Assembly: GCA_900208305.1 (NCBI GenBank)
Contig: OAPG01000015.1
Span: 1 to 64,000, forward strand
DNA: 64,000 bases
Direction of reading: 5' to 3'
From: Melanopsichium pennsylvanicum
Lineage: Eukaryota > Basidiomycota > Ustilaginomycetes > Ustilaginales
Of this stretch, positions 1 to 64,000 are shown piece after piece. Numbering within the stretch: the stretch's first letter is position 1; each line of letters starts with the position of its first letter. The position numbers were made by a program, and so were the translations under genes. A model generated the notes under the pieces. The model saw nothing but the letters and a program-made list of their open reading frames with translations, searched no databases and was not told the origin of the DNA.

Positions 1-108
1 CTAACCCTAACCCTAACCCTAACCCTAACCCTAACCCTAACCCTAACCCTAACCCTAACCCTAACCCTAACCCTAACCCTAAACCCTAAACCCTAAACCC
101 TAACCCAC
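1..108. repeat. Telomere (CCCTAA)n
   Basis: The window begins with uninterrupted CCCTAA hexamers (TTAGGG on the other strand), so base 1 is the chromosome tip. The last copies, about 78-100, change to CCCTAAA (TTTAGGG-type heptamers, three in a row) before one CCCTAA and the unique junction at about 105. Variant repeats on the inner side of a telomere are common because they are not renewed by telomerase. Confidence 0.98.
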
Positions 109-750
109 ATCGCAATACCATTTATTGCAATCCATATAGTTGTCACGGGAGTGGGTCCCAAGGAAGAGGTCTGCGCAGACCAGAGATGTTGAATCAGCTG
201 AGATCCGGTGGGAGAGCATGTCTCAACGGATCTCAGGGAGATCTGGTGGATAATGGTGGGTTCATGGGATTTGAGGTTAGCGCAGAACCGAGAAGTTGAA
301 TCGGACAAAATCCGGTGAGAGAGCAGGTCTCAACGGATCTCACGGAAATTCGGCGAGTGGCAGTGACTCGCCGGATATCGAAGGTATCGATGGCAAGGGG
401 AGCATCTGCGATGGCGGCGACCAACGCCACGCCGGAACGACACGTGGGCCAATCGACGCCCAGGGGGCAACGGAGAGGGAGCACGCAGGCGTACTCGGAA
501 GCACCCTGCCGAAGGACTAGGGGGCAGTCTTATCGTGCGGGGGTCCAAGCTTGACGCACGCAGGTCGTACAGTACCGATGGACCTCGCACACGATACATA
601 TATATATAAATACTCTGTTCCCTGCTATCGGATGAGCGGAAGCTCATCCACTCTATCTTATATCTCAGTCACACATAGTTATCAGTATGTCGTACTTACC
701 ATACTCTTCACACGTCGCACATCGCAATACCACTTAGTGCGATCCATATA
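109..750. repeat. Subtelomeric repeat block, proximal to telomere
   Basis: No convincing gene. Two units of about 107 bp lie in tandem: one around 183-250 and one around 290-357, each with a GTTGAATC...ATCCGGTG...TCTCAACGGATCTCA pattern. A stretch of about 38 bases beginning CACATCGCAATACCA at 107 returns at 717 with a few differences, including TGCAAT against TGCGAT, a CpG transition. The reading frames that cross this stretch are short, overlap on both strands and look like chance. Confidence 0.6.
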
Positions 751-1559
751 GTCTGTGTCCCCGTCGGTGAACGGAGAACAACGTATAGACGTCGTCGACA
801 CCACAATCGACGCTGTAGCACCTCAACTACAGGCGGAACCTCAACCGCGGGCCTGGCACCACAACCAGTCCCTCATAACTCCACCGGCAACAACGGCTGA
901 GGTCTAACCCAGCCATCAGCAGTATCCTGTCGACGTCGTGACACTCGCGTCGACCGAATACCCCGTCCGAGCTTGCCGCGTTACCTCTGTACGGAGTGTC
1001 ACCAGCGGTCAGCCGATATCCGTCGAGAGATCGCCACTTGCGGGATTCTCTTCGATATCCGTTGAGGCCAAGCTGAACCGCCGGAATTCACTGAAATCCG
1101 GCGAGTCGCGCTTTCTCATGGGAATTTGGATCTCTGGCACGCGACCGCTGACAATAGTCTGTGTCCCCGTCGGTGAACGGAGAACAACGTATAGACGTCG
1201 TTGACACCACAATCGACGCTGTAGCACCTCAACTACAGGCGGAACCTCAACCGCGGGCCTGGCACCACAACCAGTCCCTCATAACTCCACCGGCAACAAC
1301 GGCTGAGGTCTAACCCAGCCATCAGCAGTATCCTGTCAACGTTGTGACACTTGCGTTGACCGAATACCCCGTCCGAGCTTGCCGCGTTACCTCTGTACGG
1401 AGTGTCACCAGCGGTCAGCCAATATCCGTTGAGAGATCGCCACTCACAGGATTCTCTTTGATATCCGTTGAGGCCAAGCTTAACCGCCGGAACTCACTGA
1501 AATCCGGCAAGTCGCGCTTTCTCACGGGAATTTGGATCTCTGGCACGCAACCGCTGACA
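751..1559. repeat. 406-bp direct tandem duplication
   Basis: Copy 1 is 751-1156 and copy 2 is 1157-about 1559. They align without gaps. I count about 17 differences, and about 15 are C-to-T or G-to-A changes at CpG sites. The ORFs inside (for example 938-1204 and 1344-1568 on the plus strand) are simply the repeated frame and resemble no known protein. The element is related to the relic at about 4546-4815. Confidence 0.9.
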
Positions 1560-2380
1560 GGCGGTTAGTCTCTTTAGCTGCCTTGCGCCTGTGTACACCG
1601 GATTTAGTCCCCATGCTTACCAGTGCTGGCTACCCAAGCCAGTAGCTGCTTGTTGCTTGACCCCAAATCCTACCAAGCCTGTTATCTGGACCCTCCGTAC
1701 CTGCCAGAGATCCTTATTGCTCCTGTAGCGGCTGTCTATGTTCTCTGGTACCTGTTCATGGCTTCCGGCAAGTGTCCAACCAAAACAGCTGGAAACCCAC
1801 CCTTTTACCAGAACTCAATATGGTACCCAATAAAATCAAGGGTTTCATCCAGACTCATTCTGGGTCCTTGTAACACAAGCTAGCAAGTAGAGTGGGAATG
1901 ATCCTGAGCACAGCATGCGCCAGGCATCAAGCAACCCAGATCATGTGCTATGTAGATTAGAAGGGCAGGCTGAAGCAAGCCCAACAACCCAAAAGTCAAG
2001 GGGAGGCAGAATAGAGTTGATGAAATTGCAAGGCAGGGACAAGTGCCACCAAAAGTGATTGAAGTTTGCCTGGGGCATGTAGGGGAGATGGATGGATGGA
2101 TGGAAGGATTGCACATGATGGTATGATAGCTAAACACAAAGGTAAGGCAGCGGAGTGTATTTAACACAAGACAATACTAAGAACTATCACTACTAAATTC
2201 AAAAGATCCAACCAACTCAGTTTAGAAAGGGGTCTGTGCTGTAAACACAATTTGCTCGCCCGAGTGGGCCCTCAACTTGGCCTGCTCCCGTTTCTTGGTT
2301 TCTTTTAACGCCTTACCTCCCAATACATCTCCACGAAAATCTCCTCCTTTCCTTCCTCCTTTTGTTCGAACAATTCAACC
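1560..2380. other. Gene-free subtelomeric stretch, CpG-poor
   Basis: I see no gene here. The sequence from about 1620 to 2220 has very few CpG dinucleotides. A motif of about 36 bases at 1839-1874 (AGGGTTTCATCC...TTGTAACA) recurs at 4328-4364 and may mark the border of an old mobile element. The bases just before 2381 should hold the promoter and leader of the HNH-like gene. Confidence 0.5.
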
Positions 2381-3561
2381 ATGTCTTCGAGCTCGGAAGA
2401 GGCACATCAAGAATCTCAGCAGCGTATCGGCTACGACACCAGCGCCCGGAAATGGGTTGGTCAAGGCATTGCGACAGTCAGTGACAGAAGTGGCCAGGTG
2501 CTCCTTTCTGTCCCGATCCAGTTCCTTAGTCAAGGATTGGTCAACAATTTCGGTTTTGTGCTTCAGAGCATTCACATGTCCTACGATGTGAGAGACGGTC
2601 AGATCTGCAGCGAGGAAGGTGTCGAATGCAATCCTCTGGACGCTGTTACACCTGGTCGCTTCGTTTACTGGAATGCTGGTATGCACACATTACAAGGAAC
2701 CTGCCTCGTCATCTCCGTATTGCAACCCGAATGCACCGCTAACAAAATTTGCTACTTCCCTACATCTTCCCGTGACAGAGACTGTTTGTTGCAGGCCACG
2801 CATCGGACCCCGTTTCAAGTTCATGTCGAGACCTCCTCACGCTGGCGATGATATGGCAAGCACGATGAGCAATTCGAAACGATCCTCTGCAAATCAGGTG
2901 TGTTTGACAGTCGACGAAGCAAGGTATACATATCCTACACCAGGATGTTTCAGCTCATTCTGCGTCTTTCCACACCTCATCAGTCCAAATTTCGTTTCAC
3001 AGTGGTAGCAAGAGATTATTTTTGTCTGGTTTCAGACGTTGAATACCCATCTTGCACAGCGGCTCATATTCTCCCCGTTTCTCGGCCTGAGGTTCGTACA
3101 CAGTCTCACAGCCTTGCCTTGGATTGATACATCCGCTGATTATCAGACTATCCTATCTTGGCCTACAGTATTACACCGAAGTTCTGGGTCTCGCGCCTAC
3201 TTCCTTGTTCCAAACCCAATTCGGAATTCTACTACGAGACGATATTCATCATGCTTTCGACAGAGGCCATATTGCTCTGTATCCTTTGGTAAGTGGTGAT
3301 TTCAACTGCGTTAAGCTGCTCTTCATGGTAAGGATACTAATGAGCATTGTCCATTCATCCCGCCAGATGAATGCTGAGAACGATCTCGTAGTTCACATCT
3401 TCTATCCTGAAACACAATCTCAGAGGGAGTATCATGGAAAAGTTTTACGCCCAAGTAAGCGCTTTCGCGGCCCATCAGATGACTACCCTGACACACAGAT
3501 GCTGCTGTTTCATTATCAGCAGTGTGTGATCAAGTGCTTTAGAGGGTGGTCCGCTTTCTGA
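2381..3561 (+). CDS. HNH-nuclease-domain protein, five exons
   Basis: Splice model: 2381-2678, 2779-2897, 2954-3091, 3169-3288, 3367-3561, giving 289 aa. All four introns are GT-AG and 56-100 nt long; every join keeps frame. Intron 1 has a CTAAC branch-like site and intron 4 begins GTAAGT and holds TACTAAT. The joined protein has the fungal HNH_2 layout: VVARD and two Cys at about 158-173, AAHILPVSRP with His177, then FGILLRDDIHHAFDRG at about 203-218, followed by a tail with FHYQQC and RGW. The N-terminal 140 residues are not recognised. HNH proteins of this type are common in fungi, often of unknown role, and frequently subtelomeric. The start is the first ATG of the long first exon. Family call is secure; exact exon ends need RNA evidence. 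No part looks decayed, unlike the flanking repeats. Confidence 0.72.
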
Positions 3562-5329
3562 TGTGCACCGCTTTCGCATCCACTTACCTTCACCAACTTG
3601 GCCGATTCGACCTGTTCGTAACCCTAAGCCTTAGGCGGGGGCCGCACCGCAGCGGGAGACGGATGCGTCCGCCCTGCCAAAGTAGCGCCTCGATCCAGGT
3701 GGAGGGGTTCCAACGGCCAGCCCAAAAGACACTGCTCCAGGGCGCTTACATTTTGAAATTTCTTGCGGTCTTGCGGTCAGACGCGTCAAAATTCACAGAA
3801 ATTCAGACACTGCGCTAATGGCGTGCGATCCAATTCAACCTTTTCAGTGTGTGACGGTCAGCTGGTGACCGCAAGCTTGTGGCCGTAAAGATGTGCAGAA
3901 TCATGGCTGAGAAAAGACGCATGAAATGGATAAGCAGTGTATGTGGCCAGTACAAGCTCCCACGGTAAGCATTCTCCTTTGCTGAAGCTGTGTGCCTACT
4001 ACCCCTGACTGTGGGCTGTAAAAATTTCAACCTATGGTCCAGCATGTCTTGCAGTCTGCCAAAGACAAAGCATGAATCACTTGTGAGAATGACAGATGTT
4101 AGGGACCAGTGTGCCAAACCCAAGTACCAGCTTGGAATAAGATGAGACTGGCGGTGTCAGGGATTGGGAATTGGGGACTCAACCAAAACATTGTGAGCAG
4201 CAAAATCACTGCATCAGCTAGAACCTGTCTTGCTAGAAGCACAGACACAAGTGAACGGAGTAGATGATGTTTTGATTGCAAGGGAGATTGTGGCAAGTCA
4301 ACAAATTAGGTGTTGCAGAGACTCAGAAGGGTTTCATCCGGACTCATTCTGAGTCCCCGTAACAGTATGTAAGGCTTGGTCAGATGGTGTAGCATGTAAG
4401 AGGCTCAGATGCTGTCAGTCACTGCCTCTGGGAGTCAGTACTGATAAGCACAGGGCCCAGACCCAAGTACAGTGCAATAAGAGGGATTAGGAGAAAGATA
4501 GGAAGCAAGACAGCCATAGTATTCAAGGGTGTTTTTGTGCCAGTTGTGGAGGAGCGGAACTCATCCACTCTACTATTCACACTCTTAGTCATTACCTTAC
4601 AAGCTGTCCCCAATGTCTCTATATCAAAGTATATTGTCAATTGCTGCAATCATATGGTATTACAGCATCCCAGTGCTGTGTCCTCCTCATCTGAAGGAAT
4701 TCAACATCACCAACAATTGTCAGCACCTCTGCTAACACTACAGCACCTCAACTTTAAGCAGAACCCCAACCATGGCAACAGAACCTCCACCATAGCCATC
4801 AGCATCAGCAAAGACAGCTCCTGGGCTCTCAGGAGAAGTCTTGCACAGTGACCAGCACTTGCATCAAGAACACTTGTGCAAAGTGAGGGTGGTACATTAT
4901 CCAGACAAGCCACATTACCTCTTGACAGAGTGGTCACAGAGATTAGTAACTGTTCCATTGAATCTCAAACAAGATTGGATAGAATTGCATGTTTAATTGG
5001 CACTCAAATTGAAACAGGACAAAACAGCCAAGTTCATTGTGTCTTGAACTGGCACCCAGCTTTGGCATACTGGTCTCTGACAGCATGCAAGCCCACTGGG
5101 TGGCCATGTTGCTGTTCTCTTTAGCTGGTTGTCAGATGTACAAATTGTGTCCCAATCCACAGATTCATATGAGTGGTGATGGCACATGCATGTCAAATCG
5201 TGCCATTGGTAAAGATGCAGGCATCTGATCTAGCAAAAGTGGTATTGCCAATCTAGTCCAAGTGCCAAAAGGAAAGGCTGTGTGGAGGTACAAGAGAACT
5301 CAAGGTATAAGTAAGATGAGTGTAGGAGT
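3562..5329. repeat. Decayed, CpG-depleted subtelomeric repeats
   Basis: No gene is supported. Between 4441 and 5220 I find only two CpG dinucleotides in 780 bases, while TG and CA are abundant. The part at about 4546-4815 is a diverged copy of about 627-920: both have GAGCGGAA.CTCATCCACTCT, later TAGCACCTCAACT against CAGCACCTCAACT, then AGCCATCAGCA. The motif at 4328-4364 matches 1839-1874. The ORFs on both strands are interleaved and short. Confidence 0.65.
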
Positions 5330-8300
5330 CTAGAACCCAGCACGACCGCTTCCAGCGCCGCCAAGAGCGGGCCGTTGCGGCACGCCAAGACCCAGGCCAG
5401 CTTGAGCAGAAGACAGCGATGTTGTGGGTACATTTCGTGGTGATACAGACAGGCTTTGCGACGCTGCACCACGAGCAGCTGCCTTGTTCAGAGCGGCGAT
5501 GGACGGTGTTTGCCGTAACGATTGCTCACTTGCGCTCACGCTGGCAGAACTCGGCTGTACGAGTGCGCCAGCACCGACGACGCCTCCGCTGAGGAACGAT
5601 AGCACTTTCTCTGACCGGCTGAAGATGGAACTGGCAACACCACCAGCGATTCCCACGGCGCCAGGTGTCAAACTTCCTGACCTCTCCGAGGAGAAAGACG
5701 GAGAATCAATCCCATCGATGCTACGGCTATCTTGTTTAACCGCGGCTGTACTAGGGATTGAGTGGAGGGACAGAGCTGCAGGTGTGATGATGCGAAAGAT
5801 GGGAGCGGGTCTGATCCTATTCGCTGCCGGCGACGCGGGGCCAACGCCAATACCGTCCGCCAAGTCGATAAAGGTGCTTCGCACTGAGCTATCACTGAGT
5901 CCTCGTGGCCGCAATGTGCGTTCCAGCAAGTTTCCGCTGCTGTTCATCTCGTCGGCAGAACCATCATCGTCACTGTCGTCAAAGACCTGTTGGCGGATGG
6001 CTCGACTGCGATGGATACTGATCTCGTCGTCGTCCACAATCCTGGACAAGGGTCGTTGCCAGGGCTGTGCCCTTCTCGAGGCATCGCCTTTGGAACGAAG
6101 CGAGCTCGTATGAGCAAGGCTGTTGCCTAGGTCTGAAGTCCCACCTCGGGCGGCAATCGAACCTGGATAAGAAGGGGTCAGGCTGCCGGCAAAGAGTCCA
6201 GAGAGATTGCGTGACTGAACTCGTGTTAGGGATGTTTGGGATCGGCCACGATGCGCGCGAGGACCAGCGCGGAGCCCTCCACCGACCGGCGTCTTAGGCG
6301 TAACAGACAGGCGTGACTGGGAGGACTCGGCAGCTGAAGCACGCGTGCCTTTGACTTCTACAGCGACCATGGACGAGACAACGGCGGGAGAAGCTCTGGG
6401 TGCAAGGTGGCCGGAGATAGTCCTGCCGGTGATCGGACGACCGCCTTTTGCACCACTTGCTGCAGCGTCCGGTACAGCGGGCGTCGCTCCGGGGCTTGCT
6501 GCACCAGGCGAGGGCATCGCAGGTGTGCCGCTGGGTCCACCGAGCAGCATTTTGCCAAGCCAATTGACTGCCGAAGGAATGGGGATTAGCGACCTGTCCT
6601 CCGCTGCATTTGCACCGAGGTGGTCGTGAAGCAGCTTTGCCGCCTGCCCGGGATTGAGATGGACGTCGTTGATGCAGAGCCTGAGCTTAGCTAGCTCACA
6701 AAGAATGTCCCGGAATGACTTAAGGAGCGAGAAAAATTCTTTTCTCTGGACAAGGCTCTCGCCCGCGAAGTCCTTGGAGTGAGAGGAATTGTCATCCCTC
6801 GAATGATTGCGTGCCTCAGCTTCGATGAGCTTGCGGAAGTGATCACGAAGGCCGTCGACGTCTCTGAGGATGGAATGGACGGTGGTCCGAGCAAGATGAC
6901 CTGCATCTCCCGCAAGATTCTGTTTATGTAGACGGCGCGTGAGCGTATCGACATCTGCTGTGGAAAGACGTGTGAAGAGTCGGTTGACGTACTCGAGCAA
7001 GTTGCTGAGCTGCGCGGTACGGCTCTCGCGCCGGGCAGGGTCAAAGTTCAAGAAGTCGGATGACATTTTCTCTGTGTCGCGGCTTGTCTCGCTGGATCTA
7101 GAGCTTTTCGCAAACGAGAAGGATTCGGGTGCCTTGCTAGCTGTGCTGCTGTCTGTAGTAAATGGAAGGGACCCGCTGCGAGTGATGGGTGCGGCGTGTC
7201 CTTCCGGCGCTGTGGTTGACAAGCCAGGGAAAATGAACGAGCCAGTCAAAGATGCATCCGCGGGCATAGTCGGACGTGTCGTAGTGCTCGGTGTGTCCCC
7301 TTTGTCGGCCTCTGAGTTCTGCTGCAACTCCTTGTGAAGATTGTCCTTTGGCTCGCCGAGGTGCCCATGCGCGGCGGATGATGCTGTTAATTCCATGCAG
7401 CGCTGGTTGATTCGCCGCGAGTCGAGATAGTCGGATGCATCCTCGTCGAATCTGGCAAGATCAGGAAGAGGAGAGGCGACAATTGTGATGGCATTATTGA
7501 CAGAGTTTCGTAACGTGTCTAGCTCTTCGTTGGCAGTGTCGACGAGGCTTCTGAGCTTGTCGTTGTCGGTGCGCAACGCCTCGTTATCGCGGACAAGGGA
7601 TTCGATAGCTTGCGTTTGCTCAGCGTCATCACTGGCAAACGAGACTTCTGTACCCAGAGAGAAAGTCCGCCCATGGCGAAGACCTTGCGTGAGCCGATCT
7701 CTGGCCGATTGAATGGCAGCATCGTCAATTAGAGCCGGACCGCTAAATGCGATTCCGACCCTTCCTTCCTTTCGAGCGTTTTGCAGGGCGTCCTTGAACT
7801 GAACGGACTTGAGCTCCAACTTTTTCGTTCTGGCTTCGGCTGCTGACGCACGTTTGCGTTCGACTGCGAGTTCCTGTTTGAGATCGTCGAATTCGCTTTG
7901 CAAGAATTTGGCTCTCTCATCAGCACCGCTCAGACGAGTTTGACTTGCTCTTAGTTTGCTTAGCTGAATGCGCGCATCATCGAGCTCATGCAGAAGGGCA
8001 CGGTTGCTGCTGTCACCTGCTTCAAGGTTCAGGTTGGACTGGGCCAGCTCTCGTTCAAGCGCCGAGGTCTCCTTGTAGCTTTTAGCCAGGCGGCTCATGA
8101 GGCCGTCACGCTGCTGCATGTACTCCTCGGCTTGTTTCTGAAGTTTTGCCTGCATGGCGTCATGACGTCGAAGCAAGGCTTGACCGATTTCTGCACTCAG
8201 GCGAAGATCAGCTTCAAGATTGCGCCACTCTTGGCGGGCGCGAAGTGCACGTGCACATTCTTCCTTGTTGCAGCAGCAAGTACATCTGATAGTCTCCCCG

Positions 8301-8614
8301 ACCTCACTGTGTTGGTCGAGGCTGTGATGACTAGCGCTGGCCGGGAATGTGCTGGTATCAATGGCTGATGTATCCGCGAGAGAGTCGGGATACAGTGTCT
8401 GGCGGTTAGCGCGAAACTCGCTGATGATGTTGGTGAAGTCTTCGATTGTTTTGGACTGGCGAACGCTGTTCTCGATCTCGTCCATATCAGCTGGGTCCAC
8501 GATGGAAAGCAGAGAAGCCGACATGCTTTGATCGCCATTGTAGACGGAACCAGCATCAGAGCGGGACGCAAGGCGAGAACGACTCGGCGAGTCAGCTGGA
8601 TCTGAATCTGACAT
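5330..8614 (-). CDS. Large coiled-coil protein with CC1-box-like motif
   Basis: The frame stays open from 9562 to 5330 (1410 codons), but I start at the ATG at 8614 (1094 aa). The upstream part is low-complexity, lies behind a (TGTGGC)n run and looks like leader sequence. Residues 1-110 are acidic and Ser-rich. A Cys cluster (CTCCC, then C120) precedes a long coiled coil at about 125-330. At about 138-150 sits LRLSAEIGQALLRR, close to the AAxxGxxLL CC1 box by which BICD, Spindly, TRAK and fungal Num1-type proteins bind dynein light intermediate chain. A second predicted helical part (YVNRLFTRLSTADVDTLTRR) lies near 560-620. The C-terminal 400 residues are Ser/Ala/Gly-rich and probably disordered. 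I infer a dynein or cortical adaptor; this is not a firm family assignment. Confidence 0.7.
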   Translation of the reverse strand: MSDSDPADSPSRSRLASRSDAGSVYNGDQSMSASLLSIVDPADMDEIENSVRQSKTIEDFTNIISEFRANRQTLYPDSLADTSAIDTSTFPASASHHSLDQHSEVGETIRCTCCCNKEECARALRARQEWRNLEADLRLSAEIGQALLRRHDAMQAKLQKQAEEYMQQRDGLMSRLAKSYKETSALERELAQSNLNLEAGDSSNRALLHELDDARIQLSKLRASQTRLSGADERAKFLQSEFDDLKQELAVERKRASAAEARTKKLELKSVQFKDALQNARKEGRVGIAFSGPALIDDAAIQSARDRLTQGLRHGRTFSLGTEVSFASDDAEQTQAIESLVRDNEALRTDNDKLRSLVDTANEELDTLRNSVNNAITIVASPLPDLARFDEDASDYLDSRRINQRCMELTASSAAHGHLGEPKDNLHKELQQNSEADKGDTPSTTTRPTMPADASLTGSFIFPGLSTTAPEGHAAPITRSGSLPFTTDSSTASKAPESFSFAKSSRSSETSRDTEKMSSDFLNFDPARRESRTAQLSNLLEYVNRLFTRLSTADVDTLTRRLHKQNLAGDAGHLARTTVHSILRDVDGLRDHFRKLIEAEARNHSRDDNSSHSKDFAGESLVQRKEFFSLLKSFRDILCELAKLRLCINDVHLNPGQAAKLLHDHLGANAAEDRSLIPIPSAVNWLGKMLLGGPSGTPAMPSPGAASPGATPAVPDAAASGAKGGRPITGRTISGHLAPRASPAVVSSMVAVEVKGTRASAAESSQSRLSVTPKTPVGGGLRAGPRAHRGRSQTSLTRVQSRNLSGLFAGSLTPSYPGSIAARGGTSDLGNSLAHTSSLRSKGDASRRAQPWQRPLSRIVDDDEISIHRSRAIRQQVFDDSDDDGSADEMNSSGNLLERTLRPRGLSDSSVRSTFIDLADGIGVGPASPAANRIRPAPIFRIITPAALSLHSIPSTAAVKQDSRSIDGIDSPSFSSERSGSLTPGAVGIAGGVASSIFSRSEKVLSFLSGGVVGAGALVQPSSASVSASEQSLRQTPSIAALNKAAARGAASQSLSVSPRNVPTTSLSSAQAGLGLGVPQRPALGGAGSGRAGF

Positions 8615-10307
8615 GGTGGCTGTGGCTGTGGCTGTGGATATACGAGTGCGTTGCAAGTGTGGACTTAATGAGGTTGGCTCGTCCTCCTCTAGGATCTCTG
8701 CGGACGGCTGGCGTGACGCGGATACATGAGAGGCAAAGCTAGATGCTGATTGGGATGAGTAGGTGCGAATATGATGGTCTGCCTTTCTGGCACGACGAAA
8801 TTTGGTGTCGAGCGATGTGGCTGCAGCCAAATTTTCCGCGCGAAAAGAGGTGGGCGACTCCGAGGCGGCGGAAGGGACAGACGCTGCCGAAGAGTCGTTG
8901 TGAGCGCTTTCAGAGCGTGTTGTGGGCGAGAACAGTTCAGTGGATTCGTTGTGGCCTAGTGTCAGGGATGATGATAAGGTAGGGGAGCAGAGGGAGAGAC
9001 GCTTGAGATGGCGTGGATCCGGAATGGTGAAGGTGGTGTCGTCGCTCGACACCGTGCGCTGCGTTTTGTATGCGCCAAACCAAGACGTACAGATACAGAA
9101 GAGGTCGTGATGATTGCTGAGATGTGATAGCAGCCGGGAAAATCTGCTTGAATGATTGCTTTGTCGAGGGTCCTTTGTCGAGGGTCCGCGAGTGGGTTTC
9201 TGTTTGATGAAGGCTGTGTGTTGAGACTGCAGGTGACCTTGCTTATTCTTCCAATCGAGATTCACTGTACTTGCTGTATAGGTCCATGAGATTAAATTTT
9301 GTGACGAAGAAAACGGTGATAGTGTGCAGGTATCAAGTTGTAAATGGAAAGCGGTGTTGGTCTCGGCAGCAGAGGGTCCTGTAGTATCAGTATGTGTTGT
9401 GTGTGTACGACTGTAGTGTGCTGGAGTGTGTGCGTGTGGCTGCTGTATTGTAAATTTTACTGATGGATTGATGCACCCTATTTTTTCGATTGGGTCTCGC
9501 TGGCTGCAGGTGAGAGGCTCGGATTTCGGGAATTTTCTTCTGAATTCACTGTGTGATTTCAATCTTAGTTATTCAATCTTTTTTCTACAGTATCTCGCTG
9601 CGTGGCAAGAGACCGTTCGAACAATAAAATAAATAAAAACGGGAGGAAACCAAACAAATAAACAAACCTTTCGCGAGCGCGTCTGCTGCTCTCCTCGACG
9701 AATTATTTACAGTAAAGCAGGCAGCTGCAGCCCGCCCACGGCTCTAAAACTGGGATTTTGTCCTCCCTCACGAGTCTTGGTCACCGAGCCTGACTGCAGC
9801 TGGCTTTCAACACGTTCTGTCTGCTGTCAAAGCTGCTGCATCGATCTTATGGAGCGACGGTGGAATGCCTTGCGGTCAGCAATTAACATGCAGTCTGGAC
9901 AGTAGAACGCAAGCCATCAAAGCTCAACGGATGTATCGTGTGCTGCGACATGTTTCGGATACCATCTTCAAACGCAAGCAAGGCTAGCCGAGGCTGGGCA
10001 GCAGATGCAACACATGATCCGGCCACAACCTTGCAAACTGTCTCCCTTCCCTGAACCGCGCATCCGATTCGTTCATCAATCAGAAAGAGCCAAGATCGCG
10101 TGACCGTGGCATCCTTCTTGTATTGCTGCTGCGTCCACGTCTCCCCTTCCTTCTCTGATCAAGTTCATCGGGTCATCATCGGGCGACTCTTCGCATCGAC
10201 AGTCCATTACTCAATTTTCTAACAGGCACTCAGAAGAACTGGCGTCCGAATGCATTGTGTGCGATGCATCGCATTTGTCTATGTTGGTTGCTTCCATTGC
10301 CGTTGCC
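8615..10307. other. Intergenic and leader region
   Basis: Bases 8615-9562 continue the open frame of the coiled-coil gene and could add up to 316 Ser/Thr/His-rich residues if an upstream ATG is used; I treat them as leader. Bases 9563-10307 contain no supported gene. A TG-rich run (9390-9450) and AAATAAATAAA-type A-rich sequence (9624-9660) are consistent with promoter DNA of the minus-strand gene. Confidence 0.45.
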
Positions 10308-11876
10308 TCAAGGCTTGTCTGTCTGCTTCTTGCCTTCGAAGTACTACGTGTAGGGAGCAAAAAATGGGGCCAGCAACCAGGAAGAGATTCGCGATACAGA
10401 GGTTAGAGTCAGTATTTTGGTACCTTCGTAGCCGCAATGAGGACGTCCTATACTCACTTTTCCAACCTTTGCTCCAACGTATCGCATCGTTCTCGTGAAT
10501 CCGGCAGTGTAAATCCCTTTGAGAGATTGCGACCAAGCGGGGCCTTTGACTGTCTGCGCAATCTGTTGCAAAAGCACTTGACTGAAATCGTCTCGCTGTA
10601 CTGCTGCCCGCCAAAATGCGTTCAAGGTCTCCTCATGTTCGATGCTCGACGGCTTTCGTGGTACAGTATCCAGTGTCTTGGACAGCGACAACTTGAGGAA
10701 AGCAGGGTCGAGGTCAGGCTGAGATGTGTAGTGATCTTGCACCTTTTGGCGTAAGCATCTTGGCAGCCGTGCAGCGTACGAAGCTTGTGTAGAGATGGAA
10801 TCGTCTTGAATAATGTTGAAACGGTTGTCCTTGATCTCCTTGACCGACAGCGTACCCAGGTTGCGCATCAGTCCGGCATACAGCCGGCGGAACTCCTCTC
10901 GCTGGTTGACCACAATGTTGCGCACCTTGTTGGAATTTTCGCCGCCGGGTACCGACATTCTGAAATCGCCCGTGTAGCTAAGCGAGGCTATCTGTGTGTA
11001 AAGATCCACCTCTGTGAATTCCTTAGGCAGCAGCAACAATGCAGAACGTAATGCGGAGGCCAGGTTGACTTGTTGCGCCAGCCTCACTCTGGCATCCGAG
11101 GTGATGAGTGCAACGGGCTTATGCATACGTCCACTCACATAGAGCGTCTCCCAGTCGAGCAAGTCTGTGCAAAGGTCGTCGACGCTCATGACGCCGTACT
11201 TGACCAGCTCGTCTTCCAGCGTGACGTATGGGATGTACCAGATCTTGGCGCCTCGTTGTTGCACGAACCCGATGCCAATGCCACCGAGCATTCGACTGAG
11301 CATCGAATAGTGCTTTGGATGCTGAGCCATGTTGAGCGAGTGCCAGTGTTGCGGATGGGTTACCGCCATGATAAAGTCGATCATTTTCTTTCCATCCTTG
11401 GTTGCAGGTCTCTTGGAATGCTCTGGTCCTGCCTCTTTTTGAGAGAAGACACCGGAGCCATAGGCGAATGCAAAGCGGACGGGAGTGTCGAAGCAAGCGA
11501 GGATGTCACGCAGACGTTTATTCGTTTCATCAGATACTGGAACAATTTGATTCTCTCCGAAGGATGGTGGAAATGAGGGGGGTGGGAACTTTGTTTGCGA
11601 GACCAGACTGGATGCCACGAGGCGTGGAGTGCTTTCGGACGATGACGAGGTCCTTTGCAAGGATGTTGAGGGACTCTTGGGTGAGGATGACACGAACGTT
11701 CGCTCACTGCTCGTTCGAAAGCCTCGTGACTGGTCTGATGTGACGAGGCATCGGCTGTACAGAGGATAGAATCCTCTGTTGGAAGTTGACGCAACGTGGA
11801 TCCGTGCGCGTCTTGATGTCGATGAGCGAGTCAGGGCACCTCTTGGCCGAAATGCTTGAGACACGGCAAAGAGCAT
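10308..11876 (-). CDS. TAM41: Mitochondrial phosphatidate cytidylyltransferase Tam41
   Basis: Tam41 makes CDP-diacylglycerol from phosphatidic acid and CTP at the matrix face of the inner mitochondrial membrane, the first step of cardiolipin synthesis. The family signature is clear: FAYGSGVF (nucleotidyltransferase GS motif), then MIDFIMAVTHPQHWHSLNM, HYS.L, and GAKIWYIPYV. The C-terminus needs one intron: exon 1 11876-10458, GTGAGT intron 10457-10344 (114 nt, with CTGACTCTAACC before the acceptor), exon 2 10343-10308, adding a 12-codon end YFEGKKQTDKP plus stop. An in-frame ATG also exists at 11948, but the ATG at 11876 begins an Arg/Ser-rich presequence without acidic residues, fitting mitochondrial import. 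Unspliced reading would add about 30 unrelated residues. Confidence 0.9.
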
Positions 11877-12231
11877 GGCCCGATAGCGATGTGACTGACA
11901 CGCACAGTCGAGATGGTGTCGTGAGTAGGAGAAGGGGCATGCGGACACATGTGAACAGTTAGGAAGACTTGATTCGCAGAATGGGAATAGACCGTGTGGT
12001 CACGACCACAAGAGGGAGAAAAAAAAGAGAAAAAAATCACCACTTGCTCCACATTCTTGGTCACTATTTCCGCTGGCGATGCGGGTCGACGAAGAAAGCG
12101 GCTTCCAACGCAGTTCTACCGACAATAGCAGTGAGGGAGGTTGACTTGTGGCACAAACATACACTCTTTGCACAGGAGTTGCATGATAGAATTGTCACAA
12201 ATGTTGATTTTGAGTGACATGAACTGTCTTG

Positions 12232-13028
12232 CTAATCAGACAGGGGAGGTGGAATCGAGTCTGGGTCGATAGCGTCGTCCTCTTCTTCTTCAACGTCAGT
12301 GAACTGGACAAGAGGTTGCGAGATGGAATCTGAAGGCGGTGACACAATGCACAATATTGGAGTGTACGGTGAGCGGTTTGAGCGAAAGAGACCGAGCAAG
12401 CCGAAGCAGGGACGGTGTGCATTTGTGCCAACAGGGTCGACCAATCAATAAGAAGAAATCAAATTTCGGAAAGCGGAAGGGGCTGCGGTTAGTGATGTTT
12501 GCAAAAGATAGTCGTAGAGCAATAAACGCATTGAACTTACTCGCTCCCTGCGCACGGAAGCCAACACAGACAGCATCAGCATCTTTGAGACCTGCTTTGC
12601 GTACGGTCCTGTCTGACTGCGCCGAGTCTTGGTCAAGGGGCATAAAGACGCTCATAGCTTCGAGTGCTTGGTTGCCCGCATCCCCAGCTACGAAAAGGCC
12701 GATGTCGTGATTTGCGTCCATCTCGCTCCACGGCGGGTACGACTTGCCATCTGGCTGCGTGTACAGCGGTAGCGTGGATAAGTCTGGCTGGCTGGTGACT
12801 CGAACAGCCGAGAGAAAGTCGATCTTGAGGGATGAGAGAGGGGTACTCGGCTGACACGTGATGAAAAGGGTGGTTTTGTGATACTTGAGCCGGAGCACCA
12901 TGGCATCCTTGAATTCGGTCAACGAGACTGGCTGTCAAATAGGTAGAGGCAAGGAGACTGTCAGCATCACATTCTTTTAACCTAGCTTCAAGGGTCGCAA
13001 ACAACGAGAGATACTAGGTCCTTACCAT
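12232..13028 (-). CDS. Small protein with ubiquitin-like N-terminal fold (inferred)
   Basis: Splice model: exon 1 is only the ATG (13028-13026), intron 13025-12932 (GTAAGG...GACAG), exon 2 12931-12541, intron 12540-12330 (GTAAGT...TTCAG), exon 3 12329-12232; 163 aa, all joins in frame. Residues 10-40 (MVLRLKYHKTTLFITCQPS then SLKIDFLSAV) have the alternating strand-strand-helix look of a beta-grasp, ubiquitin-like domain. The end is strongly acidic and proline-ending (DVEEEEDDAIDPDSIPPP). I do not recognise a named family. The frame around residues 60-130 is well conserved-looking and free of low complexity. Function unknown. Confidence 0.65.
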
Positions 13029-14360
13029 GTTGGGCTCGAGTGAATTTACCTTGATGAGGCGAAGCCCGTCGAATGCTGAAGCTGTCAAGAGAGTTGATAG
13101 TTCTTAAGGTCAAAAGAGGTGAATTAGAAAAGGGGAGGGCTGAGCCAAGAACGAAAGAGCATTCGTGCATGACAAGGTGAAGCTGGACCCTTGATTGCGC
13201 AGAATGTCAAAAATCCAAGATGTGAGATAAGACAGTCTCACAATTGGCAAAAAATCAATGCCATCGGCAACCAACGCGAAGATTCACCTAGGTTAGGGTT
13301 AGAAATTTTCCCCAGGGTCTGTGCGTCTGGGGTTTAGCCATCAGGACGACAGAGGATCGGGCCAGAGCAGCTACAACCCGTAGAACCCAACGCGCAATTT
13401 CTTTTTTTGGTGACAAACGGCAGTCAAATCCAAGCTTGAAACTGCGACTGACGTGCAAAGAAAATGGATTTCAAGTTGTGTTAACTGGAATATATTAGAT
13501 TCAACACTCACCTTCAGCCAGGCTTTGCACCGTCTAAAGCGTACTTGCCAAGCGCCATGTTGCGGATCGAACAGGATTGATAGCCGCGTGCTGCACAGTG
13601 CATCTGCAGAGGTAGCAACAAGCCGGCGATGTTCGTGCAGAGACGCACCAATGCAGCGCATCATCCGACCACGATGGCCATTTGATCGCTCTACAGTAAA
13701 GTACAGTGAGTATCCCTTCAGGCCTGTTTCTGATCCATGACTCACGAGCTCTTCTGCGTACACGTCTGTGTCCATATCACGTCTCATATAAGGTATAAGA
13801 TTTCCCGTAGCTCGGATAGACCTGACCAACTCTCTCACCACCATCTAGCTTTCTATCTAAAGGAACGGCAGTGAATGCTCCCGCAATTTCGTCCTTCTGG
13901 TAAGTGCGTTGATTTCCGGTCGGTCCATGCGTTTGGCAGGCTGTCCTTGGTAAACATGGCAGCACATGGAGGCCGACCGACTGGCTGAAAGAAACCTGCT
14001 AGACCGGACTTCGATAGTCCAGCCCAACCGCAGCAAAGGTTGTATTACACAAGTGTTATAGTGAATTTGCGGAGAAGCCCTCCACCTACTGTAGTGCAAC
14101 TCTCCAGGTAATAGCCGCGTCGCTGCCGGATAACAGCCTTTTCGGTGATGAATCATTCTCCTCACCACTGAATCGCCAAAGAGCACGGGCTCGTCCCTCC
14201 AAGACTTGATCTGCCATCGTCTTTACACTGATAAATTTATGCTTCCACCTTCCGCTAACACCCTGCTGACCTCGGCCCCCATTCCTTTCCAATCTTTGCA
14301 ACCCTAAGGTATCTTCAAATTCCGTCAAACTCGATCGCGCAAAATCAGTCTCGTCATAGC
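13029..14360. other. Intergenic region with a short telomere-like motif
   Basis: No supported gene. The frame at 13371-13844 (minus) is not protein-like and is overlapped by an equally long plus frame. TAGGTTAGGGTTAG at about 13289-13302 is a two-repeat telomere-like motif. Pyrimidine-rich sequence before 14361 probably belongs to the SSADH promoter and leader. Confidence 0.4.
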
Positions 14361-16025
14361 ATGCTTCGCTCCGCAGTTCAATTCAAATCTCGTTCTGCAC
14401 TCCGCTCTTTCGCTTTAACTTCGACCACACAAGCACAGCGCTCCCCGGTTGCTTTCAGCAAGATCGCATCTCCCACGTCCTCTTCTTTTTATTTTCTTCA
14501 CACGACAGCCTCTCCCAACATGCCGCACATGCCTCAAGGAGTCGCCAAGGGCGGTAAGGAAGACCTTCAGCTCAACAACCGGTCACTTTTGCAAACTAAA
14601 GCTTACATCAACGGGGAATGGGTCGATGCCAACAACAAGTCCACCCTCAAGGTCTTCAATAAGGCCACTGGTGCCGAAATCGGTCACGTGCCCGATATGG
14701 GTGCCAAGGAGACTACCGCTGCCATCAACGCCGCGCAGGAAGCATTCAAGTCCTGGTCTAAAACCACTGCTAAGCATCGTCACGACCTCCTCATGAAGCT
14801 CTACTACGCTCACCAGGAACACGCAGACGACCTCGCCAAGATCATTGTCGCGGAGAACGGAAAGGCTTTCGCCGAGGCTAAAGGCGAGATCGGCTACTCC
14901 AACGGCTTCCTCGAGTGGTTTGCCGAGGAGGCTACACGCACCTACGGCCACACGGTTCCCTCGCCTCTCCCTGGCATCCGCAACGTTGTTCAGATGCAGC
15001 CTATCGGCGTTGCCGGCCTTATCACTCCCTGGAACTTCCCCGCGGCCATGATCACCCGCAAGGCAGCACCTGCTCTCGCTGCAGGATGCACTATCGTCAT
15101 CAAGGCCCCCGCCGAGACACCTCTCTCGGCCCTCGCATTCGTCCACCTTGCCGAGAAAGTCGGTTTCCCTAAGGGAACCATCAACGTCGTCACCTGTGCC
15201 AAAGGCGAAAACGAGATCGCTGTCGGCAAAGAACTCTGCGAGAACCCTACTGTTCGCAAGATCTCTTTCACGGGTTCCACACGTGTAGGTAAGATCCTCA
15301 TGAGCCAGTCCGCCTCCACTCTCAAGAAGCTCTCCATGGAGCTTGGCGGTAACGCTCCTTTCATTGTCTTTGAGGACGCCGATCTCGACAAGGCCGTCGA
15401 AGGCGCCATCGCGTGCAAATTCCGAGGCTCTGGTCAGACGTGCATCTGTGCCAACCGAATTTACGTTCACTCCAAGGTCAAGGATGAATTCCTCAAGAAG
15501 CTCGCTGCCAAGGTTGACAACTTCAAGGTCGGCTACGGCATGGACGAAGGCACCACTCACGGCCCCCTCGTCAGCGAGGCTGGCCTCAACAAGGTCGAGG
15601 AGCACGTCAATGAATCCGTCAAGAAGGGTGCCAAGGTCGTCGTTGGTGGTAGGCGCGGCGAGGGTCTCTTCTTCGAGCCCACTGTCATCACTGACTTGCC
15701 CGAAAACGTCCCCACCGACCGAGAAGAGACTTTTGGTCCCCTTGCCGCCGTCTATACTTTCACCAGCGAGGAAGAGGTGGTGCGAAAGGCCAACAATGTC
15801 GACGTTGGTCTCGCAGGCTATTTTTTCTCCAAGGACACGGCTCGATGCTGGCGTGTCGCTGAGGAGCTTCAAGTAGGCATGGTCGGCATCAATACAGGTC
15901 TTATCTCGCAGAACGCTGTGCCTTTTGGTGGTGTTCACGAGTCCGGCTTCGGTCGCGAGGGTGGCCGCACAGGCATCGACGAGTACCTCGTCCAGAAGCT
16001 TATGGTCTTTGGTGGCGTCAACTGA
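14361..16025 (+). CDS. UGA2: Succinate-semialdehyde dehydrogenase, mitochondrial
   Basis: Oxidises succinate semialdehyde to succinate, the last step of GABA breakdown (GABA shunt). 554 aa, single exon. The first about 50 residues (MLRSAVQFKSRSALRSFALT...) form a basic, Ser-rich presequence typical of mitochondrial import, so the enzyme is probably matrix-located. ALDH hallmarks follow in order: PWNFP near 215, the cofactor loop SFTGSTRVGK, catalytic Glu327 in MELGGNAP, and catalytic Cys361 in FRGSGQTCICANR, with the second Cys363 that in SSADH gives redox control. The EETFGP motif and C-terminal GREGG are present. A 556-codon open frame on the opposite strand is a by-product of codon bias. 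Confidence 0.95.
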   Translation: MLRSAVQFKSRSALRSFALTSTTQAQRSPVAFSKIASPTSSSFYFLHTTASPNMPHMPQGVAKGGKEDLQLNNRSLLQTKAYINGEWVDANNKSTLKVFNKATGAEIGHVPDMGAKETTAAINAAQEAFKSWSKTTAKHRHDLLMKLYYAHQEHADDLAKIIVAENGKAFAEAKGEIGYSNGFLEWFAEEATRTYGHTVPSPLPGIRNVVQMQPIGVAGLITPWNFPAAMITRKAAPALAAGCTIVIKAPAETPLSALAFVHLAEKVGFPKGTINVVTCAKGENEIAVGKELCENPTVRKISFTGSTRVGKILMSQSASTLKKLSMELGGNAPFIVFEDADLDKAVEGAIACKFRGSGQTCICANRIYVHSKVKDEFLKKLAAKVDNFKVGYGMDEGTTHGPLVSEAGLNKVEEHVNESVKKGAKVVVGGRRGEGLFFEPTVITDLPENVPTDREETFGPLAAVYTFTSEEEVVRKANNVDVGLAGYFFSKDTARCWRVAEELQVGMVGINTGLISQNAVPFGGVHESGFGREGGRTGIDEYLVQKLMVFGGVN

Positions 16026-17735
16026 TTCACTCGCTAACAATACGGCACAATGGATTGTATATCGCGGATGAAATGCTTTGCTCTCGTCGACAATGGATAC
16101 TACTAGGACGTCCAGCACCACATTCCGGAAAGGGCCAGTGGTCTGCGTCTCAAAGCACGTGCAACAGAGATGCGTCAGAAGGCAAGGACAGCTGAAATCG
16201 AACCCTGAGTAAGATTCTGCCGCTGTAAGATTCATGGCTGTCATTGTTACCACGTGCCACTTGTGCTTGCGCTGAAAAGAAGCATATCAGTCGCGGTAAA
16301 TTGAAGCTCATGAGGTCTCAAATATTCATTGGCTCATCGTGAGCGCTGTTGTCCCCAGCTGTAGGTCTGGACGAAATGACCATGGCAATGTTTGCAGAGG
16401 CCTCTCGTTGACCCGGGATCGAGACTCGGAGTGCGCTCCGGGATTCCAAACAGCTCTTTTGTTGTCCTGTTCGTTCGCACGGCTGACTTTGACGGTCTCG
16501 AACGTTGCGGCCATCTTTGCTCGAATTCCAAGTGCGTCGAATCCAGGATATGTATACGGATGTTTGATGCCTCGAATCCATATGCGTGGGAATGTGCAAT
16601 TGCGATCAAACGGCACGACATTCTCTACGCCTGGTGGAAGATTTCTTCTGGGAGAGAAAGCCTGTTATGTCCGTAGATTGGCAATGATGATGAGAAGTCC
16701 AGCATGAGTCAGAGCTTGTCTGAGAGACCTGCTGCCGTTGGTATTGACTTGCCGTCGCATGCTGCACTCAACAGAGGCGGTCCGGCCCTTGCTTTGCTCG
16801 AAACTTTGGCAATGCTCACAGCCTGTTTTTTGGACATAGCTTCGCATGCAATATATGTCATCTGACAAGCAACCCGGCCGTCAGTGATCTCATCAGCCTC
16901 ATGAGCCGTCATGGCAGTGTCTGTTTGATTGTCATCAAGGTGCCCAAGGCTTGGTCGTCTGAATCTCCGAGACAGTCAACGAACAAGGTCGGATATGCTG
17001 CCATTAACACCGGGCCGGCCATGAATCAGGGTTGGGTTAGGGTTAGGGTTAGGGTTAGGGCAACCCTAAATCTTCGCACCTGCTTTCCAGACTTAGGCCT
17101 GACACTCAACTATAAGACCAGCTCGACCATAACACCAGAGACCAGATCTATGGCAATAGAACCTTGAGAGCACCCGTCAGGTCTGCAAAATTAAGTAAAG
17201 TATCGCCTTGTCAGTACTGCAGTGGGGTAAGATGCGGGATCCCTAGGTGCTGCAAGTTTTCATCTGCCTCTCTTAGTATCACTTTCGTAACCGGAAGGGC
17301 AGATGAAAAGATGCATGAACCAGTCATGTTAATCGGAAGAGACCGTGTTTACTAGAGCGCTTTGTTCACGCAGTGCTCGATGACGCAGCGGTTCACCGAA
17401 TGTGTGGCATATAGCGATCAGATGGTAAGCTCTTGTGCAGCAGTGGTTACATAGCCGCCATGCCTTTCTGTCTTCAGCCTAGAAACAAGTGAGCTTGGTC
17501 CTTAGAGTCTCTGAGAACTCAATTGTGATGATGAGATGCAGCTGGGTTAGGACACTGAAACGTGACAGCCGAGGGGCAATGGAACTGTCTTTGTGGTACT
17601 GCAGTTCTAAATAATCGTAGCTACGAGAACGCTGTAGCTTAATGTACACGCAAGAGAAAAGGCGTGCTCACGGTTTGCTGCGAGCAGGACACGATGAATT
17701 GCACGTGGTGAACAGGAAACAATCAGATCTGAGCG
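16026..17735. other. Intergenic region with interstitial telomere repeat
   Basis: No gene is supported. Overlapping frames at 16318-16707 exist on both strands and none looks like protein. The interstitial telomere tract at 17034-17060 is listed separately. The remainder has ordinary base composition. Confidence 0.4.
17034..17070. repeat. Interstitial telomere repeat, head-to-head
   Basis: Four perfect GGGTTA units plus GGG at 17034-17060, followed after two bases by ACCCTAAA in the opposite orientation. The array is about 17 kb from the true telomere, in the orientation opposite to the CCCTAA start of the window. Confidence 0.92.
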
Positions 17736-20474
17736 TCATGCCCTCCATCCATGAAGCAAACCAACCATGGGTCGAAACTCTACCAAGCGGCAGTCCAAGG
17801 CATTGTTCTTATCCGAGGTTCCCCGCTTCAATTGGGACGAAGCATCTCGACGATACATCTCCAGCACCATGGAGTCCGAAACCTCAAGTTTTTGAGCAGT
17901 CTTTGGCAGACTTACGGCGAGCTTGTACCACCCTCCTGAAGTCGTCAGTGCAATCAGACGGTAACGATTCCGTGGATCACGGTCTCCAGGCTGTGCGTCA
18001 GACGTGCTGCCTTCTGTTTGTACCTTGTCAGAGCGCAGTCGTTGACTCTCAGACTTCGATCCCTTTGATGCTACGGGTGAAGGTGGATCGGACGCAGCCG
18101 CAGCTTCCAAGATCCAACAAAGAAATATTTTTTCATCCACACTCGCTTCACCCTTACGAATGTCGCTGATACGACTTCGCATGTGTGCCCATGCACCTTC
18201 GGTTGACTTCTCTGTACCGGCTGGTGCGCTCGAAACAGCGCCGCGCATTCCGCCTTCATCCACAGTTGATGGCGAGGAGTAATGCCGGGAAGAAGCGCCG
18301 AAGCTCTTGAGCGGGATGCGGAATTGAGCACTGCTCCATTCCGACTTGAGATATTGGGGTAACACAGACGGCGGGATCTGACCCGCAAGTTTACCGATGC
18401 CAGCTGGAAGATACTGAGCCGCAGCTCTACCGAGATTCGCGGTACGGGATTGTGGGGATGGCGGAGATCGACTTTGTTCTCCACCGCTGGCCCGAGGAGT
18501 GGCCCCGGCGGCAGTCAGCAGGAAGATGTGGATGGTTCCTTTATCACTGGCAGCGGCTACAAGGGACGCATCGGGAGCAAAAGCGATGCTGAGTATGGTC
18601 GCAGGGTCGGTTCCACGACGGAGTTCGCGTACGAGTTTAGCGCCGAATCCAGTTCTGCCGGGTGTGCTAGACTGCGTCATCTGCGAAGTTGAGCCCGCGA
18701 CCCCGAATGAATCGTTCGACCAGACTCGGATCAGTGTGCCTTTAGACGATGCTGTCGCGAGAAGACGCCCGTTGGGGCTGAGTGTGATGGCAGCGATGGA
18801 AGACTCGTGGGCTACGATTATACTGGCGGCGCCCGCGGAGGGAGTCGCATTTGTCAAGACGGGTAGAGTGTCAGCCGCAGCGAGATTTTGTAGTCGAAGT
18901 CGCAATAGCTGAACATGTCCCTTTTGCCGTCCTGGAACAGCAACAATTGCACCTGCCTGCTTTACACGTCCATTCCGCGACTCTTCATAAAACGGCGCAA
19001 CGGAGCCGAGACCCTTGATGTTCTTATAGGTCTGCACAGATGTCCTCTTTTGTATCGCCCACGCTGGGCTTGTTGAACGACCGTTCGCGAGAGCGGGGGA
19101 TGGTGGCGAAAGTTCAAAGATGATTGCTTTGGATGACAAGAGCACCACGAATACAACGCAAATCCTCGATGTACCCGACTTTCTTGTTGTGTGCAAGTTA
19201 TCCGCCGAGGCACGGGCCTTGCCTTTGACATTGTCTTGCTGTTGACTCGGAGGGGGGATGTGAAGTGAGGTGGCATAGATACCACAGACCACTTCGCTAA
19301 ATTCGAGCTCGACCACTTCACGTCCACGCAGGATCTTGGGCGATGCTTTGGCAGTAGCATTGGTGGCCGTGGTTGCCATGCTTGATACTGAGTCTACCAA
19401 GCTCGGCCCAGATTGTCGCGGTGTCCGGCTAGTAAAGAGACCTTGCTGTGGCGGAGTAGGCCGCGTAGCGCTCGAAATGGTATCCTCTGAACGGCTTGAA
19501 GCTTCTGCTGAATTCGGGCTATCCGGATGCACGTTGTGGCTGCGGAAGCTGCGGTTCATAGAGTCTGGAATAAACTCGGTCGATCTGAGGTTGTCCTCGG
19601 CGAAAGGGTCGGCCAGGTTAGCGGAGCTGGCCATGATCGCATGCGAATACGTGGACGAAGACATGTCTGCATGGCTGTCGTCAGATAGAATGGAAGTTGT
19701 ACTCTTGCAATCGGCTGGATCTGAGAGATGGGAATCTTGCAAGCGGCCAATACCAAGGGAGCTTGCCCCAACGCTGTGTTCCATTTTGGCTGAGACAGCA
19801 CTATCACTTTGGGACGGGATGGCTTTAGCGACAATGGCTGCAGCTGCTTCTTGCACGTCATTGGCGTGTACCAGGGATGAGGTTGAGAAACGAAGACTGT
19901 TCTCTGGAGAGAGAGAGCGACTTTGGTCGTGTACCTGAGACTCGACGTTTTCAGCTTTGTTCGGATGGTCATGGCCATAAGCATCGAATTCGGAACCCGC
20001 TGAAAAGATGGTGGAAGCACGCCACGATGCGGTCGAGCCGATGTCGTCGTCATCCGAGTCAGCATCTCGAGATGCTCTAGTTGGTGGCTTGACAGTATAC
20101 TCGGCAGCTTCATCCCAGAGAACAACTTTGTTGGGTGCAAAACGCGGAACTCTACCTCCACCAACGAGAAAGAGGAGGGAAGTGTGTTGCACTGGGACAG
20201 CGTAAGAGAGACCACCCTGAGAAGAAGACCATGACCTGTTTGCGACAAGTTTGAGCGGATCAGTCTGAGCGACCAGGAAGCCGTTCAGATTTGCACAGCT
20301 GAAGACGGCTGTTTGTGAGAGCTCATCGAAGCTTGAAGCGGTATTGATGTGGGTCTGGATTGAGTCGGTTGCTAGCTGTGTATGTAAGCTCGCGGGATCG
20401 GGGGAGCAAAAGCTCGCATTTTGAAAGAGCGGAACGGTAGCATGCGACTCGATGGTGTGGCGTGGCAGATGCAT
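17736..20474 (-). CDS. PROPPIN (Atg18/WIPI-family) beta-propeller protein
   Basis: PROPPINs bind PI3P and PI(3,5)P2 on autophagic, endosomal and vacuolar membranes. 912 aa, one exon; the family is usually 350-500 aa. Blade 2 is marked by LFLVGGGRVPRFAPNKVVLWD (about 105-125). A Ser-rich insertion of about 250 residues (about 130-380) then separates it from blade 3 (VVELEFSEVVCGIY). Blades 4-6 hold AHESSIAAITLSPNGRLLATAS and RVW, then the lipid-binding signature as LRRG in ELRRGTDPATILSIAFAPD where most members have FRRG. The last blades carry another Ser-rich insertion and end with YRLIALTTSGGWYKL and CRLVEFRPM. The Arg-Arg pair needed for phosphoinositide binding is kept. Closest in spirit to Hsv2 or an Atg18 paralogue; I cannot tell which. 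Confidence 0.85.
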   Translation of the reverse strand: MHLPRHTIESHATVPLFQNASFCSPDPASLHTQLATDSIQTHINTASSFDELSQTAVFSCANLNGFLVAQTDPLKLVANRSWSSSQGGLSYAVPVQHTSLLFLVGGGRVPRFAPNKVVLWDEAAEYTVKPPTRASRDADSDDDDIGSTASWRASTIFSAGSEFDAYGHDHPNKAENVESQVHDQSRSLSPENSLRFSTSSLVHANDVQEAAAAIVAKAIPSQSDSAVSAKMEHSVGASSLGIGRLQDSHLSDPADCKSTTSILSDDSHADMSSSTYSHAIMASSANLADPFAEDNLRSTEFIPDSMNRSFRSHNVHPDSPNSAEASSRSEDTISSATRPTPPQQGLFTSRTPRQSGPSLVDSVSSMATTATNATAKASPKILRGREVVELEFSEVVCGIYATSLHIPPPSQQQDNVKGKARASADNLHTTRKSGTSRICVVFVVLLSSKAIIFELSPPSPALANGRSTSPAWAIQKRTSVQTYKNIKGLGSVAPFYEESRNGRVKQAGAIVAVPGRQKGHVQLLRLRLQNLAAADTLPVLTNATPSAGAASIIVAHESSIAAITLSPNGRLLATASSKGTLIRVWSNDSFGVAGSTSQMTQSSTPGRTGFGAKLVRELRRGTDPATILSIAFAPDASLVAAASDKGTIHIFLLTAAGATPRASGGEQSRSPPSPQSRTANLGRAAAQYLPAGIGKLAGQIPPSVLPQYLKSEWSSAQFRIPLKSFGASSRHYSSPSTVDEGGMRGAVSSAPAGTEKSTEGAWAHMRSRISDIRKGEASVDEKIFLCWILEAAAASDPPSPVASKGSKSESQRLRSDKVQTEGSTSDAQPGDRDPRNRYRLIALTTSGGWYKLAVSLPKTAQKLEVSDSMVLEMYRRDASSQLKRGTSDKNNALDCRLVEFRPMVGLLHGWRA

Positions 20475-21235
20475 TGCGCAAGAGTGTTTAGATTAAACAG
20501 CACGTACAAGCTGTGGTAGTGTTGAGAGTTTTTGTGACATATCAGGTGTGCTTATGCTCAGCTGACCATGGATAGGACAATGGCGGTGGTGATGACGGAT
20601 CTTTGCGGTGTCCAAGCCAAAACCTCTGTTTGAATGAATGCGAAAGGTGATGCGCAGTGAGGTAGAAAAGAGACTGAGACGCACACAAGTGCTGATTCGT
20701 GAGAGTGGGGGAGTGCGTGATAGAAAGGGGGAGAAACCGATTCAGGGTCCTTCGTAGTCCAAGTGGTAAAGAATACAATAATATACGTTAAATTAGAGTG
20801 TAATTTAGAATCCAACAGAGCGTTGTGACTACATTAGTGCATGGGCTCAGTCGGCTGTCTGTAGTAAATTTCTTTAAATACAGATCCTTTGCAGTGGTGA
20901 GGCAGAGGAGTGTTGGTTTCGTGGCGCCAAAGCTCTTGATCTGCATGCCTGATACAGGCGTAAGGTGTGGAGGTTTTCTCTAATATGTTGCATCTACACA
21001 GTCACACAAATTTAGAGATGCGAAATTCCGCAAGCGAGCGGGTCGTTTTTGGTTGCGACTGAGGATTGAACATTGCAACGCTTTCTTCTCGACATCATCC
21101 TACGCTCTACCCTACACCACCCGCAACCACCCGCTTCGCCTCAGTCTCAGTCCAGTCGCAGGACCTCTCCCTACATCGCAAAATCGTCTCACACACGTCG
21201 GGTGGCTCTGACGAAAGCTTTTTATATTCACAGCG
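20475..21235. other. Divergent promoter region
   Basis: This is the shared upstream region of the minus-strand PROPPIN and the plus-strand U1-C gene. I see no gene in it. Short A/T-rich stretches (20765-20810 and 20865-20885) are possible core promoter sequences. Confidence 0.4.
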
Positions 21236-21995
21236 ATGGGTAAGCACTACTGCGATTACTGCGATGTCTTTCTAACACATGACTCGGTCTCGGTACGAAA
21301 GGCCCACAATAGCGGTCGCAATCATTTGCAGAATGTTCGAGAATACTATCAGAATCTGGACCCAGATCAGATCCAGCAAGTGTTGGACACGTTAGCGGCA
21401 GAGTATGACAAGCGCAGCATTGAAAAGCCAAGGGATCTCCTTCAACCTGCAGGATCATCATTCATGACATTCGGTGCGGGACCACTAAGTGGCACTTCAG
21501 ATCGAGGTACGTTTTCTCTTCCACACCGCCGTTCTGCGTGACTGACAAGTTGATAAAGACTGACTTACCGATCCGATTATTTCAATTCACGAAGCAGCAT
21601 TTCGATCTCAAGCTCCACCAAGAATGTCCGTGGATGGCGCTGGTGGCGGCAGGGGAGGTCCGGATCGCGGAGGTGGTTCAAGAGGCGGGTCTGGTGGATA
21701 TGGTCGATACGGGATTAATGATGGATCCACTAGAGACCACGGCGCACCGCCCAACTATAATCGCCCGCCACCCCAGGGCGGACTATACTCTCGACCGCCG
21801 CCCAATATGGTGGGCAGTGGCGCATCAGGTGGCAGCAGTAATCCGTATCCCCCGAGAGGACCACCATCCGGCTACAGTGCAATACCGCCTGGGCCGTACG
21901 GATCTGGTCCTTCACCCAACATGCGCGGTCCGCCGCCTTCGCTACTGCCCAACGGCTCCTATCCGCACCAGTCACGATCCGGGTACGGGCGTTGA
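21236..21995 (+). CDS. YHC1: U1 snRNP protein C
   Basis: U1-C stabilises pairing of U1 snRNA with the 5' splice site during early spliceosome assembly. Exon 1 21236-21506, intron 21507-21597 (GTACGT...GCAG, 91 nt), exon 2 21598-21995; 222 aa. The N-terminus is the matrin-type zinc finger: GKHYCDYCDVFLTHDSVSVR with Cys6, Cys9, His24 and His30, followed by the conserved GRNHLQNVREYYQ helix. The C-terminal half is rich in Gly, Pro and Arg, as in animal U1-C, and longer than in yeast Yhc1. The intron sits just after the folded domain. Unspliced, the protein would stop 11 codons after residue 90. Confidence 0.93.
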
Positions 21996-22183
21996 CAAGA
22001 TCTTGCAAGCTGATTCGTGTATTGATAATAAGAAAGTAACAACGTGTACCCTAGCGCATCCAGGATATTTTCGGCGTATACTTCAGATGGCAAGCATGAC
22101 CGAACACAGCACAGGAACAAATGAGACAGCTAAAATCACGATGCAAGTTCAAGAAAGGCAGAGTTGGCAAATTAGAATATGAA

Positions 22184-22813
22184 TCAGGTAGCCGGTCGAA
22201 GAGCGCGAAGGCGCTCGGCAAGCGCATCGTCCTCTTTATCCTTGACCTTGCTATCTGGGACTTTTGGTGCCAAGTCAGCGACTTTGCCTTCGAGCAGTCC
22301 GCCTTCGCCGAGCTTGTGGTTGATCTCGATACCGTTCTCGTCTGCGACCTGTTGCATGAGCAAGTCGACCTGATCTTGGGGCATGCTCTGTGCAGTTGTG
22401 GCGCCAATGGTGCCTTCCATGTACGAAGTTTGGACGTCCATATCTTCGAACTGTGTCTCAAACTTGTCCATGACCATGGATATGCGCTCAAGATTCATAC
22501 TTTCCATTGCTCGATCCATGCCCTTGACGACGGATGCCATGCTACCCGACACTTGGCGCATTGTGACCGCCGTCTCTACTCGACTCGCAACTGCATCAAT
22601 ACGGCTTCCTAATCGGAGCAGGTTGAGCGACTCATTCTTTTTGCGGATGGCATTGGCAGCATAGATGCGCGCACCTTCATTGTTTCCTTGTGCGAGCGCC
22701 TTCTTGAGCTTGGCCTTCTCTGCTGTCTCGTCCTTGGTAGCTTTACGAGCTTGTCGCTGGAGGGATTTGGCGGTGAACTTGAGCTGAAACAATGATTTTT
22801 CCAGGCCAGACAT
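22184..22813 (-). CDS. DID2: ESCRT-III-associated protein Did2/CHMP1
   Basis: Did2 (Vps46/CHMP1) recruits and regulates the AAA ATPase Vps4 on ESCRT-III polymers at endosomes. 209 aa, the normal family length. It begins [20 protein letters not shown], has the basic helix 1-2 hairpin ([20 protein letters not shown]) and ends in the short amphipathic helix [11 protein letters not shown], the MIM1 motif that docks to the Vps4 MIT domain. The open frame extends upstream to 23176, but the ATG at 22813 is the first that gives the canonical N-terminus. In Ustilago maydis, Did2 is known to affect endosome motility and unconventional secretion. Confidence 0.95.
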
Positions 22814-23577
22814 CTTGGATGGGTGTCTTATAGGGGCAGTGGCTACGACTGCAGCAGATCTGTGGTTGTAGTAATTGTTTGCAGGCTGACACCAGACTGT
22901 TTCAAATGTGCGATTGCTGAGACGATCAGACCAAAGGCAATATTCGGATGGATGTGAGAGAAGAAGATGGGACGAGAGTTTGATAGGGGTGTTGACTAGA
23001 CTGAAAAGGCAGAAAGGCTGCTGTTGGATTGTTGAGATTGATGAGAGCCAGATTGATGTTGCAGACTTAGTAAGAGGATTGGTGGTAAAGAATGCAGATT
23101 CGGACGACGCTCTGATGATGCGCGCTGATGTTGAAGTCGAGTTGAGCCACGGAGCTACGCATGGTCGCACCAACATATGGCCAATCTCTCCACACGGTGT
23201 AACGCAAGCTCAGTCAAGCATCCCACGGTCACAGTGCTCAAATCACAATCGTGAATTGTTTCCGTTTCCCGATATCTGTGGAAATTTCGCTGACATGGTC
23301 GATACAGTCCGTACGCCGCCTCTTTTGGGAGCTCAGCTAAGTTTGCAAGATTTCAGAACATTCAGCTCAAAGAAAGTGGATGTCGAACCCTTGAACATGC
23401 TCAGCCTGACACAATTGCGATCAGTATGAACACTGCATGCTTTGAGCTCCAACTTTTGAGACGAATTAGCACAATGTATGAATGGTGGGCTGACTGGCAA
23501 TTCCATGCGGGTATGGGTCTCTAATGGGAGAAAAGCAGGACTAGACTAGGATGCGGAGAGGTTACGAACGACAGACA
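22814..23577. other. Intergenic region
   Basis: No gene is supported. A 173-codon plus-strand frame (22908-23429) lies opposite the upstream extension of DID2, has no recognisable domain and is probably accidental. Confidence 0.4.
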
Positions 23578-24123
23578 CTATGCTGGCAACTCGCGCGCGG
23601 CTTGTTTGTATCCACACTGACCGCACTTGCGACCAGCTTCGTCATTGACCCAAGATTCGATGATGGGTTTAAGCTGTGTACCCAGATCAGTGCATTGAAA
23701 CTTGACCTCTTTGACCAGCACTGGAGTGTCGCCGTGCGCTTGCTTGTTGGGGCAATACCAGCGCATGGCATCCGGACTACCTTCGGGTCTGGTACGCTCG
23801 ACAACAAGCCCGACTGTGTTGGCAAAGCGAACCGGCGAATGCGGTGTGTTGGCGGGAAGCATGAACATTTCGCCCTGCTTGATGGGGATGTCTTGGAATT
23901 TGCCCTCGTCGTTGATCACTTTCAGCAGCATGTCGCCCTTGTATTGGTAGAAAAACTCCTCGGTAGGCTGATAATGGTAGTCGGATCTGGCATTGGGACC
24001 TCCAACAGTCATGACAGTGTAGTCTTGTGTGCGGAAGAGACAGAAATTGCCTACGGGTGGCTGGAGGAGATGCTCATTCTCAGAGAGCCACTTTGGAAAA
24101 TTGAGCGGTAGTGGGAAGGGCAT
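23578..24123 (-). CDS. BNA1: 3-hydroxyanthranilate 3,4-dioxygenase
   Basis: Cytosolic iron enzyme of the kynurenine pathway: opens the ring of 3-hydroxyanthranilate on the way to quinolinate and NAD. 181 aa from the ATG at 24123; the open frame runs 27 codons further up but the alignment-like start MPFPLPLNFPKWL fits the family. Cupin ligands are visible: His50 and Glu56 (RSDYHYQPTEEFFYQ) and His95 (PANTPHSPVRF). Substrate-binding Arg46, Arg99 and Glu109 are in place. The C-terminal CGQCGY and Cys124/Cys144 form the rubredoxin-like second metal site present in bacterial and fungal enzymes. Confidence 0.95.
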   Translation of the reverse strand: MPFPLPLNFPKWLSENEHLLQPPVGNFCLFRTQDYTVMTVGGPNARSDYHYQPTEEFFYQYKGDMLLKVINDEGKFQDIPIKQGEMFMLPANTPHSPVRFANTVGLVVERTRPEGSPDAMRWYCPNKQAHGDTPVLVKEVKFQCTDLGTQLKPIIESWVNDEAGRKCGQCGYKQAARELPA

Positions 24124-24914
24124 GGTACTTGACAATATGTCCTGTGATCGATTCGAACGGGGAATACAGCGTTTGTGGTGGTGGCAACAGGGATGCAACG
24201 ACAATGGTGGGCAGTGTAGCCGAAGTTGAACAAGTGCTACGACATCCGAGATTGAGCCGGCGTCAAGGTTAGGTTGGTGAAGCTCTATTCATGGTCCAAG
24301 GATGAAGAAATGTATTACCACAACTCTTTCTCTCGACTGGCGCAAAGGTAGTTTGTAGGCGATACAAGCTCGAATCATGAATGTGGAGCTGTGCGCTGAG
24401 CTGAGATGGCCAACAGAAGAGTCACAGCGAATCCAAAGCCGGACCACATGTTTCGGTATCCCGATGTAGTCCGATCGGGACAGCGATCCATCAATTTTGT
24501 CACAGTATCTCTCTCGACCGATATGGGTTTTCCCGATATGAACGATGCAAGGACTTGAACAGGACTCGACGTGGGGCAGAGCGCCAAAGCTGCAAAGTGT
24601 AACTCTTAAACGACCTCGGCTCCACCCTCTATCACGCACACGCCTTGATTCACTCCATTCGACTCGCATTTACCAAAACTTTTATCACCTGCTCTCTGTC
24701 CCTGTCCTTGTCGATTCTCTCATTCGTCTCGCACCATGCGCATCTAGGCGCGACCGCCTTGGTCTTTCCATCTTTCCTTCCCATTTCAACCCAAGGATAG
24801 TCTCGCTGCGAGCAAAGACGCGTTTGGACTCAGCACTGTACCGCTCATCCCCGTATTCACGCACAGAAAACCATCAACTCTGGAGCAGCAGCCCAGGGTA
24901 TCATTTCGTTCGCT
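24124..24914. other. Intergenic divergent promoter region
   Basis: This region lies between minus-strand BNA1 and the plus-strand 974-aa gene. The plus-strand frame 24545-24943 overlaps the next start in another frame and is best read as leader sequence. I see nothing else. Confidence 0.4.
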
Positions 24915-27839
24915 ATGGGTCGCCTCACCCAAGGTCACTTTGACGACGTCTTCCTTCATAAGATCAAGCAAGTCTGTATCCTTGTGCTCGACCAGCTCAA
25001 CCAAGCAAACGAGATCGAACAGGCTTTTGATCTTTGCCCTTCCGTCTCTCGCCGTAATCGTGTCATTCTCAATTTCCTTCGAGATGCCGACCAAGCCACT
25101 GCCGGTACCTCTGCTTCTTCGTTCAATGCTGCGCCTTCATCTTCAATAACACCTCCGTTGCCTAGCTTGCGCCCTCCAGGCTCCATTCGTCCATCCCGAG
25201 AGCCTTCCCTTGGCACCGACAGCGTAGCAAGCCTCTCAGCCCAGCGCAGAAGACGAGCGAGGCAAATGCAGTACGTTAGCGATCCCAACGACTCAAATGA
25301 TGACTCGGAGTCACAGGTCACCATCGGCCCCTCTTCATCCCGTCCCACCCATCTCGACCCATCCTCAGCACGTGATCCCTCGGTATCCCAACCTGATTAC
25401 ACCTTTGAGCAATTCGTAGATCACCTTGATCCCACTGACAAACTTCTCAAACGCAGCTTCGAGATCATAATCAAGGAGACAGCACGTCACGCACTCGCCA
25501 AGAAGCGCGATATTAACTACGATCCCAGCACAGCTTCTACCGACCCTGCTGCCTCGCTTCGTTCTGCCATCGCCTCGTCCCGCTCAAATCGACCGGCAGC
25601 CTTCCATCCCTATCGCAGCGATCACCTCACCCGAAGCAGGCTCGATAACACTCGAAACGAAATTCAAGATCGTACCAATCATTTAGCTTCCAGCAACCTA
25701 CCAGGCAGCAATTTGCGACGAACTTTGCGTGACTTCCTCCTTACCTCAACCGAAGGTCTGCTTGGCTCAACTCATGACTTGTTGGCATCCGTCCAACAAC
25801 CACATTTCTCCAGACGTACCGATCGTACATCTGGCACAACACCTCTCATTCCATCTATCACCAACCGCACTTTACAGACTCAGGATGTCGGATCGTCCAA
25901 CATCTCGCCAGACAGCTTCGTGCCTGAGCTGGTTCAGCGCAGATCTGCAACGCAATCAACCTCAGATACATCATCAACCACTCCCCAGACCATCGCCTCT
26001 CGGCTTGCCGAAGCTTCTCGCCGCAACGCTGAGGCAGCCAGAACCATCGAAGAGACAGAACGTCTGAGGTCCAGTCAATTCATTCGCACCTCCATTGAGT
26101 CTTTGCGCGCATCCCTTTTCCAATTGCACGTGGACCTCGCATGTACGCAGCTGCAGCACGTTCAACGTGACGCTACGGCATCTCAACGTACAAACTCCAA
26201 TTCTTCCACACCCGACATTGGTTCTTCGTATGCACTGGTCATGGACACGATCGAACTCTTCGATGATACTCTTCGCCGCTTATCTTGTCTCGTCTCCAAC
26301 TCGGATCGTGATACCGAGCTTGGTCGACAGAGCGCAATTTCGCAGCAGAATACAGATTCGTCCCAAATGAGGACTTCTTTGTGGAGAGCGCGCAACCTTT
26401 TGCTCTTATCCTCCATTACACGTCGGGCCCATCAAAGCGGCGCTATATCAAGCAATTCCGAGTCCGCCGATGCCAGCTCTCGCGAAGTAGAGCTAAGAGC
26501 TCATCGACATCTTCTGGCTACGATCGAAGAATCTCGTTGGTCTCGCGCCGATGCCGGCATTCCGTCCTCCGAATCGATTCGCGCGTGGCGAAGAAAGTTA
26601 GCAGCGTGGTACCATCTTGACCGCGACCGATCCCAATACCCCGACGTACCGCATCCAGCTGGCGATCGCGAAGAGGCTTATGTTCGTTGGCATCCTGATC
26701 TCGAGCTGCCATATGCGCTGAACGACGAGGTCATGGCGCCTAGGACCAACAACGCACCACTTGCGAGGCCGGATCCCATCGCTGATCCGCGAGCGGCGTG
26801 GGCTCACGCGAGAAGGCACGATGTGGCTCTGGCCTATGACCTCAATCAGGACGTTGACGTGCGTGCAGCGTTGCAGTCTGACTCTGTAACCGCTGCTTTG
26901 CAAAGGTTTGTGAGTTTGGGTGGCGAAAGAGAAGCTCCAACAGCACCAGCAACGATCGGGCAGGATGTGCAAGAAGTCGCAGCAACGGGTTCCATTGGCA
27001 TTGCCCGCGCAGAGGCTGCTGACCCAGACGTCTCTCTCACGAGAGAAACTTCCCTTGGCCGCCGCAACGCTGTGCGAGGACCACCACTGACCAGCTCGGA
27101 CGCATCGAGCATCCGCTCTGCGAGATCTTCCACATACTTGCGCCGTCCTCGTGAGTCTTTCAATCGATCGACAGGCACAGCGCCTTTTGTTGGCGCAGAA
27201 GACGACAATGATGCAGGGGAAGAAGATGTCGTCGAGACATCCATCGAGATCGGTACGATGCCCCACTCACCCGTCGCACTCCGGCAGCGGCCAACCGACG
27301 CATCCGAATCGTCCACTCTGCAACCTCCAGCGGACCGTCCTCGAGCCGGCCGCAGTGAATCATTTACTTTTGTCGCCACCCCCGCCGCCGTTCTTCGCTC
27401 TACTCGCCAAGGTCGCACCGAAACCGAATCCACCTCCCTTGATGCCCTTGATGAGGATGAAGAGGATAACTCTGAATCGGAAGCATTCCTCGACCTTGAC
27501 CTCGATCTAGATCTTGGCATTGCAGGCTCAGATGCATTTGACTTTGATCTAGTCGACTTTTTGCGAAGTGAATCCAGGCGCGCTGCATCGGAGCTGCTCG
27601 ATGAGTCTTCCCCATCTTTGCCGCGTCTGCATCGCAACCGGGATGGCGGCGAGAGTAGAGAAGCGAGTGGAAGTGCCTCTCCAACAGGCATACGGATGTT
27701 TGTTTCAAATTCGGGCGCAAGCACACCAGCCGAGGCTAGGCAGGCGACCTTCGAAGCGTACGCGCGGCGGGCGAGGATGTTGAGGCGCCGTCGAAGGCAG
27801 GAGGACGAAAGACAGCGCGAACTTGCGGAGGAGGCCTAA
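24915..27839 (+). CDS. Large Ser/Arg-rich protein of unknown function
   Basis: 974 aa, single exon, start context CGCTATGGG. I do not recognise a family. The first 55 residues (RLTQGHFDDVFLHKIKQVCILVLDQLNQANEIEQAFDL...) are ordered-looking and helical. The next 150 are Ser/Pro/Arg-rich. A helical, Arg-rich middle (about 200-560) contains repeated RR and SR pairs and several Leu heptads. Residues 560-630 are aromatic and charged (WRRKLAAWYHLDRDRSQYPD, then HPDLELPYAL), the most likely conserved module. Near 855 comes an acidic alternating D-L stretch (DLDLDLDLG), and the end is a basic helix (RRARMLRRRRRQEDERQRE). Coding quality is good throughout. Probably nuclear or scaffold-like, by composition only. 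Confidence 0.75.
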   Translation: MGRLTQGHFDDVFLHKIKQVCILVLDQLNQANEIEQAFDLCPSVSRRNRVILNFLRDADQATAGTSASSFNAAPSSSITPPLPSLRPPGSIRPSREPSLGTDSVASLSAQRRRRARQMQYVSDPNDSNDDSESQVTIGPSSSRPTHLDPSSARDPSVSQPDYTFEQFVDHLDPTDKLLKRSFEIIIKETARHALAKKRDINYDPSTASTDPAASLRSAIASSRSNRPAAFHPYRSDHLTRSRLDNTRNEIQDRTNHLASSNLPGSNLRRTLRDFLLTSTEGLLGSTHDLLASVQQPHFSRRTDRTSGTTPLIPSITNRTLQTQDVGSSNISPDSFVPELVQRRSATQSTSDTSSTTPQTIASRLAEASRRNAEAARTIEETERLRSSQFIRTSIESLRASLFQLHVDLACTQLQHVQRDATASQRTNSNSSTPDIGSSYALVMDTIELFDDTLRRLSCLVSNSDRDTELGRQSAISQQNTDSSQMRTSLWRARNLLLLSSITRRAHQSGAISSNSESADASSREVELRAHRHLLATIEESRWSRADAGIPSSESIRAWRRKLAAWYHLDRDRSQYPDVPHPAGDREEAYVRWHPDLELPYALNDEVMAPRTNNAPLARPDPIADPRAAWAHARRHDVALAYDLNQDVDVRAALQSDSVTAALQRFVSLGGEREAPTAPATIGQDVQEVAATGSIGIARAEAADPDVSLTRETSLGRRNAVRGPPLTSSDASSIRSARSSTYLRRPRESFNRSTGTAPFVGAEDDNDAGEEDVVETSIEIGTMPHSPVALRQRPTDASESSTLQPPADRPRAGRSESFTFVATPAAVLRSTRQGRTETESTSLDALDEDEEDNSESEAFLDLDLDLDLGIAGSDAFDFDLVDFLRSESRRAASELLDESSPSLPRLHRNRDGGESREASGSASPTGIRMFVSNSGASTPAEARQATFEAYARRARMLRRRRRQEDERQRELAEEA

Positions 27840-28218
27840 AGTGAAGCTCGCGACGGAGGAGATAGATCAGGAGAGCCTTCTACAGAGTACAGATATCGCA
27901 GGAGACGACGGAATATCGGGAGCTATGAGAACGCCGGAGATGGAGAGGAGCGACGTAATTCCCTGCCCTTCCCAAGGGCTTTGAATCGCTGAAGCCCCCA
28001 TTCATGGACGGAAGTCTCAAGCCCATTCAACTCAAAAACGTCGACTCAGTTCGGAACCTTATCAGCACGCTCCGCATGTTCATGCTCATGCACCGCTCTC
28101 ACACATTCGCAAAAGATAAAGGCACGGCCCGGATTCGATCGTGTGATTTCTGACGCCAACAGATAATATCGAATGGGCCGACGAGTGTGAGCTAGACGGT
28201 AACACTTTGCTGAGACAA
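27840..28218. other. Convergent intergenic region
   Basis: This stretch separates two converging genes and must hold both 3' ends. No gene is seen in it. Confidence 0.4.
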
Positions 28219-28947
28219 TCAATCAAAGCGAACGTACTGCTGCGAATTGTCAGTAGAGTACCGAACAGAGTTGACGCTGTTGCCCTCCGCAGGATGAAGA
28301 TCGACCTTGAAGTAGGTGGGTGTCTGGCCATCATACACGTAACCGGTTTCGTTCTTGACGGGGAAGTACGAAACTGTCGCGCCACCAGTACCTTCTTGCA
28401 GCCTGAACCACTGTGCCGTGTCTGTATCGTTGCACTCCTCGAGATTGAAGGTGCCAGTCTTCTCATCCTCCTGCGCAGGAGTTGCCGCAAGACACTTCGT
28501 CTGCGTGACGTCGTCCGTAGTGGTGACGTTGGTCACGACACGACCCCAGAACTCCAGGGGTGCACCCAAGCTCCCTCCAGAGTTGCGGGAGAAGCCTTGC
28601 GTGAAGCCTTGGTAGTTGCAGGTCTGGAAGTCAAATTCATAAGCGCCCTGTTCGCCGCTAGAAGAGGGGAGCGCGGTGAGAAGCTGGGTGGAGGTGGAAG
28701 CGTCAGGTGTGACGGAGAGGTAGCAGACGGTGGAATCATTGTACGAGCGCACTTGGAGCCTTTGCGGTTCCTGCAGGGCATAATCTCCACAGGTCGAGGT
28801 GGCTGCAGATGCTACTGGAAAAGAAGCGTCGTGAGCGACCTCGCGTTTGACCATGCGTGAGACAAAGAGAGGCTCCGAGGGGGTCGGGAAAGCCACAACG
28901 GCGGAGGCGGCGCAGAAAAGTGCGCTGAGAGTGAGGGTGGACTTCAT
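28219..28947 (-). CDS. Secreted protein, beta-trefoil-like (inferred)
   Basis: 242 aa from the ATG at 28947; the open frame reaches 28992, but this Met starts a clean signal peptide (KSTLTLSALFCAASAVVAFP), cut probably after VVA. A dibasic KR at about residue 34 could be a Kex2 site. The mature part has six Cys at intervals, two likely N-glycosylation sites (NVTT, NDTD) and repeated aromatic-hydrophobic strands. LEECNDTDTAQWFRLQ resembles the QxW repeat of ricin-type beta-trefoil folds, as does TKCLAATP earlier. Smuts secrete many such proteins, some of them effectors, but nothing here shows a plant-related role. Position about 29 kb from the telomere, next to a retrotransposon insertion. Confidence 0.8.
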   Translation of the reverse strand: MKSTLTLSALFCAASAVVAFPTPSEPLFVSRMVKREVAHDASFPVASAATSTCGDYALQEPQRLQVRSYNDSTVCYLSVTPDASTSTQLLTALPSSSGEQGAYEFDFQTCNYQGFTQGFSRNSGGSLGAPLEFWGRVVTNVTTTDDVTQTKCLAATPAQEDEKTGTFNLEECNDTDTAQWFRLQEGTGGATVSYFPVKNETGYVYDGQTPTYFKVDLHPAEGNSVNSVRYSTDNSQQYVRFD

Positions 28948-29594
28948 GTTAGGATGTTGCTGTGGTGTCGATGGTGTGATGGGACAATGCACTGTAGCAA
29001 AGATGGATCTGGGGAGGGGAAAGGGGGTTGGAATGCTCGGTGAGTGTGCGAAGAGGCTTTGCTATTTGTATGAAAATTAGCCACCAACATAAGAGACATC
29101 GAGCGGTGTAGGAAAAGGGTCCAAGAATCGACTCCGCTGTCACAACACCTAGCAGAAGCACGTCATCACTGCAGGAGACGCAGGATACAGCAACGGCATC
29201 TAGACTTGGCGGTGTGCTTGTGCAAAGCGAGGCGTTGCATGGAATGAGAGGGGCTGGAATTCCGTAGGATAGCGGTTTCGGTTCGTGCTAGCCGCCCAAC
29301 GTACTGCGCTACCGAAACGTCGGTTAGCGCGACAGCGAAGCAATCCAAAAGCAAAAGGAAAAAGTCAAAATCAATGCGCCAAGCACAAACCAACCGACAG
29401 GATTCATCCTCGCTTGTGTTGCAAATTGAAACAGCACACAGCATTCACTCTTTTTTCAAACCGAATCTGCCCGCCTGCAGAGCCTAGTCGATATGCCATG
29501 TACCTAGTGACTTTTACCCATATGCATTCACGTCTTTGTGCGCGTGGCCGACCGAAAAAGTTGGAGGGGACAAAGGTGAAAACTGGCTTGCTGT
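28948..29594. other. Intergenic region
   Basis: Promoter side of the secreted-protein gene and the 3' flank of the transposon-interrupted gene. Short frames occur on both strands with no protein-like content. Confidence 0.4.
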
Positions 29595-29675
29595 TCAGTG
29601 ATTTCCTGACTGAGACATGATGGCGCCGAGTCGCGTATACGCGAGATTGAAATTGTTTGCTGGCAAGGAGAGACC
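29595..29675 (-). pseudogene. Severed 3' end of the transposon-interrupted gene
   Basis: Reading the minus strand from the left target duplication gives 26 sense codons and a TGA (29597-29595), in the same phase as the exon that ends at the other side of the element. It is now separated from the rest of its gene by 5 kb. See the entry at 34657-35097. Confidence 0.65.
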
Positions 29676-29680
29676 CAAAC

Positions 29681-30017
29681 AGTTGAAGGTTGTTATTCTT
29701 GGTTCTTATTTGCTTGATTTTTCTGACTATTTACATGCTGAATCTTCGGGTTTATATACCTTCGTCGCGGCCCCCAAAATTCGGCAAAGACAGGGTAATC
29801 TTGTCAAGTATCGTTCGCTATACACGTATTACAATATTTCCCTCTTATTAATGTCAGGGGTTCGAGCCCCCTATTGGGAGCCATGAATGTCAGGGGTTCG
29901 AGCCCCCTATTGGGAGCCATCGCCTTCAGTTTCTTCGCTTTGTCCGCATTCAGCTTTATTCGCCTCATGCCTTAATTCATCTGCCCATCTAATTCGGTCG
30001 GCGCAATATCTTCAACT
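29681..30017 (-). repeat. 3' LTR of the Copia element
   Basis: Identical to the copy at 34320-34656. It contains the end of pol (stop at 29974-29972), two tandem 36-bp units with a tRNA-Lys 3' half (29851-29920), and a TATATAA-type box on the minus strand (at about 29751-29758) that can serve as the element's promoter in the other LTR. Confidence 0.95.
29851..29920 (+). repeat. Twin tRNA-Lys 3'-half sequence inside the LTR
   Basis: Two tandem 36-bp units. Each reads, on the plus strand, as a variable loop ATGTCA, a perfect 5-bp T-stem AGGGG/CCCCT around TTCGAGC, a 7-nt acceptor strand ATTGGGA, discriminator G and CCA. This is the 3' half of a tRNA and closely matches the known 3' half of fungal tRNA-Lys(UUU). 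Nuclear tRNA genes do not encode CCA, so the source is a mature tRNA. On the element's own strand it reads TGGCTCCC..., like a primer-binding site. The same pair recurs at 34490-34559. Confidence 0.85.
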
Positions 30018-33000
30018 CCCCCCCTCGCCGGCCGTACCATATTTATCCCGTTACACGTTCGCATAATGATTGCCTTTGGTACTGGTTTGGTCAACATGTC
30101 CGCCAAATTTTCTTCGGTCCTGATATGCTTGATTTCCAGCGATCCGGATTGCACATTATCCCTAATGAAATGGTACCGAGTATCAATGTGTTTGAGTTTC
30201 CAATGTTTCGCCGCGTCTTTGCTGACTTGGACGCATCCCATGCTATCGGTCAACATTAACGGTTTTTCTTCGGAAACCCCCAAATCTCGCAGCAAATATT
30301 TGAAAAATAATGCCTCCCTCGCCGCGTCTGATGCTGCCACGAATTCTGCTTCCACCGCCGATAGCGACACACATTTCTGTACCTGCGATTTCCAACTGAC
30401 CAAATTCCCGAAAATGAACGTCGTGGATCCTGAGGTACTCCTTCTGTTCGTCGCCCTCTCTGAAGCCCAATTCGCATCTGTGTACGTTGTTATTGGATGC
30501 TTATTTTCCTCTTTATTTTCGTATCGCAAAGTGTTTTCGGCTGTCTGATTTAAATACTTTAATACCTGAATAGCTGCTTCCCAAGCTCCTTCCCTCGGTT
30601 TCGACATGTACCTCGCCAATGACCCAACGGCGAAGCTTATGTCTGGTCGCACTGTATTTGATACCCATAATAGTTGACCAACCAATTCCTGATAATTCTT
30701 CGATTTTTCCCCAATTATTTCTTCTGTTTCTTCTGCGTCCAGTGGGCATATCATTGGTCGCCATGATTTCTCGCCGTTTGGTAGCCACTTACTGATCATT
30801 TTCTTGATGTATGCTGCTAGATCTAGATCGAGGATTTTCTTGTATCTGTCTCTGGTAATTTTTATACCCAAAAATTCGGTTACGGGTCCATTGTCCTCAA
30901 TTTCCCATTTTCGCCTTATGTCGTCTTTTACTTTGTTTACTTCTCGTTTGTCTGGAGAAATTATCAGCATATCGTCAACATAGGTGGTGATAATTACCAT
31001 TTTATCGCCTTGTCCTTTGAGGTAGATGCACGGTGCACAAGGTAGTCCCTTAAAACCTATGTCTTTCAAATGTTGATCCAATATTTTATTCCATTCTCGC
31101 CCAGATTGCTTGAGCCCATAAAGTCCTTTCTTTAATTTGTAAACCTTACCTTCCGGTACTTGTGTAATCTGCGGGGGCTTGAGGTACACCTCGTGATGCA
31201 ATTCTGAGTTCAAGTATGCTTGAACCACATCAATGCAATCAATTTCCCAATCATTGAACGCCGCTATCGCGAGCACAGCTCGTATTGCTTCCATAGGTGC
31301 AACCGGCGCAAATATTTCGTCATAGTCAATTCCTTGCTGTTGTGTGAATCCTCGTGCTACCAGTCTTGCCTTGTATTTTGTTGGTTTCATATTTGCATCC
31401 GTCTTGATCTTGAGTACTAATTTGGAATCAACCAGCCTTACGTTTAATGGTCTGTCAACAATTTCCCATGTCCCTTTCTTTTCTAATCCCTCGACTTCTT
31501 TCATTATCGCTTCTCTCCACTTTTGTGCATCTTCGCGTGCCATCGCCTCTTTGACCGTGGGCATCAAATCTAGCGTCTCTACTTTGGGATTACCGATGAG
31601 AGCGTATTTTCGCCTATCATTTGATGATTTTCTTGCTTTATTCTCGCTTTCATCGATTTTGGCTCCTGTTGACGAATTAGGGATTTCCTCGCGCTGAAGC
31701 TCTTCAGATGGAATCTCCTCCTGAATTTCTCCTTGGTTTTCTGGGAAATCATCATCCACTAGGTGTTTTAGGGCATCCTCGTAATCTTCGTAATTCGCGT
31801 CTTGATCCTCGTATCCTAGATCTGGAATTTCTGCATTGTCAACCGGTGCTTTTGGCGGATAGATTTTTAATGGGAGGAACTCTGTTCTATCTTGCCAACT
31901 TTGTTGTTCGAGGAATTTAGCCGAATTACTCCAGAATAAATCCGGTTTGTAGTTTGGACTGTAAAATAGCCAACTTTTCCTTGTCAGACTGTATCCAAGC
32001 AGTACCGCCGCAACAGCTCGAGCATCGATTTTGCCGTGTTCCCGCCTTCCTTTAGGAATAAATACCCATGCAAGACAACCAAATACCCTGAGTAGTTGGA
32101 CAAATCGATCCGGTTTCCGTTTAAATGCCTTTTCGTACGGTGTGAGTCCATGTTGGTCTGGAGTGAGGTTAATGGTGAAAGCCGCTGCTTGGACTGCAAA
32201 TGGCCACAGGTTTGCTGGTAATTCTCGTTGGCTAAGCAGCGCTCGCACTCTCTCCATGAGTGTGCGATTCATCCTCTCTACACGCCCATTCTGAGTACTG
32301 GTGTATGGCGAGGTCTTTTCCCAAAGAATTCCTTCATTCGCGCTCCATTGATCTGCTAGAGTGCTGGCCCATTCTCCACCATTATCTGACCTGATTCTTT
32401 TGACCTTGTTGCCTGTTTGATTTTCCATGAATTTCGTCCAATTTTGTAGGCACCCGAGTGCATCGCTTTTCTTGAAAATTGGCGTAGCCAATATGTACCC
32501 GCTATGGTCATCAACAGCTACAAGGATGTTCCGATATTCAGATGTCCCTGATAAATCTGTAATTAAATCGACGTGAATTAATCCGAGTACTTCGCTGTCC
32601 CTTTCTCCACTGCCCTTTCCCATTCTTGCCTGTGTGCTTTTGGCAGCGATGCACTCGTGACAATCCAATGAATCTTCAGGGTCCAATTTGACTTCGCTTG
32701 ATTCACTAAATCTCTTGATGATTGCTCTAGCTTTATCTCGGCCTGGGTGGCCGAGCCTTTCGTGCCATAGGTGTTCCTTGGATACTTTTCTGCTCGGTTC
32801 GCGAATTTGCATTTTTTCTGGTAGGCATTCGAATAATTCTTCTGTCTGATGTAGCCCATAATTCTCACGCTGGTTGGTACGAATTTCCAACCAATTTCTC
32901 TCAACATTTTCTTTTACTCCAATAATCACACCATCTGGGAAATAAATCTTTCCTCCTGAATTTTCAAAAATCACTCGTGCACCACTCTCTTTCATCAAGG

Positions 33001-33268
33001 CAATAACAGATAATAATTTTATATTCGCTTTTGGAACATATAATACATTACGCAGGTGAACTTGCATAATGCCTACATGAGCGAATATATCTCCAATTGC
33101 TTTGATCTCCAATGATCCTTCTCCGGCCGTGTGAACTTGGCCTGAAAAAGGTTTTGGGTCAACGAGCAATGAGAAATCATTTACCATATGCATGCTCGCA
33201 CCAGAGTCCACAACCCAAGTATCTGGGTTAATTTCTTTGTGCGAGCTCGTGAGGGTGCACCAAAATTC
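29972..33268 (-). CDS. Copia pol polyprotein
   Basis: Open from just after the gag UAG (33271-33269) to 29972, 1098 codons, with no internal break. Order: protease active site VVDSGAS; GAG-pre-integrase with WHERLGHPG and CHEC; integrase core with VAVDDHSGY, IRSDNGGEW and the catalytic Glu in GRVERMNRT; an acidic linker; RVT_2 reverse transcriptase with YKARLVARGFTQ, LYGLKQ and the YVDD catalytic box; RNase H with TDANWA, SAVEAEF and TDS. It lacks its own ATG near the start, so it must be expressed by reading through UAG from gag. The last codons cross the polypurine tract and end inside the 3' LTR. Confidence 0.93.
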   Translation of the reverse strand, partial: EFWCTLTSSHKEINPDTWVVDSGASMHMVNDFSLLVDPKPFSGQVHTAGEGSLEIKAIGDIFAHVGIMQVHLRNVLYVPKANIKLLSVIALMKESGARVIFENSGGKIYFPDGVIIGVKENVERNWLEIRTNQRENYGLHQTEELFECLPEKMQIREPSRKVSKEHLWHERLGHPGRDKARAIIKRFSESSEVKLDPEDSLDCHECIAAKSTQARMGKGSGERDSEVLGLIHVDLITDLSGTSEYRNILVAVDDHSGYILATPIFKKSDALGCLQNWTKFMENQTGNKVKRIRSDNGGEWASTLADQWSANEGILWEKTSPYTSTQNGRVERMNRTLMERVRALLSQRELPANLWPFAVQAAAFTINLTPDQHGLTPYEKAFKRKPDRFVQLLRVFGCLAWVFIPKGRREHGKIDARAVAAVLLGYSLTRKSWLFYSPNYKPDLFWSNSAKFLEQQSWQDRTEFLPLKIYPPKAPVDNAEIPDLGYEDQDANYEDYEDALKHLVDDDFPENQGEIQEEIPSEELQREEIPNSSTGAKIDESENKARKSSNDRRKYALIGNPKVETLDLMPTVKEAMAREDAQKWREAIMKEVEGLEKKGTWEIVDRPLNVRLVDSKLVLKIKTDANMKPTKYKARLVARGFTQQQGIDYDEIFAPVAPMEAIRAVLAIAAFNDWEIDCIDVVQAYLNSELHHEVYLKPPQITQVPEGKVYKLKKGLYGLKQSGREWNKILDQHLKDIGFKGLPCAPCIYLKGQGDKMVIITTYVDDMLIISPDKREVNKVKDDIRRKWEIEDNGPVTEFLGIKITRDRYKKILDLDLAAYIKKMISKWLPNGEKSWRPMICPLDAEETEEIIGEKSKNYQELVGQLLWVSNTVRPDISFAVGSLARYMSKPREGAWEAAIQVLKYLNQTAENTLRYENKEENKHPITTYTDANWASERATNRRSTSGSTTFIFGNLVSWKSQVQKCVSLSAVEAEFVAASDAAREALFFKYLLRDLGVSEEKPLMLTDSMGCVQVSKDAAKHWKLKHIDTRYHFIRDNVQSGSLEIKHIRTEENLADMLTKPVPKAIIMRTCNGINMVRPARGGVEDIAPTELDGQMN

Positions 33269-34244
33269 CTACTGGCTCGTTTTGGCGTCCGGGGCCGGCT
33301 GGTTGTTTTGTTGCTGGTATGAGCACTGCCTAGCAATGTGCCCAACTTGTCCACAGCTATAACATTTCGGCCTCTCATTAGGCTTACTGGGATCGCGCCG
33401 TCCTTGCCAATAGTAGGGAGTATTGGCCTCCTTGGGACCACTTACATTTGCTGCCCGAGCTTGATAATGGATTGGGTTTCTTCTAACAAATGTACCAGGT
33501 CCGAGTGTCTCGTGCTGGATCTGCTTGGATTCTAAAGCCGTGCAAAGAGCTTTGAACGAGGAAGTCGGATGCATATCTAAGGTTACCTGGTAAATTGGGT
33601 TTCCGTACAGTTGCTGGCGCACGTAATGCGTAAGAGTGTGGTCGATGAACGGATATCCAATTAAGGTTGCCTCGTTGGAAAGGTCCTCGATGTACTTGAT
33701 GTACTTCCTCACATCGTTGTGAAGGACCCTCGCACATACTATTTGATCCAGGATCAATTTAATCCTTTCTTCGTTGTCGACCGTGAGATCTTCTCTGATC
33801 AGCTTCCAGAGCTTTCCAACATGAGCAACTTTTAATCCGATGATTTTGCTCTTGAGCGAGTCGAGTCCATCCTCGCCTCCGGTTTTCATCTTGCTAATGA
33901 TGATTGAACACATCATGTTATCCAAATGTTTATTCCAACCTTCGCTGTTGGGATTTTTCTCGCCTGTAATATATTCGGCGACTCCCTCGAGGGATAACAT
34001 TAGTCGTTCAAAATCTGAATTCCAAAAATCCCCAGTTCTTGCTCGTAAGTTCGCCCAGGCTGCTGAAATGTTTCTGCATGATGATTGGGTCGAGGTTTCG
34101 GATCGGCTGGAAGTCACACTCGTCTTCGAGTTCTTCTTCATCGTCGTTATGAGTGGGGGCGGTGTTCTTGTTTCTTCTTGCTCGAGTTTTCTTAGCTATG
34201 CCTTGAGCCTCGACTGGCATAGTCTGTGGTTCGACGCTGGACAT
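33269..34244 (-). CDS. Copia gag, with a +1 frame break
   Basis: Starts at the ATG at 34244, 76 nt inside the 5' LTR. The first frame covers an acidic N-terminus and stops at 34008. The rest of Gag is in the frame one nucleotide further on, open from 34141 to a UAG at 33271-33269. The switch must lie at about 34020-34045, near a GGGG and TTTTT pair (CTGGGGATTTTT on the minus strand). The second part has the Gag core (FERLMLSLEGVAEYI) and one CCHC zinc knuckle, CYSCGQVGHIARQC, near its end. The break could be a mutation, a homopolymer sequencing error, or +1 recoding. Confidence 0.85.
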
Positions 34245-34299
34245 TTTCTTGGTTCTTGTTTCTTGTTCTTGTTTCTTGTTCTTGTTAGCTCGTCGTTCT

Positions 34300-34319
34300 G
34301 AGCATTCAGACTCTTAATC
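34300..34319 (-). other. Primer-binding site, half tRNA-Lys(CUU) type
   Basis: Directly inside the 5' LTR the minus strand reads GATTAAGAGTCTGAATGC. Its complement, CAGACTCTTAATC, is the anticodon arm of tRNA-Lys(CUU), with CTT flanked by the usual loop bases. Copia-type elements are known to prime from cleaved half-tRNAs using the anticodon arm, classically initiator Met. Confidence 0.7.
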
Positions 34320-34656
34320 AGTTGAAGGTTGTTATTCTTGGTTCTTATTTGCTTGATTTTTCTGACTATTTACATGCTGAATCTTCGGGTTTATATACCT
34401 TCGTCGCGGCCCCCAAAATTCGGCAAAGACAGGGTAATCTTGTCAAGTATCGTTCGCTATACACGTATTACAATATTTCCCTCTTATTAATGTCAGGGGT
34501 TCGAGCCCCCTATTGGGAGCCATGAATGTCAGGGGTTCGAGCCCCCTATTGGGAGCCATCGCCTTCAGTTTCTTCGCTTTGTCCGCATTCAGCTTTATTC
34601 GCCTCATGCCTTAATTCATCTGCCCATCTAATTCGGTCGGCGCAATATCTTCAACT
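34320..34656 (-). repeat. 5' LTR of the Copia element
   Basis: 337 bp, identical by eye to 29681-30017, including the twin tRNA-Lys 3'-half units at 34490-34559. On the minus strand it holds GGTATATAAACC, a TATA box suited to start the genomic RNA. Confidence 0.95.
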
Positions 34657-35097
34657 CAAACCCCCCCCTCCCGAGAAGGCCTTTCCGTCATTGCGCATAC
34701 GGTACTGACGCCCCGAAGCGCCATTGGACTTGCTCATACCCAAAGCGACTTACATCTCGGCCGTGAATCTTTCGATCCTCAAAGCTCAGATCCTCCCTGC
34801 TTCTCCGAGTGTCGCTCGTCTGGTATGTCGCACCATCTGTCACAGAGCTCAACACCGATGACCGCTTTTTTTGTCTTGAACTTATACCTTGATCTGGTCC
34901 TTGAATCCAAGATACCACCTCAAGTCTTCTTCCAGGCTGACCGAATCTGAAAGATTCTGTCGTTCGTTGTCAAGGATGTCGACAATGTCATGCACATCCT
35001 CTAAGATGGGACTGCATTTTTTTTCGTACTTCCGTGCAGCTTCGATAATCATCTCCGCAAGTTCTTCGCCCAGCACAGTGAGACCTCTTTTTTGCAT
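34657..35097 (-). pseudogene. Small host gene cut by the Copia element
   Basis: Model: exon 1 35097-34888 (70 codons), intron 34887-34820, exon 2 34819-34754 (22 codons), intron 34753-34705, exon 3 from 34704. Both introns are GT-AG (68 and 49 nt) and phase 0. Exon 3 runs for 16 codons into the target duplication and hits the LTR; there the frame reads one Ser and a TGA. Beyond the element the same phase continues for 26 codons to a stop at 29595. So an original protein of about 134 aa has lost its last 26 residues. The N-terminus is helical and acidic (EELAEMIIEAARKYEKK; ILEDVHDIVDIL). I do not recognise the family. A TATATATA-like box lies at about 35229-35238, some 130 nt before the ATG. 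Confidence 0.6.
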
Positions 35098-35616
35098 TCG
35101 ACTTATAAGTGAAGATTCAGACGTCCATAATTGGTAAATGCGTGCGCGGGAGGACAGTTTGTAGTATTAGTATGAGATCGTGAGAGTTGTGGTACTAAGA
35201 GTCTTTCAATAGGTTCCACTCACAGGCGTCTATATATGATCGAGGAGTGCGGCGGATCCGCCCACTCAAAGCTGCACAATGCGAATGTACATGTTTTAAG
35301 GAATCTGCATACGGAATGCAAGCAGGAGGCGGAGTCAATGACATGCCAAACCTACACAAGTGTACAATACAGAGCGCTCCGAACACGCTTGATGACAATG
35401 TGTTTATTCCAAGGTGCCCCCGCTCGTTTGACCAAGCTTGGTGTCAGCTGTGTGTTGGCAAGCACGCTACCAGCTACGTCGATACAGCCAGTGCTTGAAC
35501 AGGCATTAGCTTAATCCGAGTGGCAAACACAGGCCATCGTTTATGCAAAAGGCATTCTGTCTACATTGGCTTCCGCGCGACGAGGGAGACTATGCTACAA
35601 TGCTGAGAATGATTAT
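35098..35616. other. Intergenic region
   Basis: Promoter side of the interrupted gene and 3' flank of the SMP-30-like gene. Short plus frames at 35236-35514 are not protein-like. Confidence 0.4.
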
Positions 35617-36795
35617 CTAATCCTGGCCGTTGACGCCAATGATGACCTCCCAAAGTTCATCTTCCGCAAACAGCAGCTGCCTGTACTGACCCTCGTTTAC
35701 CTTGCCAGCCCAGCAAAAGTTGGCTACACCCTTGCCGCCTGGGAGGATAAATTTGCCAATGAGCTTTCCACTACCGTCCTCGTTAGGTCTGTATACATGC
35801 ACACCGTTTCCGTGGCCAGCCCAAACGTTGCCCTGTGTATCGACATGGATGCCATCTGGCACTCCGCTCGTGGACTGTGCAAACACTCGTCGCGATCTCA
35901 CATCGACAGCTGGCAACCCATCCTTTGAGGCCGAGTCGGCATGAACCTGGTAAGAATAAATTAGCGAAGGAGCTGTTTCATCGACGTAAAAGTCACCCAT
36001 CTTGTCGTTACGGTGAAAGCGGAAGCGGCCAGTGTCGGTGGTGATCAAGAGTCCAGAGCCGTCGTTGGAGGGCGAAGGTACAAAGGTGACGCCATTCGGC
36101 TTGACGTAGTTGGACGCATCTAGAAGCTGGACTTGATTTGTCTCTGGGTTCCACACGTAAACGCCGTTGGGAGCGTAGTCAATCTGGTGCGACTTGAAAG
36201 ACTGCTCGACACCATAGTCTGGATCAGTGAAAAAGATACAGCCGGTGGTAGGATGCTTTACTGCATCATTGAGACTTGAGAATGGTTTGCCGTGGTAGTT
36301 CTTGAGTGCCGACGTAGTTTTGTGACTGTTCACATTGTGAATCACAAGAGCTGAAGCGACATTGCGAGCGTCGAGACCCTGCTCGCACCAAAGCAAGCTG
36401 TTGTCGTCCCACACAGTGGCACCGTTGGGCATAGCGAGGTGACTGGGAACATCTTCTATGATCTCTAATGCCGACCAAAGCTTTTCTTGTTGCTCAGAAG
36501 TGAGTTCCGAGAGGATGCCATCTTGGCCCGTGACACTTGTGCTTGATGGCGGGATGTGGCTCAGTGGCACACCGACGATGACGGCGTGCTGACCGTGTTG
36601 ATTATGGGGAAGACGATTCGAGGATATATAGACCTTGTCGTGCTTGGGAAGGTATATGCCGGCCTCGTGGAAAGTTTGCTGGGCCTTTGGATCGACTAGC
36701 AGCTTTCTCATGCTAGCAGAGGTACCAATGAGTCGGTTAAAGTCAGCATCGAGGCTGACGATGCCAACCTGATGTTCGGATTGATCAGGAGACAT
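35617..36795 (-). CDS. SMP-30/gluconolactonase-like hydrolase
   Basis: 392 aa from the ATG at 36795; upstream codons of the open frame are low-quality sequence and look like leader. Members are six-bladed calcium-dependent beta-propellers that open sugar or aromatic lactones. Blade and metal-site signatures are seen in order: MPNGATVWDD, DAVKHPTTGCIFFTDPDYG, YVKPNGVTFVPS with the conserved Asn, LLITTDTGRF, and SGVPDGIHVDTQGNVWAG with the conserved Asp-Gly. It ends KGVANFCWAG and LLFAEDELWEV as in fungal members. No signal peptide, so probably cytosolic. The natural substrate cannot be read from sequence. Confidence 0.88.
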   Translation of the reverse strand: MSPDQSEHQVGIVSLDADFNRLIGTSASMRKLLVDPKAQQTFHEAGIYLPKHDKVYISSNRLPHNQHGQHAVIVGVPLSHIPPSSTSVTGQDGILSELTSEQQEKLWSALEIIEDVPSHLAMPNGATVWDDNSLLWCEQGLDARNVASALVIHNVNSHKTTSALKNYHGKPFSSLNDAVKHPTTGCIFFTDPDYGVEQSFKSHQIDYAPNGVYVWNPETNQVQLLDASNYVKPNGVTFVPSPSNDGSGLLITTDTGRFRFHRNDKMGDFYVDETAPSLIYSYQVHADSASKDGLPAVDVRSRRVFAQSTSGVPDGIHVDTQGNVWAGHGNGVHVYRPNEDGSGKLIGKFILPGGKGVANFCWAGKVNEGQYRQLLFAEDELWEVIIGVNGQD

Positions 36796-38739
36796 GCTGA
36801 AGTGTGGGTGAGAATAGGTTTTACGATAGCCTTGCAAATTTAGATATGAATCGACGTCGACATGGAACGAATGATGTCGAGGAGAAAGACGAATCAGAGT
36901 TAATGGAATTACAGGATGGGAAGAGTGCTTGGACCGAGCGGGCGCGTCAAGCAGAAGCCAAAAATCGAGGTACAGTAAATTAGTGGAGAGAAAGGGAACG
37001 CAGGGACTACCAAAAATACGGGGAAGAAAAGACCTCGCACAGTGTTTGTGCTTGGATGCGTATGGAATTACGAAATTACAGTAGTGTACGATATGCGCAG
37101 GGTGCCTTCCATGCGGACGGTACGAGTCCAAGTACAATATATCGTATGGTACGGTGCGGATGGTGCCGGGATGTCAACACGACTACGCAGGAGAAGCGGA
37201 CCGGAGTGCTGTAGATTCAACTCGGCTGTAACTGGTTTCGGTACGATTTTTCGGCCATACGGATGAGCGGTCCGGTTGATTCACAGGAAGGAAAACAAAT
37301 CTTGTTTTAACATTATTCTTATACAACCACCACGCGAGCTGTGACGCGTTTTAGCTACCCAATTCACACATGAGGCGAGCTTGATGTACAGTATGCAGAC
37401 ACTTATTTTATCTAAATGAATACAGTACATGAACGTGTCTCAGAATTGGCCATTGATACAAGAAATCGAAATCTTAAATAAAAGGTGGCGGGCGGTGAGT
37501 CTAACATGACGCGACGTGGAGTCGGCGGAACAGCAGCCAAGTCTTTTATGTGCGCCACTTTGGCTGTCAAGTAAATGAAGCAGACATTACTGCGGTATTC
37601 TACAGTAGCAGTATAACAGCATCCAAACACTGCAATAGATACAATATTGTGCAATACTGTACGCATGTATTAATAGTTTCGGTCAGTTGAATCTTGTGAT
37701 CTTGTGATCTTGGACAAGGGACGCGGAGTTCATTGCAGCGCGGGGTCTCCACCGGTCCGCAATGCCAGACTCAGCCAGTGCCGTGCTTTTTCTCCTGCAT
37801 CCACGGAATCAGGTTGTACATGTAAATTTACTGTATCTAAATTTACTGTATCTACATTACACTGTATTTTGTGCTCATGCTAATCACCAAAACGTTTATG
37901 TTTCACTTGCCCTTGTAGGTATTGAATTTGATGACCACCTACGAATGAGTCTGTGGCCACCATCGCAAATTCTAGCTCCGCATTGTCTCTTTACACTGTT
38001 GTCCCAGTACGCGCTTTTGTCCTCCTCCTGTCCTCCTTCAACCCCGCAAACCGCCGAATGCACACTTCGATTTCGCCTCACACTCTGCCGAGCTGTACAA
38101 ACTATGCTCCACCGCTTCGCATCCGAACTTGTCTCACTCGAGTTGCGTGCTTCTGTCATGCCGGTCAACTGTGCTCCAACTGGTCTAACCCCCGTCGCTC
38201 CGGTTGCTAAGAGGTCCTCCCTCCCTTGCTTTCTTTCTTACGCAGTCGAGCCAACTCTGCCGTAAACCTTTAATCACACCGGTCATGTCTGCTAAACCGG
38301 CCCGAAGTACCGTACCATCCCTGCACCAGCTTTAGATTTCGTCTGTCCCTGTCAATGGAGACATCCACACTCGTCCAATAGCCCTTCTTGTTTCATTTTT
38401 CACCTTCCCCACCTCACACACCCCAACACACTGTCATCCTCCCTTTCATTTCGTCTCTTAGCCTTGGGTTCCGACATTCCCGCGCTCCACGATCAACCCC
38501 ACCTATTACATGCGATTTAGACACCTACGCCTGAGACTGCTTTGGCAACAGAAATTCCGCTTTGCCCGTACTCATCCTCAACCTCCTCCAAAGAAATCTG
38601 TCACATCGGTATAAGACCTCTTCTCTACGACACTAGCTTCCCCTTCACATTCAGCCTTGTTGCAAACTCCACTTCCTATCCCGTCCTCTCTCGTCTTGAG
38701 CACTAGCTTCGACAAAGTTGACGCATATTCTTATCAACA
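36796..38739. other. Long divergent promoter region
   Basis: Nearly 2 kb with no supported gene. The right half (about 38270-38735) is C/T-rich, as is common in leaders of strongly expressed fungal genes, and leads into the sugar-porter ATG. A frame at 37762-38265 overlaps others on both strands and has no recognisable content. Confidence 0.45.
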
Positions 38740-40350
38740 ATGGCGTACGGAAACGAATACACTCCTCGTCGCATTCACAATGACTACTTTGGTATCGACA
38801 TTGGTCTTCGTGGCAAGTGGCTTTTGACCGTCATCACCGCTAGCTGTGCAGCAGGCTTCAGTCTAGTCGGTTACGATAACGGTGTCATGGGAGGAATCGT
38901 AGGCCTCGGAGAGTTTAACAAGACCTTCCACAACCCTGACGCTTCCACTATCGGTAATATTGTCTCCCTTTACGAGATTGGATGTTTCTTTGGTGCTCTC
39001 TCCACCTTCCTTATCGGTGACTACCTCGGACGCAGGCGAACAATCCTCCTGTGCTCCCTTATCATGATTGTCGGTGCCATCATCCAGGCTGCTTCCTCTT
39101 CTGTTGGTGTCATGATCCTCGGTCGAATCATCTCCGGTCTCGGTATGGGTGCCATCAACTCAACCGTTCCCGTCCTTCAGGCCGAGACTGCGCCTGCCAT
39201 CTCTCGTGGTCAGCTTGTCGCTCTTGACTTGACCGTACTCAACCTCGGCATCGTCATTGCTTACTGGGTCGATTACGCTTTCGGTTTCTCCAGTCTTACC
39301 GGCAGCAAAGTCTGGAGAATTCCCATCGCGCTCCAGTGCGTCTTCATTGTTTTCCTGATGGCTTGCACTTTGGTCATCCCCGACACCCCTCGTTGGCTCG
39401 CCAAAAAGGGCCGTGAGGCTGAAGCCATCGCCGTCCTCGAACGTCTCCACGACGCCTCCATCGACTCTCCCGAAGTCCAAAAGTCGTTCGCCGGTATCCA
39501 ACAGGCTCTGGAACTCGAGCGCGCCGCATCCAACACTGGCTGGAGCGCTCTCTTTGTTTCGGACCGTATTCGGACTCGCAAGCGTCTTTTCCTCGCTTGC
39601 TTTATCCAGGCCGCTCAGCAACTCTCTGGTATCAATGCTTTGATCTACTACAGCGGAACCCTCTTCTCCCAGTCCCTTGGTTTCGACTCGAACAAGTCCG
39701 CCCTGATGGCCGGCGGTCTCAACATGTGCCTCATCCTCGGCTCCACTTTGTCTATCTTCCTTATCGACCGAGTAGGCAGGAAGAAGCTCCTCATCCCCTG
39801 TATCGCTGGAATGTCCGCTGTCATGTGTGTCCAGACAGGCCTTGTCAAAAAGACTCAGAGTGGCGGTGATCCCAGTTACGGCCGAGCTGCAGCCGGAATG
39901 CTCTTCACCTTCGAGTTCTTCTTCTCCCTCGGATTTCAGGCTACCGTTTGGCTCATTCCTTCTGAAGTCCTTCCCTTGCTCATCCGAACTAAGGGTTCCG
40001 CTCTTTCGACGGCTAGTAACTGGATCTTCAATTTCGCTGTGGTGAAGTTCACCCCGTCGGCCCTTGAAAATATCAAGTGGAAGACCTACATCATCTTCGC
40101 TATCCTTAACGCATGCTGGGTCCCCATCATCTACTTTACGCTTCCCGAAACCAAGGGAAAGGCTCTGGAGGAGATCGACGAGCTCTTCACCAGCGACGGG
40201 TGGCACATCGACACTGCTCACGCCGCTGACGATACTAAGGCCGCCGCTCATCGGAATAACGACGTCGAGTACGCAGATCTTGACACTGGTTCCAACAAGG
40301 GCAGCCAAAAGGACGAGCACGTCATAACTTCCACGTCAGACCCCCGTTAG
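38740..40350 (+). CDS. MFS sugar porter
   Basis: 536 aa, single exon, with about 12 hydrophobic segments; a plasma-membrane sugar/proton symporter by family. Signatures: GYDNGVMGG in helix 1, GDYLGRRRT after helix 2, GRIISGLGMGA, PDTPRWLAKKGR, the substrate motif QQLSGINALIYYS in helix 7, DRVGRKK, and PETKGKALEEID before a hydrophilic tail of about 60 residues. This is the quinate/hexose-type set. Smuts carry several such porters, including high-affinity ones for host sugars, but the substrate cannot be told from sequence. Codon use is strongly biased to C-ending codons, suggesting high expression, and this bias also creates a long antisense open frame. Confidence 0.93.
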   Translation: MAYGNEYTPRRIHNDYFGIDIGLRGKWLLTVITASCAAGFSLVGYDNGVMGGIVGLGEFNKTFHNPDASTIGNIVSLYEIGCFFGALSTFLIGDYLGRRRTILLCSLIMIVGAIIQAASSSVGVMILGRIISGLGMGAINSTVPVLQAETAPAISRGQLVALDLTVLNLGIVIAYWVDYAFGFSSLTGSKVWRIPIALQCVFIVFLMACTLVIPDTPRWLAKKGREAEAIAVLERLHDASIDSPEVQKSFAGIQQALELERAASNTGWSALFVSDRIRTRKRLFLACFIQAAQQLSGINALIYYSGTLFSQSLGFDSNKSALMAGGLNMCLILGSTLSIFLIDRVGRKKLLIPCIAGMSAVMCVQTGLVKKTQSGGDPSYGRAAAGMLFTFEFFFSLGFQATVWLIPSEVLPLLIRTKGSALSTASNWIFNFAVVKFTPSALENIKWKTYIIFAILNACWVPIIYFTLPETKGKALEEIDELFTSDGWHIDTAHAADDTKAAAHRNNDVEYADLDTGSNKGSQKDEHVITSTSDPR

Positions 40351-40507
40351 ATTCTCATTTCAGTCATGTAAACAAAAAGCTTTCACGATACCCAAAATTC
40401 CTATACTTGTCTTGGGATTATGCAATCCGCCAAGGTCTCCTGGTCGCAGAAACTTACTTTGCTTCTGTATTCGTACATTTTTACAATCGTGTCAAGTGAG
40501 GCGCTTG

Positions 40508-41310
40508 TTAGAAACATCCAACCCTTTGAAATATTTGAATTGTGCGCTGGAGCGGGAATGCGAAAAGGGTTACAGGAATGAGCCGTCCGAGGAGAACCCA
40601 GCCAGCTCGGTGAATCTTTTCATTACTCCGGGCCTCGATCGGTTTGATATCTCCTAGGCTAGTCCATGATATGCTATCATTGTCTGTGTCGCCGCTGTAG
40701 TATTCTTCGTTGCCATCGTCCTTGATACTACCATGCCCATCATCATCGTCAGCGCCATCGTCATAATCGGAGTCATCGAGGAATGAAGGTATCTCTTCAT
40801 CATTTCCAATTGTAGCATTCGACTCATTTCTTTGCTCCCCGGCTGCATGCGAATTTTGCATAGAAAGTAGCAGAGCTGCACTCGATAGATGAATGCCCGA
40901 AGATTCCTCCGCCAACCGACGCCTCCTCTCCTCGCTGGGGACCATCAAACGGCCTAGTGTCTCGAGATGATCTTATTCGCAGACTTGATAGGCCTGACCT
41001 CCCAGAACTTCCGCATGAAGGACATCGTTGAGCATGTCCGCCTCATTCTCGCATTCCAAGAATGCAGTCGCGAAACTCTGTCCAGTCCGACTTCCGTAGC
41101 GGTAAGTGTGGATGAACCATTTCTCTAAAAAGTTCTCGTTGACTGGGTTACCAGCTCTGAGGTTCGTCACTATAAGGTAACCCTACTAGGTAGCTGATTG
41201 GCGAGTCTGTAAACTCAAATGTAGGGACAAGACGAGCGTTTAGCCATGAAGCAGCTGCTCTCGATCTATTATGTGTCTATGAACCATCGCAAGCACTCAC
41301 TTCTAGCCAT
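40508..41310 (-). CDS. Probable RRM-domain protein (three-exon model)
   Basis: Model: exon 1 41310-41301 (ATG plus seven bases), intron 41300-41170 (GTGAGT...TATAG), exon 2 41169-40999, intron 40998-40954 (45 nt, weak donor GTCAGG), exon 3 40953-40508; 208 aa. The core reads as one RNA-recognition motif: a first strand, helix VNENFLEKWFIH, RNP1-like SFATAFLEC, helix NEADMLNDVLH, and last strand EVLGGRLMVP, running into RRRRLAEESS and an acidic tail (DDSDYDDGADDDDG). Within intron 1 another frame, spliceable from exon 1, encodes a second RNP2-like strand (ISYLVGLPYSDEP). The true first half is therefore unsettled; a one-base indel is also possible. Confidence 0.5.
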
Positions 41311-43113
41311 TGTTGCACGAAAAGATTGCTTGCAAGCCAGACGATGCGTCCTTTTCTTGGCAATGTGTCGTGATGTAAGGAAAAAGAAATGTATGTAGGC
41401 GTCTTGAGCCCGTTTCTCCTCATACTTGTTTCACACGCTTCCCCATACGCACTAAGTGGCATCGATGGTCACTGTTCCGCATCTCCATCATATACAAACT
41501 TTCTCGTCTCTGTTTACGATAAAGCTTGTAGAAAATTTCGTTCCTCTCCCGCAATAACCCTGTTGAGACCATTCGGAGCCATCACTCGTCTCTCTTCTTG
41601 ATGCCATTTCTCACTTCACCAAAGACCTGAACACCTCTGAGGCGTCTCGCTCCTCCAACCTTCCGTCGATCGCAAGGACTCTCTTTGCATGAACTCAGAA
41701 GCTAAATCAGCCCGTTCAGTAACAACACGGTGGTTTCAATGCTGAAGTTGTGTAGTGATTCGACTATCGACACACGTCTCCGGACAACTGTCGTATGTGC
41801 AAAACCGAATGGAAATCGTTTTTGGAACACCGCCAACATCTGCTCAAGGGGTACGACGAGGTCAACGAGAATCGTTCGCCAGATCAATTGGTGTGATCTT
41901 TGCAGCAGGGATCCCCGTTCATTGCAACCAGGCTGGGCGGTTTTGTGTTAAAGGTCTGTTGATGCCGAATCCATGATGGCTTCCAGCACAAGAGCAAGGA
42001 AAATGATCCTTGCCGCCACACTCGACGCATTTGATGCAGGGACACAGATCAATGGTGTGGCTTACCTCAATGTGCATGGCTTTCTGAGCGCAGTGTTTGC
42101 AGCAAAGCAAGCGAGCTGCAAAATTAAGGTGGTAAAGACCTGCCCCTACAACATCGCCAGGGAAGCCGGGCCAGTGTTGTCGTGAGCGGCGTCAACATTA
42201 GCATGTGCCCCAAGAAACTCGATTCGGCGGCAACGTCTCAGAACACAAAGGCGCAGATACTGACCGCGCCAACTGTGTTTCGAGTTTGTCCCTGCAGCAT
42301 CAGACCTGTGCGAATTCACGCGGAAAGAGTTGGTTCGTCTTACGCGCCCCTTGCCTTGCCAACACCAAACTCCATCGACAAGGCAATGTCATGGCTACAA
42401 ATCGCCTGTGGCGTTAGGTCGTCACCGAAACCATTCGTGACGAATACCCACAGCTGGCCAGCAAGCTCAGCCACTACTTGGTAGACTCGACCCACGAAAG
42501 CTCAACGGGATTGTCTTGACTGAACACCCAAGTAGCCACATTGGACCGGTTTTGCAGTATTTCTATCAATGCTGACAATCCCCCGCTTCGTTATCTTCCG
42601 ACAGCTCTTTGAAGATATTCTCAATAATCTGACATCGGTGATTGCTGGCTCTCTGGGCCTGCTCGGATCTGCTGAAATCGACGCTACAGCATCACCCTCT
42701 GCTGATGACCGACTACCCATGGGCGTGTACCGACTAATGTCAGGGCCAGCAACCGATATTGCAGGGCAAGGGCAGCGCCAATCCGATTGGCATGTTTGAG
42801 TCGTTCGGGCTCATGGGTGATGGTCGCTCGGCCTGTCTGAGGTAGCTTATGCCATCGATAGCGCCTGTCATGATCTGTCTTCAAGTGCTGTTTCGATTCT
42901 TCTCATACTATCATAGTGGAAACCTTCGTGCTGTCGTCCAACCATCTGATCGTCGTCCGTTGTTTGTGCATGTGAGTTCTGTCCAATGGCCGCCGTTTCA
43001 TCATTCAGCTCTATTGTGTCGCACGATCATCGTAGTCTTCTGTTGAGAAAGCGTCAATTGGCGATGCTATGACATGTGCAAAGGGTGATTCTAGTGTCAT
43101 GTGTGGGCACATG
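41311..43113. other. Region without a clear gene; Cys/His-rich fragments
   Basis: No gene model survives. Around 41750-41890 one plus frame gives CRMC...FLEHRQH, a C-x2-C...H-x2-H pattern, and the minus frame at 41919-42110 gives several CxC and CxxC groups, but stops and frame changes follow at once. This may be a decayed zinc-finger gene or chance. Confidence 0.3.
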
Positions 43114-43870
43114 TTATCCCCAAACTGGGTTCTTCTTCTCGTGAATCTGAGTCTGTCCTTCTGGCGATCCGGGAATGTTTTTGGCGAGTTTCTGTAAAGC
43201 AAGACAAGCGAAGCATTTAGGAATGAGAACTCAGAGTCAGTCATGTGTTGATTTTGTTGACAGATGACTTTTTCGTCGGTCTTATGTACGTACGAGCTTT
43301 TCGAAGACGCATTGGTTGAGTGTCTTTTCTGGCTTCCTGCACTTGTAAAACTCCTGGTTGTGTTGCTCGAGGCAGTTGTAGTGAGCTTCCCACTCTTTGC
43401 CACAGCTATCGCTCAGCTTTTGGATTCTGTACGTGATGAGCCGCAGAAGCAAGCAGAGACGCAATTTTGTGGGATGTGATCGAACCGAAGGGCGCAGTGT
43501 CAGCTTTCGATTCTTCCGACGCAATCACCCTTTCGAGCTTCGAGCTTTGATGAATCCTTTCAGTGGTCAAAGGGCACATCAATCTTGCAATTTGTCGGGC
43601 AGTCCGCTCATCCTGGCGTACTTACAGCTCGCGTGCGCATCTCGTTACACGGCGTCCTTCTTTGAGGCAGTGTGCGGGATCACGGTTCTCGTTCTTGCAA
43701 AGCATAAAGTCCTCATTGACATCCTTGCAGTATCCTCCGATGAAGAAGGATGCGGACTTGAGCGGTGCAGAGGTCACACCAAGCTCTTCAATGTGCGGCT
43801 GACCGGATGGCATAGGAGCCGGGTCGATGTAGGGTTTCCCTGGGAACTTTGCATCTCGGTGTGTAGCCAT
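43114..43870 (-). CDS. Complex I subunit NDUFA8 (twin CHCH protein)
   Basis: Accessory subunit of respiratory complex I on the intermembrane-space side. Exon 1 43870-43626, intron 43625-43427 (GTAAGT...TACAG), exon 2 43426-43294, intron 43293-43192 (GTACGT...TTTACAG), exon 3 43191-43114; 151 aa, every join in phase. Four Cx9C units are seen: CKDVNEDFMLC and CLKEGRRVTRC, then CGKEWEAHYNC and CRKPEKTLNQC, the double coiled-coil-helix arrangement of NDUFA8 (19/20.8-kDa subunit), oxidised by Mia40 on import. The start MATHRDAKFPGKPYIDPAPM lacks a presequence, as expected for the Mia40 route. Isolated ORFs here look unrelated until spliced. Confidence 0.92.
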
Positions 43871-44339
43871 CGTGAGCTTTTGTGAGGGCCTGGGACTAAA
43901 GAGTGATGCTCGAGCGTGCCAGTGTCACCGCTTCTAGTAATGGCTTTTTAAGTCGGCAGAGAGAGTAGGCTGTTGAAGTGATATGAAATGTACAACTTGT
44001 TTCACACTAGATGGTATTCACCGCCAAGGACAGGAAAGGTCGGGAGATTCAACAATTCCGATCACGGGCCAATCAGGACCAGTCAATTTCGGTTCCGTGA
44101 TTTCATCTTTGTGGAATACAGTGATCTAACACATTTACTTTGACCCAAATTTAAAGTTGCAACTTTTCTTCGCTTTAAAGTGAGTTTTGGCGAAAAAGAC
44201 CCTTTTTTGTTTCCCCCACTCTGCGTGAGAAAGCGATCCGTCTGTAACTTACACCTTGTCAGGATCATATTGGTTGCTCATCACTTGGACATCACCTCCG
44301 TCACAACGCCCGACGTCGACTTAAGTGACGTGAAAGAAG

Positions 44340-47336
44340 ATGGTGTGTGGCAGCACCGCAGCAGCAAGGCTGCCTTTGCCTTTGCATCAATTCACTCGGT
44401 CTTCGACAACAGGCCTTAAAGCAGCGTCGTTTCCACCTGCTTTCCTCGCACCAAAGATCCATGCTCAGCCATTCTCTGTACAATCACAAAGTCTAGCTTC
44501 AGCATCTCCTTCAAAGAGCACAACTCCAAACTCAGCTCAAAACCTCAGAGGTGCTCTGCGCAGGATTGGACAAGCGTCCAAGTGGAGCTCTCAACCTCCG
44601 TCCAAGCCGCCCTCTTCCAACCACGCAAAGCCTACCACCGCGCGCACCTTGGCACGCCGCTCTTCATCCTCCCAAGGAGGGCAACGGTCCCCTGCGAGTC
44701 GACAAAATAATAACCAAGGTTTTCGTCTAAGGGCAAAGGCCCTACTCGATCATCTCACCAACGTTTCTCAAGGGATCGATGCAAGGGTTCGATCCAGGCG
44801 TACTTCTGCTGCTCAAATCGACGCGGACATCACGTTAGCTCTCACCCATTTCGAAACCGAGATGAAAGCACTGCGTGTCATGATCAAGTCGAAAGATGTG
44901 CTCGTCGACCCTGTTAATGCTTGGAAGTCGGCGTCGCGCATCAAGGCCCCCTACAATTCTGCCATCCGTTTCTGCATGCACCATGGACGGACCGAACGCG
45001 CTTTCAGGCTGCTCAATCAGATGAAGAAGGACGGCATCTTTCCTAGCGCACCCACCTTCACCATTCTTATCAATGGTCTTACGAAAGCCTTACTTTCCCA
45101 AGAGCAATCAGCATCAGCGGATCAAGAGCGTCAGCCTTTGCTTCAATACAAGGAATTTCAACGCACTCAAGAAGTCTACCAAGACCTCGAAAAGCTGTGG
45201 AAGCAAGCATATCCTCGCTACTTTCAACGGCATGGCGCGCCCAAGCCCACAGACCACCTTGCTCTGGACAAAGCCAACTTTCACACCCTTACTGAGCAGG
45301 CACGCCGAAACCTCGTCTCGCAGCAGGCTAGTGTTCACGAAGCACGCGAATTTCCCCAGGTCCTTTCCAACGCTCTCGGCTCTTACATCCACTTTCTTCG
45401 CTCTGTGAACCTAAGAGACGAGATGGATAAGCTTTTTGATCAGCTCTTCCCACCCACTGTGATCGAAACCATGGCAAAAGGCCTGGCTTCGGATGCCTCC
45501 CCCCAGGACAAGCTCGAGCTGGCAAATCGCAAAATTTCCAATCTGTTGCCTCTTGGTGACATGACCACCTTCTCCGCTGTCCTCAAAGGTGTGCGCAATT
45601 CCGACTCGGACTGTGTCGTCAGGATCGAACGCATCTGGACACGCCTATCCAAACTGATCGATTTGGAACGTCACGAGCGGCTTTCAGCACCCCAGACTAC
45701 TGCGAACCAACGTTACAAGCCCAAGGCTTTGCCGCACAAGGGCCCTGACCACGCTCTCGAAGCTGGTACGGAAGTGCTCAGATTTGTTCCCGATGAGCAG
45801 CTGATGACGCAATTCTTTATTCGCTTACACGAAAGCGCCGACAAGGATCGCCTCGGACTTTCGATTCTGAGCCATGTTTACGGCCTCGATCTCGAAAATA
45901 CTGCGGACGGCATGCTAAGGGATCCGGATTTTCCTTCTGATAAGCTTGACCCAGTCGACTTGCAACGCTACCTTCGGACGGACGTCCATGCAATCGACGG
46001 CCTCGGCCATCCCGTCTCAGAGCTGCGTGGTCCAACTGTCGCCACTGCAGCTTTGGTAATGCTCAGCGAACCCAAAACCTGGAAGCAATACGTGGCGCTT
46101 TTCAACTATCTTTGGGCCCGAGCCCATGCAGAGCACCAGGACACAAGATTGCAAGCCAACACGATGGACAGCATGCTATCCGAATCAGCCGTTTTTGGCG
46201 CCGAGATCCGGCCAACCACTGCAATGAGATTGCTCTGGCTATTATCCGAAGTTGGCGACCCTGTCGGTGCTCGGGTCCTTCTCGAAGCAATCAAGCGAGC
46301 AGCTCAAGGCGCGTCAAACACACGCTTCGGCGAGCAAGATGCAATCATTAGCCAAGCCCGCCGAGCTCAACGGGCTTCCAGCCAGTCACGTCGCAGTGCA
46401 GCGTTTGACTGGAAGCCATCTGACGTCTGCTATGTCCGAGCTATGCACGCCAATATGAAGGCAATGTCAGACGGACCTGATGGCCTAACTGCAGCTGTTT
46501 CCCTCGATGTCGGTCCTGAAGGCGCAACAGCGGATAGCTCAAGGAAGTCAAAGCAACACGCATACAATGCATGGCCGGAGACAAAAGCGCTCTTCATTGA
46601 GTGGTGCGATCAGAGAGGCTTGGGTAGTAGCCATCCATCAATCGCTGCTAGGTGGGGCGGGAACAACGTGGAAGACGGCAAGAGAGACGACCCTTCTCAC
46701 GGTACCAAGAAACGGCAGCTGGCGGCCATCCATGCAGACGCTATGCGATCCCTGTTCCTTCACACTGCCCGACAGTGCGCTTTTGCACAGGGCGGGAGAG
46801 ATGTCACAGTGGCGAGAGAGGCTCTGACTCTGGTTGACGAACGTCTCGGACTCGCAGATATGGTGAACGAAAGCATAAAGCTGGAGGAGGAAATCAAGTC
46901 TGGATCGAGCAAGGTTTCTATGGCTACCGCTGCGAAAGGTCGCGCTCTCAACCGGTTGAGCAAGATAATCAGTCTTGCACTGGACACCTCCGAGCAGTCC
47001 TTTGCACCCAAGGCGAATGTCGAGCTGTGGAAGCGCATCAAGAGGATGCTCCCGTCATCTAGCGAGGATTTCGAGTCCGGGAATCTGCCCCGAGATGGGC
47101 GCTCAACGAGCCATGGCAGGGATACGCGGGGTAAAGCCTCGGGAAGCAACAGGTTGCTCCTGTCCAGAGATGACTATCTCGAGCTGGAAGCAGAAGCATC
47201 GGCCGAAGCTGAAGATGAGGATGTGTACGAATCAGAGATGACGGAACAGAACCCCCGCAGTTCGTTCAGGACGCAACGTCGATCTCGCCACGTCGAGCAA
47301 GAGCTAGAACGCTGGGTGCGAGGTGCTTCGTCATAG
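44340..47336 (+). CDS. Mitochondrial pentatricopeptide-repeat protein
   Basis: 998 aa, single exon. The first about 50 residues are basic and Ser/Ala-rich with few acidic residues, a likely mitochondrial presequence. The clearest PPR unit is YNSAIRFCMHHGRTERAFRLLNQMKKDGIFPSAPTF (about 205-240, given in part), followed by a second strand TFTILINGLTKALLS. Further helical repeats with weaker fit run to about 850 (for example TFSAVLKGVRNSD, MRLLWLLSEVGDPVGARVLL). The C-terminus is acidic and ends in a basic helix. PPR proteins bind organelle RNA and act in processing, stability or translation; the target cannot be named. Similar long single-exon PPR proteins are common in basidiomycetes. Confidence 0.82.
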   Translation: MVCGSTAAARLPLPLHQFTRSSTTGLKAASFPPAFLAPKIHAQPFSVQSQSLASASPSKSTTPNSAQNLRGALRRIGQASKWSSQPPSKPPSSNHAKPTTARTLARRSSSSQGGQRSPASRQNNNQGFRLRAKALLDHLTNVSQGIDARVRSRRTSAAQIDADITLALTHFETEMKALRVMIKSKDVLVDPVNAWKSASRIKAPYNSAIRFCMHHGRTERAFRLLNQMKKDGIFPSAPTFTILINGLTKALLSQEQSASADQERQPLLQYKEFQRTQEVYQDLEKLWKQAYPRYFQRHGAPKPTDHLALDKANFHTLTEQARRNLVSQQASVHEAREFPQVLSNALGSYIHFLRSVNLRDEMDKLFDQLFPPTVIETMAKGLASDASPQDKLELANRKISNLLPLGDMTTFSAVLKGVRNSDSDCVVRIERIWTRLSKLIDLERHERLSAPQTTANQRYKPKALPHKGPDHALEAGTEVLRFVPDEQLMTQFFIRLHESADKDRLGLSILSHVYGLDLENTADGMLRDPDFPSDKLDPVDLQRYLRTDVHAIDGLGHPVSELRGPTVATAALVMLSEPKTWKQYVALFNYLWARAHAEHQDTRLQANTMDSMLSESAVFGAEIRPTTAMRLLWLLSEVGDPVGARVLLEAIKRAAQGASNTRFGEQDAIISQARRAQRASSQSRRSAAFDWKPSDVCYVRAMHANMKAMSDGPDGLTAAVSLDVGPEGATADSSRKSKQHAYNAWPETKALFIEWCDQRGLGSSHPSIAARWGGNNVEDGKRDDPSHGTKKRQLAAIHADAMRSLFLHTARQCAFAQGGRDVTVAREALTLVDERLGLADMVNESIKLEEEIKSGSSKVSMATAAKGRALNRLSKIISLALDTSEQSFAPKANVELWKRIKRMLPSSSEDFESGNLPRDGRSTSHGRDTRGKASGSNRLLLSRDDYLELEAEASAEAEDEDVYESEMTEQNPRSSFRTQRRSRHVEQELERWVRGASS

Positions 47337-47948
47337 AGACTCTCCGAGTCCGCATCCTCGTAGCATCCCTTTGCATTTGTAAGCAAATTCGTGATCAATC
47401 ACGATATCCTCCAGATCGATGCCAAGACTTCGACCTGTTCGGTATTCATCATCAGAATTGCACATGCCTGTGTGTCTTGTGAAGATGAAGTTGATATGCA
47501 GCTAATGTGTGATTCCTATGGTGATTTGTTCAAGCTTTTCCGACTCCTTTTTCAAGAATCATTTTTTTTTGCTTTTTTTTTTTGGCCTCGGTTAACCTAC
47601 GTACTTTGTTTGCGTCTTACGCAAGAATTCTCTTCCACTGTGCACTGCGAAAGCAGCACCATCTTGCATGGCTTTCTCAGCGTGAAGCTTGTTTCCATAC
47701 ATGCTTACCACTGGTGCCTACGACAACGAAAGTATCTGTGATCACATTCTCTGATGCGTTGGTCCAAAGAAATGGAGTTGTTGTTGTTGTTGTTGTTGTT
47801 GTTGGTGGTGGTGGTGATAGTTATATAAAAGTACATATTGGGCAAAGAATACTGAAGCAGTCGGAGACATGATAGATCGCACTCTCAGGAGATGGAGAGT
47901 AGATGTCTTGTGTGACCATGTAAGGCACCATTCTCGAAGTGGAGATGG
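47337..47948. repeat. Convergent intergenic region with (GTT)n tract
   Basis: No gene. A GTT trinucleotide run at about 47777-47803 continues into GGT repeats to about 47817; T-rich runs at about 47562-47583. Confidence 0.6.
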
Positions 47949-48448
47949 CTACACACGATGAACTGGTTCGTGCTTTGGATCATTGGTCAGTGGGAATGGA
48001 TCATCAGCGTTTTGCTGCTGCGAGAGGGCGAGGGCCTGTTGGGAGAGTGGGACTTGGCCGCCGTTGGCGTTGATGATCTAAAGTAGTCCGGAAAGGAGCG
48101 GAAAGATGAAAGGACGATTCAATTTCACCATCTAGAAGCGGGCGATGGCACGAATGTCTTCAAAAAAGCGGGATCGTAGGGCAGGACTTACCAATCGCTC
48201 ATCGCGCCTAGACTTCCATACAGCTGCTGTGAGCCACAAACCCCAAATCTGATTATCGTAGTCCCAAACACGATACGTATCCGGCAACAGAGAAAGCGTC
48301 AGCATGACAATCCGCAGAGGCCATCGATGAGTCCACAATACGATGAGACAGGGCGACTTGAGTTGAAACTTACACCAAGACCAACGAGACCAGTAACAGC
48401 AGTACGATGGGCCAAATCGACAAAACTTGGCATAGGACGCCTCGACAT
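47949..48448 (-). CDS. COX14: COX14-like cytochrome oxidase assembly factor
   Basis: Three exons: 48448-48374, 48248-48192, 48077-47949; introns 48373-48249 (GTAAGT...ATCAG) and 48191-48078 (GTAAGT...CTTTAG), all phase 0; 86 aa. The N-terminus FVDLAHRTAVTGLVGLG followed by IWGLWLTAAVWKSRRDERL matches the short D-x2-H-R plus one membrane helix pattern of Cox14, an inner-membrane protein that couples Cox1 synthesis to complex IV assembly. The tail is Gln-rich (PLSQQALALSQQQNADDP). No single exon gives a recognisable ORF, so this gene is easy to miss. Identity rests on the short motif and size. Confidence 0.65.
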
Positions 48449-49388
48449 GGTGAATTGATGCTCTTTCTGGGGGGAGGTGGTACCGGAATCAATTCAAGAT
48501 GGTTTAACTTTGTGGTTCGACGCTGCTTGGTGTCTCGCACTGAGTTCGATGATCATAAGAACACAACAAAGGTTGATGATGGGAATGATGGCACCGGTAA
48601 CGTCAATCAAAGATCTAAGAGTGGGTTGACTCAAGCATGTGGAGAAAGGGCCTTCCCGATCAGCTTCACATTTGCCAGATCTCGAATAAGATTGTATGTC
48701 AAAGTATGTTAGGTTACAAGAAGTCAAAATTGTAAAAGTGCGACGCAGTTGGCCCGTGTGCATGCCACATCCATGTGACACACGGTTGAGCTGTCCAGTG
48801 ACGTACCCTGCTCTTTTCGACGTCTCGTCGTTGTACAGTCGCTTTCTGCTGGCACCTCTGTCGTTGCTGCCCGTCTTGGCTCACAGGTTCGCATTTCATC
48901 TGCTGCCTGTTGACCGAGCTACTTCTCCTTGCGCCCGACTTTCGGTGTTCCAAGAAAAGATACGCAAAAAGGCTGGTACTAAGATGATGCTGCATTGCTG
49001 ACTGTCACAGGTTCGACCTAATGATGATTTCCGCTTTTTGAGACGAAATACTTTGCTGTTTGATGCGTCTTCGATTCGAGCAAACGATCGTTCCAATACG
49101 CACGCTCCACTTTTTGACAGCTCCTGTTTCTACTTTGCTACGGATCGCCTTTTCCTCGGGACAACCTTGCCTTCTTCTGCCAAACGATGCATGTCTAGCT
49201 CACACGAGTTACCAAGTTTCTTTCTTTCCGCTCCACAAAGACATCCTGTTCACAGTGTCCCGATTGAGTCGACTTAAGGGGCTTACAGGGCACGTTCCTA
49301 CGCGAGAGACCAAGTCGACTTCTTCCTTCTCAACAGACCATCCATCAAAACCTCACATAGTATCCTACACTTTACTATTGATTGCAAC
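48449..49388. other. Divergent promoter region
   Basis: No gene is supported between the COX14-like and DUF3429 genes. Several frames of about 100 codons occur on both strands and overlap each other. Confidence 0.4.
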
Positions 49389-50618
49389 ATGATTGGGGCC
49401 GCAGCATCTCGAAGCTTCCTCTCTGCTGGTCTTAGGACCCAACGCATCGCCATACCTAACGTCACCTCTTTCGCTGCACGCCGCTCCGTGCTGGCACGAG
49501 TGCAGCTTCGAGCTCTGCACAACTCTGCTCAGCGAGATGCAGCCAACCCTCAATCCGGCAAGCCTGCTTCCGACTCTTGGTCGCACACCAAGCAAAACAT
49601 TAAAGAAGAAGTCAAGTCGGTCCGATCCTCTGTCGAGTCTGCCATCGCTGGTGGATCCAGAGGCGAAGCCATTGAAGCTGATGACAGTGGCACCAGTGCG
49701 GGCGGAGGAGGACCCTCCGGAGCCGCCGAGATCCTCAAGGACGCTAAGAGCATTACCGGAGAAATGGCGCAGGCCGTACCTCAACCTGCACTGCTGTGGG
49801 GTACCGCAGGTATCATTCCTTACGTCAGCACTGCAGGTGCATCTATCTGGCTAGCACGTAAGGAGCACCTTGTGAGCCTGGGTTTGGACAAGTCCATGGA
49901 TAGCGAGACTGCCAGTGCACTGCTTCTGCACGCCCAAAACATTCAGGTTGGATTTGGAGCAGTTCTTCTTTCCTTCTTGGGTGCTATTCACTGGGGATTT
50001 GAATTCTCAAAGTACGGTGGTCGCCTCGGAAACAGACGATACGCGATCGGAGTGCTTCCGCTTGTGCTTGGATGGCCTACCATGCTTCTCGCACCGCAAA
50101 TGGCACTCATCGGTCAGTGGGCCTCGTTTGTGGCGGTATGGTTCATTGACCTGCGCGCCACTACGGCTGGTTGGGTGCCAAAATGGTACTCGACCTACCG
50201 ATTCTGGCTCACGTTTGCCGTTGGCACCTCCATCATTGCCACTCTGGCCGGTACCAACTACTACGCTCCCGGTAGCAGGAGCACTCTCGGTGGAACTGCA
50301 AGAAAGTTGGAAGAGGAAGTCAAGGCTGACGGACCCACCAAGATGAAGTTGTTGGAGCAGAGCGCCAAGGGGAACAAGGGTGGTGTGATCAAGCACACCG
50401 AGGTTGGTGGTGATGTAGAGGCGACCAGCTCGGGTGCTGAGGGTGATTCTTATGTAAAGATTGGAAACGCGAAGAGGAAGGAAGAAGAGAGGAAAGAGAA
50501 GGAAGAGGAGGAGAGGAAGAAGAAGGAGGAGGAGGAAAAGAAGAAGAAGGAAGAGGCTAAGAACAAGAAGGAGGACAAGAAGGACGAGAAGAACGACAAA
50601 GAAGAGAAGGACGAGTAG
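49389..50618 (+). CDS. DUF3429 mitochondrial membrane protein
   Basis: 409 aa, single exon. A basic presequence (SRSFLSAGLRTQRIAIP...) suggests mitochondria. The DUF3429 (TMEM69-like) domain spans about 130-305 with four to five hydrophobic segments: ALLWGTAGIIPYVSTAGASI, VGFGAVLLSFLGAIHWGFEF, YAIGVLPLVLGWPTMLLAP, WASFVAVWFIDL and WLTFAVGTSIIATLAG. The GAIHWGFEFSKYGG and WY...FWLTF motifs are the family's best-conserved parts. The last about 60 residues are almost only Lys and Glu (KEEERKEKEEEERKKKEEEE), an unusually long charged tail. Function unknown; inner-membrane location is inferred. Confidence 0.88.
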   Translation: MIGAAASRSFLSAGLRTQRIAIPNVTSFAARRSVLARVQLRALHNSAQRDAANPQSGKPASDSWSHTKQNIKEEVKSVRSSVESAIAGGSRGEAIEADDSGTSAGGGGPSGAAEILKDAKSITGEMAQAVPQPALLWGTAGIIPYVSTAGASIWLARKEHLVSLGLDKSMDSETASALLLHAQNIQVGFGAVLLSFLGAIHWGFEFSKYGGRLGNRRYAIGVLPLVLGWPTMLLAPQMALIGQWASFVAVWFIDLRATTAGWVPKWYSTYRFWLTFAVGTSIIATLAGTNYYAPGSRSTLGGTARKLEEEVKADGPTKMKLLEQSAKGNKGGVIKHTEVGGDVEATSSGAEGDSYVKIGNAKRKEEERKEKEEEERKKKEEEEKKKKEEAKNKKEDKKDEKNDKEEKDE

Positions 50619-51914
50619 TGTCTCGTTTTGGCTCACTTACACCACAAGATATGGATAACGATGGGATGGCCATCGACGCTTGTACTAGTCTTTCTGAGAC
50701 TTGCGAAGCAAACAAAGTCGCTTGACGTTGGCTGTATCATGCTTCTTTGATCTGTACATACCAATCTTTCGCGCTATAAACAATCTTTTTTTTCGCACTA
50801 TTGTTCATGGCTGTGTCGAGTTGTGGCTGGTCGTGCGACGCTAGCATTCGTTAGCGTCGTTGAATGGTGAGCAACACAGGAAGGTCAAGTATGCAGATGC
50901 GATTGTATCGTATCGTATCGGCCGAGACGATGAGACTAGTCGGCCCATGAAAAGGATCAGAGGGGAATATGCACAAACATGCACAACAGAGCGCACGTGC
51001 GCACCCAATTTCTCATTTTGCTTTTCTCTCTCTCGCCCTCATTTTTTGCTGAGCGAAATTGATCCTGTTTCGAATCTCGTATTTACAGTAGATGTCTGCT
51101 TCGTCAGCTTCCAGTCTATCACTGCGAATCAATGCGAACAGTTAATCAACGCTTGATTAGGAAGGATATAGAATCACAAGGAGGCTGTATGGGCACTGAC
51201 CGAGGACAATTTGTTGCACAAGCTTGAGGGTACGGATTCGAGTCGTACAAATAATTAAGTTAGTGCGACACATGATTTCAAATATAATAATAATTATTTA
51301 AGATTTCATAACTTTTTTTTGGCAGCGAATCGTGTTTGCTCTTTGGCCAACCGAAGGAAGCGCAACAAGCTACGGGTGAATGCCATGGTTTTTATCGTCA
51401 GAATGGCCATCAATTGAGTTGTTTTGCCTCTCTTTTTGCGGTGCATGATCCGTCTGTGACTCAAGAGCGGAAATTTGAAAGGAACAAGCAGACAAACACT
51501 CAATTTTGCGGCGCTCAAGGCAGATTCCTGACTTAAAATACCGCAGGAAGTCTGCGGATGAGAGCAGCTGAGGTACTGTAATTCCACACACAGAACATGC
51601 GATCGATTCTATTCTATACCCGCAGACAGGTCAACTTCGGCTAACCGTCGTCCAGTAGTGGTGCACCTACATACAGTAGTTACTCTCTCACTTTTGCTTT
51701 TGGATCGATCATTCCTTTCTTCATCGCCGTCATTATACCACCACCTCTTCCTTCAACACCAACCCCTGCATCTTGGCCATTCGGTTCCTGTTCCGCCCTC
51801 GCCATTCTACACATCCGGCATCCAGCTCCACATCAATTCACCGCACACTCAAACACCACCAGCCAAGCAAATCGTAGCACAGTCGGATAGCCATACTTTG
51901 CTAATACAGTCACA
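50619..51914. other. Intergenic region
   Basis: About 1.3 kb with no supported gene. A/T-rich around 51250-51320 (TAATAATAATTATT). C/T-rich leader sequence before 51915 precedes VTC1. Confidence 0.4.
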
Positions 51915-52486
51915 ATGTCGACCCAACCACTACTACAACGTACCGCTGGCAAGCGTATCGCCCTTCCCGTCCGCGTCGAACCCAAGGTCTTCTTTGCTAA
52001 CGAGCGAACATGTAGGTTTCAATCACGCTCAATTCCCGAGTATCAAGCAGTTGCATCCAGTCGTGTTTTAGGCTTTGTCGCACCAATTTGGCGTGCACAT
52101 CTCCACTGCTCGCAACTACTATATCTTGATACTGGAATCAAAACCTTTGAATGATGACGCAGTGTACTGACAGCTCTACCTACCTCCTCCCCTCTCGCTG
52201 TTCGGATCGCACAGTCTTGTCATGGCTCAACTTTACCGTCACTCTCTCGGCCCTTGCGGCAGGCTTGCTCAACTTTGGAGACAAGATCGGTCGAATCTCG
52301 GCTGCCATGTTCTCGTTTGTTGCTATGGCCATCATGGTCTACGCTTTGTTGACATATCACTGGCGTGCAAGCGCCATCCGTAACCGTGGTTCGGGTCCTT
52401 ATGACGACAGACTTGGTCCCACCGTCCTTTCGATCATGCTGTTGATCGCGGTCTTGGTCAACTTTATCTTGCGATTCAACGCCTAA
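51915..52486 (+). CDS. VTC1: Vacuolar transporter chaperone subunit 1
   Basis: Vtc1 is the small membrane subunit of the VTC complex that makes polyphosphate and moves it into the vacuole. Exon 1 51915-52011, intron 52012-52214 (GTAGGT...CACAG, 203 nt), exon 2 52215-52486; 122 aa. The join rebuilds the family core [19 protein letters not shown] exactly, then three membrane helices ([55 protein letters not shown]). No SPX or polymerase domain, as expected for Vtc1. The short intron-reading frames are not genes. Confidence 0.95.
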
Positions 52487-53479
52487 TCAGTTGTCCGACA
52501 CATGGAATCGCCTCTTGCGACGTTGCTCGTATCTTGCATGTTCATCCTCGGTCTCGTGCAATTGTCTCTTGTTTGATTTTCGTAAAGTCGTGAAAAGCTT
52601 GTACAACTTGTAGAGATGCTGATGTCGATTCAGCATGTGATTTGGTGATTTTCACCAAGACGAACGGGGAATGCCCCAACTAAATGATGTGGCATGGTCT
52701 GACATGCAAGCTGGCTCTGCTAGGATGTTCATGTTGCGCGAAATGTGCATTGCAATAAGTTGCGGGTCAAGTGTTAACAGTGATTGTGTTAAAACGTGTT
52801 GATCAGACTAAAATGAAATGTGGTTACTGAATTTGAATGGTGTGTTGGGTGAGCAAAAACGATGGTGAATTCGAGAGAAGACTCACATGTCGGGATCCTT
52901 TTTTTTTTTTTTTTTTTTCATCAAGCGAGTAAAGAAAGCCTAATTTTCCCTTCAATCCTCTGCTACAAAGTTTACCCCACCCCCCCCATGACAACCATGT
53001 CAATCCAACCCTAACCCCCCAAAAAAAAAAAAAAAAAAAGGAGAAAGCCCTTTCATCACCACACAAACTCTACACTCGAAACAGCGCGTTTGAGACAAGA
53101 CACGAATGAGAATGAGATTCAAGTCAAGCAATTCAAACGACTGAAAATGAACAAAAGAGAAAACTTTGTGTGTGCGGGGGGGGGGGAAGCGGTTGGTATT
53201 GGGGCCGATACAAGTACAAACAGATTGCGCGTAGAACATTAGGATAATTGTTAGGGAAAAAAAAGGCAAACTTTAGAGAGGCCAAAGGAGAGCAGACTAG
53301 CTGACTCTTGTGTGGTTTGTCTATAACGACACCAACACAATATCTCTCTTTTAGTAACATGATGATGCAAAGGGGGATGCAATGCGAATAGCCGGACGTG
53401 GAAACAAGAGCTTATCAGCGACACTTTTAAGAGCAAGTGTGAAGGAAGAGAAAGTGGGAGGGGGGAGGGGGGGGGGGGG
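52487..53479. repeat. Convergent intergenic region with homopolymer runs
   Basis: No gene. T20 at 52899-52918, a C-run at 52980-52987, A19 at 53021-53039 after CCAACCCTAACCCCCC, and G-runs at about 53177-53186 and 53460-53480. Such runs are prone to assembly error. Confidence 0.6.
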
Positions 53480-54316
53480 TCATGCAGCTATAGTAGCAGC
53501 TGTTGGTGTTGGCGTGCTGGCTTGATCCATGACCATTTCCATTGCTGCTTCTCCAGCCGTGAGACCGACCTCTGCAACGCCCACAGCGCCTATTGTGGCT
53601 GCAAACTCCTGAAGATGGTTCCTCTTGTACTCGAGAATGTCTTTCACCAAAACGCTTGGTCGAATGGGCTTCAAGAGCCAGTCGTCCATCCCCGCTTGCT
53701 TTCCTTCTTCGAAATCGCGGTCTGCGGAATGTGTGGTTGCGGCAACGATGCGGGCTCGTTGATGTGTAAGAATCATTTGAATCACCTGATCCAAGGATGC
53801 TGTCCCATCGAGATTGGGTGGTGTGGCGGATTGCTGCTGCTCGTACATTCGGATCTGTCGTGTTGCTTCGAAACCGTCCATGACGGGCATAGAGATGTCC
53901 ATGAGAACAAGCGCAGGGCGGACAGCGGCGTATTGTTGCACGGCTTCCAGTCCGTTTTCTGCCTCTACCACTTGGATTCCTTGCTTACGGAGTGGGATGG
54001 TGAGCACCTTTCTATTGATGGGATTATCGTCCACTACCAGGACAACGAATGGGAGTGAATCCTCGGGGTGTACTGCGTTGCACATCATCGTGGCTGCTTG
54101 AAGAGCTACTGTGGCAGCTGTTGCATGGGGAGGAGGTGTTGTTGATGGCGAAGACAAGTTGGATGTTTCGTAACACGGGGGGGAAGAAGAAGAAGAAGAA
54201 GAAGAAGAAGAAGAAGAAGAGGAATAGGAAGAGGAAGAAGAAGAGGCAATACATGGATCGTAGGGAGCGCTTGGGGTGGAAGCGACTGATGGTTGCGACC
54301 CCATGACTGCTGACAT
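53480..54316 (-). CDS. Stand-alone response regulator receiver protein
   Basis: 278 aa. A Ser-rich N-terminus with one run of more than ten Ser, coded by an AGA/GAA-type microsatellite (54184-54240), precedes a single receiver domain at about 90-235. The acidic pair is Asp96-Asp97 in VVDDNPINRKVL, the phosphoacceptor Asp140 in LVLMDISMPVMDGFE, the Thr switch near 194 in AATTHSADRD, and Lys216 in DDWLLKPI. An insert of about 20 residues (QQQSATPPNLDGTASLDQ) lies in the alpha4 region. No kinase, HSF or other output domain. DNPINRKVL with MPVMDG is typical of the receiver of hybrid histidine kinases, so it may be a detached receiver or a partner in an osmo/oxidative phosphorelay. Confidence 0.85.
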   Translation of the reverse strand: MSAVMGSQPSVASTPSAPYDPCIASSSSSSYSSSSSSSSSSSSSSPPCYETSNLSSPSTTPPPHATAATVALQAATMMCNAVHPEDSLPFVVLVVDDNPINRKVLTIPLRKQGIQVVEAENGLEAVQQYAAVRPALVLMDISMPVMDGFEATRQIRMYEQQQSATPPNLDGTASLDQVIQMILTHQRARIVAATTHSADRDFEEGKQAGMDDWLLKPIRPSVLVKDILEYKRNHLQEFAATIGAVGVAEVGLTAGEAAMEMVMDQASTPTPTAATIAA

Positions 54317-55529
54317 TTCTATGTTGGTGCTCTTGCCGAATCGAGCTTGTATCGGCTGAAATGGTATCTATGAAAGCCTCGAGTGCCTTTACGCGATAAA
54401 AAGGCTGTACGCTCCAAACTAAGTGATGACTATGAATGCTTGGCGCTGGATGTAGTAGTTGCTTTTGGAGAGGGGGTGGGTAATTATGATGTTGACGCTG
54501 TTGATAAGAGTGAAAATAATGGTAATGGTGATGGTGGTGAAGGAGGGACAAGAAACATTAGGGGACGCAGAGATAGGTACAGCAAGATGAAAGAAGCGGG
54601 AAAAGTTTAGTGGGCAAAGGGAGCGTTGATGTGTGTGATGGTTGCATGTGGGCTGGATGAGAAAGCATTCAAAAGCCGTGATACGGGTCGGCCAAGACCA
54701 GCAAGCGAGGGAGCGAGCGGAGTCTTATTCTGATGTAGTGGTTTGCTACCAGAAGTGAGTGATGAATAAAGATGGAAAGCAAATTTGAGTTGAGTGGGTT
54801 TGGTGATAAAGGCGATCCTTTCAGCCGGATTTCAATGCCGGGTTGGAAAAAGGAAAAGAGAATTATTAATTCACTGAGGTTTAGTTAGTCATTAGACTGA
54901 TTTTCCGCCTCAATTCTACTGCGTTTGAAGCTCGCTACTGCTACTGCGCTCGCCGAGAGAAAGCTGAATTCTAAAAACTGAAATTAATATTTACGCACCA
55001 TGGTACGATAACTCAGCAAATACGTATGTTACGGCAAAAATATAGTGCCATGAGCCAATCCATGGTACCAAGTTGCTCGGCTTGAACCGGTACTTCCTGT
55101 CCTCGCCTAAACCTCTGTTCGGTTGGTTCTATTGTCAGTCGGAGTTGCTCACCTCGCTCAAGCTGGTTAGAGCAACCTACAATAAACCACATTGAATGAC
55201 TCACTCTGGCGTTTGGATTCTATATCTATATCTTGAATCCAATAACAAGTTAAAGAAGGTCATGCTCGGCACTCGGCATCATGCTTGCGTGACCGGCAAA
55301 TCTGTCAGTTAACCAGCCTTTACAAATGCCTGCAACATGGTCTCCGGCACCGCAAACGACTGGCGCTTGTTTTTCACTGCAGCGTTCTTCCGAGACCAAC
55401 CAGCCGTTGAGCAGTGCGACAGTGAGTGACTATAATGAGTGACTATAATGAGTGACTATGATGGGTTGTCTGGATAGTTTTGTTATCGGCGGCAAATGAA
55501 TGATTCATCCTCCGAACATCATTGTCCAC
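54317..55529. other. Gene-poor region with short tandem repeats
   Basis: No supported gene. GAGTGACTATAAT-type 14-bp units occur three times in tandem at about 55422-55463. Confidence 0.45.
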
Positions 55530-55989
55530 ATGTTTGCGCGTTGTTCCGCTCCCATACCAACACGACACTCGATCCTGTTTGGCGTGCTTTTGATGTTGGC
55601 ATGCCTTGTCAGTATCACGCCGTGGTCAGCACTTTTGCCATACAGGGGGCAAAGTGTTGGGAGAGCTTCGCGTGCAACAAATATAAGCAAGCCAAGGATC
55701 AATGCCAAGAGACAGGTAAGCTCACCGACGGAAACGTCGTCAAATCACACACACACATATATACACAGGCCTTAAAGTTTTGGAAGTACAATCAAAAGTA
55801 CATTCCATCTTCGCACGCATCTTGGCCGACAAGCATACTGCAACAGTTGGTTGGTGCAAGGAGCGCCGCTGTACGTCGAGCAAATCCCGAAAAACAGTCG
55901 GGAAGGCAAGGTTTGGTTTAGGGAAGGTTTGGTTTCAGCTCACCTTTCGGAATGTAAATTATTATTATTTTGGTGTTTTCGCTCTTTAA
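55530..55989 (+). CDS. Candidate small secreted Cys-containing protein
   Basis: Weak model: exon 1 55530-55607, intron 55608-55645 (38 nt, GTCAGT...TACAG), exon 2 55646-55715, intron 55716-55768 (53 nt, GTAAGC...CACAG), exon 3 55769-55989; 122 aa. Exon 1 encodes a signal-peptide-like helix (SILFGVLLMLACL). After both joins the frame reads GAKCWESFAC...C, then WCKERRC, all in phase. Size, signal and Cys spacing would fit a small secreted effector. Against it: the first intron is very short, the C-terminus is basic and ends in AT-rich sequence, and other frames are equally open. Treat as a hypothesis. Confidence 0.2.
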
Positions 55990-57592
55990 ACAATAATTTT
56001 AAACGTTTCGGGAACTGAGTTGACAGACAGCGCCAAGGTTGACGAACTGACAAGAGCGAGCTGCAAGAACAAGTTGGCAACAGCAAGCGAGTACGATACC
56101 GAGGCATCCACCAGTGCAGCCGAGCTATGCCAACTTGAACGTCCCCAACCAAAACTGTCGAACGAAAACGGGCACCCCACACATTGCCGAATCGCACCTT
56201 TTGCCTCTACACTCATCTTTCGACCCGCAACAATATGCTTCTCGTCGCTCCGACAAAAGTCATGGATAAAGTATTAACTGCCTATTTGCCGGAGTGGGTC
56301 GATTGTCGGCATCGGCTTCGGCGTCTCACCAAGCCAAGCTACAGCAAGTTTTAATTGAGTTGCGTCGGAGTGTGGATTCACAACATTTCACTTTTAAAAA
56401 CGTTGGACCACAACTCAATTTCACCACTTTCAAGTAGACTGACGTCAACATACACGCGCTAAAGCTCGCGTCGCCGTCTAAAAAATAGGTGACCTTTTTC
56501 AATTTCCGCCAATTTTCCACTCACAATGCGGCCACGTCCTTCTTGGCTGCCCGAGAGAAAGACGAGGATGACAAGTACGGCCAACCTCGTGTCTAATTCA
56601 GATAGACTGCGTGGCATAAGCCCGAATCACCTTGCCGGTCATGTACATCACACACACAGAAACGCGTGTGCTCACTCACTCTTCAAGTATGGTCGCGTAC
56701 AACCGCTGACAGCGTGGAAAGACAGCGTTGGATTGCAAGCGCGCCCTTCGCATCTCACTTTCCGTAGGTCTCCGTGCATGTCATTCAGTCTAGGTCGATT
56801 CACACCTTGTCTAACGCCAACCTACGTCTCCTCACATCCGCTTCCAGTCTATCATACGCCTTGTCATACGGCAAAGCTCCCGGTACGATGTGTGATCGCC
56901 CTCAGCAATACTATATAATCAGCCGTCATTTTCTTCTTTAAGGTCGACCCTATGCAACAACTTGTTCTTAGCCAAAAAAAAAAAAAAATCTTTGCACCGA
57001 TGACGCAACTGAATTCTACACTCCTTCTGTTACAGCTTCGTACGGACGCACACGATTAGCATGCGGTTAGGCATTTGAGTCACCTTTTCTCTTTGTTCGC
57101 TATATAGTTGGCAACGTCATACTCCAATTCAGCCCTTCCGGCACAATTGTAAGAATCATCACTAGCTTCGAAAAGTCTATCTTACCAGCAACAGAGTGGT
57201 TGCTCAATCGCCGGCACTGCATTCACGAATCCGTGGCCGAACCCAGCCAAGTCACTCAAGTGAGGCTGAGGTGTGTGCTTTTGTATTTTGTACTCCAAAT
57301 GCTTTCAAAATTGTCACCCACAAATGCTACCGACACGAGACAAACTCAAAGCCGTCTTTCCATCGTATTCGGAACATTTGATGCCGTTAGAAACGGCTCT
57401 CTCCTGTTGGCACAGTACCAGGCTAAAACAATCAGTGTTCGCTTATTTGGTTGTGTTCGGGAGTACCAAGCCACATGCACATTTGGGGCTGTGTTGCAAA
57501 ACGTCTACGGCGTATGGGAGCGCCAAAGCACCCTTCGATCTGGGATGCTCATCGATGGTACAGTAGATTTCGAAATATAAATCAATCGTTCC

Positions 57593-57630
<38 letters not shown>

Positions 57631-58208
57631 TATCATCTTGTGAGATACCGCTTTTTGTGAGTCAAAATTTGTCTGGCGTACAGGCACACCTACTTGACGC
57701 ATCTCTACACTGAATTCAAAAAAGTGCATTTCTTTCACATTTTTTGACCAAAACCTCTTCTTTTTCGCAACCAAGAGCGAAACTGGATCTTGGACTTCAC
57801 TCTTGGCTCATCACTTGTCCTGCCAAGACCTGTCTACTGTCTCGCTTTGTGTTTCACACCTAGAAAAAAAAAGCGTGGATCGCGTTCCTTGAAGGGAGAG
57901 TAAATGTAAGCCCAAAAAAACAAGGTTTAGACCTTATCCTGCCCCTTTCCATCTTAGTACCACAGCAACAAAGCTTTTATACAAAATTGTACGGATACAT
58001 TGCTCCAAATTCACAATTACAAGTGCCATTAGTTGCTGCAGTGGGAGTGAGCTTTGCAGTGATCAGCCTTTCAAATAGAGCACAGATGTATTACAGGCAG
58101 CGGAACACCAAGCCGGATAAAACTCCTAATTTTATTGGGTTTCAAGTGGGCTGACTTTGGCATGGTGTATATATTATTACAATAGTCCACTTAATTCCCC
58201 AAGGTGCA
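55990..58208. repeat. Gene-poor region with microsatellites
   Basis: No supported gene. A (TTA)n tract of about 12 units lies at about 57594-57631; A14-15 at about 56974-56988. C/T-rich sequence between 56700 and 56900 is not followed by a coding start. Confidence 0.5.
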
Positions 58209-58314
58209 CCGGACATAGCTCAGTTGGAAGTAGCGATGGTTTGTAATTGGAAACCCTAATCCGGTATTAACGGAAAAACACCATAGGTCGCCGGTTCGAT
58301 TCCGGCTGTCCGGA
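58209..58314 (+). tRNA. tRNA-Tyr(GUA) with intron
   Basis: Acceptor CCGGACA (58209-58215) pairs with TGTCCGG (58307-58313), discriminator A58314. D-arm TAGCTCAGTTGG also serves as A box. The anticodon stem ATGGT/ACCAT encloses TTGTAAC with anticodon GTA at 58243-58245; a 32-nt intron (58247-58278) sits directly after position 37, as in all known eukaryotic tRNA-Tyr genes. T-arm GCCGG-TTCGATT-CCGGC holds the B box. A T6 Pol III terminator follows at about 58321-58326. Confidence 0.95.
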
Positions 58315-59133
58315 AATTACTTTTTTCGTAGATTTTTCTGTAGCCTTTGAACCTCATCTGGCCGATGACATGCTGGCCTTCACAGAACCGTCATCCTCTC
58401 AGGAGGTGGATTCACCATGTAAATTGCGGAAGGATGATGCAAAGAGTTACTTGTTTAATAGCGATGGTTTTGGCGATCTTCGCATAGCGTCTTGCGATCG
58501 CGCGATTGCGCCTGACGGCTGAGCCGGTCGTGCGAGTAGCCGATCAATTTTTCTATGTGCGTTGAAAATTAGATTGCCGTAGGGGAGGCGGTGATAAGTC
58601 GCGGATTAAGTTACAAGTAACCGGTGTTAGTCTGAAAGCATACCGTAGTCTGATGCAGTAGAGGTGTGTACATGTGCTGTACAACCTCGTAGAGCAATTC
58701 AGCGCTGAGTGGCGTGACAGGGATAGACAAAGCCAGCAGCATGAGAGGGACACGTTCAATCTCGCAATCTTCGAAAGAAGCGCTTTGCTGTTGACCTACA
58801 GTAAAGTTCCATACAGCAACAGTGCTATTTCCGAGCTCATTTGCGAATCTCCCCACAATTCTTGCACACACCCTTCTTCTCGTCTCCGGCTTGATTTCGT
58901 CCATCGACCGGCTTGCTCCACACTCTTCCCTTCGGACAAGTCGCTTCGTGCTTTGTCTTCTTCTACTTTTCCTTCAATCAGCCGCTCCTTGACTGCTCTG
59001 AGCATCCGAAACTCACTTACCCCACGCCGTCCCCTTTCTTCAAGTCACAAGTGTGACCGGAACGACTCAAAGATTGCCGCCTGATTGATTCCGGCGCTTC
59101 CCACCACCTCGATTGCTTGCTCTGACGGCTTCG
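58315..59133. other. Intergenic region before VWA8
   Basis: This stretch holds the Pol III terminator, then no supported gene. Frames at 58611-59084 overlap on both strands. Bases before 59134 are probably the VWA8 leader. Confidence 0.4.
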
Positions 59134-62100
59134 ATGCGACGCTGGTTGTCAAGTCGAGCACCAGGCAACCTCACTCATAACGTACACTCTCCCTCTTCTG
59201 CGCGCCTCAGCCTATCTTCTCGTTCCTTTCACCTCTTCCATCGACTAAGCCCTGCTTTTCCCACTACCACATCACAGGCTCTGCATCGGCGTAGAGCTGC
59301 CACTATCATGTCCGACAATTCGAGCTCAACCGCCGTTGGCAAGCGAAGAATTGAGACCATTGGTCGTCATGTTCAGCCACTCGCTCCCATAACAACCTCA
59401 TCCTCGGCTCAACAACCACGCCCCTTGCTCACCAATGGTGCTTTTGTTGACGACCGGCACAAGCTAGGCACCTTCACGCTTGGTCCAAACGTCTCTATCC
59501 CCGTCTTTCGTCCAAAGCTGCCGGAACGTCTTCCATCAGACCGCCTCCTGCTCAACCTTGATGATCCGATCGCTCTTGAGCATCTCGAGTTCTTGGCAAA
59601 GAAATGGCAGCTGGGTCAGGACGTCTTCCTCATCTCTCCTCCCGGTCCTTACGCCCGCCGGCTCAGTCTCACTTTCGCATCCCTAATTCAGCTTCCCTTC
59701 GAGTACGTCTCCTTCCACCGCGATATCGGCGAGGCAGAGCTGCTTCAGACAAGAAGCTTGTCGACCGGCGGCAATCTCGTCTTTGAAGATGGTCCTGTCA
59801 TTCGAGCTATGAAAAATGGTCACTTGCTTATCCTCGAAGGCGTCGAAAAAGCCGAGCGAGGTGTTACTCCCATCATCAACAACATCCTGGAGAACCGAGA
59901 ACAGAACCTTGCAGATGGTCGACATCTCATCCCCGCGGAGAAGCTCGCTGCTTTCCAGAATGAAGAGGCGCAGAACAAAGATGGCAAGCCCAGCCGCTTC
60001 ATCCCAGTTCACCCTAACTTCCGCGTGATTGCCACCGGTGTTCCTGTGCCTCCTTACCGCGGATACCCCTTGGACCCGCCTTTCCGATCACGTTTTCAGG
60101 CACGATGGATCGAAGGCTCTGTGCAGTCCACAGTTGCTCTTCCCAAGAAGCTTTCCGAAGATACACAGCAGCTTCGTTCTCGTTGGAGCCAATGGGCAGC
60201 CCTCCTCCGCTACCATACCACTCTCGCCCAAGGCAACGATGTCATCCCGCCAACTTCGCGCCTTCCCAACCTACCCAGTACTGCCCTGCCGCTCCTCACT
60301 GATATCGTCAGCACCTTTCCTCCGACAAAATCGCTCGTCAACCTCGACTTTGACGAAGACGACCCTATTTTACCCAAGTGGCCTCGTGATGTTCCGGAAG
60401 AAGCCAAAAATGTTGAGACTAGCGCTTCCACCTTGGCTCTTCTCAGCTCGGCATACCCTCAGGTATTTGGCCTTGACCAAGAGAAGCGCAAGACCCTCGA
60501 TTCGCTTCTCGGCCAGCTTCATATCCACGAGAAGCAGGGCGAGGGTGCCGATCAAGCCACACTCTCCGCCACAGGTTTCATGGGCTACCTCGTCGACAGC
60601 ATTCAGAGAGTTTCATCGACGAGTGCCAACATCACTTTCGTTCACGTTACCGGCAATGCGCCTCAAGTCACGATCCGAGCACCCTGTGGTGCCTTGGAAT
60701 TCGCACCCGTGCCAAGACTCGGTGATGCTACCTTCCTTGGTCAACAGCTCATCGTCACACCCCGAGTGCTGTCCATTTACAGCCGACTTCTGCAGCTCCA
60801 TGCACTTGGTAGAGATATCTGTCTCGTGCCCGCCAACAAGGTCACTACTTCTAACAAGCCAGGCGCTGCCTCCGCATCCGATCCTCTAGCCGCCGCCGCA
60901 CACCAACCTTCATCATCCACCACTACGTGCATCGGCCTGATGGCAGCCACGCTCGGATACGCCTTCGAGTCCGTGTGGCTGTGGAAGGATCTCGGCGGTG
61001 GTGAACTCTTCATGCGTCGATCCACCGCCAAGGACGGCAGCACCACTTGGGAGCCCGCTCCTCTCGTCCGCGGTGCGATGCAGGGCAAGCTCATTCATCT
61101 CGCCGGTGTAGACGTTCTCGGACCTACCCTCGGCAGTCTTTCCCGTTTGCTGCAGGACCGAGAGCTTGAGTTGTGGAACGGCGCTCGCATGACCGAACGT
61201 GACACCAAGGCCTTATCTGACCAAAACGCAGCCACCACACAAGAGCTCTTGGCCGACCCGGCCGTCGCCCCAGGCTCGATCGTCCCCATCCAACCCGCGT
61301 TCCGCGTCGTCGCCACAGCCTCGAAATCCACCGGCTGGCTTGACGAAGAGGCGTCCACCCTCTTCGCTATCTGCAGCACCCGAGCTATGGAAGAAGACGA
61401 AGAGCTTCACATTGTCCTTTCCTGCCTTGGTCTCACCGAACCTACCTCCGACATGAAACGTCTTTTCCACTTTGTCAACCGCTACCGATCTCTTTCTGCT
61501 GACCCCAACCTAGGGCTCGCCAAGTCGAGGAGGTTGGGTACGCGGCAGGTGATTCGCATGGCTTCTCGCCTCGCTACGTGGCAAGAAGATTGCGATGTGC
61601 ACGGTCTCATCTGGCGCAGTCTGCTCGTTGATTTCCTCCCCATCACTGTGAGGGAGGTCATTGCGAATTTGCTAAGGGAGTGTGGGGTTTTCAAGCCGGG
61701 CACCGAGGGTGCATTCCAATACGTTCCTCGCTTGTGGATTGGCGATCCTCAGGTCGTAGCATCTGCCGACGGCTCCAACGCAGGAACACTCGAGTTCGCC
61801 TCCAGCGATGGAACGGATCGAGAATACCCGACTCGTTCCATCCCTCGCTATGACGCAAACAGACTCGATCCCGAAGGCAAGACGCTAATCCCAGATCTTG
61901 GAGGAAGCTTCTACAACAATGCCCAACAGTCCAGCCTCATCCGTTCCTTCTCCGAGGACCTTGTCCTGCTCAACGAACACCTTCTCCTTATGGGTTCACA
62001 AGGGACGGGAAAGAACAAGATCATCGACCGCACCCTTGAGCTGCTCAACCGTCCCCGAGAGTACATCCAGATGAATCGCGATTCCACCGTTGCTGGCCTC

Positions 62101-64000
62101 CTCCAACAAATCGCATTGGAAAAAGGCCAGATTCACTACTACGACTCGCCCCTCGTGCGCGCGGTGAAGCTCGGACGAATCCTTGTCGTCGACGAAGCAG
62201 ACAAGTGTTCCACCGCCGTCAGCGCTGTTTTCAAGAGTCTTGCTGAACGAGGAGAGCTCTCACTACCAGATGGCCGTCGCATCCGCCCTCGTAAGCTTGG
62301 CGATGACTCGCCTGCGACCCAATCCCCATTCGACAAAGGCGATATCCTGGTGCACCCGAATTTCCGACTCGTTCTCCTTTCCAACCGTCCCGGCTGGCCC
62401 TTCTTCGGAAACAACTTTATCGAAGTAATCGGAGAGGGCTTTTCCTGCTATGCGGTCGCTAATCCAGACATCGAATCCGAGGTCCGCCTGCTCAAAGCTG
62501 CCGCCCCTTCTGTCGACGTTGATCTTCTCCGTAGGCTCGATCTGGCTTTCCACGATTTGCGTGCTGGGTTTGAGGCTGGGATGATCAACCACCCTTACTC
62601 GTTGCGCGAACTTCTGCATCTGGTCGCCCACATGCAAAAGTATCCCGATGAATCGCTCTCGAGTGTCCTCCTCAATACGCTGAGTTTCGATCTTCACCGT
62701 CCAGAAAGCATTCGTTGGGTAGTGGAAGCTCTTCGCAAACGAGACCTCCCCATTGACGCACTTTCTCTTGAAGTCCTCCGCGAAAAGGATCTGGAACGAC
62801 TTCGAAATGCTGAGAAGGAAGGGACTCTGAAACCAGAATTTCATCCAGGCAAAGAAGACTATGACCCAAGCAAAGCTGGTAAGCCCACTCACCTTTCCAA
62901 CCCAAAAGAAGGAAGAGTGGACGAAAAGAACGAACCGCACGTCGGCGGAAATACGTGGAAGGGTGGCACTGGTGGTCGAGACACGATGGGACTGGGTGGG
63001 CGAGGTGGTTACGGTCGCCAATACACTGGTCACAAAATCCATCAGGTGTCTGCAGAAATGAAAAAGGATGTGCCAGAGCATCTGAAGAAGCAAGCTCGCG
63101 AAATGGCCAGGGAAGCGTTGGGGAAAGAACTCAAGGAGAACGGGATGCAACCCCACGAAGCAGTCAATCTTCATGAGATGAAGCAAAAGGTCGCTTCCCA
63201 GGTCCAACACCTCTCCAATGTTCTGAACGATCTCAAGGCCAACAGATACGAGCGTTCGTGGCTCACTCGTCAACAGGAGGGAGAGCTCGACGAACGACGC
63301 TTGTCAGAAGGTCTAGCTGGTGAAAGAGGAATCTTTAAACGCAGGGCCGAGATGCCACCTGATCCAGGTGCACCCCAGATCAAACCCAAACGAATCCGCA
63401 TCGTGCTCGATCTTTCGGCATCCATGTACCACATGCAGTTTGACGGAAGACTTGAAAGAGAACTCGAGGTGGCACTGATGGTGATGCAGGCCTTTTCCCG
63501 CATCGAAGACAACACCTCTCGTTTTGCGGTGGATATCGTCGGGCATTCAGGCGATGAAGACATGATCCCCCTTGTCGAGGTTGGCCGCATGCCCAAGACC
63601 GACGGTGACATGTACCGAATCCTGAGGGCGGTGGTCAGTCATACCCAGTACTGCGATTCCGGAGACAACACCTTGAAATGCATCGAAAAATCCATTCGTC
63701 AGGTAAAGAGACCTCTTTCCACCGACCCCAACCATTCCTCGGCAAAGTTAGACCCAACCACTGCCACCGGCGCTCCCATCGTTGAAGAAACCCTCGGAGA
63801 ATCTGCTATGGATGACTACTTTGTCATCGTCCTCAGCGACGCTAACCTCAGTAGGTACGGCATCACCCACCAAAGACTCGCGACGTTGCTCAGGCTCGAC
63901 TCTCAAGTTAAGACGAGCCTAATCTTCATCGACAAGGGCAACGAAGCATTGCACTTGGCGAAACAGCTACCCACTCAAACCCATGTTGCGAGGGAGACCA
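59134..64000 (+). CDS. VWA8: VWA8, mitochondrial AAA+/VWA protein (5' part)
   Basis: 1622 codons, open to the window edge, so the C-terminus is missing (animal VWA8 is about 1900 aa). VWA8 is a matrix protein with tandem AAA+ modules and a von Willebrand A domain. I start at 59134: the 58 codons before the Met at 59308 carry many Arg (MRRWLSSR...; HRRRAA) and no acidic residue, a classic presequence. The first AAA module has a degenerate P-loop, SPPGPYARR (about 168-176), with no Lys. The later module has intact Walker A GSQGTGK (954-960) and Walker B ILVVDEADK (about 1016-1024). A Gly-rich linker near 1270-1310 precedes the VWA MIDAS motif DLSAS (1426-1430) and a LSDAN strand. No intron is needed. 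Confidence 0.93.
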   Translation, partial: MRRWLSSRAPGNLTHNVHSPSSARLSLSSRSFHLFHRLSPAFPTTTSQALHRRRAATIMSDNSSSTAVGKRRIETIGRHVQPLAPITTSSSAQQPRPLLTNGAFVDDRHKLGTFTLGPNVSIPVFRPKLPERLPSDRLLLNLDDPIALEHLEFLAKKWQLGQDVFLISPPGPYARRLSLTFASLIQLPFEYVSFHRDIGEAELLQTRSLSTGGNLVFEDGPVIRAMKNGHLLILEGVEKAERGVTPIINNILENREQNLADGRHLIPAEKLAAFQNEEAQNKDGKPSRFIPVHPNFRVIATGVPVPPYRGYPLDPPFRSRFQARWIEGSVQSTVALPKKLSEDTQQLRSRWSQWAALLRYHTTLAQGNDVIPPTSRLPNLPSTALPLLTDIVSTFPPTKSLVNLDFDEDDPILPKWPRDVPEEAKNVETSASTLALLSSAYPQVFGLDQEKRKTLDSLLGQLHIHEKQGEGADQATLSATGFMGYLVDSIQRVSSTSANITFVHVTGNAPQVTIRAPCGALEFAPVPRLGDATFLGQQLIVTPRVLSIYSRLLQLHALGRDICLVPANKVTTSNKPGAASASDPLAAAAHQPSSSTTTCIGLMAATLGYAFESVWLWKDLGGGELFMRRSTAKDGSTTWEPAPLVRGAMQGKLIHLAGVDVLGPTLGSLSRLLQDRELELWNGARMTERDTKALSDQNAATTQELLADPAVAPGSIVPIQPAFRVVATASKSTGWLDEEASTLFAICSTRAMEEDEELHIVLSCLGLTEPTSDMKRLFHFVNRYRSLSADPNLGLAKSRRLGTRQVIRMASRLATWQEDCDVHGLIWRSLLVDFLPITVREVIANLLRECGVFKPGTEGAFQYVPRLWIGDPQVVASADGSNAGTLEFASSDGTDREYPTRSIPRYDANRLDPEGKTLIPDLGGSFYNNAQQSSLIRSFSEDLVLLNEHLLLMGSQGTGKNKIIDRTLELLNRPREYIQMNRDSTVAGLLQQIALEKGQIHYYDSPLVRAVKLGRILVVDEADKCSTAVSAVFKSLAERGELSLPDGRRIRPRKLGDDSPATQSPFDKGDILVHPNFRLVLLSNRPGWPFFGNNFIEVIGEGFSCYAVANPDIESEVRLLKAAAPSVDVDLLRRLDLAFHDLRAGFEAGMINHPYSLRELLHLVAHMQKYPDESLSSVLLNTLSFDLHRPESIRWVVEALRKRDLPIDALSLEVLREKDLERLRNAEKEGTLKPEFHPGKEDYDPSKAGKPTHLSNPKEGRVDEKNEPHVGGNTWKGGTGGRDTMGLGGRGGYGRQYTGHKIHQVSAEMKKDVPEHLKKQAREMAREALGKELKENGMQPHEAVNLHEMKQKVASQVQHLSNVLNDLKANRYERSWLTRQQEGELDERRLSEGLAGERGIFKRRAEMPPDPGAPQIKPKRIRIVLDLSASMYHMQFDGRLERELEVALMVMQAFSRIEDNTSRFAVDIVGHSGDEDMIPLVEVGRMPKTDGDMYRILRAVVSHTQYCDSGDNTLKCIEKSIRQVKRPLSTDPNHSSAKLDPTTATGAPIVEETLGESAMDDYFVIVLSDANLSRYGITHQRLATLLRLDSQVKTSLIFIDKGNEALHLAKQLPTQTHVARET

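Follow-up and report, generated by a model that had tools for sequence, protein, structure and literature searches.

The window, i.e. the whole stretch of 64,000 nucleotides that was analysed and part of an assembly of 21.1 Mb in 61 contigs, contains a complete Copia element on its minus strand, which is 4976 bp long and has reading frames for Gag and Pol. The parts of this element, together with the tRNA-derived units found inside its long terminal repeats (LTRs), are as follows.

29676..29680, no strand: target-site duplication CAAAC, left copy (GTTTG/GTTTG when read on the element strand)
29681..30017, minus strand: 3' LTR, 337 bp, AGTTGAAG...CTTCAACT, identical to the 5' LTR
29850..29883, plus strand: unit b of the 3' LTR, tRNA-Lys(UUU) nucleotides 43-76 including CCA, 34 nt, antisense in the element RNA
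29884..29919, plus strand: unit a of the 3' LTR, tRNA-Lys(UUU) nucleotides 41-76 including CCA, exact over 36 nt, antisense in the element RNA
29972..33211, minus strand: Pol reading frame, 1079 amino acids, with Pol_BBD, GAG-pre-integrase, rve, SH3-like and RVT_2 matched in pieces
30018..30026, minus strand: putative polypurine tract GAGGGGGGG adjoining the 3' LTR, called from sequence alone
33269..34141, minus strand: Gag reading frame, 290 amino acids, with a CCHC zinc knuckle
34275..34305, minus strand: 31 nt past the core of the primer-binding site (PBS), with more complementarity to the 5' part of the tRNA, as judged by pairing energy
34306..34319, minus strand: PBS core GATTAAGAGTCTGA, abutting the 5' LTR, complementary to tRNA-Lys(CUU) nucleotides 27-40
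34320..34656, minus strand: 5' LTR, 337 bp, identical to the 3' LTR
34489..34522, plus strand: unit b of the 5' LTR, tRNA-Lys nucleotides 43-76, by sequence
34523..34558, plus strand: unit a of the 5' LTR, tRNA-Lys nucleotides 41-76, by sequence
34657..34661, no strand: target-site duplication CAAAC, right copy (GTTTG/GTTTG on the element strand)

A family search on pieces of the reading frames gave the order zf-CCHC, Pol_BBD, GAG-pre-integrase, rve, SH3-like and RVT_2, i.e. the element has the RVT_2-type reverse transcriptase, with the integrase ahead of it, that characterizes the Copia superfamily, as do the 5-bp target-site duplications, which are intact in all eight complete copies in the genome. 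The same search matched no family to the last 179-residue piece, and RNase H was not among the domains found. The Pol stop codon falls within the 3' LTR, ahead of the tRNA units. An Rfam scan of 29600-34800 gave no match, and a related-locus search against viral contigs with the reverse transcriptase piece as query returned no relative.

Both LTRs carry two tandem copies of a CCA-bearing 3' part of tRNA-Lys, just as the initial annotation had proposed. The pair lies at 29850-29919 in the 3' LTR and at 34489-34558 in the 5' LTR, one base below the positions originally given (29851..29920 and 34490-34559), and the length of 36 bp ascribed to each unit is right for unit a, whereas unit b, covering nucleotides 43-76, has 34 nt. 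On sequence grounds, the exact identity of unit a to tRNA-Lys(UUU) over 36 nt is not due to chance. Searching the genome with the unit core found 34 places, namely 33 units and a single tRNA-Lys(UUU) gene, and the unit did not turn out to be part of a longer unrelated repeat. A more general pattern—a T-arm followed by 11 nt and CCA—matched 48 times in 21.1 Mb; 33 of these matches are the LTR units by position, and since the remaining 15 do not outnumber the 17 matches of a reversed control pattern, CCA-bearing T-arm sites other than the units are not above control.

The host tRNA-Lys genes provide a reference for these units. A D-arm region pattern was found at 35 places, in 24 of them with mismatches and in 11 exactly; the 11 exact places were read and correspond to one tRNA-Lys(UUU), five tRNA-Lys(CUU) and five tRNA-Ala genes. 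The tRNA-Lys(UUU) gene (L039; C5:136903 and up, minus strand), which contains an intron of 31 nt, is identical to the unit up to CCA, as had been expected of a matching host tRNA, and then continues with TCTAAC. CCA is likewise missing from the five tRNA-Lys(CUU) genes (L092, L093, L094, L095 and L099). With CCA encoded in none of the six tRNA-Lys genes read, the units were most likely copied from a template that already bore it, i.e. a tRNA after CCA addition. The intron of tRNA-Lys sits at approximately 37/38, and unit a begins at nucleotide 41. As a side observation on the tRNA matches in this assembly, many of the contigs from C24 upwards repeat the same few matches at similar spacings and in alternating orientation, and are perhaps organelle or repeat contigs.

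The units had also been read as PBSs of the element. This role was rejected, as the site that abuts the LTR edge at 34306-34319 pairs with the anticodon stem-loop instead. Its core is complementary to tRNA-Lys(CUU) nucleotides 27-40 at 14 of 14 positions, across the splice junction, and to tRNA-Lys(UUU) at 13 of 14, the remaining position perhaps forming a G-U pair. The sequence GATTAAGAGTCTGAATGCTC directly follows the 5' LTR in each of the nine copies in which the junction was read. For the 31-nt extension the pairing energy with the 5' part of the tRNA is -21.0 kcal/mol, compared with a shuffle mean of -10.6, and only 0.2% of 2000 single-base shuffles were as low. Given the complementarity to nucleotides 27-40, the primer of the element is probably a 5' half of tRNA-Lys, in line with copia, Ty5 and the fungal FunCo1 elements. 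The PBS core stops at tRNA nucleotide 40 and LTR unit a starts at 41, so that the two sequences abut at a common 40|41 boundary. The initial annotation had overlooked this half-tRNA PBS and the 40|41 boundary, as well as the empty site and the four forms of the inserted segment described below.

One base after the 5' LTR edge the element also shows the motif ATTAAGAGTCT, reported as the PBS motif after the 5' LTR of FunCo1 elements (PMC5445492). The complement of this 11-mer occurs at nine copies of the window element's family, and its 15 matches in the genome (a control gave 5) comprise these nine, three in a second Copia family and three elsewhere. The second family emerged from the 14 RVT_2 matches in the genome, nine of which belong to the window element's family and five to others: three of these five (C3:1298275, C9:575157 and C1:1326452) have the same 11-mer at a constant 2926 bases from the reverse transcriptase match. 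By position, no CCA-bearing T-arm match lies within 5 kb of these three copies, and a PBS of the FunCo1 type thus does not seem to bring the units with it by itself.

How the LTR looked before the units arrived can be seen in older relatives, which were found by searching with the LTR parts that flank the insert. At C3:1202660 and C18:272590 the sequence runs GGCG-AATAAAAGGG and GGCG-AACAAAAGGG, with no insert, where the window has GGCGA-units-AATAAGAGGG. An uninterrupted match to the empty sequence spans the site at two further places (C22:427675 and C1:1912754), and also at C2:793114, where one side is covered by no more than six bases. The closer relatives at C14:115150 and C12:695370 are also without units and have other deletions or repeats at the site, where loss is possible. 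As older relatives carry the empty site, we regard the insert as recent; copying of the CCA-bearing 3' part of tRNA-Lys(UUU) into the LTR, one of the origins suggested initially, gains support from these relatives. Beside the insert (window 29842-29849) the element reads UAAGAG where the empty-site relatives read UAAAAG. UAAGAG is the complement of tRNA-Lys(CUU) 32-37, and its interpretation as a piece of captured tRNA was dropped, because six bases are too few to decide and may match by chance. Upstream of the insert site, the U3 of old LTRs (L102, L103 and L104, on C3, C14 and C12) contains tandem repeats of approximately 40 bp, which vary among them.

Variation within the family is concentrated in the insert. 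Twenty LTRs were cut out from 12 loci: the 98 bp on the left side of the insert are invariant in all 20, the 169 bp on its right side have two variable positions, and the insert itself comes in four forms. Eleven LTRs have the double form; two, i.e. both LTRs of the C12 copy, have a double form with a CUU patch, in which one unit combines CUU-type bases at 49-50 with UUU-type bases at 64-66; one, a solo LTR on C2, has a single unit; and six, from the copies on C17, C6 and C4, have an inverted form, in which a unit lies in opposite orientation and a palindromic T-arm comes after it. Repeat loss would yield the very sequence of the single-unit form, which therefore cannot be claimed to be ancestral. 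Thus, an LTR segment can apparently be rewritten, partly from host tRNA, while few ordinary substitutions accumulate.

The eight complete copies differ from each other by only 1-9 bases over approximately 4300 internal bases, with 16 variable columns, and their LTR pairs are identical in seven cases and differ at one position in the eighth; we regard the element as young. In all eight, both LTRs share the same form of the insert. Both LTRs of a new copy of an LTR element derive from one U3, and the changes of form thus preceded reverse transcription or took place in its course. When internal haplotypes are set against LTR forms, all four combinations are found (one of them in a single copy, on C6), which suggests recombination between element copies.

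Overall, we think it probable that this is a young FunCo1-like Copia element, probably primed by the 5' half of a tRNA-Lys, and that its U3 contains cDNA of the other, 3' half of this kind of tRNA. According to this model, tRNA-Lys would enter the particle and pair with the PBS through nucleotides 27-40 and additional sequence of its 5' part, and minus-strand DNA would be primed from the 3' end at C40. The 3' part, i.e. nucleotides 41-76 with CCA, would either be cut free or be left free as the rest of the tRNA sits in the duplex. During synthesis of element-sense DNA through U3, reverse transcriptase would then jump from GGCGA to the CCA end of this 3' part, copy it to nucleotide 41, jump to a second 3' part and finally return to U3 at AATAAG. 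In later replication rounds the segment could be rewritten by loss or gain of units, by fold-back inversion and by exchange with tRNA-Lys(CUU). The start at nucleotide 41 may reflect cleavage of the tRNA at this point or the limit of its duplex with the PBS, and the sequence fits both.

Some observations speak against this origin. The units match tRNA-Lys(UUU) while the PBS core fits tRNA-Lys(CUU) best, and template and primer may thus have been different isoacceptors; this mismatch is softened by the chimeric unit of the C12 copy, which suggests that CUU sequence has also entered the LTR segment. Moreover, unit b begins at nucleotide 43 and not at 41. Only one independent 76|41 junction is certain: the inverted form may have received its own by descent from the tandem array of the double form, and was therefore dropped as an independent proof of the 41 boundary.

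If the units did arise in this way, they would bear on a more general question. To our knowledge, there is no general answer as to where half-tRNA primers come from or whether their counterpart is retained in the particle; in the case of Ty5, a review names RNase P for the formation of the half-tRNA primer (PMC5371799). A unit that starts one base after the end of the PBS would be a sequence record suggesting that the CCA-bearing second part of the tRNA was present and was copied. It also defines a concrete 36-nt molecule that could be sought in particles.

Several known systems share single features with the window element. The element copia is primed by initiator tRNA-Met, whereas the window element fits tRNA-Lys; Ty3, a Gypsy element, primes from the native tRNA 3' end and its U3 segments complementary to the tRNA are short, in contrast to the segments of 34-36 nt found here, which are exact, tandem and in some copies inverted. 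For copia and Ty5, priming from an internal tRNA end is described (PMC5371799; PMC10886601): the likeness lies in a PBS directed against the anticodon stem-loop and thus in priming from an internal tRNA 3' end, a mode that the window element would share as far as its sequence tells. Ty5 differs in that its primer is initiator tRNA-Met (PMC5371799), while the window element points to tRNA-Lys and also contains the other half of it. With FunCo1 elements, which are Copia elements of fungi, the PBS motif is shared, and it is from this motif that the likeness is drawn; the element type and the introns of the tRNA genes point to a fungal host here as well; the accessible part of their description mentions no tRNA copy in the LTR (PMC5445492). 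Elements termed Helenus (TRIMp3) have tRNA-derived sequence within their LTRs and, in fungi, 5-bp target-site duplications and PBSs mostly directed against anticodon loops, yet they are short and non-autonomous, have A and B boxes, and their LTR tRNA sequence is, according to their author, not complementary to the PBS (PMC10886601). The window element, in contrast, has Gag and Pol frames and only the 3' half of a tRNA, with CCA and of the same kind as fits the PBS; membership in Helenus/TRIMp3 was rejected for an element of 4976 bp with Gag and Pol frames and with B boxes but no A-box match.

Reverse-transcribed tRNA in or beside retroviral DNA has precedents in the work of Colicelli and Goff, in HITME recombination and in an HIV tRNA-Gly case, as described in PMC12220202. 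They resemble our case in that a tRNA was copied by reverse transcriptase, and in the last of them the CCA end is seen as well. The three HIV cases, as far as described there, involve 63-67 nt of various tRNAs in single viral DNAs (PMC12220202), whereas the window element has a heritable tandem 3' half that has spread through a family. In Yarrowia, the downstream LTR of a Gypsy element is described as complementary to tRNA in patches (PMC5014426). As far as seen in the accessible parts of these sources, none of the compared systems has the exact other half of its apparent primer tRNA kind in the LTR, and no report of such an arrangement was recognised among the literature matches listed, a search whose scope left out most subscription journals.

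The units may also be of use to the element. The PBS of Ty3 is divided, with Ty3 RNA contacting the tRNA at the 5' PBS as well as in U3 (PMC5371799, PMC11381356). Likewise, the 5' half of an intact tRNA-Lys could pair with the PBS here while its 3' half pairs with the U3 unit; the bridged RNA ends would aid initiation or first strand transfer, and the unit would be kept because it is useful. The necessary complementarity exists: in the double form, the RNA is complementary in U3 to tRNA nucleotides 41-76 with -78.6 kcal/mol for UUU and -63.9 for CUU, and at the PBS to 27-40 and more of the 5' part, and 14 of the 20 LTRs, i.e. those of the double, single and chimeric forms, hold full-length units that read antisense in the element RNA. 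However, in the inverted form of the other six (which include three complete copies with target-site duplications) pairing is reduced, down to -48.9 for UUU and -44.2 for CUU, and the older relatives have no unit at all; both kinds have moved too, and a U3 unit is thus not required. Furthermore, cleavage of the tRNA at 40|41 would preclude such bridging. We consider this kind of divided primer site unlikely. Somewhat less likely still is its more far-reaching version, in which both halves of the element's own primer tRNA kind are written into the element as complements, the 5' half at the PBS and the 3' half in U3, an intact tRNA-Lys clamps the RNA ends, and reverse transcription refreshes the U3 part from the tRNAs of the host. 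If true, U3 unit and PBS would together form a self-updating split primer site. We take the units to be a scar of copying, and not a required part of the element.

That the segment changed at the DNA level, by insertion of a piece of a tRNA gene or pseudogene which ordinary recombination then duplicated and inverted, seems the least probable of the explanations considered: none of the six tRNA-Lys genes read encodes CCA, the intron at approximately 37/38 does not coincide with the unit start at 41, and the two LTRs of each complete copy agree in form. Unit loss, inversion at a near-palindrome and conversion-like patches are all generally known as DNA-level changes as well, and DNA recombination or gene conversion might also account for the inverted form and the CUU patch even if the units themselves were copied from tRNA by reverse transcriptase. 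It is likewise improbable, though marginally less so, that the two B boxes in U3 (GGTTCGAGCCC) recruit TFIIIC and thereby act on transcription, insulation or integration. Helenus and Cassandra LTRs do carry tRNA- or 5S-derived promoters (PMC10886601); in the window element, however, no A-box pattern matches either LTR strand, a TATA box is present on the element strand, and the units run against the direction of the element. A tRNA gene was found in the flanks of approximately 1 kb at only one of 11 insertion loci, and targeting near tRNA genes, another role that had been considered for the units, was rejected on this count.

In the window itself, a tRNA gene was found approximately 23 kb from the element. 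A tRNA at window 58209-58314, first called as tRNA-Ile, becomes tRNA-Tyr(GTA) with a 32-nt intron once introns of up to 90 nt are allowed. Among the insertion loci, two hold partial copies with complementary remains: on C1 (L047, C1:1990000-1993000) a 5' LTR and PBS with the left flank CAAAC and no further LTR match nearby, and on C5 (L046, C5:501500-504500) a 3' LTR only, with the right flank CAAAC. Together these look like one insertion that was split by a translocation or by an assembly join inside the element.
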